This document shows, in pieces, positions 1-42,624 of a stretch of DNA of 42,624 nt. The notes below the pieces were generated by a model. That model saw only the letters and a list, made by a program, of their open reading frames with translations, ran no database searches and was not told the DNA's origin. A program made the position numbers and the translations under genes. Source of the DNA: Solirubrobacterales bacterium (lineage in GTDB: Bacteria; Actinomycetota; Thermoleophilia; Solirubrobacterales; Solirubrobacteraceae). Position 1 is the first letter of the stretch; every line of letters begins with the position of its first letter. The stretch lies in contig JAFAYV010000044.1 in assembly GCA_019240115.1 (NCBI GenBank), positions 1-42,624 of the forward strand, read 5' to 3'.

Positions 1-178
1 CCGGCGGCGGCACCGCGACCGGCGGCGGCACCGCGACCGGCGGCGGCACCGCGGCCGACGGCGGCACCGCGACCGGCGGCGGCACCGCGGCCAGTGGCAC
101 CGCGGCCGGCGGCGACTGCACCTGGTGCCCTGCGGTTCGCTCGTCGACGTGCCCCTGGGTGTCGTTCGTCACGCCCAT
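1..178 (-). CDS. N-terminal fragment of a Pro/Val/Ala-rich protein (runs off left edge)
   Basis: An open frame on the minus strand starts at the ATG at 178 and stays open to the window edge (59 codons visible). About 19 hydrophilic residues (MGVTNDTQGHVDER...) are followed by a run of PPPVAV and PPSAAV hexads written by the 18-bp repeat. Nearly all codons before the repeat end in G or C, which supports this strand. It lies 81 nt downstream of the hydrolase gene ending at 260 and points the same way, so it may be the next gene of the polysaccharide operon. The plus-strand frames are also open here, and one gives GGGTAT repeats that read on into the end of the neighbouring gene, so strand choice is not certain. 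No function can be assigned: the proline-rich segment is probably a linker. Confidence 0.45.
   Translation of the reverse strand, partial: MGVTNDTQGHVDERTAGHQVQSPPAAVPLAAVPPPVAVPPSAAVPPPVAVPPPVAVPPP
3..107. repeat. 18-bp tandem repeat, about 5.5 units
   Basis: The unit ggcggcggcaccgcgacc is repeated from position 3 with small substitutions (acc/gcc and ggc/gac). It decays into a 15-bp variant at 93-107. The period is a multiple of three, so length changes would keep frame. On the minus strand it encodes PPPVAV hexads. Confidence 0.85.
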
Positions 179-259
179 CACCACACACAACGCCGGACGC
201 TCCGCCGTTTTCACGAGCCGTCGCGCCGAGCCAGGCGCATCGTCGGCGCCCTCGAGCGG

Positions 260-1738
260 TCAGCCGGCGGTCAGCACGAGCACCCAGTCGGTCCCGTGCC
301 CGGCGTTCTGGCCGGGCGGGACGAACTGGCGCCGGCCGGCGTTGCGCAGGCGGTCGGCGCTCGGCCGGTAGCGGCCGTCGGTCGGGTCATACCACTGGGC
401 GCGGGTCGGCCCGGCCATGCGCGACATGTCGACGATGATCGGCGCCCCCGAGGGGACGTAGGCGATCGCCAGACGCCCGTCGGGCGTGCGTGCGGCGGTG
501 ACGTACGTGCTGGCGTTCGTGTTCGCGGTGGGGTCGAAGGCGCCGTAGCCGCCGACGACGAGGCCATGGCGGATGTCGGGCACGAGTCGATACCACGGAC
601 GCCCGGCGAACAGCCGCGTGGCGAGCGCGAGCTGGCGCGTTCCCGCGGTCACGACGTGCTGTTGCCAGCCCTGCGCGAACGGCCAGATCCAGTGGTTGCC
701 GTAGAGCTGTCCGGTGGCGCCGGAGAGCAGCGTCCAGTACTCCTCGCGGCGCAGCGTCTCGGGTCCCGTGTACTGGTACTCGCCGTCGTAGCTGGCCTCG
801 ACCATGAACACCGGCAGGTGGTCGCGGCGCTCGTACTCGCCCAGCACCGCCGCGTAGGTGGTCTCAAACTCGAACGGATAGGCGGCGTCGAGCGAGATGA
901 GCGGGCGCCAGCGCGGGTCCGACAGCGAGCCGACGAGGTTGGGCGGGGACAGCTCGACCGTCTGGGGCGCCTGAGGGCTGACGCTGCGGATGCCGCGGGC
1001 GACCGCGAGCGCCGCCTCGTCGTCGGTGGGATCGGTCGCGTTGGCGAAGTCGTTGCCGCTTAGCCACACGATGTTCGTGAAGCGGCGGAAGCGAGTCGCG
1101 ACGTAGCGACCGTAGCGGTAGTCGGCGGCTCGGCCGTTGGCGCGCAGGACGTTCAGCCAGCCGCCCGTCTCGATCGGGTCGAGGAACACCGCGATGTGAT
1201 CACGCGCGGCCGCGGTGAGGATCTGCGCCGCGCGATCGAAGTACGCGGGGTTCGGCGTCGAGAGGTCTCCGGGCGTGCGGAAGGGCACGATGCCGTCGTA
1301 GGTCGCGCCGTTTGCCCGCCCCCCGGTGTAGCTGTCGTCGAGCAGCTCGATCCAGGCGGCGTTGAACCCCTGGCGCTCGCGCTCGGCGAGGAAGCCATCG
1401 GCATCGGCGACCGAGAGGTTGACGATCAGCGAGTGCGGCGAGTCGCCCACGATGAGAAACGGTCGCCCGCGCTGGTCGACGAGATAGCGGCGGTTCGCCG
1501 ACATCTTCAGCGGGAACGCCGGTCCCGCCGGGGCGGTCCGGGCGTGCGCGCGGGTGGCCGCGGCGCCCGCCCGCGCGGCCCGCGGGTGCGCCGGCGTCGA
1601 GGATGCGGTCACCGCGAGGACGATGACCGCGAGCACGGCGAGCGCGAGGACCGTGGCGACGCCCTGCACGCGCCCGTCGCGCAGCCACTCGCGCGGGTCG
1701 GTGCGTCGCACCAGCTCCCGCACCTCAGCCCCGCGCAC
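260..1738 (-). CDS. Membrane-anchored DUF4038 (apiosidase-like) glycoside hydrolase
   Basis: This 492-aa protein has a short cytoplasmic N-terminus, one transmembrane segment at about residues 27-46, then an Ala/Arg-rich linker. From about residue 76 it matches the DUF4038/apiosidase-like TIM barrel as I know it: FPLKMSANRRYLVDQRGRPF, then LIVGDSPHSL, with the family's FNAAWIELL strand soon after. The last ~90 residues (DIRHGLVVGGYGAFDP and beyond, with MSRMAGPTRAQWYDPTDGRY) resemble the C-terminal beta domain that often follows it (the putative collagen-binding domain of PF12904 type). The orientation implies the catalytic part faces outside. The start overlaps the upstream glycosyltransferase by 14 nt, so it is translated with the polysaccharide genes and probably trims or remodels their product. 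The substrate is unknown, and DUF4038 proteins are often annotated only as putative hydrolases. Confidence 0.8.
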   Translation of the reverse strand: MRGAEVRELVRRTDPREWLRDGRVQGVATVLALAVLAVIVLAVTASSTPAHPRAARAGAAATRAHARTAPAGPAFPLKMSANRRYLVDQRGRPFLIVGDSPHSLIVNLSVADADGFLAERERQGFNAAWIELLDDSYTGGRANGATYDGIVPFRTPGDLSTPNPAYFDRAAQILTAAARDHIAVFLDPIETGGWLNVLRANGRAADYRYGRYVATRFRRFTNIVWLSGNDFANATDPTDDEAALAVARGIRSVSPQAPQTVELSPPNLVGSLSDPRWRPLISLDAAYPFEFETTYAAVLGEYERRDHLPVFMVEASYDGEYQYTGPETLRREEYWTLLSGATGQLYGNHWIWPFAQGWQQHVVTAGTRQLALATRLFAGRPWYRLVPDIRHGLVVGGYGAFDPTANTNASTYVTAARTPDGRLAIAYVPSGAPIIVDMSRMAGPTRAQWYDPTDGRYRPSADRLRNAGRRQFVPPGQNAGHGTDWVLVLTAG

Positions 1739-2954
1739 CGGCCAGCTCCAGCTCCGCCAGCAGGGTGGCCGCGACCGCGGGCGGCGCGAACAGGCGCTCG
1801 GCCTCGGCGCGCGCGATCCCGGCCAGCTCGTCGCGGCGCTCGTCGGCGATCGCGAGCACGTCGCGGACGGCGTGCTCGAAGGCGTCGGCGTCGCCGTTGG
1901 CGAACACCGTGCAGACGCGGGGGTCGAGCCCGTCCACGGCGCCCACCTCGTCGCTGGCCACGACCGGCGTCCCGCAGGCGAGCGCCTCGCCGACGGTGAG
2001 CGCGAACGGCTCGTAGCGACTCGGCTGCAGCACCGCCGCCGCCTCGCGGTACATCTCGGTCAGCCGCTCGGGCTCGACGCCGCCGAGGTAGCTGGCCACG
2101 CCCGGATGCAGTCCCGCCAGCAGCCCGGTGTAGTCCGACCAGGTCGTGCGCCCGCCGATGACCACGATCTCGACCTGGCCCTCGAGGTCGGCGAGCCGGT
2201 GCGAGAGGTCGACGACCATCTCGACCCCCTTGCGCACCGCGATCCGCGAGACGTAGAGCAGCTGCAGCGGCCGCTGGGTGCGACGCGGGCGCGCGAGCTC
2301 GAAGCGGTCGAGATCGATCGGGTTGACGACAACGCCGAGGCGCTCGGGCGAGATCCGGTAGTCGGTCGCCAGATGCTCGGAGAAGCGCCGGCTGACGCCG
2401 AGCACCCGCGCCGCCTGGGGCAGGTCGCGCCGCTGGATGGCGGCGCGCAGCGCCAGCACCGCGGCGACGAGCGCGCGGCGCAGCGGGGGCTCGAGCGCCC
2501 GCGCGAAGTGCGCCTCGCGCCGATGCCAGCGCAGCTCGCCGGCGGCGTGGGTGGAGGGGTGCACGACGATCGGGGGCAGCACGTCGCGCAGCCCGCGCAG
2601 GCCGCCGAGCTCGGACTGCGAGAACTGGTAGACGACGTCGTAGGGCTCGCGCGCGTGGTGCTCGGCGATCGACCGGGCCAGCCCCCACTGGGCGCGCAGG
2701 CGGAACATGTAGCCGCTGAGAAAGGCCATCATCGGTACCCGGTTATACCAGCGGCCCCACCGCCACTTGGTCGGGCGCAGCACGAACCGCAGTCCCTCGA
2801 TGCCCTGCAGGGCACGCGGGACCTGATCGGGGCCGACGTCGAGGAAGCAGTCGATCTCGGCGCCCGCGCGCGCGAGCTCGCGCAGCAGCTGGGTTCCGAC
2901 GTACGGCGCGCCGCCGTCCTCGGTCGGCGTCGGCCCGAGCCACGCGATCCTCAC
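1725..2954 (-). CDS. Glycosyltransferase family 4 (GT-B fold)
   Basis: The 409-aa protein begins at a GTG (VRIAWLGPTPTEDGG) that overlaps the stop of the flippase gene as GTGA. AGGGAGG lies about 6 nt upstream. The same frame stays open far upstream, but that stretch is antisense to nothing recognisable and lies inside the flippase gene, so the GTG is preferred. The N-terminal Rossmann half carries the GG-x-P-Y-V acceptor-side loop. The C-terminal half has the nucleotide-sugar domain with YVSRIAVRKGVEM and the retaining GT4 E-x7-E motif in EPFALTVGEALACGTPVV. It is predicted to be cytosolic and to add one sugar to the lipid-linked repeat unit. Donor and acceptor cannot be read from sequence. 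Confidence 0.88.
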   Translation of the reverse strand: MRIAWLGPTPTEDGGAPYVGTQLLRELARAGAEIDCFLDVGPDQVPRALQGIEGLRFVLRPTKWRWGRWYNRVPMMAFLSGYMFRLRAQWGLARSIAEHHAREPYDVVYQFSQSELGGLRGLRDVLPPIVVHPSTHAAGELRWHRREAHFARALEPPLRRALVAAVLALRAAIQRRDLPQAARVLGVSRRFSEHLATDYRISPERLGVVVNPIDLDRFELARPRRTQRPLQLLYVSRIAVRKGVEMVVDLSHRLADLEGQVEIVVIGGRTTWSDYTGLLAGLHPGVASYLGGVEPERLTEMYREAAAVLQPSRYEPFALTVGEALACGTPVVASDEVGAVDGLDPRVCTVFANGDADAFEHAVRDVLAIADERRDELAGIARAEAERLFAPPAVAATLLAELELAGARG

Positions 2955-4378
2955 TGCGGCCCTCCCTCGGGACCCCGCGAGCGGCCTCCGGGGAGCCGAC
3001 GGCGCAGCTTGGCCAGCTTGGGGCCGAACACCCGTCCGAGCTGCTCGACGAGCAGCCGTCCGTCGCTCGGCCGCAGCACGAGCAGGCCCCGCAGCGAGAC
3101 CCCGAGCTTGCGCCGCGAGGCGAAGGCGAGCACCGAGAAGCTCGTCGAGTAGGCGACGAGGCTGACGAGCGCCGCCCCTTCGCCGCCCATCGACGGCAGC
3201 AGCAGGATGAGGCCGGGGATCGTGATGCAGATCGCGGCGATCTCGGCCAGGGCCGCCCACCCCGGGTGCCCGGTGCTCGTCACCGCGCTGGAGAGCACCG
3301 CAGAGGCGGTCAGCGGGATGCCGGCGCCGAGCAGGATCCAGATCATCGGGACCGCGCCCTTGAACGAGGAGCCGAACACGAGCGGGACCACCACCGGGCT
3401 CGCGACCGCGACCCCGATGCTGACGACGAGCACGCCGAGGAGCACGGTGCGCACGACCTTCTCGATCAGGTCGGTGCTTCCGGTGGCGAAGCGCGGCATC
3501 GTTCCCGAGGTCAGCGCGGTCGCGAAGGGATTGACGAGCACGCCCGAGGCGGTGACCGCGATCGCGTAGAGCCCGAGCTCGGCCGGGTTGACCAGCCGGG
3601 TCATGAGCAGCTGGTCGAAGCGGACGTTGACGAGTTGCCCGATGCCCGCCGCCCACGCGCGCAGCCCGAACGGCACGCCCTCGCGCACCACCTGGCGATC
3701 GAAGCGCAGCGGCCGGTAGCGGCGCGCGAACGGGACGAGGAAGACGATCGGCAGCGTCCCGCCGCCGATCGACAGGATCGCCGCCGAGGCGACGGTCAGA
3801 TGGCCGATGAGGAAGAGCACGACGACGCCGACGATGAGCACGATCGGCGAGCAGAGCCGATAGGCGATGACCGGGCCCCAGCGGTTCTCGCCGACGCAGG
3901 TGTCGGTGATGACCTGGTTGACGAAGGCGAGCGGGAGGATCGCGAAGCCGATGAACACCCACCTCGAGACAACGTGATGCGAGCCGCCGACAAGATGGCC
4001 GACGAGGGGGCCGATGCCGATCGCCACCGCGCCGAGGAAAAGGTAGACGGCGCCGATCGTGCCGACCACGGTGCCCGGTCGCCGGCCGGTGGCCACGGCG
4101 CGGAAGGTGTACATGCTGAGGCCCAGGGTCAGCATGATCGGAGCGAGGCTCAGCGGCGCGGTGATCGCCGCCAGCTCGCCGCGACCCGTCGGGCCCAGCG
4201 CGCGCGCCTGGAGCGGCGCGGTGACGATCCCGGCGGCGACGAGCGCGAAGTTGGCGGCGGTCAGCTTGCTGATGACCGAGGCGAGCCGCGGCGGCTTGGC
4301 CGTGCCGCCCTCGGCCTCGCGCGGCGGCGCATCGGAGGCGCCGGCCTCGCCGTCGGACTTGACCGCGGTGAAGCTCAT
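2951..4378 (-). CDS. Wzx-like oligosaccharide flippase (MOP superfamily)
   Basis: The 475-aa integral membrane protein has a hydrophilic ~35-residue N-terminus, then 12-14 hydrophobic segments starting with ANFALVAAGIVTAPLQARAL. It ends in a basic cytoplasmic tail. The early motif RALGPTGRGELAAI is the polysaccharide-export flippase signature that follows helix 1. Family knowledge: Wzx proteins move undecaprenyl-linked repeat units across the membrane before Wzy polymerisation. Here a Wzy-like and a Wzz/Wzc-like gene share the operon, so a Wzx/Wzy pathway is the natural reading. Start and stop both overlap neighbours by 4 nt (ATGA and GTGA). Confidence 0.88.
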   Translation of the reverse strand: MSFTAVKSDGEAGASDAPPREAEGGTAKPPRLASVISKLTAANFALVAAGIVTAPLQARALGPTGRGELAAITAPLSLAPIMLTLGLSMYTFRAVATGRRPGTVVGTIGAVYLFLGAVAIGIGPLVGHLVGGSHHVVSRWVFIGFAILPLAFVNQVITDTCVGENRWGPVIAYRLCSPIVLIVGVVVLFLIGHLTVASAAILSIGGGTLPIVFLVPFARRYRPLRFDRQVVREGVPFGLRAWAAGIGQLVNVRFDQLLMTRLVNPAELGLYAIAVTASGVLVNPFATALTSGTMPRFATGSTDLIEKVVRTVLLGVLVVSIGVAVASPVVVPLVFGSSFKGAVPMIWILLGAGIPLTASAVLSSAVTSTGHPGWAALAEIAAICITIPGLILLLPSMGGEGAALVSLVAYSTSFSVLAFASRRKLGVSLRGLLVLRPSDGRLLVEQLGRVFGPKLAKLRRRLPGGRSRGPEGGPQ

Positions 4379-5517
4379 GATCGGATCGTCGCCTGCGCGC
4401 GTGCCGAGGCAGCGCCGTCGGGCCGTCCGAGGAGCTCTCGGTAGATCGTCAGCAGCCGCTCGCTCTGGCGGGCCGAGCCCGCCTCCTCGACGAAGCGCCG
4501 GCAGGCGCGGGGATCGACCCGCGCCGCCCGGCGGCAGGCGTCAGCGAGCGACGAGCCGGCGCTCCAGATCGCGCCGGCGCCGGTGCGCTCGATCACACCC
4601 GCCCAGCCCGAGGCGCGCGTGGTCACGACCGGCACGCCCCGCGACAGCCCCTCGAGGACCGCGACCGGGGCCGGATCGAAGGTCGTCGGGGCGACGAGCA
4701 CGTCGCAGGCCGCCAGCAGCCCCTCGGGCTCCACGAAGCCGAGCCCGGGGCGGTCGCCCGCGGTGACCTGCTCGGATCCGGGTCCGGCGAAGAGGAGGTC
4801 GAGCTCGGGCTCGCCGGCGAGCGCGAGCGCCTCGCGGAAACCCTTGCGCTCGTCGACGCCACCGAGAAAGCCGACCGTCAGGCGGTCGGCATCGACGACG
4901 AACCGGGCGCGCGCCTCGCGGCGCCGGGCGTCGGTCGGCGGCTGCCACGGCGGCGCCGACGGCGAGACGACCCAGCCGCCGCGCGGCTCGCCGTAGAGCC
5001 GGCGGAACTCGTCGCGCAGCAGCTCGGAGACGAACGACAGATGGGTGCGCCGGACGATCCGGCGATGGAGGCGATCGTCGAGCAGGAGCGTCGCGCGCGC
5101 CTGGACGGCGCGCAGGCGCGCCTCGGCCCCCCGTGCCGGCGGCTCGCCGCCTCGCTCGTGGGCGGCGCGGGCGATCATGTGCGAGGTGTGCAGGTCGGCG
5201 ACGTCGGCGAGGGTCGGCGCGTGGACGTGGATCAGGTCGGCGCGGACCGCGCGCAGCGCGCGCCGAGCCCGCCGCGACCATTCGAGGTGCTCGGGGAGCT
5301 TGGACAGCCCGGAGGGATTGCGCACCTCGATCACCTGCTCGGCGCCCGCGCGCAAGTCGTCGGGCACGTTGTCGCCGATGATGGCAAGCCGCCAGCCGGC
5401 GTCGAGCACGAAGTGCGAGAAGCTGTTCACGACGGCACCCATGCCCGTCGGGCCGGCGAAGTTGTCGTGCACGAGCGCGATCAGCGGCACGTCGGAGCGG
5501 TGGGCGGCGGGCGCCAT
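4375..5517 (-). CDS. Glycosyltransferase family 4-like protein
   Basis: This is a 380-aa GT-B protein. I place the start at the ATG at 5517 (MAPAAHRSDVPLIALVHDNF), which shares its A with the TGA of the upstream gene (TGATG). The frame continues open upstream only as a shadow of that gene. The N-terminal half has the GPTGMGAVVNSF loop typical of GT4 donors. The C-terminal half has VGFLGGVDERKGF and DVLVAPTTFDPAPVAVLEGL, where the first Glu of the E-x7-E motif is replaced by Asp. The stop overlaps the flippase start as ATGA. It is predicted to be a cytosolic sugar transferase of the repeat-unit pathway; specificity is unknown. Confidence 0.85.
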   Translation of the reverse strand: MAPAAHRSDVPLIALVHDNFAGPTGMGAVVNSFSHFVLDAGWRLAIIGDNVPDDLRAGAEQVIEVRNPSGLSKLPEHLEWSRRARRALRAVRADLIHVHAPTLADVADLHTSHMIARAAHERGGEPPARGAEARLRAVQARATLLLDDRLHRRIVRRTHLSFVSELLRDEFRRLYGEPRGGWVVSPSAPPWQPPTDARRREARARFVVDADRLTVGFLGGVDERKGFREALALAGEPELDLLFAGPGSEQVTAGDRPGLGFVEPEGLLAACDVLVAPTTFDPAPVAVLEGLSRGVPVVTTRASGWAGVIERTGAGAIWSAGSSLADACRRAARVDPRACRRFVEEAGSARQSERLLTIYRELLGRPDGAASARAQATIRS

Positions 5518-6629
5518 CAGTGCGCTTCCGCGGTCAGCGCGTGCAGCTCGTCCTCGAGCGCGCGCGTCATCGCGGCGGCGTCGAAGCGCTCGACGGCGAG
5601 CCGTCGACCCGCGGCGGCGATCCGCGCCCGCAGCGGCGCGTCGCCGAGCAGGCGGGCGACGGCGGCGGCGAGCGGCGCCGGCTCGGGACGGTCGACGAGC
5701 AGGCCGTCGACCTCGGGGTCGATGATCTCCAGCGGCCCCCCGCTCGCGGTCGCGACAACGGGCACGCCCTGGGCCATGGCCTCGAGCACGACGATCCCGA
5801 ACGGCTCGACGTCGGAGGCCGAGACCATGACGTCCATCGCGCCGATGTAGGGACGGGCGTCGTCGACCTGGCCGGTCATCGTCACCCGGTCGCGCACCCC
5901 CAGCTCGCCCGCGAGCGCCTCGAGCTCGTCCGCAAAGCCGGCGCTGAAGCCATGCGCGGTGCCGCCCACGATCAGCCCGTGGACGTCGTGGCCGTCGTCG
6001 AGCAGGCGGCGCAGCGCCCGCAGGAAGCGATGCTGGCCCTTCCACGGCTGCAGGCGGCCGACGATCCCGATCACGCGGCGGCCCGCCGGGATCCCGAGCC
6101 CGACCGGCTCCACCCGCTCGGTCCGCACCCCTGGATGCACGACGAACGTCCGCCGGTGGGGGCGCAGCGCGCCCTGGGCGCGGGCCGCCAGGCCCGACGA
6201 GCAGCCGACCGCGCGCGACGGCAGCGCGGTGGCGAGGCGGTCCATCCAGTGCGACTCCGGGACGCCGTGCTGCCACCACACGATCCGATCGCCGCGGCGC
6301 GCGCCGGCCGCCGCGGGGGCGCCGTAGAGCTGGGCCTTGGGATGCCAGTTGAGGACGAGGTCGGGCTGCTCGGCGGCGATCAGCGTCCGCAGCGCCCGGA
6401 TCGTGCGTCCGGTGGCGCGCGCGTCGCGCAGGCGACCGCACGGCACCGCGTACGTCGTCACCCCCGAGCCGCGCAGCTCATGCTCGAACGGCCCGGGCTC
6501 CAGGCAGGCGACGCTGTAGCGCACCCGCGTGCGATCGCCGCGGGTCACCGCCAGCCACAGCATCTGCTCGGCGCCGCCGAGCCGCTGCGACCACGGCACG
6601 CACACGAACACGCGCAGCGGCTCAGGCAT
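5517..6629 (-). CDS. Glycosyltransferase family 4
   Basis: The 370-aa protein opens with LRVFVCVPWSQRLGGAEQML, the GGAE loop of GT4 enzymes. The C-terminal donor domain shows IGIVGRLQPWKGQHRFLRAL, a GTAHG loop and the complete E-x7-E motif in EPFGIVVLEAMAQGVPVVAT followed by GGPLEII. It resembles the plus-strand enzyme at 15262-16608, which shares the same WKGQ and GGP-EII blocks, so the two may be paralogues. Its ATG lies inside the end of the upstream gene in the string ATGCCTGA, an 8-nt overlap. Sugar and linkage are unknown. Confidence 0.9.
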   Translation of the reverse strand: MPEPLRVFVCVPWSQRLGGAEQMLWLAVTRGDRTRVRYSVACLEPGPFEHELRGSGVTTYAVPCGRLRDARATGRTIRALRTLIAAEQPDLVLNWHPKAQLYGAPAAAGARRGDRIVWWQHGVPESHWMDRLATALPSRAVGCSSGLAARAQGALRPHRRTFVVHPGVRTERVEPVGLGIPAGRRVIGIVGRLQPWKGQHRFLRALRRLLDDGHDVHGLIVGGTAHGFSAGFADELEALAGELGVRDRVTMTGQVDDARPYIGAMDVMVSASDVEPFGIVVLEAMAQGVPVVATASGGPLEIIDPEVDGLLVDRPEPAPLAAAVARLLGDAPLRARIAAAGRRLAVERFDAAAMTRALEDELHALTAEAH

Positions 6630-7785
6630 CGAGCACCCCGAGCAGGCGCTCGGCGAGCACCGGCCAGTCGAAGCACCGCTCGTAGAGCGCCCGTCCGGCG
6701 GCGCCGAGTCGCGCGCGCCGCTCCGGGTCGTCGGCGAGCGCCGCGGCGGCGTCGGCGAAGTCCTCCGGCGCGTCGGGCCCGGTCAGCGTCAGCTCGGGCG
6801 CCCTCGTCAGGACGTCGTCGGAGAGGTGCCCCGCGGTCCCGAGCACCGGGACGCCGTTCTGCAGCGCCGCCATGACCGTCGTGCGCCGGGTCGAGACGCC
6901 GTCGCGATACGGGGCGAGGAAGATGTCGGAGGCGGCGATGTGCTCGGCGACCTCGCGCTCGTCGAGGAAGCCGGTGGCGCACAGCTCGACGTCGCCGCCC
7001 AGCGGCCGGCGGCCGGGCTCACCGGGCCCGAGGTCGAACAGCAGCACGCGCCGCCGCGCGCCGATCGCCTGCGCCGCCCCGAGCACGTGCTCGGCGAGCC
7101 GTCCCGGGTGGCGCAGCCCCATGCAGCTGAGCACGATCGTGTCCTCGTCGGCTCCGAGTCGCTCGCGCGCGGGAACGCGAGCCGTCCGCGCGTCGGGCAG
7201 GTTGGAGGCGACCGGCAGGTGGTGGACCGGTGCTCGCCCGCCCCGCCCGCCTCGCCCGCTCCGGCGCAGCCGCTCGGTCCAGGGCTGGATCGAGCACAGG
7301 CAGACGTCGGCGCACGCCTGCACGGCGCGCAGCTGGCCGCGCTGCCAGCCCCCCATCAGGACCCATGAGGGACTGTTCATGTCGACGTAGGTCTCGTGGA
7401 ACATGACCGCGATCCGGGGTCGGCCGGGCCGGCGTCGCAGGCCGGCGAGGAACCTCGGGAGCCCGGGGGCGAAGCCCCAGCGTCCGAACGAGAACGGGTT
7501 GTACTGGAGCACCACCGCATCCAACGCGTCAAGCCTGCACTCGCTCGCGGGCGCGACGGGTCGACCATCGGTCCACTCCCAGATCTCGGCGGCGACGCCG
7601 AGCTCGCGCAGCGAGCGCCCGAGCCGGTGCGTGTAGTCCCGGATGCCGTCGGCCTGGCTGTCCGAGCGGGCGACGATCAGCCCGATGCGCCGCGTCCGCG
7701 CGACGGGTCCACCCCGCGTCCCCGGCGCGCCGAGCGCTGCGCCACCGATCAGCCCGGGCGCCACTTCGTCGAGGGTCTCAGGCAT
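6622..7785 (-). CDS. GT-B glycosyltransferase with divergent catalytic loop
   Basis: The 387-aa protein starts at the ATG at 7785 (MPETLDEVAPGLIGG), within ATGCCTGA, overlapping the polymerase stop by 8 nt. After ~35 linker residues the fold begins at RRIGLIVARSDSQADGIRDY, with a typical first Rossmann strand. The C-terminal half has ASDIFLAPYRDGVSTRRTTV followed by MAALQNGVPVLGTAG. This is the position of the GT4 E-x7-E motif, but neither Glu is present, only Arg/Asp and Met. A His in MFHETY matches the acceptor-side region. It may belong to a divergent retaining family or use another catalytic arrangement. Confidence 0.8.
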   Translation of the reverse strand: MPETLDEVAPGLIGGAALGAPGTRGGPVARTRRIGLIVARSDSQADGIRDYTHRLGRSLRELGVAAEIWEWTDGRPVAPASECRLDALDAVVLQYNPFSFGRWGFAPGLPRFLAGLRRRPGRPRIAVMFHETYVDMNSPSWVLMGGWQRGQLRAVQACADVCLCSIQPWTERLRRSGRGGRGGRAPVHHLPVASNLPDARTARVPARERLGADEDTIVLSCMGLRHPGRLAEHVLGAAQAIGARRRVLLFDLGPGEPGRRPLGGDVELCATGFLDEREVAEHIAASDIFLAPYRDGVSTRRTTVMAALQNGVPVLGTAGHLSDDVLTRAPELTLTGPDAPEDFADAAAALADDPERRARLGAAGRALYERCFDWPVLAERLLGVLDA

Positions 7786-9385
7786 GGGCCAGCTCGAGGC
7801 GCGACCGGCGCGTGGACCGGATCGCGGTCGGCGCGGCGCCGGCGCCGGCGGCGGCACGGCGCGGGCGATCGACGAGCCACCAGGCGATGATGCCCGCGGC
7901 CAGCCACAGGTACGGGGCGTTCGGCGGGGACGTGGTGTTGACGCCGACCAGCCAGTTGACCGCGAAGCCGAACAGCGGCGCCGCCACCCCCGCCATCAGC
8001 AGCACGACCCGGCGATCGGGTTCTCGCCGCAGCCCGCGCAGGAGCGTGCGGCAGAGCGCCGCCTGGAAGGCGAGGAAGAGCACGAGCCCCGGGATCCCGA
8101 GCTCGACGACGAGGAACGTGAACTGGCTCTCGGCGTTGTAGACCGCCGAGTTCTGCCCGCCGACCTTGGAGGCGGCCGGCCCGACGGTGCCCAGGCCCGC
8201 GCCGAGCGGGATGTCGTTGATGTAGGTGAACGTCTCGCCCCACGTCGAGGCGCGCGATTGCACGGTCGTCGACGCGGCTCGGCCGGGCGCGATCGAGCTG
8301 TAGCGATCGAAGGCGGTGCTCTGGAAGGAGCCGACCACCACCACGGTGACCCCGACGAACGCGATGATCAGCGCGAGTCCGACGACCGCGCGCTTGGCCT
8401 GGCCGCCGGCGCCGGTCAGCGCGAGCATGGCCACGAGGGTGACGACCGCGGTGATCACCGAGCTGCGCGACTCCGAGGTCAGCACGCCGGCCGAGGCGCC
8501 GATCAGGCCGAGCACGATGAGCGCCATCAGCCACCGCCGCCGCCAGTAGGTCAAGAGCAGGACGACCCCGCCGGGCAACGCGACCGCCCCGAGGATGCCG
8601 CCGAAGCCCATGTCGGAGCCGAGGCCCGGGGGACGCAGCTCGGTCTTGCCGTTGGCCGCGGTGAACGTCCGGGCGTCCATGCCCTCGGCGAGCTGCTGAT
8701 AGCCCGGTCCCCAGCCGGCGAGCTGGGCGGGGCTCAGCGTGCTCTGGTAGGCCGCCACCGCCCCGTTGATCGCCGCCACCGCGAGCAGCAGCGCGAACAG
8801 CGCATGCAGGGAGCGGCGGTCGCGGAGCACCGCGTAGCCGAGGAAGAACAGCGGGACGAACTCGAGGTGCTGGCGCAGCGCCGCGATCGAGTGGGCCAGC
8901 GAGCGGTCGGCGGGGTTGGCGAGCTGGACGACCACGACGAGGCCCCAGGCGACGATCCAGCCGGTCATCGCCGGGCGGCGCCGGGGCGCGCGCGAGTGCA
9001 GGAGCGCGCCGATCGCGGCGGCGTAGAGGACCACGTCGCGACCGAGGGAGATGACCGTCGAGCCGCTCTGCAGCTTGAGCGCGCCATCGAGGAGCCCGAG
9101 GTAGAGCAGGACGACGGCGAGCGCGACGCCCGTGCGTCGCGTGACCGCCAGCCATCCCGGGACCACCGCCACCACCCCGACGAGCGGGAGCGGAACGCCG
9201 TACCCCGGGGCCTTGAACGCCAGCCACAGGCCCGCGAGGACCGTCAGGACGGCCCCCGCGGCGGTGGCGATCGCCCGCCGCGACCTCCACGTCCCCGGAT
9301 CGTGGAGGCCGCGCGCGATCAGGGATCGCCCCTGGTGGTAGGACGCGCCTCTGCTGACCGCGGCCACTAGTGGTCGAGCGGCCAC
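7778..9385 (-). CDS. O-antigen ligase/polymerase family membrane protein (Wzy/WaaL-like)
   Basis: The 535-aa protein has 10-12 hydrophobic helices and one large extracytoplasmic loop (about residues 230-265, and again around TAFDRYSSIAPGRAAS). This is the Wzy_C/WaaL topology. The segment with SRASTWGETFTYINDIPLGAG before a GLGTVG-like stretch, then YNAESQFTFLVVELGIPGLV, matches the conserved H/E-x-x-F-L-x-x-x-x-E-x-G-x-x-G pattern at the end of the large loop in this family. Between the flippase and kinase genes it most likely polymerises the repeat unit, though a ligase role cannot be excluded. The ATG at 9385 lies 4 nt after the stop of the Wzc-like gene. Confidence 0.85.
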   Translation of the reverse strand: MAARPLVAAVSRGASYHQGRSLIARGLHDPGTWRSRRAIATAAGAVLTVLAGLWLAFKAPGYGVPLPLVGVVAVVPGWLAVTRRTGVALAVVLLYLGLLDGALKLQSGSTVISLGRDVVLYAAAIGALLHSRAPRRRPAMTGWIVAWGLVVVVQLANPADRSLAHSIAALRQHLEFVPLFFLGYAVLRDRRSLHALFALLLAVAAINGAVAAYQSTLSPAQLAGWGPGYQQLAEGMDARTFTAANGKTELRPPGLGSDMGFGGILGAVALPGGVVLLLTYWRRRWLMALIVLGLIGASAGVLTSESRSSVITAVVTLVAMLALTGAGGQAKRAVVGLALIIAFVGVTVVVVGSFQSTAFDRYSSIAPGRAASTTVQSRASTWGETFTYINDIPLGAGLGTVGPAASKVGGQNSAVYNAESQFTFLVVELGIPGLVLFLAFQAALCRTLLRGLRREPDRRVVLLMAGVAAPLFGFAVNWLVGVNTTSPPNAPYLWLAAGIIAWWLVDRPRRAAAGAGAAPTAIRSTRRSRLELAHA

Positions 9386-9389
9386 TGGC

Positions 9390-10997
9390 TCAGGAGGTCG
9401 CCGACAGGTAGTACTGGCGGCCGACCTCGAGGTCCTCGCGTACGCCGTTGGCCACGACGCCGAGCACCGTGACGCTCGGCACGCGCTCGAGCGCCTGGCG
9501 GCAGCGCTGGGCCGCGTCCCGGGTGGTGAACTGCGAACGGGCGACGACGACGACGGCGTCGGCCATGCGCGCGACCGGGATCGCGTCCGAGACGGCGAGG
9601 ATCGGCGGCGAGTCGATGAGCACGACGTCGTAGGCCTCGGCGGCCTCGGCGAGCAGCGCGCCGAACTTCTCCGAGCCCAGCAGCGCGCCCGGATCCGAGG
9701 TGCCGCTGCCCGCGGTCAGCACCTGCAGGCAGGGGCCGCGGTCGCCGTCGCCGGCCGGGGGACGGCCACTGCCGCCACGACCGCTTCGCGGCGGATCGAG
9801 GAAGGCGACAGCGTCGCCGGAGGCGTTGATCTCGGGGTCGAAGGCCGGCTGCAGCCCGCCGCCGGGCTCGTAGTCCTGGACGGCCTCGGACAGCGGGATG
9901 GCCGAGCGCAGCACGTCGGACAGGCCCGGTGCGAGCGTTGCCGAGAACAGCTGGTGGACCATCGGCCGGCGCAGGTCGGCGTCGATGATGAGCACCCGGC
10001 GGGCGCTCTCGAAGTAGCCGAGGGCGAGGCTCTTGACCACGGTGCTCTTGCCCTCGCCCGACATCGCGCTCGTGACCAGCAGCGTCTTGGGGCTGTCGCC
10101 GAGGCTGGCGCCGTGATCCAGCGCGGTGCGCAGGCCGCGCGCGCCCTCCATGACGCCGACCGGCAGGCGGGCGTCGGCGCGCGGGGCGAGCGCCCGCTGA
10201 GAGGTCTGCGGGATCGCCGCCAGCACCGGAAGGCCGTACTCCATCTCGACCACAGGGTCGCGCAGCCGCCGGTCAAACGCCTCCATCGCCTGGATGAGCA
10301 CCCACGCGAGTACGAGCCCGAGGACGGCCGCGAACAGCGCGTTGCGAGCAGGGCTCGAGGTCGCGCCGGCGGTCGTCGGAGCCGACGCCGCGCTTGTCAC
10401 CTGGATGTTCGGCGGCGCCGCGGCGCTCAGCTGCAGGCTCTGCAGCTGACTCTGCAGGTTGGCCCGCGCGGTCTGATTGGACAGCGTGTGGGGCAGCGCG
10501 GCCAGCTGCGAGCTCACCGTCGCCTCCTCGGCCTCCAGGTACTGCTTGGTCTGGGTCTGGTCGAGCTGGGTGAACGCGGACGCGAAGCCGTTGGCGACCC
10601 GCGCGGCGGTGTTTGGGTTGCCGGCCTTGGCGGCGATCGTGACGAAGTCCGAGACCTGCGAGGGGGTGACGGTGATCGTGCCGAGCAGCGCCGCGGCGTC
10701 ACCGGGGTAGTGGATCTGCGACTTGACCGTCTCGGCCACGCCCTTGGTCTGCAGCAGCGTCGCCTCGTTGGCCAGCGCCCGGGCCGGGTCGGTCTCCGGA
10801 TCGATGCCCGACACCGTGGTCGACCCGGATCCGGCGGCGCGCACGAACACCTCGGCGCTCGCCGTGTAGGTCGGCTTCTGGTGCTTGTAGTACACATAGG
10901 TGCCGGCCGTGATGACGGCGACGATCAGGACGATCAGCTTCCAGTGGCGCTTGTACGGCTCGAGCTTCTGCCGGACGTCGCGATTCTCGGTCTCCAT
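9390..10997 (-). CDS. Wzz-type chain-length determinant fused to CpsD/BY-kinase ATPase domain
   Basis: This is a 535-aa protein. The start is taken as the ATG at 10997 because GAGG lies 6 nt before it; an in-frame ATG at 11024 has no such site. TM1 is at about 20-36 and TM2 at 218-237, with a periplasmic Wzz domain between them containing coiled-coil sequence. The cytoplasmic ATPase has Walker A SAMSGEGKST (310-319), Walker A' RVLIIDADLRRP (334-345) and Walker B VVLIDSPP (458-465). A ~45-residue Gly/Pro-rich insert (about 377-421) lies between A' and B. The C-terminus has only one Tyr pair (529-530), not the usual Tyr cluster. It probably sets polymer length, with a modest phosphorylation switch. 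It lies 13 nt from the upstream gene. Confidence 0.88.
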   Translation of the reverse strand: METENRDVRQKLEPYKRHWKLIVLIVAVITAGTYVYYKHQKPTYTASAEVFVRAAGSGSTTVSGIDPETDPARALANEATLLQTKGVAETVKSQIHYPGDAAALLGTITVTPSQVSDFVTIAAKAGNPNTAARVANGFASAFTQLDQTQTKQYLEAEEATVSSQLAALPHTLSNQTARANLQSQLQSLQLSAAAPPNIQVTSAASAPTTAGATSSPARNALFAAVLGLVLAWVLIQAMEAFDRRLRDPVVEMEYGLPVLAAIPQTSQRALAPRADARLPVGVMEGARGLRTALDHGASLGDSPKTLLVTSAMSGEGKSTVVKSLALGYFESARRVLIIDADLRRPMVHQLFSATLAPGLSDVLRSAIPLSEAVQDYEPGGGLQPAFDPEINASGDAVAFLDPPRSGRGGSGRPPAGDGDRGPCLQVLTAGSGTSDPGALLGSEKFGALLAEAAEAYDVVLIDSPPILAVSDAIPVARMADAVVVVARSQFTTRDAAQRCRQALERVPSVTVLGVVANGVREDLEVGRQYYLSATS

Positions 10998-11010
10998 CGG
11001 TACCTCGTAT

Positions 11011-12186
11011 TCAGTCGCTGGCACGGTGTAGGCGAGCCCGGGCGGCGGAGCCGACCTCGCTCACGAAGTTAAAGACGCCACGTTGCTGGCGGCGAAGGTC
11101 GAAACTGGGGGATGCCTCGGGGATACAACGTTGCCGGAGCGCGATCTCGTCGCGGTCGAGCGCTGAGAGCAGTCGGGCGAGCCCGCGGACGTAGGCGGGA
11201 TCCCACGGCGAGCTGCCCTCGATCCGCCACAGCCAGCCCTCGTCGAGGTCGTAGGCGAACGGCAGCCGCCCGGTGAGTACCGGCAGCGAGGCGCCGAGAT
11301 ACTCGCTGAGCTTCGTCGAGTAGCGCAGCGCGCCGACCTCGTCGAGGCTCTGGGGGAGGCTGGCCGCGTCCATGGCGCACATCGCGGCGAGCGCCCGCTC
11401 GGACTCGAGGCGGCCGCAGAGCAGGATCCGGTCGTCCTCGCCGGCGAGCTCGCGCAGCCGGGGCAGGCCGTCGCCGTCGCCGACGATCACGAAGCGCAGG
11501 TCGCGCCGGCCGGTCAGCCGCGCGGCCTGGACGAGCTCGAGCCCGTAGCTGTAGCGACGCCGGTGGCTCCAGTTCAGCGAGCCGACGAGTCCGACGACGA
11601 TGGCCTCCTCGGGGATGCTCCACTCGCGGCGGAACGCCCGGCGCAGCTCGCGCCGGCGCTCGGGGGTCGGCTGGGCCGCCCAGTGCGCGGCGGTCATGCC
11701 GGTCGGGGCGCCGAGCGTGATCGCGCGGCCCACGAGGTACGGGGTCCAGCCGATGAAGCCGGCCGACAGGCGGCAGAGGAGGCGCTCGTAGAGGCGGCCG
11801 GGGGGTGCCAGCCAGCGGCGCTGCAGCGCGAGGTAGGGGCCGACCGCGTCCCCGCTGGAGACGACGTAGGCCTGTCCGGCAAGAGCGCGCGCGGCGATCA
11901 CGGCGGCGCCGCCGGCGATGCCGGTGCCCTCCATGACGACGACGTCGGGGCGCTCGCGCAGCAGGCGCCGGAACAGCTGCACGCCCGCGCGGGCCTTGCC
12001 TCCGGCGCGATCGAAGGGCAGCCGCGTCGGGTGCAGCGGCGCGAGCAGGGTCGCGATGCGCGCCTCGTCGGAGCTGCCGTCGCCCTGGGTGGCGACGTAG
12101 GCGACCCGCGGCCCCGAGGACGGGTCCGACGCCGGGGTCGACGCGCCGGCGAGCGGGTGCGGTGAAGGCGTGGCGGCGAGGTCCAT
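11011..12186 (-). CDS. Glycosyltransferase (GT-B type), first gene of the minus-strand operon
   Basis: The 391-aa protein has a ~27-residue Pro/Ser-rich leader, then PRVAYVATQGDGSSDEARIA. The donor half contains VVGLVGSLNWSHRRRYSYGL, RFVIVGDGDGLPRL and STKLSEYLGASLPVLTG. The last corresponds to the family's KLxEYxAxGxPV block, in which the Glu serves as the catalytic-loop residue. No classical E-x7-E spacing is seen, so I assign a GT-B fold rather than a specific family. The ATG at 12186 lacks a clear Shine-Dalgarno sequence and lies 10 nt from a perfect 14-bp palindrome. It is the promoter-proximal gene of the operon that runs leftwards to at least 260. Confidence 0.78.
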   Translation of the reverse strand: MDLAATPSPHPLAGASTPASDPSSGPRVAYVATQGDGSSDEARIATLLAPLHPTRLPFDRAGGKARAGVQLFRRLLRERPDVVVMEGTGIAGGAAVIAARALAGQAYVVSSGDAVGPYLALQRRWLAPPGRLYERLLCRLSAGFIGWTPYLVGRAITLGAPTGMTAAHWAAQPTPERRRELRRAFRREWSIPEEAIVVGLVGSLNWSHRRRYSYGLELVQAARLTGRRDLRFVIVGDGDGLPRLRELAGEDDRILLCGRLESERALAAMCAMDAASLPQSLDEVGALRYSTKLSEYLGASLPVLTGRLPFAYDLDEGWLWRIEGSSPWDPAYVRGLARLLSALDRDEIALRQRCIPEASPSFDLRRQQRGVFNFVSEVGSAARARLHRASD

Positions 12187-12311
12187 GGCGATGATGACCC
12201 GATCGGGTCGGTCTGTAGGAGCAACGCCCCGCGGCTGGGAAAACTCCCGTCCGTTCCTGGAACCTTTCAGGGCTCACAAGCGGGCGCTCGCGGCCCTCGT
12301 TGTTATCGGTG
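12187..12311. promoter_or_regulatory. Divergent promoter region between two polysaccharide operons
   Basis: This 125-bp spacer separates the leftward operon from asnB. It contains a perfect 14-bp palindrome GACCCGATCGGGTC at 12196-12209, next to the leftward start codon. An 11-bp inverted repeat GTTCCTGGAAC lies at 12253-12263 near the middle. Both are candidate operators. I could not pick convincing -35/-10 pairs for either direction. Confidence 0.5.
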
Positions 12312-14168
12312 ATGTGCGGCATCTGCGCTCATACCTGTGACCCCGCGGGCGACGCCGTCGCGCGCATGAACGCCGAGATCGTCCACCGGGGCCCCGACGA
12401 CGCCGGGGTCCACGTCGACCCGGGGTCCGGGGTCGCGCTCGGGGCGCGACGGCTGAGCATCATCGACCTCGCCGACGGCCACCAGCCGGTGATCAACGAG
12501 ACCGGGACGGTCGCCGGCGCGCTGAACGGCGAGATCTACAACTTCGAGAGCCTGCGCGAGGAGCTGCTGCGCGCCGGCCACCGGCTGCGCAGCCGCTGCG
12601 ACACCGAGGTGCTCGTCCATCTCTACGAGGAGCACGGGCCCGACATGGTCCACGCGCTCGAGGGCATGTACGCGTTCGTCATCTGGGACGCGCAGCGGCG
12701 CCGCCTGCTCGCCGCCCGCGACCGGTTCGGCGAGAAGCCGCTGTTCTACGTCGCCCGCGGGCGCGAGCTCGTCCTCGCCTCCGAGGCGACCGCGCTGACC
12801 CGCACCGGCCAGGCGTCATCGGCGGTGTCGGCGGCGGCGCTCGACGAGTACTTCGTACTCGGCTACGTCCAGGCGCCGCGGAGCATCTTCGCCGAGATCC
12901 GCCAGCTGCCGCCCGCGCACCTGCTGACCTGGAGCCAGGAGCGCCCGCATCCCTCGGTGACGCGCTACTGGTCGCCCCCGGCGCCGAGCGGCGAGCCGAC
13001 CGAGGAGCCGTTCGCCGAGCTCGTCGACGAGGCCGAGGAGCTGCTCGCGCGCTCGATGCGGGGACGCCTGCACGCCGACGTCCCGGTCGGCCTGTTCCTG
13101 TCCGGCGGCGTCGACTCCGCGCTCGTCGGGGCCTTCGCCGCCGATCAGATCTCGGGCACGCTGAAGACGTTCACCGTCGGTTACGACGTCGGCGGCACGA
13201 GCGAGGCGGTCCCCGCGCGAGCGCTCGCCGCGGCGCTGCACTCCGATCACCACGAGCTCGTCCTCACCGGGTCAGAGATGGCGGTCCGGGCACCGGCGAC
13301 GCTCGCCCGGCTCGATCAGCCGCTCGCCGACCAGGCCTTCGTGCCGCTGCACCTGCTGGCCGCCCAGGCGCGCCGGGAGGTCACCGTCGTGGTCGGGGGC
13401 GAGGGCTCGGACGAGCTCTTCGGCGGCTACCCGCGGGTGCGCTGGATGGACCTCGCCGGGCGGATGGCCCGGCGCCTGCCCGATTCGGCGCTGCGCAGCG
13501 TCGGCGCCGCCTCGCGGAGGCTGCCGGCCGGCGGCCGCGCCGGACGTTTCGCGCAGATGCTCGCGACCCGCTCGCTCGCCGAGCGCCATCTCGGCTGCGT
13601 GACCGCCGGGCGGCCCGGGACGCGGGCGAGCGTCTACGGGCCCGCGCTGGCGCCGCTCGCCGACTCCGATCTCGCGCGCGGCTGGGGGGTGGAGCAGGTC
13701 CCCGGCCGCCACGCCGCCGCCGACCTCATGCGGCTGGACCAGACGCGCTGGCTGCCCGACGACGTCCTGGCCAAGGCCGACCGCGCGACGATGCTGACCT
13801 CGCTCGAGATGCGCACGCCGTTCCTGCATCGCGAGCTCGGCGAGTTCGCCGCCTCGCTGCCCGCCGAGACCCATCTCGCCGACGACGGCAAGGCGATCGT
13901 GCGGGCGCTCGTGCGCCGCCGCATCGGCCCCGAGTTCGCCAAGCGGGCCAAGCGCCCGTTCGCGGTCCCGGTCGGCGACTGGCTGCGCGGGTCGCTCGGC
14001 GCGACGCTCGGCGAGCAGGTCGCCGGCAGCGCGCTGTACCGCGACGGCTGGTTCGCCGCCGAGCCGGTCGGGCGCCTGCTCGCCGCCCACCGGCGCGGCG
14101 AGGCCGACCATTCCGCGGTGCTGTGGCCGCTGTTCTCGCTCGGATGCTGGTGGGAGGCGCAGGAGTGA
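12312..14168 (+). CDS. asnB: Asparagine synthase (glutamine-hydrolysing)/AsnB-type amidotransferase
   Basis: The 618-aa protein begins at the ATG that leaves Cys2 (MCGICAH) as the N-terminal nucleophile of the class II glutaminase domain. Earlier in-frame TTG and GTG codons would bury it. Glutaminase motifs include RGPDDAG (26-32) and NGEIYNF (72-78). The C-terminal synthetase domain has the PP-loop SGGVDS (264-269) and VGGEGSDELFGGY. Length is usual for AsnB. In polysaccharide loci such enzymes often amidate uronic acids or other carboxyl groups of the glycan, which fits the coupling to two glycosyltransferase genes (GTGA overlap). A role in asparagine supply is the alternative. No strong ribosome binding site is visible before the ATG. 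Confidence 0.92.
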   Translation: MCGICAHTCDPAGDAVARMNAEIVHRGPDDAGVHVDPGSGVALGARRLSIIDLADGHQPVINETGTVAGALNGEIYNFESLREELLRAGHRLRSRCDTEVLVHLYEEHGPDMVHALEGMYAFVIWDAQRRRLLAARDRFGEKPLFYVARGRELVLASEATALTRTGQASSAVSAAALDEYFVLGYVQAPRSIFAEIRQLPPAHLLTWSQERPHPSVTRYWSPPAPSGEPTEEPFAELVDEAEELLARSMRGRLHADVPVGLFLSGGVDSALVGAFAADQISGTLKTFTVGYDVGGTSEAVPARALAAALHSDHHELVLTGSEMAVRAPATLARLDQPLADQAFVPLHLLAAQARREVTVVVGGEGSDELFGGYPRVRWMDLAGRMARRLPDSALRSVGAASRRLPAGGRAGRFAQMLATRSLAERHLGCVTAGRPGTRASVYGPALAPLADSDLARGWGVEQVPGRHAAADLMRLDQTRWLPDDVLAKADRATMLTSLEMRTPFLHRELGEFAASLPAETHLADDGKAIVRALVRRRIGPEFAKRAKRPFAVPVGDWLRGSLGATLGEQVAGSALYRDGWFAAEPVGRLLAAHRRGEADHSAVLWPLFSLGCWWEAQE

Positions 14169-15265
14169 GTGCTCCCCGGGTGCTGATGATCACGCCGGAC
14201 TTCCCCCCGCAGCGGGGCGGGATCCAGCTGCTCGCCCACCGGATCGCCGCCCACCTGCGCGAGAGCACCGTCCGGGTGCTGACGCTCGGCCACGCCGAGG
14301 CCGGGCCGTGGGATCGCCGAGAGGGCCTCGACGTCGTCCGGGTCGCGGGGGAGGGCTCGCATCGCGCCGACGTCGCGCGTCTGAACGCCGCCGCGCTGCG
14401 CGAGGCTCGCCGCTTCGGGCCCGACGTCGTGCTCTGCATGCACATCTGCGTCGCGCCGGCCGCGACCGCGATCCGTCAGGCGTTCCGCGTGCCGGTGCTG
14501 ACCTACATGTACGCGCGCGAGGTGGCGGCGAGCCGCCGCCTGGCCGAGCTCTCGGTGCGAATCTCCGACCGCGTGGTCGCGATCAGCCGCTACACCGCGC
14601 GGATCGCCGAGGACCTCGGCGCGCGCCGCGTGAGCCTGATCACCCCGGGCGTCGATGCCGAGCCAGCGACGTCGGGGTCGACTCAGCGCCTGCAGCGGCC
14701 CACGGTGCTGACGGTCAGCCGGATGACCGAGCGCTACAAGGGCCACGACGTCATGATCCGCGCGCTGCCGCTCATCCGCACGCACGTGCCCGACGTGCAG
14801 TGGGCGGTCGTCGGCGACGGCGCGCTACGCGGCTCGCTGCAGCGTCTCGCGGAGGCCAACGGCGTCGCCGACGCGGTGCTGATGCGCGGCGCGGTGGACG
14901 ACGCCGAGCGCGACCGCTGGCTCGACACCGCGCATGTGTTCGCGATGCCCAGTCGCGTGCCCGCGGGCGACCGCGCGGGGGAGGGGTTCGGGATCGTCTA
15001 CCTCGAGGCCGGCGTGCACGGGCTGCCGGTCGTCGCCGGCGCCGGCGGCGGGGCACTGGACGCGGTGCTCGACGGGCGCACCGGGCGGCTCGTCGACCCC
15101 AGCGACCACGTCGCAGTCGCGGGCGCGATCAGCGACCTGCTCACCGAGCCGGCGGCGGCGGCGCGGATGGGGGAGGCGGGGCGCGAGCACGCCCGCGAGT
15201 TCGCCTGGCCGCGCATCGCCGACCGCCTCCAGGAGCTGATCACCGAATCGGCGGGGCGCGGATGA
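14165..15265 (+). CDS. Glycosyltransferase family 4 (mannosyltransferase-like)
   Basis: The 366-aa protein starts at the GTG that overlaps the asnB stop (GTGA); GGAGG lies about 9 nt upstream. VLMITPDFPPQRGGIQLLAH is the N-terminal GG loop typical of PimB/MshA-like GT4 enzymes. The donor domain has LTVSRMTERYKGHDVMIRAL, VVGDGALRGSL and the E-x7-E motif in EGFGIVYLEAGVHGLPVV. The loop before it, PSRVPAGDRAGEGFG, is also typical of the PimB group. It is cytosolic and may be peripherally membrane-bound. Substrate is not determinable, though GDP-mannose-type donors are common in close relatives. Confidence 0.9.
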   Translation: MSAPRVLMITPDFPPQRGGIQLLAHRIAAHLRESTVRVLTLGHAEAGPWDRREGLDVVRVAGEGSHRADVARLNAAALREARRFGPDVVLCMHICVAPAATAIRQAFRVPVLTYMYAREVAASRRLAELSVRISDRVVAISRYTARIAEDLGARRVSLITPGVDAEPATSGSTQRLQRPTVLTVSRMTERYKGHDVMIRALPLIRTHVPDVQWAVVGDGALRGSLQRLAEANGVADAVLMRGAVDDAERDRWLDTAHVFAMPSRVPAGDRAGEGFGIVYLEAGVHGLPVVAGAGGGALDAVLDGRTGRLVDPSDHVAVAGAISDLLTEPAAAARMGEAGREHAREFAWPRIADRLQELITESAGRG

Positions 15266-16608
15266 GCCGCCGCGCGCGCGCCGGGCCGCCGGGGGTCGTG
15301 CTGCGCGCCGTGCCGGCCATGCCCGGTCCACCCATCCCGCCGACGCCGGACGCGCCGGCGCGCCGGCGTACGCTGCGCCTCGTGGGCGACCCGGCGAGCT
15401 CGGCGGCGCAGCGGCCCCTGAACGTCCTCTACGTCGACCACACCGGCCTCGTCGGCGGGGGCGAGCGCTCGCTGCTGGCGCTCCTCGAGGCCCTCCCGGC
15501 ACAGGCGCGGGCGCGCCTCGCCGCGCCCGCGGGTCCCCTCCAGGACCGCGCCCGCGAGCGTGGCGTTTGCGCCTGGACGATCGCCGAGTCCTCGGGAAGC
15601 CTGCGCCTGCACCCCGTGCACACCCCGCTCGCGCTCGGCGCGATGGCCGCGGCCGCCACCGGCGTGCTGCGCGCCGCGCGCGGCTGGCCCGCCGACGTGC
15701 TGCACGCCAACTCCATCCGGGCGGGGCTCATCGCCGCGCCGGTGGCCCGAGCCCTGCGTCTCCCGCTCGTCCTGCACGTCCGCGACTGCCTGCCGCCGTC
15801 GCCGCTGACCGAGCGTCTGCAGCGCGGGCTCGCCGCCAACGCGGCGGCGGTGATCGCGATCTCCCGCCACGTCGCCGCCACCTTCGACCCCGACGGCGTC
15901 GCGTCCCGCCTCACCGTCCTGCCCAACCCCTTCGACCTGACGCGGCTGGACCCCTCGCGCCTGACGCGCGCGGCGGCGCGCGAGCGCCTCGGGCTGCCGG
16001 CGGGCGCGCCCGTCCTCGGGCTCGTCGGCCAGATCACGCCGTGGAAGGGCCAGGAGGAGGCGATCCGCGCGCTCGCGCAGCTGCGCGCCGGCCATCCGCA
16101 GGCGCGACTGCTCATCGTCGGCGAGGCGAAGTTCGTGGCCAAGGCGACGCGGTTTGACAACCGCGCCTATCTCGACGGGCTGCACCGACTCGTCGAGGAG
16201 GTCGGCCTGGGCGACGCGGTCCGCTTCCTGGGCGAGCGGGAGGACATCCCCGAGGTCATGCGGGCGTGCGACGTGGCGCTCACGCCCTCGTGGGAGGAGC
16301 CGTTCGGCCGCGTCGTCGTCGAGGCGATGGCGATGGGGGTGCCGGTCGTGGCCACGGCGGCCGGGGGTCCGGCGGAGATCATCACCGACGGGCGCGACGG
16401 CCTGCTCGTGACCCCGCGGCGGCCCGACCTGCTCGCCGCCGCGATCGAACGCCTGCTCGACGATGCGGACCTTCGCGACGCGCTCGGGACCGCCGCGCGA
16501 CGGACCGCGAGCGGCTACGGCGCACAGCGCCACGTCGCCGGAGTCATGGGCGTTTACCGCTCCGTCGTGCGCTCCGAGCGGAAATTCGGCGCGACACCGT
16601 TCGTTTGA
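15262..16608 (+). CDS. Glycosyltransferase family 4 with N-terminal basic extension
   Basis: The 448-aa protein starts at the ATG overlapping the previous stop (ATGA). The first ~53 residues are Arg/Pro-rich and outside the fold. The GT-B domain begins at LNVLYVDHTGLVGGGERSLL. The donor half has LGLVGQITPWKGQEEAIRAL, RLLIVGEAKFV and the full E-x7-E motif in EEPFGRVVVEAMAMGVPVVA followed by GGPAEIITDGRDG. It resembles the minus-strand enzyme at 5517-6629. It is the last gene of the asnB group; an 81-nt spacer then leads to the cslA-like gene. Confidence 0.9.
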   Translation: MSRRARAGPPGVVLRAVPAMPGPPIPPTPDAPARRRTLRLVGDPASSAAQRPLNVLYVDHTGLVGGGERSLLALLEALPAQARARLAAPAGPLQDRARERGVCAWTIAESSGSLRLHPVHTPLALGAMAAAATGVLRAARGWPADVLHANSIRAGLIAAPVARALRLPLVLHVRDCLPPSPLTERLQRGLAANAAAVIAISRHVAATFDPDGVASRLTVLPNPFDLTRLDPSRLTRAAARERLGLPAGAPVLGLVGQITPWKGQEEAIRALAQLRAGHPQARLLIVGEAKFVAKATRFDNRAYLDGLHRLVEEVGLGDAVRFLGEREDIPEVMRACDVALTPSWEEPFGRVVVEAMAMGVPVVATAAGGPAEIITDGRDGLLVTPRRPDLLAAAIERLLDDADLRDALGTAARRTASGYGAQRHVAGVMGVYRSVVRSERKFGATPFV

Positions 16609-16639
16609 TCTTCGGGACTGGGCGGCAAGGAGGACCCGA

Positions 16640-16855
16640 ATGAGTCGGGTTCGCCGCGCAGGATCGACCCCTCGAGCCCTTGTACGAGCATGTTGTCCGG
16701 CACCACAGATCAACCGCAACCCGCTCTCTCAGAACCGCCCGAGACCGCCCTCTTCCACGAGCTCGAGTTCGTCGAGCCGGGGATCTCCGCCGGCGAGCAG
16801 CCGCCCGCCCCCACGGAGATGCGGCTCTATGACTACGCGCGCTACAGCCAGCTGA
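16640..16855 (+). CDS. Short ORF with strong ribosome binding site, overlapping the cslA-like start
   Basis: A perfect AAGGAGG (16627-16633) stands 6 nt before the ATG at 16640, which opens a 71-codon frame (MSRVRRAGSTPRALVRAC...). This frame overlaps the first 55 codons of the synthase gene in another register. The synthase's own ATG at 16690 has no visible Shine-Dalgarno sequence. The peptide is basic and then Ser/Pro-rich, like an out-of-frame read of a GC-rich gene, so only the start region may matter, for example as a leader that delivers ribosomes to 16690. Real protein function is doubtful. Confidence 0.3.
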   Translation: MSRVRRAGSTPRALVRACCPAPQINRNPLSQNRPRPPSSTSSSSSSRGSPPASSRPPPRRCGSMTTRATAS

Positions 16856-18579
16856 CCGGTCCCCTGGTCAAGGCCGTCCCGGGCGACGCCGGCGTGCGCT
16901 ACCGGCGCCCGCCGGGCGTGCGGCCGGTCCGCCAGACGATCGGCGCGGCCTTCGTGCTCGTGCTGCAGAGCTGCTTCCTCGCCTGGCTGCTGCTCCCCGG
17001 CCACCTCCCCAAGCTCGGTCATCACATCTGGATCGCCGCCGGGTCGATCGTGATGGTCGGCTCGATCTATCTGATCGAGCTCTTTCGGCTGATCAACGTC
17101 GGCAGTCTCTGCGTCGCCTCCGCGCTCGCGCGCGATCCGGTCCCGATGGCGCCCGCGCCGGGCCTGCGGGTGGCGTTCCTGACGTCGATCGTGCCCTCCC
17201 GCGAGCCGATCGTGGTCGTCCGCCAGACGCTCGAGGCGGCCCGGCGGATCCGCCACGCCGGCGTCCTGGACATCTGGCTGCTCGACGAGGAGGACGACCC
17301 CATGGTGCGGGCGATGTGCGACGAGCTCGGCGTGCACCACTTCAGCCGCTTCGGGGTGCCCGAGTTCAACCGCGAAGCCGGCTGCTTCAAGGCCCGGACC
17401 AAGCACGGCAACTACAACTCCTGGGTCGCCGTCCACGGCCCCGAGTACGAGTTCTTCGTCTCGGTCGATCCCGACCACGTGCCGCTGCCGAGCTTCTGCG
17501 AGCGCCTGCTCGGCTACTTCCGCGACCCCGACGTCGCGTTCGTCGTCGGACCGCAGGTCTACGGCAACTACGACAACTTCGTCACCAAGGGCGCCGAGTC
17601 CCAGCAGTTCGTCTTCCACGGGCTCATCCAGCGCCTCGGCAACCGCTTCCGGAGCCCGATGCTCGTCGGCACCAACAACGCGGTGCGGATCTCGGCGCTC
17701 GAGCAGGTCGGGGGCCTGCGCGACAGCATCACCGAGGACCTTGCCACGAGCCTGGCGTTTCACTCGAGCATCAACGCCGAGACCGCGAACAACTGGGTCT
17801 CGGTGTACACCCCCGACGTCCTCTCGGTCGGCGAGGGCCCGAGCAACTTCACCGACTTCTTCAGCCAGCAGCACCGCTGGGCGCGCGGCACCTTCGAGAA
17901 CTTCCGCGGGCATCTGTGGCGCAGCATGCGCGGGCTGCGGATGGGCCCGCGGCTGCACTACTCGCTAATCACCTCCTACTACCCGTCGGCCGCGATCGGC
18001 TGGATCCTCGGCGGCGTCAACGCGGTCATCTACCTGACGATGGGCGCGAGCGGGCTGAAGGTCCCCGCGCACGTGTGGGTCGCGGTCTACGTCGATCTCG
18101 CCGCGGTCCAGTTCTGCCTGTACGCGTCGAACCGCAAGCACAACGTCTCTCCGCACGAGCTGCCCGGATCATCGGGCGCCATAGGCATGTTCATGTCGGT
18201 GCTCGCCGCGCCGATCTACGTCGTCGCGCTCGTGGGAACGATGCTGCGGCGCAAGCAGGGCTTCGTCGTGACCCCGAAGGGCACCTACGCCTCGGCCGAC
18301 ACGATCGCCACGTTTCGCGTGCACCTGGCATGGGGCGCGCTGGTCGCGGCCGCGCTCGTCGTCTCGCTGTGGCTGGACCGGCCCGTGGCGACGATGCGCT
18401 GGTGGTCGCTGACCCTCGTCTGCCTCTGCTTGACGCCGTACGCGATCTCGCTCTACGAGCGGGCGAGGAACCACAGGCTGCTGCGCGCCGAGGCGATCCC
18501 GCCCGGCGCCAAGGCACGGATCGCCAACACCGTCGCCGCCGAGCACGCGGGCGGCATGACCCAGACGGAGGCAGCATGA
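16690..18579 (+). CDS. cslA: Cellulose-synthase-like GT2 membrane glycosyltransferase (CslA-type)
   Basis: This is a 629-aa processive GT2. A ~80-residue N-terminus precedes two TM helices (about 84-102 and 113-136). The GT-A domain follows with D199 in LLDEEDD, the DxD motif DPD (260-262), TED (348-350) and QQHRW (393-397). These are the four signatures of cellulose/hyaluronan/chitin-type synthases. Five further TM helices lie in the C-terminal third. The downstream gene overlaps by ATGA and encodes a GlxA-like oxidase. Known precedent: Streptomyces CslA and GlxA are adjacent and together make a beta-glucan-like polymer at the cell surface. The same role is inferred here. The polymer could be beta-1,4-glucan or another beta-glycan. 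No PilZ domain is visible. Confidence 0.88.
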   Translation: MLSGTTDQPQPALSEPPETALFHELEFVEPGISAGEQPPAPTEMRLYDYARYSQLTGPLVKAVPGDAGVRYRRPPGVRPVRQTIGAAFVLVLQSCFLAWLLLPGHLPKLGHHIWIAAGSIVMVGSIYLIELFRLINVGSLCVASALARDPVPMAPAPGLRVAFLTSIVPSREPIVVVRQTLEAARRIRHAGVLDIWLLDEEDDPMVRAMCDELGVHHFSRFGVPEFNREAGCFKARTKHGNYNSWVAVHGPEYEFFVSVDPDHVPLPSFCERLLGYFRDPDVAFVVGPQVYGNYDNFVTKGAESQQFVFHGLIQRLGNRFRSPMLVGTNNAVRISALEQVGGLRDSITEDLATSLAFHSSINAETANNWVSVYTPDVLSVGEGPSNFTDFFSQQHRWARGTFENFRGHLWRSMRGLRMGPRLHYSLITSYYPSAAIGWILGGVNAVIYLTMGASGLKVPAHVWVAVYVDLAAVQFCLYASNRKHNVSPHELPGSSGAIGMFMSVLAAPIYVVALVGTMLRRKQGFVVTPKGTYASADTIATFRVHLAWGALVAAALVVSLWLDRPVATMRWWSLTLVCLCLTPYAISLYERARNHRLLRAEAIPPGAKARIANTVAAEHAGGMTQTEAA

Positions 18580-20528
18580 CCGCCCAGAGACAGCGAACCC
18601 GCGTTCGACGCACCCAAGCCTTCGTCGGGTTGCTGGTGCTCGTCGCGCTGGTCGTCGTCAACGGCCCGCCGCTCGTCGGCTTCGGCAAGCACGAGTACCA
18701 CCAGTGGCAGATCACCCGCCTCTCCTACAAGGAGAAGTACGGATACTGGGCCAACCTCCCGATTCCCAGCGGGAAGCGGGTCAACGCGATCCACTCGATC
18801 CTGCTGAACACCGGCAAGGTGCTGATCATGGCCGGGTCGGGCAACGACGTCGGCAACTTCGCGGCCGGGAAGTTCGAGTCGGTCGTGTACAACCCGGCGA
18901 ACAACACCTTCAAGAAGATCAAGACCCCCTCGGACCTGTTCTGCTCGGGACACGTGATCCTGCCCGACGGCAAGGTCCTGATCGCCGGCGGCACGACCCG
19001 GTACGAGGTCCTGGCCAACCAGATCCGCTACGCCGCCGGGGTGATGACGATCGTCAACCGCAGCACCACGAACTCGCTGCGCTTGGCGGAGGGGACGACC
19101 TTCCGCGCGACCTCGGGCCAGCTCTACTGGGCCACCGCGGCGGTCGACGTCCCGCCCGCCCGCGCGGGCACCGTGCTGCGCGGCGCCCGGCGCATCGCGG
19201 TCACCAACCCGAGCTACACGCCGCTGTGGGTCAAGGCCGAGAAGACCGGCAACGCCCCGATCGTCAACCAGGCGCAGAACTTCGCGATCCCGAGCCTCTC
19301 GGGAGCGCAGAGCGCGGGACTGCAGGCGAGCTCGTTCAGCATCACGCGCAACCAGCAGAACTTCTGGGGCAGCCGCAAGTCCTACATCTTCAACCCGGAG
19401 ACCGAGACCTACCAGAAGGTCTCGGACCTGAACATCGCGCGCTGGTATCCGACGCTCGTCGGCCTCGCCGACGGCAAGGTGCTCGCGGTCTCGGGCCTCG
19501 ACGGGTTCGGCAACATCATCCCGGGCCAGTCGGAGATCTTCGATCCCAAGACGAACCGCTGGACGATGAAGCGCAATCTGACCAAGTCGTTCCCGACCTA
19601 CCCGGCGCTGTTCCTGATGCCCAACGGGGACCTGTTCTTCACCGGCGCGAGCGCCGGCTACGGGCCGGACACCCAGGCCTGGCGCACCCCGGGCATCTGG
19701 AACCCGTTCACGAACCGCTTCCAGCCCGTCGGCAAGGGGATGCGCGCCCCCAACGAGCTCGAGACCGCCGGCAGCCTGCTGCTGCCGCCCGCCCAGGACC
19801 AGCGCTACGCGGTCATCGGCGGCGGGGGCGTCGGCCAGTCGCCGCTGTCGACCGGCCGCATCGACGTCGTCGACCTGCGGCAGCGCAACCCAGTGTGGAA
19901 GCCCGAAGGCAGCCTGCCCGTCGGCACCCGGTACCCCGAGCTCGTGATCACTCCCAACGACGGGCTGGTCATCTCGGGCGGCTCGAAGGGCTATCGTGGA
20001 CTCCACGGGTCCGACCTGCTCGAGTGCCACCTGTTCGAGCCCTCGACCGGCAAGCTGTCAACGCTCGCGTCGCCGCTCGTCGGACGCGATTATCACTCCG
20101 AGGCGCTGCTGCTCCCCGACGGTCGCATCCTGACCATGGGCGGCAACCCGCTGTTCGGCAACAAGCAGGACACCAAGCCTGAGGTGTTCCGTCAGAAGAT
20201 GACGATCTTCTATCCGCCATACTTGTTCCACGGCAAGCGCCCGCAGCTCACCGGGGGACCGACCCAGCTGGGGCGCGGACAGACCGGCGTGTTCACCACC
20301 CCCGACCCCGACGCGATCGTCAAGGCCCGGCTCATCCACCCGAGCGCGGTCACCCACGTCACCGACGTCCAGCAGCGGTCGATCGCGCTGACGATCCATC
20401 GCAATGCGGGCTCGGTGTCACTGACCGTCCCGGAGGGGGCGGGTCTCGTCCCGTCGGGCTGGTACATGGTGTTCGTCGACAACCGCATCGGCGTGCCCTC
20501 GGTCGCGCGCTGGGTGCACGTCGGCTGA
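18576..20528 (+). CDS. glxA: GlxA-like copper-radical (galactose-oxidase-family) protein
   Basis: The 650-aa protein has one N-terminal membrane segment (about 15-31), so it is an anchored extracellular enzyme. A Kelch-type beta-propeller is followed by a C-terminal DUF1929 beta domain (from about 540). By alignment to galactose oxidase from memory, all active-site residues are present: Cys123 (LFCSGH) for the Tyr-Cys cofactor, Tyr291 (ARWYPT), Tyr506-His507 (GRDYHS) and His594 (SAVTHV). The family oxidises a primary alcohol or aldehyde with O2, giving H2O2. Streptomyces GlxA is needed with CslA for glycan deposition. Translational coupling to the synthase (ATGA) supports the same partnership. 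Natural substrate unknown. Confidence 0.9.
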   Translation: MTAQRQRTRVRRTQAFVGLLVLVALVVVNGPPLVGFGKHEYHQWQITRLSYKEKYGYWANLPIPSGKRVNAIHSILLNTGKVLIMAGSGNDVGNFAAGKFESVVYNPANNTFKKIKTPSDLFCSGHVILPDGKVLIAGGTTRYEVLANQIRYAAGVMTIVNRSTTNSLRLAEGTTFRATSGQLYWATAAVDVPPARAGTVLRGARRIAVTNPSYTPLWVKAEKTGNAPIVNQAQNFAIPSLSGAQSAGLQASSFSITRNQQNFWGSRKSYIFNPETETYQKVSDLNIARWYPTLVGLADGKVLAVSGLDGFGNIIPGQSEIFDPKTNRWTMKRNLTKSFPTYPALFLMPNGDLFFTGASAGYGPDTQAWRTPGIWNPFTNRFQPVGKGMRAPNELETAGSLLLPPAQDQRYAVIGGGGVGQSPLSTGRIDVVDLRQRNPVWKPEGSLPVGTRYPELVITPNDGLVISGGSKGYRGLHGSDLLECHLFEPSTGKLSTLASPLVGRDYHSEALLLPDGRILTMGGNPLFGNKQDTKPEVFRQKMTIFYPPYLFHGKRPQLTGGPTQLGRGQTGVFTTPDPDAIVKARLIHPSAVTHVTDVQQRSIALTIHRNAGSVSLTVPEGAGLVPSGWYMVFVDNRIGVPSVARWVHVG

Positions 20529-20538
20529 CCCGGGGCGG

Positions 20539-21555
20539 GTGGCGCGGATGTCGCGACTTCGCGCAGCCGGTCTGTTGGCGCTCGTGCTCGCGCTCGTGGC
20601 GGCGGGCTGCGGGTCCAGTGCGCACGGCGATCCGCGGCCGAGCCCTTCGCGGCGCAGCGATCCGCTCGCGGGGCTGCGGCTGTACGTCGTCCCGTCGGCG
20701 CCGGCCGTCGCGCAGGCCCGGATCTGGCAGGCCGCCGGCCGCCGTCGCGACGCCGTCGCGATCGAGCGGATCGCGAGCCAGCCGACGGCGACGTGGCTGA
20801 CCGGCTCGCGGTCGGATGCGGGCACCGCCCGCGGGCTCGCCGCTGCGGCAGCGCGCGCCGGCCGGATCCCGCTGCTGACGCTGTACGACATCCCCAACCG
20901 CGACTGTCACGGGTACTCGTCGGGCGGCGCGAGGAGCTCGTCCGCGTACCTGGGGTGGGTGGCGAGCATCGCCAACGCGATCGGCGATCGCGGGGCGATC
21001 GTCATCCTCGAGCCCGATGCCATCGATCAGGCGACCGGCGGCTGTCACGACCGCGCGGCGGCGATGGCCACGTTCCGGCTGCTCGGGCACGCCGTGGGGA
21101 CGCTGAAGAGCCGGGCGGGCGGGCATATCCACGTCTACATCGACGCCGGCAACTCCGGCTGGCAGTCGGTCAACGCGATCGCGGGGCCGCTGCTGACCGC
21201 GGACGTGCGCCAGGCCGATGGCTTCGCGCTCAACGTCGCCAACTTCCAGACAACCCAGGCCTCGATCGCCTACGGGACGGCGCTGTCGCGCCTGGTCGGC
21301 GGCAAGCACTTCGTCATCGACACGGGCCGCAACGGCGCCGGGCCCGCGTCGGGAGGAATGCAGTCGTGGTGCAATCCGACGGGACGCGCCCTCGGCCAGG
21401 CGCCGACGACCGACCCGGGCACCCCGCTCGTCGACGCGCTGCTGTGGGTCAAGTACCCCGGCGAGTCCGATGGCAGCTGCGGACGCGGCGATCCGTCGGC
21501 CGGGCAGTGGTGGCCCGGCTATGCGCTCGGGCTCGCCGAGCGCACCGCGGGATGA
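20539..21555 (+). CDS. GH6 family glycoside hydrolase, probable lipoprotein (CslZ-like)
   Basis: Starting at GTG 20539 gives 338 aa; the ATG at 20548 is an equally good start. The N-terminus is a lipoprotein signal with LVAAGC (Cys24). The rest is a GH6 catalytic domain: YDIPNRDC (Asp122 corresponds to the assisting Asp), ILEPDAID (Asp160, the general acid position), YIDAGNSGW (Asp202) and WVKYPGESDG (Asp311). Family knowledge: GH6 enzymes are inverting beta-1,4-glucanases or cellobiohydrolases. It lies 10 nt after glxA, as a GH6 gene does beside Streptomyces cslA-glxA, so it probably trims the polymer made by the synthase. Its 3' end overlaps the convergent GH6 gene by 37 nt. Confidence 0.9.
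   Translation: MARMSRLRAAGLLALVLALVAAGCGSSAHGDPRPSPSRRSDPLAGLRLYVVPSAPAVAQARIWQAAGRRRDAVAIERIASQPTATWLTGSRSDAGTARGLAAAAARAGRIPLLTLYDIPNRDCHGYSSGGARSSSAYLGWVASIANAIGDRGAIVILEPDAIDQATGGCHDRAAAMATFRLLGHAVGTLKSRAGGHIHVYIDAGNSGWQSVNAIAGPLLTADVRQADGFALNVANFQTTQASIAYGTALSRLVGGKHFVIDTGRNGAGPASGGMQSWCNPTGRALGQAPTTDPGTPLVDALLWVKYPGESDGSCGRGDPSAGQWWPGYALGLAERTAG
21214..21344 (+). repeat. Inverted repeat arm 1 inside the plus-strand GH6 gene
   Basis: These 131 bp match 21832-21962 on the opposite strand with 8 mismatches by hand count (about 94%). Long runs are identical even at synonymous sites. They encode the DGFALNVANFQTTQASIAYG block and the GGKHFVIDTGRNGAG block of GH6. Confidence 0.85.
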
Positions 21556-22649
21556 CCGCTCGCCGCCGACTGACCGCCCGCCGCCGCGGCGGGGTGGCCG
21601 CTCGCCGCCGCGGTCGCCGGGGTGTGGTCGACGAGGCCGAGGGCGTATTGCGGCCACCAGACGCCCGCCGGCGGATCGCCGAGGCTGCAGGCGCCGTCGG
21701 ACTCCCCCGGATACTTCACCCATAGGAAGCCGTCGACGAGCGGCACTCCGGTGTGCAGCGTCGGAGCGCTGCCGAGCGCGCGCCCGCGCGGATTGCACCA
21801 CTGATCGACCCCCCCGCCGCTCCCGGGCGGCGGCCCGGCGCCGTTGCGGCCCGTGTCGATGACGAAGTGCTTGCCGCCGAGCTCGCGCGAGAGCTCGGTC
21901 CCGTAGGCGATCGAGGCCTGGGTTGTCTGGAAGTTGGCGACGTTGAGCGCGAACCCGTCGGCCTGGGCGATCCCGGATTGCAGCAGCGGCTCGTCGAGCT
22001 GCGCGGGCGAGAGCCAGCCGGCGTGTCCGGCATCGAGGTAGACGCGCGCGCGAGGGTCGGACTTCAGTCGCGTCACCGCCGCCGCCAGCAGCTGGTAGCG
22101 CGCCAGCGCCTGATCGGGGGAGATGCAGCCGGAGGCGGCCTGGTCGATCGCGTCGGGTTCGACCACGACGATCACGCGACGGGTGCCGAGGCCCTGCGCG
22201 ACCTGGTCGATCCAGCGCTCGTATTCGCCGGCGCTTCGAGCTCCGCCCGCCGAGTAGCTCTGGCAGTCGCGGTCGGGGATGTCGTAGAGGACGAGCTGGG
22301 CGATGCCGTTGGCCTGGGCGGCGGCCGCCACCAGGCGCGCGGCGGCGGCACGCGGCGACTCGTTGCCCGTCAGCCACACGGCGGTCGGCTGCACCGCGAT
22401 CCGCAGAACCGCCCGGGCGTCGCGGGCGTCGCCCGTCGCCCGCCACACGCGCGCCTGGGACAGCGCCGGCGTGTCCGGGTTGACGTACAGGCCGCCCGAC
22501 GCGGGCGGAACCGAGATGGCGGCGGCCTGACGTGGGGCGCGGTGCGAGGCGATGCTCGTCCGGCTCGCGTCGCGCCCGCAGCCGGAGATCGCGGCGCCGG
22601 AGATCGCGATGAGGAGCAGCACAACGATGGAGAGAGTGCGGCCACGCAT
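21519..22649 (-). CDS. Second GH6 family glycoside hydrolase, lipoprotein
   Basis: The 376-aa protein has a signal peptide ending in a canonical lipobox ISGC (Cys24). GH6 motifs are YDIPDRDC (Asp128), VVEPDAID (Asp166), YLDAGHAGW (Asp206) and WVKYPGESDG (Asp318), all acidic residues intact. A ~32-residue Ala/Gly/His-rich tail follows the domain. GAGGTG lies 6 nt before the ATG. It is convergent with, and close in sequence to, the GH6 gene at 20539-21555, suggesting inverted duplication or gene conversion. Reading along the minus strand it follows the sigma factor and LuxR genes after a 41-nt gap, so it may be under their control while its twin follows glxA. It is probably a surface beta-glucanase. 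Confidence 0.9.
   Translation of the reverse strand: MRGRTLSIVVLLLIAISGAAISGCGRDASRTSIASHRAPRQAAAISVPPASGGLYVNPDTPALSQARVWRATGDARDARAVLRIAVQPTAVWLTGNESPRAAAARLVAAAAQANGIAQLVLYDIPDRDCQSYSAGGARSAGEYERWIDQVAQGLGTRRVIVVVEPDAIDQAASGCISPDQALARYQLLAAAVTRLKSDPRARVYLDAGHAGWLSPAQLDEPLLQSGIAQADGFALNVANFQTTQASIAYGTELSRELGGKHFVIDTGRNGAGPPPGSGGGVDQWCNPRGRALGSAPTLHTGVPLVDGFLWVKYPGESDGACSLGDPPAGVWWPQYALGLVDHTPATAAASGHPAAAAGGQSAASGHPAVRSASPSA
21832..21962 (-). repeat. Inverted repeat arm 2 inside the minus-strand GH6 gene
   Basis: This is the partner of 21214-21344. The arms are separated by 487 bp, so a single-stranded molecule could form a long hairpin. The flanks diverge outside these 131 bp. Confidence 0.85.
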
Positions 22650-22690
22650 GGGCGCACCTCAATATGCCAAGCGGCGAGCTTCGGCGGCCG

Positions 22691-23368
22691 TCAGGCGGCG
22701 GAGCGCGCCTTGCGCACGGGGGCGCGCCCCGCGCGCGTGGCCACCGGTGCCAGCGCGGCCGCGAGCAGCCGCTCGTCGGGATCGAGCATCAGCGCGGTGG
22801 CCTCCCGGCGCGAGCGCACGCCGAGCTTGTCGAAGGCGGTGACGAGATGGCCCTTGATCGTGCTCTCGGCCAGGTGCAGGCGGCTCGCGATCTCGCGGTT
22901 GGAGAGCCCCGCGGCGACGAGCGCCAGCGCTTGCTTCTCGCGCTGGGAGAAGCTCGGTCGCGCGACGAGGCGAACGCGCTCGCGGGGGACGCAGACGAGC
23001 CCGGCCGCAGCGGCGAGGACCGCCGGGACGAGCGCGGCCCCGATCTGCGCCGTGGGCACGAAGCCGGCGGCTCCGGCGTCGATCGTCTGGCGCGGCAGGC
23101 CCCCGCCGCGGTCCTCGGCGACCGCCACGACCGCCGAGCCCCGCAGCGTCCGGCGCAGCATCCGCAGCGTCTGCAGCCCGTCGGCGGGTGCGGCGAAGGC
23201 GGCGAGCACGACGACCTCGACGCCCTTGCCGACCAGCTCCTCTCCCGCGTGGTCAGACCGCACGCCCGCCACGGGCGGCAGCCCTCCGTCCATGAGCGCC
23301 CGCGTCAGCGCCGCCACGTCGGCGGCGTCGTCGTGCAGGACGCCGACGCGCATGTCGGGCAGCTTCAC
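22691..23368 (-). CDS. LuxR-family regulator with degenerate receiver domain
   Basis: The 225-aa protein has an N-terminal domain (about 6-125) with the pattern of a response-regulator receiver: GVLHDD, a central VEVVVLAAF strand and an AGAAGFVP loop. The phospho-acceptor Asp expected at the end of the VVVL strand is Ala. The C-terminal LuxR/NarL helix-turn-helix (about 139-195) is intact: FSQREKQALALVAAGLSNRE, then STIKGHLVTAFDKLGV. It starts in the stop of the sigma gene (ATGA) and is probably co-transcribed with it. The regulator may respond to ligand or protein partners rather than phosphorylation. Possible targets are the GH6 and cslA genes next to it. Confidence 0.85.
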   Translation of the reverse strand: MKLPDMRVGVLHDDAADVAALTRALMDGGLPPVAGVRSDHAGEELVGKGVEVVVLAAFAAPADGLQTLRMLRRTLRGSAVVAVAEDRGGGLPRQTIDAGAAGFVPTAQIGAALVPAVLAAAAGLVCVPRERVRLVARPSFSQREKQALALVAAGLSNREIASRLHLAESTIKGHLVTAFDKLGVRSRREATALMLDPDERLLAAALAPVATRAGRAPVRKARSAA

Positions 23369-24000
23369 GTCGCCGCGTGCCGGCTCGAGCCCTTCGTGAA
23401 GGGGCTCGACTCCAGCCGGACGAGCTCGTCGCGCAGCGCGCGGCGCCCGCGATGGTGCAGTCCGTGGATCGACCCCTCCGAGCGGCCCATGCGCTCGGCG
23501 ATCTCGGCGGGCGACAACCCGTAGACGTGGCGCAGGATGATGACCTCGCGCTGCTCCTCGGTCAGCGTTCCCAGCGCGTCGCGCACCGTCTGAGGACGGT
23601 CGAGGTCGGCGCCGCAGCTCTGATCGGGATCGAACAGCGTCTCCACCGGCGTCGCGCGGCGCGCGCGGAGGTGGTCGATCGCCAGGTTGCGGGCCATGCG
23701 CAGCAGCCAGGCGAAGAACGGCACGCCGCGATCGTCGTACTTGTTGATCGCGGTCATCAGCTTGGTGAACACGAGCTGGGTGACGTCCTCGGCCTCGTGC
23801 TCATCCTGGAGGATCGAGCGGACGTAGCCGAAGACGTTCGACGAATAGCTGACGTAGAGGTAGCGCAGCGCCTGCTGGTCGCCCTGCTTGGCGGCCGCGA
23901 CGGCGAGCCGGGTCTTGGAGAGCGTCTCCGGCGACTCGTCCAGGCTCGTCCCGGACTTGAAGCCGATGGTGCTCGGCACAGCGGTGAACGGACTCAACAT
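23365..24000 (-). CDS. ECF-like sigma-70 family RNA polymerase sigma factor
   Basis: The 211-aa protein has region 2 at about 44-113 (DEHEAEDVTQLVFTKL and FFAWLLRMARNLAIDHLRAR) and region 4 at about 140-193 (LTEEQREVIILRHVYGLSPA, then IAERMGRSEGSIHGLHHRGR). Regions 1 and 3 are absent, as in group 4 (ECF) factors. A ~35-residue N-terminal extension precedes region 2. AAGGGG lies 7 nt before the ATG. No anti-sigma gene is adjacent; instead a LuxR-type gene overlaps its stop. It heads a minus-strand unit that ends with a GH6 gene, so control of glycan remodelling is a plausible but unproved role. Confidence 0.9.
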   Translation of the reverse strand: MLSPFTAVPSTIGFKSGTSLDESPETLSKTRLAVAAAKQGDQQALRYLYVSYSSNVFGYVRSILQDEHEAEDVTQLVFTKLMTAINKYDDRGVPFFAWLLRMARNLAIDHLRARRATPVETLFDPDQSCGADLDRPQTVRDALGTLTEEQREVIILRHVYGLSPAEIAERMGRSEGSIHGLHHRGRRALRDELVRLESSPFTKGSSRHAAT

Positions 24001-24331
24001 GAAATGCCCCTTGTCTTGAATGCGCTCGCCGCGAGTCGCGTCATCCGTCCCCGAGCGCCCTCCTGGCGTCGAGTGACTCTGCTGCCGCTTTGAGCCCCCA
24101 TGAGCGAGAACTGCGCCCCCGCTCTGCTTGCACGACGAGTATCCGGGCGGTCCCGAAGCCGGTCAATGACCGGTCAGGCGCATTGCTCCGTTCACTCTTC
24201 TGAACGCCGCATGGCCCTTCGGTCACGACTTGTGCTTCCTTTCTGCACGTGCGGCAGCGAAAAAGTGCGCACAGCGGCCGTTAATCAGATATGTCGGCGC
24301 ACACGACCGAATCACGACCTGGAGCGATGCG
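24001..24331. promoter_or_regulatory. Divergent spacer between sigma operon and LuxR gene
   Basis: No convincing gene lies in these 331 bp, which are less GC-rich than their surroundings. A 7-1-7 inverted repeat CCGGTCAATGACCGG is at 24159-24173, and the half-site CCGGTCA recurs directly at 24170-24176. An 8-bp palindrome GTGCGCAC and an AT-rich patch (TTAATCAGATATG) lie 40-75 bp before the plus-strand gene. These are candidate operator and promoter elements. Confidence 0.45.
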
Positions 24332-25069
24332 ATGAGTTCTCACATCGACGGAGCGTCCGATGGAGGGAGCCTGATGCGGGTGCCCGGCGGCGGGCCGAAC
24401 GTCGATCCCGCGCCCGCCCGGGCCGTCTCCGGGCTGCGGCTGCTCGTCGCCGACAACGCGCCGACGCGCCTCGGGATCCGGATGGCGCTCGCCGACACGC
24501 TGACGATCTGCGCCGAGGCCGGCTCGGGCGAGCTGGCGATCCGCGCCGCGATGCGCGAGCAGCCCGACGTGTGCCTCGTCGGCCGCGAGATGCTCGGTTC
24601 GGGCTTGGGGCTGCTGCGCGGGATCTGCCGCTCGGCGCCCGACTGCGCGGTCGTCGTGCTCGCCGCCGAGCAGGTCGCCGAGGACATGCTCGAGGCGTTC
24701 CGCGCGGGGGCGATCGGCTACGTTCCGGGCGCGCTGAGCGCGGAGCGGCTCCAGCTCGTCATGCGGGCGGTCGCCCACCACGAGGCGATCGTCCCGCGCT
24801 CGATGACGCTCGATCTGCTAGCGGCGCTGCGCGACGAGGGCACCGAGAGCTCGCTGCTGACCATCCGCGAGGCCGAGGTGCTGAAGATGCTGCGCCGCGG
24901 CCACACGACGTCGGCGATCGCGGCGCGCCTGCAGATCGCGCCGGTGACCGTGCGACGCCACATCTCCGAGCTCGTGTCCAAGCTCGGCGTCGCCGACCGC
25001 TTCGCGCTGATCAGCTCGGGGCCGCCACCGCGGTACCAGCCGCCGCCGGCGCGCCGCAACGGCCAGTAG
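24332..25069 (+). CDS. LuxR-family regulator with degenerate receiver domain
   Basis: From the ATG at 24332 the protein has 245 aa. A second in-frame ATG at 24374 has an even better GGAGGGAG site and would give 231 aa. The receiver-like domain runs from about residue 35 (LRLLVADNAPTRLGIRMAL), but the acceptor Asp is replaced by Gly84 (DVCLVGREM). The acidic pair after the first strand is reduced to one Asp. The C-terminal HTH (about 174-228) is intact, with LTIREAEVLKMLRRGHTTSA and VTVRRHISELVSKLGV. The gene diverges from the sigma operon and converges on the next regulator with a 2-nt gap. It is likely a phosphorylation-independent transcription factor. Confidence 0.85.
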   Translation: MSSHIDGASDGGSLMRVPGGGPNVDPAPARAVSGLRLLVADNAPTRLGIRMALADTLTICAEAGSGELAIRAAMREQPDVCLVGREMLGSGLGLLRGICRSAPDCAVVVLAAEQVAEDMLEAFRAGAIGYVPGALSAERLQLVMRAVAHHEAIVPRSMTLDLLAALRDEGTESSLLTIREAEVLKMLRRGHTTSAIAARLQIAPVTVRRHISELVSKLGVADRFALISSGPPPRYQPPPARRNGQ

Positions 25070-25071
25070 CG

Positions 25072-25740
25072 TCAATCGAGGTCGAGCCCGCTGCGTACCG
25101 CGTAGACGGCGGCCTGAACGCGGCTCGGGAGCCCGAGCTTGGCGAGGATGCTCGACACGTGGTTCTTGGCGGTCATGCGGCTGATGTGCAGCTGCCCGGC
25201 GATCTCGTCGTTCTCCAGCCCGCGCGCGAGCAGGCGCAGCACGTCGAGCTCACGTGGGGTGAGGATCTGCGCCGGGTTGGAGGGCTGGCGCTTGGGAACC
25301 GCCGGGCGGCGCATCGAGGTGAGCACGACGCTGGCGGCGAGGGGCGACAGCCAGGCCGCACCGGTCGACGCCGCCCGCACCGCGGCCACGACGCTGTCGA
25401 CCGGCGTGTCCTTCGCCAGAAAGCCGCAGGCGCCGGCCTGCAGCGCCTCGGTGACCGCCGTGTCCGAGGGCGCCACGGTCAGCGCCACGACGCGCGCCCC
25501 GGAGTGGTTGTCGAGGATCTCGCGCGTGGCCTGCCACCCGTCGAGATCGGGCATCTTGAGGTCCATCAGCACGACGTCGGGACGCAGCTCGGCGGCCAGC
25601 CGGACCCCGACGCGCCCGCCCGACGCCTGCGCGACGACCTCGATGTCCGGCTCGACGTCGAGGAAGCCCGCGAGCCCTGAGCGGTACAGGTCGTGGTCGT
25701 CGACGATCAGGACGCGGATGGGGGAGCCGGCCTCGTTCAT
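25072..25740 (-). CDS. NarL/LuxR-family response regulator
   Basis: I take the ATG at 25740 ([20 protein letters not shown]), as the receiver starts directly after it; the frame continues open upstream without domain content. The 222-aa protein has a canonical receiver with the Asp-Asp pair (14-15), phospho-acceptor Asp60 (VVLMDLKMP), Thr88 and Lys110 (FLAKDTP). A NarL-type HTH follows at about 157-212 ([20 protein letters not shown] and [16 protein letters not shown]). Unlike the other two regulators nearby it should accept phosphate, but no histidine kinase gene is in the window. Targets unknown. Confidence 0.9.
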
Positions 25741-26164
25741 GGCGAGTGATCCCGCGCCGCGGGACGAACCGGTACCTGCGCTCGCGTAGCCGTCGTCCAC
25801 ACTGCCTTCGTCTTCCGCCTTCCGGGACGCGTTAGCGCCGCACCGACGAGCCCTTGTGACCCCTCGCCGAGACCCTGCTTCGCCGCGTGCGGGCCTCCGC
25901 GACACGATTGAACCAAAATGTGCTCCGCCATTATGCGCGATAGCGCTCGCGTGCTCCACAGGTTCGATCTCGACGAGACATAGCTGGCGTTTAGATCCGT
26001 TCGGCAGGGTTGACCGCCAGTGAAGCCGTCCGCGACTTCCTGCGCCGTCCGAGACGGGGCGACGGCGCGTCTGACCCCTTTAGCCGGCGGCGTCTTCTGC
26101 CGACTATCTGAGAGAGGTAGACCGGCCTCTCCTGCCCGCTGGACGACCAGGAACCTCTCTCTCC
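25741..26164. promoter_or_regulatory. Divergent intergenic region with pairing leader sequence
   Basis: These 424 bp hold no gene I can support. Near the plus-strand gene, GAGAGAGG (26110-26117) can pair either with CCTCTC (26126-26131) as a local hairpin or with CCTCTCTC (26154-26161), which ends 3 nt before the start codon at 26165. No Shine-Dalgarno sequence precedes that start. Mutually exclusive pairing could influence initiation. On the minus strand CATAAT (about 25935) is a weak -10 candidate for the response regulator. Confidence 0.35.
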
Positions 26165-27049
26165 ATGACCCTCATGCTCGGAATCGCGCTCGCCTTCGCG
26201 TGCGCGCTCGCCACCAACATCGGCTTCCTCTTCAAGCACCGCGGCGCCTGCCAGGCCCCGGCGGTCGACATGCGCCATCCGGTCCGGACCGCGCGACGGC
26301 TGTTCTCCTGCCCGCTGTTCGCGCTCGGGATGCTGATCGCCACCGGCGCGTGGATCTTCCACGTGGCGGCGATGTCGGTGGCGCCGCTGTCGGTCGTGCA
26401 GTCGGTGCTCGCGGGCGGGGTGGTGATGCTCGCGGTGATCGCCGAGCGAACCTTCGGGCTGGGCATCGCCCGGCGCCAGTGGGCGGGGATCGCGCTGACC
26501 GCGGTCGGCCTCATGCTCCTCGGCCTCAGCCTGCCCGCGGTCCACGGCGCGCACTCGCGCTTCTCGGTGGGCGGCATGGTCGGCTTCGAGGCGGCGCTGA
26601 TCATCGCGGGGGGGCTGCTGATCGTCGGCCCCCGGCTCGGGGCGCCCGCGGAGCATCACGGCTTCATGCTCGGCGCGGCGGCCGGCATCCTCTTCGGCGT
26701 CTCCGACGTCGCGATCAAGGCGATCTCGGGCACGGTCGGCGCGCACGGCGCGGTGGGGCTGCTCAGCCCATGGAGCGGCGTCGCGGTCGGCGCGTCGGTC
26801 GCGGCCTTCTACACCTCGGCCAAGGCCCTGCAGGACGGCGACGCGGTGCCCGTCATCGCGATCACCGGCACCGCGGCCAACGTGCTCGGCATCGTCGGCG
26901 GGATCGTCGTGTTCGGTGACCCCCTCTCCGGCCACCCCGTCGCGCTCGTCGCCGAGTGCCTGGCCTTCGTGCTCGTTCTCGTGGCGGCCTGGCTGACTCC
27001 GGCTCCGGTCCGGGTCGGCGAGAGTCGTGGCCTGCTGAGCGCGTTCTGA
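26165..27049 (+). CDS. EamA/DMT-superfamily-like membrane transporter
   Basis: The 294-aa protein has 9-10 hydrophobic helices and short loops. The sequence FACALATNIGFLFKHRGACQ, then a second half beginning near AAGILFGVSDVAIKAISG, shows the internal duplication typical of DMT transporters. PLSVVQSVLAGGVVMLAVIA and GDPLSGHP fit the helix 3-4 and helix 9-10 regions. The family exports or imports small metabolites; the substrate is unknown. Its neighbours (rhodanese, aminotransferase, alanine dehydrogenase) hint at sulfur or amino-acid metabolism. An in-frame ATG three codons on is a possible alternative start. The stop overlaps the next gene if that begins at CTG 27046. Confidence 0.78.
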   Translation: MTLMLGIALAFACALATNIGFLFKHRGACQAPAVDMRHPVRTARRLFSCPLFALGMLIATGAWIFHVAAMSVAPLSVVQSVLAGGVVMLAVIAERTFGLGIARRQWAGIALTAVGLMLLGLSLPAVHGAHSRFSVGGMVGFEAALIIAGGLLIVGPRLGAPAEHHGFMLGAAAGILFGVSDVAIKAISGTVGAHGAVGLLSPWSGVAVGASVAAFYTSAKALQDGDAVPVIAITGTAANVLGIVGGIVVFGDPLSGHPVALVAECLAFVLVLVAAWLTPAPVRVGESRGLLSAF

Positions 27050-27879
27050 GCGTCTCGCCGCTGATCGAAGCCGCGCGGCTGCGCGCGGCGCTGCACGAGG
27101 CGGCGCTGCTCGACGTCCGCTGGCAGCTCGGCCGGCCGGCGGCCGAGTCCTACGCGGAGTACCTCGCCGGCCACATCCCGGGCGCCGCGTTCGTCGATCT
27201 CGAGACCGCGCTCGCGGCGCCCGCCGGCCCCGGCGGGCGCCATCCGCTGCCGCCGGCCGCCGACTTCGCCGCCGCGATGCGCGCCGCGGGCGTCTCGACG
27301 GGCCGGCCGGTCGTCGTCTACGACGCGGCCTGGTCGCTCGCCGCCGCGCGTGCCTGGTGGCTGCTGCGCCACCACGGCCACCCCGACGTGCGAGTGCTCG
27401 ACGGGGGCCTGGCGGCCTGGCTGGCCGCCGGCGGCGAGTGTGCGACCGGACAGGCGACGATCGCCCCGGGGGACTTCGAGGCGGGGCTGACGGCGGCGAT
27501 GCCGGTGCTGGACGCCGACGCCGCCGGCGAGCTCGCGCGGCGCGGCACGCTGCTCGACGCCCGCACGCCCGAGCGCTTTCGCGGCGAGGTCGAGCCCATC
27601 GACCCCGCCGCCGGGCACATCCCGGGCGCCCGGAACCTGCCGATGGCGCGCCTGTTGCACGACGATGGGCGGTTTCGGGACCCGGCGGCCCTCGCCGCCG
27701 AGCTCGACGCGGTCGGCGCGCTGCCGGGCTCGCGGATCGGCGCCTACTGCGGCTCGGGGATCACCGCCGCTCACACCGTGCTCGCGCTCGAGGTCGCGGA
27801 CCGCAGCGGCGCCCTGTACCCGGGGTCGTGGAGCGAGTGGTCGGGGCTGGGACGGGCGGTGGCTCGGGGCGCGGGATGA
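27046..27879 (+). CDS. Thiosulfate sulfurtransferase (two-domain rhodanese)
   Basis: The protein has about 277 aa. Homologues begin a few residues before SPLIEAARLRAALHEAA, but no ATG, GTG or TTG is in frame there. The best fit is CTG 27046, which overlaps the preceding stop as CTGA. A GTG at 26956 would give a 94-nt overlap and 30 extra Arg-rich residues. Domain 1 (about 5-130) has the ESYAEYLAGHIPGAAF strand and is catalytically inactive. Domain 2 (about 155-277) carries the active-site loop CGSGIT with Cys235 and the AGHIPGARNLP signature. It transfers sulfane sulfur from thiosulfate or mercaptopyruvate to thiophilic acceptors in the cytosol. The loop favours the thiosulfate type. Confidence 0.88.
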   Translation: MSVSPLIEAARLRAALHEAALLDVRWQLGRPAAESYAEYLAGHIPGAAFVDLETALAAPAGPGGRHPLPPAADFAAAMRAAGVSTGRPVVVYDAAWSLAAARAWWLLRHHGHPDVRVLDGGLAAWLAAGGECATGQATIAPGDFEAGLTAAMPVLDADAAGELARRGTLLDARTPERFRGEVEPIDPAAGHIPGARNLPMARLLHDDGRFRDPAALAAELDAVGALPGSRIGAYCGSGITAAHTVLALEVADRSGALYPGSWSEWSGLGRAVARGAG

Positions 27880-27931
27880 TGGTTCGGCGGCGCGGGATGA
27901 TGATTCGGCGGCCCGGGATGATGGTTCAGCG
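27869..27931. repeat. 21-bp tandem repeat, three units
   Basis: The units are at 27869-27889, 27890-27910 and 27911-27931. They share G-C-[GC]-CGGGATGAT followed by G/ATTC[GA]GCG, with one to three differences. The rhodanese stop codon lies inside the first unit. Confidence 0.85.
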
Positions 27932-27933
27932 GG

Positions 27934-27983
27934 GGGGTGGCCGCCAATAAGCCGACCAGGCACGGCAATCCGGCGGCCACCCC
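27934..27983 (+). terminator. Long hairpin after the rhodanese gene
   Basis: GGGGTGGCCGCC (27934-27945) and GGCGGCCACCCC (27972-27983) form a perfect 12-bp stem. The 26-nt loop contains a nested GCCG/CGGC pair. There is no T-tract, so it would be a non-canonical terminator or RNA-stabilising hairpin. The rest of the spacer to about 28215 shows no gene or other clear element. Confidence 0.5.
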
Positions 27984-28216
27984 GCTCGTCGGCGGCCCGC
28001 TGGGCGGCGAGCCGGCGGGAGCGGAACAAATTCGCCACACCGCGGCGCGACCGTCCAGGTTCGGCGGATGGCATCCGCGGGGCGGGTCAAACCCGCCGTG
28101 CCCGGCCGCGGTGCGCGGGGTTCGGTGCAATCGATTCGCCGCCGGGCGGCCGCCGGGCCGACCGCTCCTCGCCTGAACGCCTGACGGACGCGCCAGTAGT
28201 GAGCCGGTATGGCACG

Positions 28217-28245
28217 TTGAGCTCGCGCCGCGACACCGGTACGTT
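28217..28245 (+). promoter_or_regulatory. Candidate sigma-70-type promoter of the aminotransferase gene
   Basis: TTGAGC (28217-28222) and TACGTT (28240-28245) are spaced by 17 bp, about 36 bp before the start codon. The gene also has a good ribosome binding site, GAGGTGA, just before its ATG at 28282. Confidence 0.5.
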
Positions 28246-28281
28246 GTACGAATCGTCGCAAGCGAGAGCTCGAGGTGAATC

Positions 28282-29670
28282 ATGGCTAGCACGCGGGCAG
28301 CGGACCGGACCGAGCACAGCTCGCTTCAGGAGCTGGGTCGCCGACACCTCTGGATGCACTTCACCCGGATGTCGGCGTACGAGGATCACGAGATCCCGAT
28401 CATCACCCGGGGCGAGGGCTGCTACGTCTACGACCAGCACGGCAATCGCTTCCTCGACGGGCTGTCGGCGCTCTTCTGCGTCAACATCGGCCACGGCCGC
28501 GCCGACGTCGCCCAGGCCGGCGCCGACCAGGCCAAGGAGCTCGGCTTCTTCACGAACTGGTCCTACGCGCACCCGCGCGCGATCGAGCTGGCGGCGCGGA
28601 TCGCCGACCTCGCCCCCGGCGACCTGAACCGCGTCTTCTTCACCAGCGGCGGCTCGGAGTCGGTCGAGTCGGCGATCAAGCTCGCGCGCCAGTACCACAA
28701 GGTCACCGGCCATCCGAACAAGACGAAGATCATCGCGCGCGAGATCGCCTACCACGGCACGAGCCTCGGGGCGCTGACCGCGACCGGCATCCCGGCGCTG
28801 CGCGAGCCGTTCGAGCCGCTGACCCCGGGCGGCACGCACGTGCCCAACACGAACACGTTCCGGATGCCGCACGGGCTCTCGGCCGGGGATCTCGCCGACG
28901 CCGTCGCGCACAAGATCGAGTTCGAGGGTCCCGACACGGTCGCCGCGGTCATCATGGAGCCCGTCCAGAACGCCGGCGGCTGCTTCACGCCGCCCGAGGG
29001 CTACTGGCAGCGGGTGCGCGAGATCTGCGACGAGCACGACGTGCTGCTCATCTCCGACGAGGTCATCTGCGCCTGGGGCCGCCTCGGGGAATGGTTCGGG
29101 GCGCACCGCTACGACTACCTGCCGGACATCATCACCACCGCCAAGGGCCTGACCAGCGCCTATGCGCCGATGGGCGCGGTCATCGCGTCGGACCGGCTCG
29201 CCGAGCCGTTCCTGCACGGCGACCGCAGCTTCGCCCACGGGTTCACGTTCGCCGGCCATCCGATCTGCGCCGCCGTCGCGCTCGCCAACATCGACGTGAT
29301 GGAGCGCGAGGGGATCCTCGGCAACGTCCGCGCCCACGAGGGCGAGTTCCGGGCGATGCTGGACTCGCTCCGCGACATCCCGATCGTCGGCGACGTCCGC
29401 GGCGCGGGCTACTTCCAGGCGATCGAGCTCGTCAAGGACCAGGACTCCAACGCCCAGTGGACCCACGAGGAGGCCGAGACGCTGCTGCGGGGCTTCCTCT
29501 CCGGCGAGCTGTATCGCCGCGGGCTCATCTGCCGCGCCGACGATCGCGGCGATCCGGTCATCCAGCTCTCGCCGCCGCTCATCGCGGGACCCGAGCAGTT
29601 CGCCGAGATCGAGGCCGTCCTGCGGCCCGTGCTCGTCGAGGCCGGTGAGCGCATGCACGGCCGCGTGTGA
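28282..29670 (+). CDS. Class III (omega-amino acid type) PLP-dependent aminotransferase
   Basis: The 462-aa protein has full family length. Landmarks are the TSGGSESVESAIKLAR helix that binds the PLP phosphate, the YHGTSLGA loop, Asp259 in LLISDEVICAWGRLG (ring nitrogen) and the Schiff-base Lys288 in TTAKGLTSAYAPMGA. The C-terminal substrate-side block is HGFTFAGHPICAAVALAN. Class III enzymes move an omega-amino group from amino acids or amines to pyruvate or 2-oxoglutarate. Alanine dehydrogenase 200 nt downstream would recycle alanine to pyruvate, so a pyruvate-linked transaminase (beta-alanine, GABA, taurine or similar) is the best guess. The amino donor cannot be read. Confidence 0.88.
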   Translation: MASTRAADRTEHSSLQELGRRHLWMHFTRMSAYEDHEIPIITRGEGCYVYDQHGNRFLDGLSALFCVNIGHGRADVAQAGADQAKELGFFTNWSYAHPRAIELAARIADLAPGDLNRVFFTSGGSESVESAIKLARQYHKVTGHPNKTKIIAREIAYHGTSLGALTATGIPALREPFEPLTPGGTHVPNTNTFRMPHGLSAGDLADAVAHKIEFEGPDTVAAVIMEPVQNAGGCFTPPEGYWQRVREICDEHDVLLISDEVICAWGRLGEWFGAHRYDYLPDIITTAKGLTSAYAPMGAVIASDRLAEPFLHGDRSFAHGFTFAGHPICAAVALANIDVMEREGILGNVRAHEGEFRAMLDSLRDIPIVGDVRGAGYFQAIELVKDQDSNAQWTHEEAETLLRGFLSGELYRRGLICRADDRGDPVIQLSPPLIAGPEQFAEIEAVLRPVLVEAGERMHGRV

Positions 29671-29682
29671 GCCTCGCGAGGC
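29671..29682. repeat. Perfect 12-bp palindrome after the aminotransferase stop
   Basis: GCCTCGCGAGGC starts directly after the stop codon. A second short hairpin follows, CCTCGC (29695-29700) with GCGAGG (29708-29713). Together they may mark the 3' end of the aminotransferase message; no T-tract is present. Confidence 0.45.
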
Positions 29683-29706
29683 GGGTGGCTCGATCCTCGC
29701 AAGGCT

Positions 29707-29776
29707 GGCGAGGGACACTGCAGGGTCGGCGAGGGACACTGCAGGGACACTGCAGGGACGGCGAGGGACACTATGG
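29707..29776. repeat. 21-bp tandem repeats upstream of ald
   Basis: GGCGAGGGACACTGCAGGG starts complete 21-bp units at 29707 and 29728. An 11-bp partial copy (29749-29759) and a truncated copy at 29760-29776 follow. The last copy runs into the GGAGGTGA ribosome binding site of the small ORF at 29787. Confidence 0.85.
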
Positions 29777-29786
29777 AGGTGAGTTG

Positions 29787-29869
29787 ATGCGGTCACCGGA
29801 GGCGTTCATCGAGGAGAGCGGGCAATGGGAGCAGGCCGCCAAACGCCTGCCCGGGCGGGGGCTGGAGCG

Positions 29870-29873
<4 letters not shown>
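29787..29873 (+). CDS. 28-aa ORF translationally coupled to ald
   Basis: GGAGGTGA lies 5 nt before the ATG at 29787. The peptide is MRSPEAFIEESGQWEQAAKR plus eight residues (LPGRGLER), and its stop overlaps the ald start as ATGA. ald itself has only a close-set GGAG. The arrangement is that of a coupling or leader ORF. The peptide is charged, has no membrane segment and matches nothing I recognise. Confidence 0.45.
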
Positions 29874-30997
<1,124 letters not shown>

Positions 30998-31162
30998 CGA
31001 CCCCTCGCCGTGCACGGATTTCGAGCACTCGGCGTGCGCATTGTTCCTTGCCTGCAAGCTTGCCCGAGAGAACCTCAACCCGTGAATCGGTCCGGTGGAC
31101 GCGGGCGGCGCGTGAGGCTGCGGATCGTCGGCGCGCCGTCTCGCCCGATGAGCCCGGGCGGC

Positions 31163-31171
31163 TGCTAGATT
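31163..31171 (+). promoter_or_regulatory. Extended -10 promoter of rpsL, predicted leaderless transcript
   Basis: TGCTAGATT combines an extended TGN with -10 TAGATT (31166-31171). The expected start point, 7-9 nt on, falls at 31178-31181, at or just before the rpsL ATG. No Shine-Dalgarno sequence is present. A close copy, TGCTATATT, lies before fusA at 32295. I see no good -35. Confidence 0.6.
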
Positions 31172-31180
31172 CCTCGCGCG

Positions 31181-31576
31181 ATGCCGACCACCAGTCAGCT
31201 CATCCGCAAGGGCCGTACGGCTCCCAAGAAGAAGCTCGCGACCCCGGGCCTGAAGTCGGGCAAGGGCCGCAAGAAGAAGGTCGCCGCCCCGCAGCGGCGC
31301 GGGGTATGTACGCGCGTGTACACGACGACGCCGAAGAAGCCGAACTCGGCGCTGCGCAAGGTCGCCCGCGTGCGGTTGACCAACGGCATGGAGGTCGGCG
31401 CCTACATCCCGGGCGAGGGCCATAACCTGCAGGAGCACTCGGTGGTGCTCGTGCGCGGCGGCCGGGTCAAGGACCTGCCCGGGTTCCGCTACAAGGTGAT
31501 CCGCGGGACGCTCGACGCCGCGGGCGTCGGCGACCGCAAGAAGGCTCGCTCGCAGTACGGCGTGAAGGCCAAGTAG
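31181..31576 (+). CDS. rpsL: 30S ribosomal protein S12
   Basis: The 131-aa protein is the decoding-centre protein of the small subunit. [20 protein letters not shown] (39-58) and [20 protein letters not shown] are the conserved S12 blocks. The Lys pair in PKKPNS is the site where streptomycin-resistance changes occur; both Lys are wild type here. Compared with E. coli, about nine extra residues, mostly basic (SGKGRKKKV region, 26-34), lie between the N-terminal tail and the core. It is the first gene of the str operon. rpoBC, a common upstream neighbour, is absent; ald is there instead. Confidence 0.98.
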
Positions 31577-32047
31577 TTGCCCCGCCGCGCCGCCGCTCAG
31601 GTCCGGCCGATCGAGCCCGATCCCGTGTATCGCAGCCGCTTGGTCTCCCAGGTCGTCAACAAGGTCATGGGGGACGGCAAGAAGTCGACCGCCGAGCGGA
31701 TCGTCTACGACGCGCTCGCCATCCTCGGCGAGCGCAGCGGCAAGAATGCGATCGAGCAGCTCGAGGCGGGGATCAAGGCCCTGACTCCGGTGCTCGAGGT
31801 GCGCTCCCGGCGCGTCGGCGGCGCGACCTATCAGGTGCCCGTCGAGGTTCCGGCGCGCCGGGCCCGCACGCTGGCGGTGCGCTGGCTCGTCGACTACGCG
31901 CGCGCCCGCCGTGAACGCGACATGGCCCATAAGCTCGCGCACGAGCTTCTCGATGCCGTCCAGCAGCAGGGCAACGCCTACAAGCGCAAGGACGACATCT
32001 ACCGCATGGCGCAGGCCAATAAGGCCTTCGCCCACTACCGCTGGTAG
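31577..32047 (+). CDS. rpsG: 30S ribosomal protein S7 (TTG start)
   Basis: The 156-aa protein begins at a TTG directly after the rpsL stop codon, with no spacer and no own ribosome binding site. It must be reached by reinitiation after rpsL. PRRAAAQVRPIEPDPVYRSR and VVNKVMGDGKKSTAERIVYD are standard S7 sequence. The C-terminal DDIYRMAQANKAFAHYRW ending is typical of the 156-residue form. S7 nucleates the 3' head domain of 16S rRNA and in E. coli represses its own operon. A large hairpin begins 43 nt after its stop. Confidence 0.98.
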   Translation: MPRRAAAQVRPIEPDPVYRSRLVSQVVNKVMGDGKKSTAERIVYDALAILGERSGKNAIEQLEAGIKALTPVLEVRSRRVGGATYQVPVEVPARRARTLAVRWLVDYARARRERDMAHKLAHELLDAVQQQGNAYKRKDDIYRMAQANKAFAHYRW

Positions 32048-32090
32048 CGCCGGCGCGCTGCGAGGCGCTCCCGGCTTCCAAGGGCGGATA

Positions 32091-32146
32091 ACGCGAGGGC
32101 GCCCCGCCGCACGGGACCGGGGGCTGCGGCGGGACAACCCTCGCGT
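32091..32146 (+). terminator. Bipartite 9+9-bp hairpin after rpsG
   Basis: ACGCGAGGG (32091-32099) pairs with CCCTCGCGT (32138-32146), and CCCGCCGCA (32103-32111) with TGCGGCGGG (32125-32133). An internal loop of 3/4 nt separates them and the apical loop has 13 nt. CCTTAAAA follows. It could be a terminator for rpsL-rpsG, an mRNA processing site, or a structured RNA for S7 binding. Confidence 0.6.
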
Positions 32147-32187
32147 CCTTAAAATGTACCGATGCAGCGTCGGCAAACGGTTTCGGT

Positions 32188-32201
32188 TGACTGGCCAGTC
32201 A
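32188..32201. promoter_or_regulatory. Perfect 14-bp palindrome upstream of fusA promoter
   Basis: TGACTGGCCAGTCA lies about 95 bp before the predicted fusA -10 element. It is a candidate operator; alternatively its left end (TTGACT) could act as a -35 box, but no -10 follows at the right spacing. Confidence 0.35.
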
Positions 32202-32294
32202 GCAGCCGGACCGCGAGACGATCATGGCGGCCCCGTGCCTTCGGATCGACGCGACGCGACGGCGCTGTAAGCGGTCTCGGGAGGGTCGTCGGCC

Positions 32295-32303
32295 TGCTAT
32301 ATT
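32295..32303 (+). promoter_or_regulatory. Extended -10 promoter of fusA-tuf
   Basis: TGCTATATT matches the rpsL promoter TGCTAGATT at 8 of 9 positions, and both continue with C. The start point should be near 32310, giving a leader of about 178 nt before the fusA ATG. No clear -35 is present, as is usual for extended -10 promoters. Confidence 0.6.
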
Positions 32304-32363
32304 CGAAGCCCGCCTCGGGTCGGCAAGTCCGTGCTCGCTACCCGGCGCGGAGGATCCATCGTC

Positions 32364-32384
32364 ATGGAGACGCCGACCACATAG
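32364..32384 (+). CDS. Six-codon ORF in the fusA leader
   Basis: GGAGGA (32349-32354) lies 9 nt before the ATG of a METPTT-stop frame. This is the best ribosome binding site in the whole leader, while the fusA ATG has none. The position before an intrinsic terminator is that of a leader peptide. Confidence 0.35.
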
Positions 32385-32416
32385 TCACCCGTCCGCCGCC
32401 CATCGCTCGCGAGAAC

Positions 32417-32439
32417 GGGGTCCCGCTGGGGCCCTTTTT
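32417..32439 (+). terminator. Intrinsic terminator/attenuator in the fusA leader
   Basis: GGGTCCC (32418-32424) pairs with GGGGCCC (32428-32434), counting one G-U pair. The loop is GCT and five T residues follow (32435-32439). It lies downstream of the predicted fusA promoter and 48 nt before the fusA ATG, so it would act on fusA transcripts as well as on read-through from rpsG. Confidence 0.65.
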
Positions 32440-32487
32440 CGTGGCCGAACCCGAGTTGCACGGACATCCCCACCAACGCTTACGACC

Positions 32488-34584
<2,097 letters not shown>

Positions 34585-34655
34585 GAGGGCGGACCCGGCC
34601 GCGGCGCAGGTCTTAGCAGCGGCCCCGGTGCAAAAACTTATACCCTGAACAGGTT

Positions 34656-34670
34656 CGTCCCCGAGGGACG
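34656..34670 (+). other. Hairpin in the tuf leader
   Basis: CGTCCC and GGGACG flank a CGA loop, a 6-bp stem 21 nt before the AAGGAG site of tuf. There is no T-tract, so it is more likely a stability or processing element than a terminator. A TTATACCC stretch just upstream (34638-34645) could hold a -10 box, but no -35 is evident. Confidence 0.35.
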
Positions 34671-34706
34671 GGCGAAATACGGAAATGAAGAAGGAGCAAC
34701 ACCACA

Positions 34707-35897
<1,191 letters not shown>

Positions 35898-35907
35898 GAG
35901 TGCTGTC

Positions 35908-35941
35908 AGGCGGCGGGCCCACCGGCCCGCCGCCTCTTTTT
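35908..35941 (+). terminator. Perfect intrinsic terminator between tuf and rpsJ
   Basis: AGGCGGCGGGCC (35908-35919) and GGCCCGCCGCCT (35924-35935) form a 12-bp GC-rich stem with a CACC loop. C and five T residues follow. Only 20 bp separate it from the rpsJ ATG. Confidence 0.92.
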
Positions 35942-35961
35942 GTGTCACGAGACGTATCGCA

Positions 35962-36288
35962 ATGGCAACCATCGCTCAGAACAAGATCCGCATCCGCCTG
36001 AAGTCCTACGACCATTCGGCGATCGAGGCGGCCGCCAAGGAGATCGTGGAGACGGCCACGCGCACCGGCGCGACCGTTGCCGGTCCCGTGCCGCTGCCCA
36101 CCGAGAAGAACGTGTACTGCGTGATCCGCTCGCCGTTCAAGGACAAGGACTCGCGCGAGCATTTCGAGATCCGCACCCACAAGCGACTGATCGATATCCA
36201 CCAGCCGACGCCGAAGACCGTCGACTCGCTCCAGCGACTCGACCATCTGCCGGCTGGGGTGGATATCGAGATCCGCCTGGCCTCGTGA
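35962..36288 (+). CDS. rpsJ: 30S ribosomal protein S10
   Basis: The 108-aa protein contains the standard S10 blocks [39 protein letters not shown] and [17 protein letters not shown]10 belongs to the 30S head and, with NusB, to antitermination complexes. It heads the S10 operon. Only a weak GAGACG serves as ribosome binding site, and the tuf terminator ends 20 nt before the start. Therefore any dedicated promoter must overlap the terminator or lie within tuf. Confidence 0.98.
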
Positions 36289-36902
36289 CCGCGATCCTCG
36301 CCCGTAAGCTCGGGATGACCCAGCGGTTCCTCGACGACGGCCGCGTCGAGCGCGTCACCGTGCTCGAGGCCGGCCCGTGTCCGGTGACCGCGATCCGCAC
36401 CATCGAGCGCGACGGCTACGAGGCCGTCCAGCTTGCCTTCGGCGCCTGCAAGGAGAAGGTGTTGACCAAGGCGCAGCTCGGCCACCTGAAGAAGGCCGAC
36501 GCCTCGGCGCACCGCCACGTCGTCGAGTTCCGCGACGAGGCGGGCGAGCTGCTCGTCGGCGAGACCGTGACCGTCGACGCGTTCGAGGTGGGCGAGAAGG
36601 TCAAGGTGTCGGGCAAGTGCAAGGGCAAGGGCTTCGCCGGCACCGTCAAGCGCCACAACTTCGCCCGGGGCCCGGTGACCCACGGCTCCCACAACGTCCG
36701 CGCGCCGGGCTCGATCGGCGCCTCCGCCTGGCCCGCCCGGGTCATGAAGGGCATCCGCGGCCCGGGACGGATGGGCGGCGGCCGCGTCACCCAGCGCGGG
36801 CTGACCATCGTCGAGATCATGCAACGGCGCAACCTCATGCTCGTGCGCGGGTCGGTTCCCGGCCCCATCGGCTCGACCGTCGAGGTCCGCACCGATGGCT
36901 AG
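36285..36902 (+). CDS. rplC: 50S ribosomal protein L3
   Basis: The 205-aa protein starts at a GTG overlapping the rpsJ stop (GTGA), giving [20 protein letters not shown]. The central [20 protein letters not shown] loop and [19 protein letters not shown] are diagnostic for L3. The loop reaches toward the peptidyl-transferase centre. Its stop overlaps the L4 start by 8 nt (ATGGCTAG). Length is usual. Confidence 0.98.
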
Positions 36903-37563
36903 CGCCGCTCCCAAGCTCGGCGGCGGGGCGGGCGGGACCGTCTCTCTCGACGACGGGACGTTCGCCGCGGAGTTCAACATGTCGCTCGTCCACGAGACCG
37001 TGCGCGCCGAGCTCAACGCCCGTCGGCAGGGATCGGCCGCCACGAAGACCCGCGGCCAGGTGTCGGGCGGCGGCGCCAAGCCGTGGCGCCAGAAGGGCAC
37101 CGGTCGCGCCCGCGCCGGCTCGTCGCGCTCCCCGCTGTGGTACGGCGGCGGCACGGTGTTCGGTCCGAGCCCGCGCCACTACACCGTCAAGGTCAATCGA
37201 AAGGCGCGCCGCGCCGCGCTGCGCTCGGCGCTCTCGGTCCACGCCCAGCGCGAGTCGATCGCGGTCTTCGACGCCGCCGAGCTCGCGGACCCGTCGACCC
37301 GGGGCGCCGCAGCGCTGCTCGCCGACTGGGCCCCGACGTCGCCGGTGCTCGTGCTGCTGGCCGCCGACGAGTCGGCCGCCGGCCTGTCGTTCCGCAACCT
37401 GCCGCGCGTCGAGGTCATGCCCGTCGGCGACGCCGGCGTCGCCGACGTGATCGGCGCCGCGTCGATGCTCGTCTCGGAGGCCGCGCTGCCGGCGCTGCAG
37501 GCCCGCGCCACCGCGGGCGGCGAGTCCACCGGCGGGGAGTCCACCGGCGGGGAGGCTGCCTGA
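36895..37563 (+). CDS. rplD: 50S ribosomal protein L4
   Basis: The 222-aa protein shows the L4 signature [20 protein letters not shown], followed by [20 protein letters not shown]. This is the extended loop that lines the exit tunnel and is the usual site of macrolide-resistance changes. The N-terminus carries a Gly-rich extra stretch (GGGAGG, 9-14). The C-terminus ends in a small repeat [15 protein letters not shown] written by 15-bp DNA repeats. The stop and the L23 start share a base (TGATG). In E. coli L4 autoregulates this operon. Confidence 0.97.
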
Positions 37564-37862
37564 TGGAGGCCACCCAGGTCATCGTGCACCCGGTGCTGAC
37601 CGAGAAGTCCTACGTGCTCGCCGAGGCCGGCAAGTACACCTTCCGCGTCCACGAGCGCGCGCACAAGACCCAGATCCGCCAGGCCATCGAGGAGCTCTTC
37701 GACGTCAAGGTCGTCGAGGTCCGGACCGCATCGGTGAAATCCAAGCCCAAGCGCCGAGGCCAGACCGCCGGGCGCACCCGTCAATGGAAGAAGGCGATCG
37801 TCCAGGTCCGCTCGGGCGACACGATCCCGGTCTTCCAGGTGTTCGAGGGGATCGAGGGCTGA
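37563..37862 (+). CDS. rplW: 50S ribosomal protein L23
   Basis: The 99-aa protein starts at the ATG at 37563 ([20 protein letters not shown]). HPVLTEKS, with [20 protein letters not shown] after it, is typical of bacterial L23, as is the basic loop [20 protein letters not shown]. It sits at the tunnel exit and is the docking point for trigger factor and SRP. The frame is open upstream only as a shadow of rplD. One-base overlaps (TGATG) join it to both neighbours. Confidence 0.97.
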
Positions 37863-38697
37863 TGCCGATCCGCAAGCCCAAGCCGACCTCGCCCGGCCGG
37901 CGCTTCGTCTCATATCCCGACTTCGCCGAGGTGACCCGCTCGCGGCCGGAGAAGTCGCTGACCGAGGGGCTGACGAAGTCCGGCGGTCGCAACGCCAACG
38001 GGCGCAAGACCGCGCGCCACCGCGGCGGCGGCGCCAAGCGCCTGTACCGCAAGGTCGACTTCAAGCGCCGCAAGGACGACGTCCCGGCCAAGGTCGCGCA
38101 CATCGAGTACGACCCGAACCGCTCGGCCTACATCGCGCTGCTGCACTACGCCGACGGCGAGAAGGCCTACATCCTCGCGCCGCAGCGGTTGCGCGTCGGC
38201 GCGACCGTCCAGTCGGGCGACACCGCCGACATCCGCGTCGGCAACTGCCTGGCGCTCCGCCGCATGCCCCCGGGCACGATCGTGCACAACGTCGAGCTGG
38301 CGCCCGGCCGCGGCGGCCAGATGGCGCGCTCGGCCGGAGCCGGGGTGCAGCTGCTCGCCCGCGAGGGCGACTACGCGACGCTGCGCCTGCCCTCGGGCGA
38401 GATGCGCATGGTCCGGGCCGACTGCCGGGCCACCGTCGGCACGATCGGCAACTCCGATCATCAGAACGTCAAGATCGGCAAGGCGGGGCGCAAGCGCCAC
38501 ATGGGCGTACGGCCTCAGACCCGCGGCACCGCGATGAACCCCGTCGACCACCCCCACGGCGGCGGCGAGGGCTCGACGACGCCCGGGCGCCATCCGGTCA
38601 CTCCCTGGGGCGTGCCCACGCTGGGTTATCGCACCCGGAAGAAGGGCAAGAGATCCGACCAGTACATCGTGCGTGGACGCAGGAGGGGTAAGAAGCG

Positions 38698-38701
<4 letters not shown>
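37862..38701 (+). CDS. rplB: 50S ribosomal protein L2
   Basis: The 279-aa protein starts at the ATG at 37862 ([20 protein letters not shown]). The conserved parts are [40 protein letters not shown] and [20 protein letters not shown]. The last includes the His needed for peptidyl-transferase activity in E. coli L2. It binds domain IV of 23S rRNA. The stop overlaps the S19 start (ATGA). Confidence 0.98.
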
Positions 38702-38966
<265 letters not shown>

Positions 38967-38970
<4 letters not shown>

Positions 38971-39950
38971 GCGCGGACGATCCTTCGGTGCCTGACTCCG
39001 ACGTGGAAGCGTCCGACGCCGACGCCCCGCGCTCGTCGGAGCGCGAGGCCGCGCCCGGGTCTGAAGCGACGCAAGGGGCGGCGAGATCGGACGCTCCCAC
39101 GCCGGAGGCCTCCGAGGACGCCGCGTCTGCCGAGGGCTCCGAGAGCCGAGCGGCCGATCCCGAGCCTGAGGAGGCCGCTGCCGATGAAGCCGCGGCGACC
39201 GCGGAGGCTGCGCCGGCGCGTCGGCGGCGCCTCGGGCTGCGGCGGCGCTCTGCTGAGCCGGCTGCCGAGGCCGCGCCCGCCGATGACGACGATGAGCCCG
39301 CCGCCGCGGCTGAGGAGCCTGTCGCCACGGCTGAGGAGCCTGTCGCCGCGGCTGAGGCGGCTGAGGAGCCGGTCGCCGCGGCCGAGGAGCCGGTCGCCGC
39401 GGCTGAGGAGCCTGTCGCCGCGGCCGCGGAGCCTGGCGCCGCGGCCGACCAGCCTGTCGCCGCGCCCGAGGAGCCGGTCGCCGAGGCCGAGGCCGAGGCC
39501 GCGGCCGAGGAGGCTGAGGCCGGCGGGGACTCCGAGGGCGCCAGGGTCGCGCCGTCGCCGCCCGCTCCCCAGCGGCGCCGTCGCAGTCGGTCGCGCGCGC
39601 CCGGCGAGGCCGCGCCGGTCGTCCGTGCCCAGGCGAAGTACGTGCGCTCCTCGGCACGCAAGGCGCGACTCGTGTGCGACCAGTTCCGCGGCAAGTCGGT
39701 CGACGAGGCACGAGCTATCCTCGCCGTCACGCCGCGGGCGATCGCGCGCGACTGGTCAAAGCTCCTCGAATCCGCGATCGCCAACGCCGAGCACAACCAC
39801 GAGCTCGTCGGCGAGGACCTGTACGTCAAGGCGGTGCACGCCGACGAGGGCCCGACGATCAAGCGCTTCCGGCCCCGCGCGATGGGGCGCGCGACCCGGA
39901 TCCGCAAGCGAACCAGCCATCTGACGATCCTGCTCACGCCAAAGGACTAG
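38967..39950 (+). CDS. rplV: 50S ribosomal protein L22 with ~215-residue acidic N-terminal extension
   Basis: The 327-aa protein is about three times the usual length. The L22 domain occupies only about 217-327 ([20 protein letters not shown] ... [20 protein letters not shown]), including the tunnel-loop segment. Residues 1-216 are Ala/Glu/Pro/Asp-rich, contain EEPVAAA repeats of 21 bp (about 116-171), and are broken by two basic patches, [11 protein letters not shown] (85-95) and RRRRSRSR (203-210). The ATG overlaps the rpsS stop (ATGA), and the whole extension is in frame with high third-position GC. No start near the L22 domain has a good ribosome binding site that I noticed. The extension is probably disordered and surface-exposed; its role is unknown. 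Confidence 0.95.
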
Positions 39951-39961
39951 CTTCGAACACC

Positions 39962-40945
39962 ATGGGTCAGAAAGTTCATCCCGAGTCGATCCGCGTGGGC
40001 TACATCCACGACTGGAAGTCCAACTGGTTCAACGAGCGCCACTTCGCCGACTACCTGCACGAGGACACGCTGATCCGCGAGCACATCATCGGCCGCCTCT
40101 CGCACGCCGGCCTCTCGGACATCACGATCCGCAAGAACGCCACCGAGGTCGAGATCAACATCCACACGGCGCGGCCGGGGATCGTCATCGGCAAGTCCGG
40201 CTCCGAGGTCGACGCGCTGCGACGCAACCTGCACCAGCTGACCGGCAAGCAGGTCAAGGTCAACATCCTCGAGATCAAGCGTCCCGAGCTCGACGCGCGC
40301 CTCGTCGCCCAGTCGATCGCCGAGCAGCTGCAGAACCGCGTCGCCTTCCGGCGCGCGATGAAGCGCGCGCTGACGAGCGCCATGCGCTCGGGCGCCAAGG
40401 GCGTCAAGGTCCAGGTCTCCGGCCGCCTCGGCGGCGCCGAGATGGCGCGGACCGAGGGTTACTCGGATGGGCGAGTGCCGCTGCACACGTTGCGCGCCGA
40501 CATCGACTACGGCTTCTACGAGGCGCGCACGACGTTCGGCCGGATCGGCGTCAAGTGCTGGATCAACAAGGGCGAGATCATGCCCGAGGGCTACACCGGC
40601 GCCGACCTGACGATCATGGACGAGCCCTCCCCCCAAGCGGGTGGGGGGGATCGATCCGGCCGGGACGGTCGTGATGGCCGCGGTGGCCGGGGCGGCCGCG
40701 ACGGCCGCGGTCGGGGCGGCCAGGGTGGTCGTGGTGGCGGTCCTGGTGGCGGCGGTGGTCGTGGTGGCGGTCCCGGTGGCGGCGGTGGTCGCGGTGGCGG
40801 TCCCGGCGGCGGCGGTGGTCGCGGTGGCGGCCCAGGCCGCGGTGGCGGCTCCGGCGGAGGCACAGGTGGCGGTGGCACCGGTGGCGGCGGCGCAGGCGGC
40901 GGTGGCGGCGGTCAACGGCCGGCGCCCGGAGGCGGTGGTAGCTGA
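39962..40945 (+). CDS. rpsC: 30S ribosomal protein S3 with ~107-residue Gly/Arg-rich C-terminal tail
   Basis: The 327-aa protein has a normal S3 core up to about residue 220: [22 protein letters not shown] motif [17 protein letters not shown] and [19 protein letters not shown]. The tail (221-327) then reads as RDGR/GGRGG motifs, three perfect [10 protein letters not shown] decamers (about 260-289, 30-bp DNA repeats at 40739-40828) and poly-Gly with Thr/Ala. It resembles RGG-box RNA-binding tails. S3 lies at the mRNA entry channel, so the tail could contact mRNA. The gene follows rplV after 11 nt, and its stop shares a base with the L16 start. Confidence 0.95.
40739..40828 (+). repeat. 30-bp tandem repeat in the rpsC tail, three units
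   Basis: The units start at 40739, 40769 and 40799 and differ only at a few third-codon T/C positions. They encode [10 protein letters not shown]-type decamers. Confidence 0.88.
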
Positions 40946-41358
40946 TGCTCGCGCCGAAGCGCGTCAAGCACCGCAAGGTCCATCGTGGTCGCAGGGCCGG
41001 CCTTTCGCGCGGGCAGACCAAGGTCCAGTTCGGCGAGTACGGCCTGAAGGCGCTCGACGCCGGCTGGCTGACGAACCGGCAGATCGAGGCCGCCCGAATC
41101 GCGATGACCCGCAAGATCAAGCGCGGCGGCAAGGTCTGGATCAACGTCTACCCCGACAAGTCTTACACCAAGAAGCCCGCCGAGACGCGGATGGGCTCGG
41201 GCAAGGGATCCCCCGAGGGGTGGGTCGCGGTGGTCAAGCCGGGCCGCGTGATGTTCGAGTTGGCCGGCGTGCCCGAGCCCTTGGCGCGCGAGGCGATGCG
41301 CCTGGCCGGACACAAGCTGTCGGTGCGCACGAAGTTCGTGATGCGAGAGGACGGGTGA
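40945..41358 (+). CDS. rplP: 50S ribosomal protein L16
   Basis: The 137-aa protein shows [40 protein letters not shown] and [20 protein letters not shown], all standard for L16. The Arg in the RMGSGKG loop is the known site of prolyl hydroxylation or oxidation in some bacteria. L16 helps organise the A-site tRNA elbow. It is joined to rpsC by TGATG and followed by rpmC after 1 nt. Confidence 0.98.
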
Positions 41359-41359
41359 G

Positions 41360-41566
41360 ATGAGGTCGTCCGACATTCGCGACCTGAACGACACCGAGTT
41401 GCGCGAGCACATTCGGACCGCCCGGCGCGAGCTGTTCGGGTTGCGCTTTCAGCACGCCACGTCCGAGCTCGAGAACACCGCGGGCCTCCGGCGCGCGAAG
41501 AAGGAGATCGCCCGTGCGCTGACCATCCAGCGCGAACGAGAACTGCAGGCATCTGACAATGGCTGA
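41360..41566 (+). CDS. rpmC: 50S ribosomal protein L29
   Basis: The 68-aa all-alpha protein has [20 protein letters not shown] and [20 protein letters not shown], the usual L29 two-helix pattern. It sits beside L23 at the tunnel exit. GGGTGAG precedes the start. Its stop overlaps the S17 start by 8 nt (ATGGCTGA). Confidence 0.97.
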
Positions 41567-42104
41567 GACCGAGAACAACGAGACCGAGACCCCAGGAGCG
41601 ACCGAGGCGGCGGCGCCCCGTGCCGAGCCGGCCGAGGTCGTCCCACCCAAGGAGCGGCGCCGGCGCGCGCGGGCGGCCAAGGCTGCCCAGACCAAGACGC
41701 GCCAGTCGCTGACCCCGGAGGAGCGCCACGCCGAGCGGGTGGCCGAGCGCCAGCGCAAGGCGAAGGCGCGCCGGGTCGAGCGCGGACGCTCGCGTGAGAA
41801 GGCGCGAGCTAGCGGCGCCTCGACCGCGCAGGCCACGCCGCCGCGGGAGCATGGACCGGGACGGCAGAAGACCCGTCAGGGGGTCGTGGTCTCCGACAAG
41901 GCCGATAAGACGATTACGGTCCGGATCGACGTGGTCCGGCGCCACCGGCGCTACGAGAAGATCGTCCGGACCTCGAGCACGCTGCACGTGCACGACGAGT
42001 CAAACGACGCGCACACCGGCGACACCGTGATCGTGCGCGAATCCCGCCCCATGTCGCGGCTGAAGCGCTGGCGTCTGATCCAGGTCGTGGAGCGCGCTGA
42101 ATGA
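41559..42104 (+). CDS. rpsQ: 30S ribosomal protein S17 with ~100-residue charged N-terminal extension
   Basis: The 181-aa protein is about twice the usual length. The S17 OB-fold covers about 101-181: [20 protein letters not shown], the [19 protein letters not shown] region and [20 protein letters not shown]. Residues 1-30 are acidic/Ala-rich and 31-100 strongly basic ([33 protein letters not shown]). This probably forms a long helix or an RNA-binding tail. The ATG lies in the end of rpmC, so the extension is intrinsic to the gene. S17 binds 16S rRNA early in assembly. Confidence 0.95.
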
Positions 42105-42469
42105 TCCAGAACGAGACACGTCTGCGCGTGGCCGACAACACCGGCGCCCGTGAGATCCTCGTGATCCGCGTGCGCGGCGGTCACCGCCGCCGTTACGCCG
42201 GGGTCGGCGACATCGTCACCGCGACCGTGAAGCAGGCCAGCCCCCAGGGCTCGGTCAAGAAGGGCGAGGTGGTGACCGCGGTCGTGGTGCGCACGCGGAA
42301 GTCCTACGGCCGCGAGGACGGGACCTACATCGCCTTCGACGAGAACGCCGCCGTGCTCATCGACAGCCAGAACAACCCGCGCGGCACCCGTATCTTCGGG
42401 CCGGTGGCGCGCGAGCTGCGCGAGCGCAACTTCATGAAGATCGTCTCCCTCGCCCCGGAGGTCCTCTAG
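42101..42469 (+). CDS. rplN: 50S ribosomal protein L14
   Basis: The 122-aa protein is textbook length: [40 protein letters not shown] and [20 protein letters not shown]. It contributes to intersubunit bridges and is the target of the silencing factor RsfS. ATGA overlap with rpsQ; its stop shares a base with the GTG of rplX (TAGTG). Confidence 0.98.
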
Positions 42470-42624
42470 TGCCGGCGCGGATCAGGACCGACGACGAGGT
42501 GATCGTGATCGGCGGCAAGGACCGCGGCAAGCGCGGCCGGATCCTGCGCTTCGAGCCCAAGAAGGATCGGGTTTACGTGGAGGGCCTCAACATCGTCAAG
42601 CGCCACCAGCGCCCCCGCCAGGTG
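42469..42624 (+). CDS. rplX: 50S ribosomal protein L24, N-terminal part (cut by right edge)
   Basis: A GTG start in TAGTG opens 52 codons to the window end: [20 protein letters not shown], then [20 protein letters not shown]. The KOW motif ([15 protein letters not shown]) is complete. L24 is an assembly initiator of the 50S subunit. The remainder and the rest of the spc genes lie outside the window. Confidence 0.95.

What the first reader, a model, noticed from the sequence alone, without database searches (positions are those of the whole stretch)
16690..22649. CslA-GlxA-GH6 glycan synthesis module next to a Wzx/Wzy-type polysaccharide locus
A processive GT2 synthase with D/DxD/TED/QxxRW motifs is coupled by ATGA to a copper-radical oxidase with all galactose-oxidase ligands. 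Two GH6 lipoproteins follow. This mirrors the Streptomyces cslA-glxA-GH6 locus, known for hyphal-tip glycan. Its presence here, with a duplicated hydrolase and beside a full polysaccharide operon, suggests an oxidised beta-glycan made outside the classical hyphal context. The two loci may act on one envelope structure.
Basis: partly seen in the sequence, partly recalled or inferred. Interest (0 to 1): 0.75.

Follow-up and report, generated by a model that had tools for sequence, protein, structure and literature searches.

The report
Streptomyces-type cellulose synthase module, Solirubrobacterales
A soil bacterium outside the branching, mould-like actinomycetes carries the same three-gene kit (a cellulose synthase, its copper-enzyme partner and a cellulose-trimming enzyme) that Streptomyces uses at its growing tips, with the trimming gene doubled and one helper enzyme missing, so the kit may do something other than tip growth there.

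Summary
cslA (16690-18579, +) and glxA (18576-20528, +) overlap by ATGA. Two GH6 lipoprotein genes follow, but only the first (20539-21555, +) runs with them; the second (21519-22649) is on the minus strand and converges, overlapping the first by 37 bp. CslA is 49-55% identical to CslAs of Streptomyces-type, Frankia and Amycolatopsis loci and under 30% to BcsA-type synthases. GlxA passes the NCBI equivalog cut-off (806.6 against 800), keeps all copper ligands, and its model matches S. lividans GlxA (4UNM) best. The nearest named relatives are Solirubrobacterales MAGs. In 399 genomes of the class, full-length GlxA and CslA occur in the same six and nowhere else; all six also hold CslZ-type GH6 at the cslA locus.

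So this is a real CslA-GlxA-CslZ cellulose system, sister to that of Streptomyces. It differs: no AA10 LPMO (LpmP) and no SsgA-like proteins in any class carrier, no DtpA-like gene, and a doubled GH6 split between the cslA-glxA unit and a sigma-factor unit. The link to the neighbouring Wzx/Wzy locus is not supported: that adjacency is absent in the other carriers examined. Product, oxidation and non-hyphal role remain inferences.

The parts
16690..18579 (+). cslA: processive GT2 cellulose synthase-like membrane protein, 629 aa
   Evidence: 49-55% identity to CslA of Streptomyces-type, Frankia and Amycolatopsis loci, 67% to G016; D, DxD+H, TED, QxxRW, FxVTxK motifs; best fold match BcsA
18576..20528 (+). 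glxA: membrane-anchored copper radical oxidase (AA5-like), 650 aa, partner of CslA
   Evidence: NCBIfam NF052501 806.6 bits, cut-off 800; 4UNM 581 bits and best fold match; Cys123/Tyr143/Trp290/Tyr506/His507/His594 conserved; one N-terminal TM segment 16-34
20539..21555 (+). GH6a: CslZ-type GH6 lipoprotein, co-directional third gene of the cslA-glxA unit (10-bp gap; start GTG 20539 or ATG 20548)
   Evidence: PF01341 206 bits; catalytic Asp motif RDC, EPDA, lipobox AAGC
21519..22649 (-). GH6b: second CslZ-type GH6 lipoprotein, convergent with GH6a; positional equivalent of Streptomyces cslZ and of the single GH6 in G016
   Evidence: PF01341 222 bits; 54% identical to GH6a; tree joins GH6a, GH6b and G016 GH6 (99/98)
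22691..23368 (-). LuxR-type (GerE) regulator between sigma factor and GH6b
   Evidence: PF00196 58 bits; 4-bp overlap with sigma gene, 41 bp to GH6b; no match beside the module in G016
23365..24000 (-). ECF-type sigma factor upstream of GH6b
   Evidence: PF04542/PF08281; a 70% identical sigma sits directly upstream of the single GH6 in G016
24230..25069 (+). response regulator (receiver + GerE), divergent from the sigma factor; kept at the same place in G016
   Evidence: 57% identity in G016

Best explanation
It is a CslA-GlxA-CslZ cellulose-synthesis module of the Streptomyces kind in a Solirubrobacterales-like bacterium. CslA polymerises UDP-glucose into a beta-1,4-glucan and passes it through the membrane; GlxA, held by one N-terminal helix, forms the complex that makes CslA active and may also use its copper radical on the emerging chain; GH6 lipoproteins on the outer face of the membrane trim the chain and open a path through the peptidoglycan. 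With no LpmP found in the genome, the doubled GH6 is proposed to carry the passage step alone, one copy made with the synthase (GH6a) and one under a local sigma factor (GH6b). Shown here: gene identity, motifs, coupling, co-inheritance, absence of AA10 LPMO matches. Inferred from S. lividans/S. coelicolor work: cellulose as product, complex formation, passage role. Speculative: division of labour of the two GH6, non-tip location.
For: Identity and motifs of all four proteins. ATGA coupling in window and G016. Perfect co-occurrence of full-length GlxA and CslA in 399 class genomes, 6 with both, 393 with neither (Fisher p 2e-13, an overstatement because genomes are related), with CslZ-type GH6 beside cslA in all six. 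Same cluster in Frankia, Amycolatopsis and Streptomyces-type genomes. GlxA and CslA trees place the class carriers beside, not inside, the Streptomyces clade. AA10 LPMO not found in six carriers of the class and present in three Streptomyces-type controls, in two of them beside cslA. Function from PMC11022532 (complex makes cellulose in vitro), PMC9040799 (CslZ and LpmP needed for deposition), PMC4736821 (C121 needed for the cross-link). GGDEF proteins present (27 in the window's genome), so c-di-GMP is plausible.
Against: No biochemical data for this protein. GlxA is close to its family cut-off (806.6 vs 800) and G211's is below it (752.6). The RxxxR motif that S. lividans CslA is said to keep from PilZ is not found near the C-terminus, so c-di-GMP control may differ. 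Sugar specificity cannot be read from a GT2 sequence with certainty. The genome is a 99-contig assembly (95.6% complete), so single absences carry some risk; the absence of LPMO in six carriers reduces it.
Confidence: 0.85

Rival explanations
1. CslA here is a synthase for another beta-glycan (glucomannan, mixed-linkage or galactose-containing polymer) and GlxA acts mainly as an alcohol oxidase on that polymer, giving an oxidised glycan.
For: CslA is only about 27% identical to BcsA-type synthases and about equally close to other alphaproteobacterial GT2 synthases; GlxA keeps an intact copper site; the S. lividans authors leave mixed sugars open (PMC11022532).
Against: Homologues at 49-55% identity include the S. 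lividans type shown to make cellulose in vitro; GH6 enzymes cleave beta-1,4-glucans; BcsA is the best fold match.
Confidence: 0.25
2. The cslA-glxA-GH6 genes and the Wzx/Wzy polysaccharide locus form one envelope-building island.
For: Direct adjacency in the window: the last GT4 gene ends at 16608 and cslA starts at 16690, on the same strand.
Against: None of the window's EPS genes is found beside the module in G016 (whole 38.6-kb contig), G052, G372 or G211, while the sigma factor and response regulator on the other side are kept in G016.
Confidence: 0.08
3. The GH6 enzymes are secreted cellulases for feeding on plant cellulose and only happen to lie next to the synthase.
For: GH6 is a classical cellulase family, and the genome holds other GH6 genes (six matches).
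Against: Both are short lipoproteins without a binding module; all six class carriers hold this type beside cslA, and the non-carriers tested hold only distant GH6; their closest tree neighbour is the cslA-linked GH6 of G016.
Confidence: 0.07
4. The module is a recent transfer from Streptomyces.
For: Patchy distribution, 6 of 399 class genomes.
Against: GlxA and CslA of the class form lineages outside the Streptomyces clade; identity to Streptomyces-type GlxA is only 42-47%; third-position GC (0.946) equals that of neighbouring genes.
Confidence: 0.05

Closest known systems
cslA-glxA-cslZ cluster of Streptomyces lividans / S. coelicolor (SCO2836-2838)
   Same: Same three gene families, cslA-glxA translational coupling, GH6 lipoprotein convergent on the operon (here GH6b), intact copper site.
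   Different: Extra co-directional GH6a; no LpmP (AA10 LPMO) match in the genome; no SsgA-like proteins; a local ECF sigma factor heads the GH6b unit; GlxA and CslA only 42-55% identical.
cslA-glxA-GH6 loci of Frankia and Amycolatopsis (loci L142-L144)
   Same: Same genes; GH6 co-directional with cslA-glxA, as GH6a here.
   Different: No convergent GH6b with a sigma factor seen in those stretches; hosts are mycelial actinomycetes (own knowledge).
bcsA-bcsB-bcsZ cellulose operons of Gram-negative bacteria
   Same: Synthase, essential membrane-anchored partner and endoglucanase; CslA shares fold and catalytic motifs with BcsA.
   Different: GlxA has no homology to BcsB (PMC11022532); GH6 in place of BcsZ; no outer-membrane channel; CslA about 27% identical to BcsA.
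Galactose oxidase and other AA5 copper radical oxidases
   Same: Fold and copper ligands.
   Different: About 18% identity; the GlxA-specific beta-barrel domain (PF21110) is present here.

Membership tests
GlxA radical copper oxidase (NF052501) | Score over the curated equivalog cut-off | tested here: met
   806.6 against 800 bits over residues 4-649
GlxA radical copper oxidase (NF052501) | Cross-linking Cys (S. lividans Cys121) and Tyr, the Tyr/His/His ligands and the stacking Trp288 | tested here: met
   Cys123, Tyr143, Tyr506, His507, His594, Trp290; invariant in 13 sequences; Cys121 role from PMC4736821; assignment of the other ligands by alignment with galactose oxidase is own knowledge
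GlxA radical copper oxidase (NF052501) | Tyr-Cys geometry at the copper site | not testable with these tools
   Model aligns to 4UNM at TM 0.77/0.82, but coordinates could not be measured
CslA cellulose synthase | DxD with adjacent His, TED, QxxRW and FxVTxK gating loop | tested here: met
   motif list from PMC11022532
CslA cellulose synthase | Groups with CslA rather than with BcsA, PgaC/IcaA or NodC | tested here: met
   49-55% identity inside the CslA set, under 30% outside; tree, with long outgroup branches
CslA cellulose synthase | Partial PilZ motif RxxxR (reported for S. lividans CslA) | tested here: inconclusive
   RxxxR only at 315 and 417, none near the C-terminus; the motif is short, its position in S. 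lividans was not available, and it is not a curated requirement
CslZ GH6 lipoprotein | GH6 domain, catalytic Asp in RDC, lipobox, no carbohydrate-binding module | tested here: met
   for both GH6a and GH6b; Asp120 role from PMC9040799
Streptomyces cslA cluster | LpmP-type AA10 LPMO | tested here: not met
   No PF03067 match in six class carriers; present in three Streptomyces-type controls
Streptomyces cslA cluster | Tat-exported DtpA (DyP) linked to sco, for GlxA maturation | tested here: not met
   Sco present in all 13 genomes; the one DyP of the window's genome has no Tat-like N-terminus and is on another contig than Sco; G016, G052 and G100 have no DyP
CslA-GlxA complex | Makes cellulose from UDP-glucose | not testable with these tools
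   Needs biochemistry

The most novel reading that the evidence does not exclude
A CslA-GlxA cellulose system working in non-mycelial bacteria, without LPMO or Streptomyces morphogenes, in which a pair of GH6 lipoproteins under separate control replaces the LpmP-CslZ pair and the glucan serves as a general cell-surface or biofilm layer, not as a hyphal-tip sheath.
Probability: 0.45. Interest if true: 0.6.

Novelty: new member of a known kind. Interest (0 to 1): 0.42.

Why it matters
CslA-GlxA is so far studied as a Streptomyces hyphal-tip machine, and earlier work placed glxA in Streptomyces plus Frankia and its link to an endoglucanase in Streptomyces alone (PMC3543389). Finding the whole module, co-inherited, in a class outside the mycelial actinomycetes suggests that it is older or more mobile than its hyphal role, and offers natural variants without LpmP and DtpA that can test which parts are essential.

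Tried and rejected
First named-genome scan with GlxA alone found no relative; a short alignment of class-specific stretches then worked. Looked for LPMO, DyP, Sco, SsgA and GGDEF families as context: Sco and GGDEF are everywhere and say little. Low GC of glxA (67.7% against about 75% in the EPS genes) as a sign of transfer was rejected: third-position GC equals that of neighbours, and tuf and fusA are as low. One-island hypothesis with the EPS locus rejected on synteny. Hyaluronan/PNAG synthase grouping rejected. Literature searches for GlxA with Thermoleophilia or for Solirubrobacterales with cellulose synthase and galactose oxidase gave nothing; one naming cslA, glxA and Frankia gave two papers.

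Full report
What is there. The window is a whole 42.6-kb contig (G000:C15) of a 4.03-Mb, 99-contig genome. cslA (16690-18579) and glxA (18576-20528) are on the plus strand and overlap by ATGA. GH6a (20539-21555, plus) starts 10 bp after glxA. GH6b is preceded on its own strand by a LuxR-type regulator (22691-23368) and an ECF-type sigma factor (23365-24000); LuxR and GH6b are 41 bp apart and sigma and LuxR overlap by 4 bp, so sigma-LuxR-GH6b looks like one unit.

Identity of the proteins. GlxA reaches 806.6 bits against the NCBIfam equivalog RdCuOxGlxASco2837, cut-off 800, carries the GlxA beta-barrel domain PF21110 and the GO-like E-set domain, and matches S. lividans GlxA 4UNM at 581 bits by sequence. 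The predicted structure (pLDDT 84.7) finds 4UNM first, at 44% identity and TM 0.77/0.82. Cys123, Tyr143, Trp290, Tyr506, His507 and His594 are invariant in 13 sequences; the Cys corresponds to Cys121, which is needed for the cross-link in S. lividans (PMC4736821). CslA has the motifs listed for S. lividans CslA (DxD with His, TED, QxxRW, FxVTxK; PMC11022532), is 49-55% identical to CslA of Streptomyces-type, Frankia and Amycolatopsis loci, and its model finds BcsA before any hyaluronan or chitin synthase. E. coli PgaC, IcaA, NodC, BcsA and two other GT2 synthases fall outside the CslA set in a tree, with long branches that make their order unsure. Both GH6 proteins keep the RDC catalytic Asp and a lipobox.

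Who else has it. In 399 genomes of the class, full-length GlxA was found in G000, G016, G052, G372, G100 and G211 (a seventh match, G173, covers only model positions 260-644) and CslA in the same six. All six hold a CslZ-type GH6 at the cslA locus, while the four non-carriers tested hold only distant GH6. So the earlier statement that linkage with an endoglucanase is confined to Streptomyces (PMC3543389) no longer holds; a 2022 study already showed the cluster in further filamentous actinobacteria (PMC9040799).

History. The GlxA tree keeps the class carriers together (90/94) beside the Streptomyces clade (93/99). Window and G016 are a firm pair in both trees. The CslA tree places G211 and G100 differently, which is unexplained. 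GH6a and GH6b are 54% identical and join G016's single GH6 (99/98), the a-b pair itself weakly (85/59). Since G016 has one GH6 convergent on glxA and directly after the sigma factor, GH6b is most simply the positional original and GH6a an old extra copy placed behind glxA. G052 and G372 also have two GH6, the second from another branch, so doubling happened more than once.

What differs from Streptomyces. No AA10 LPMO match exists in any of the six class carriers, against 3-6 in three Streptomyces-type genomes, in two of which one copy lies beside cslA. SsgA-like proteins are absent likewise. The single DyP peroxidase in G000 has no Tat-like signal and lies on another contig; three carriers have none. 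Sco is present everywhere. GGDEF proteins are plentiful, but the RxxxR remnant of PilZ reported for S. lividans CslA was not found near the C-terminus here.

Mechanism. From S. [quoted passage not shown] By homology the same core is expected here. Because LpmP is missing, I propose that GH6 alone serves the passage, one copy being made with the synthase and the other under the local sigma factor. That division is speculation.

The neighbouring EPS locus. Wzx-, Wzy- and Wzc-like genes, several GT4 and an AsnB-type amidotransferase fill about 3-16.6 kb. None has a match beside the module in G016 (whole contig), G052, G372 or G211. The adjacency is local to this genome as far as tested, and a shared structure is not supported.

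Limits. All class genomes are treated as drawn; many are incomplete MAGs, and absence in one genome is weak. No morphology is known for these organisms; cultured Solirubrobacterales are described as rods (own knowledge, not tested). Copper-site geometry was not measured.

Noticed in passing
window 22691-24000 (-), 24230-25069 (+): ECF-type sigma factor, overlapping LuxR-type gene and divergent response regulator next to GH6b; sigma and response regulator are kept at the same place in G016, the LuxR gene is not.
   Followed up: partly
G000:C63:27867-28604 (locus L148): A third CslZ-type GH6 (212 bits) in the same genome, away from the module.
   Followed up: partly
L031 (G052:C6), about 12386-12844: A cslA fragment with an internal TGA beside the intact cslA, and a second GH6; sign of a decayed second module copy.
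   Followed up: no
L059 (G372:C38) and L058: G372 holds two glxA genes; the second lies at a contig end with no cslA visible.
   Followed up: no
window 260-1738 (-): Apiosidase-like glycoside hydrolase (PF13204) with a C-terminal PF12904 domain and an N-terminal hydrophobic segment, at the edge of the EPS locus.
   Followed up: no
L156, Streptomyces sp. NBC_01431 linear plasmid: A full-length glxA homologue (43%) on a plasmid with no annotated cslA beside it and a transposase nearby, so glxA can be mobile and separate from cslA.
   Followed up: partly
CslA and GlxA trees: G211 and G100 change places between the two trees; mosaic transfer or long-branch effect.
   Followed up: no
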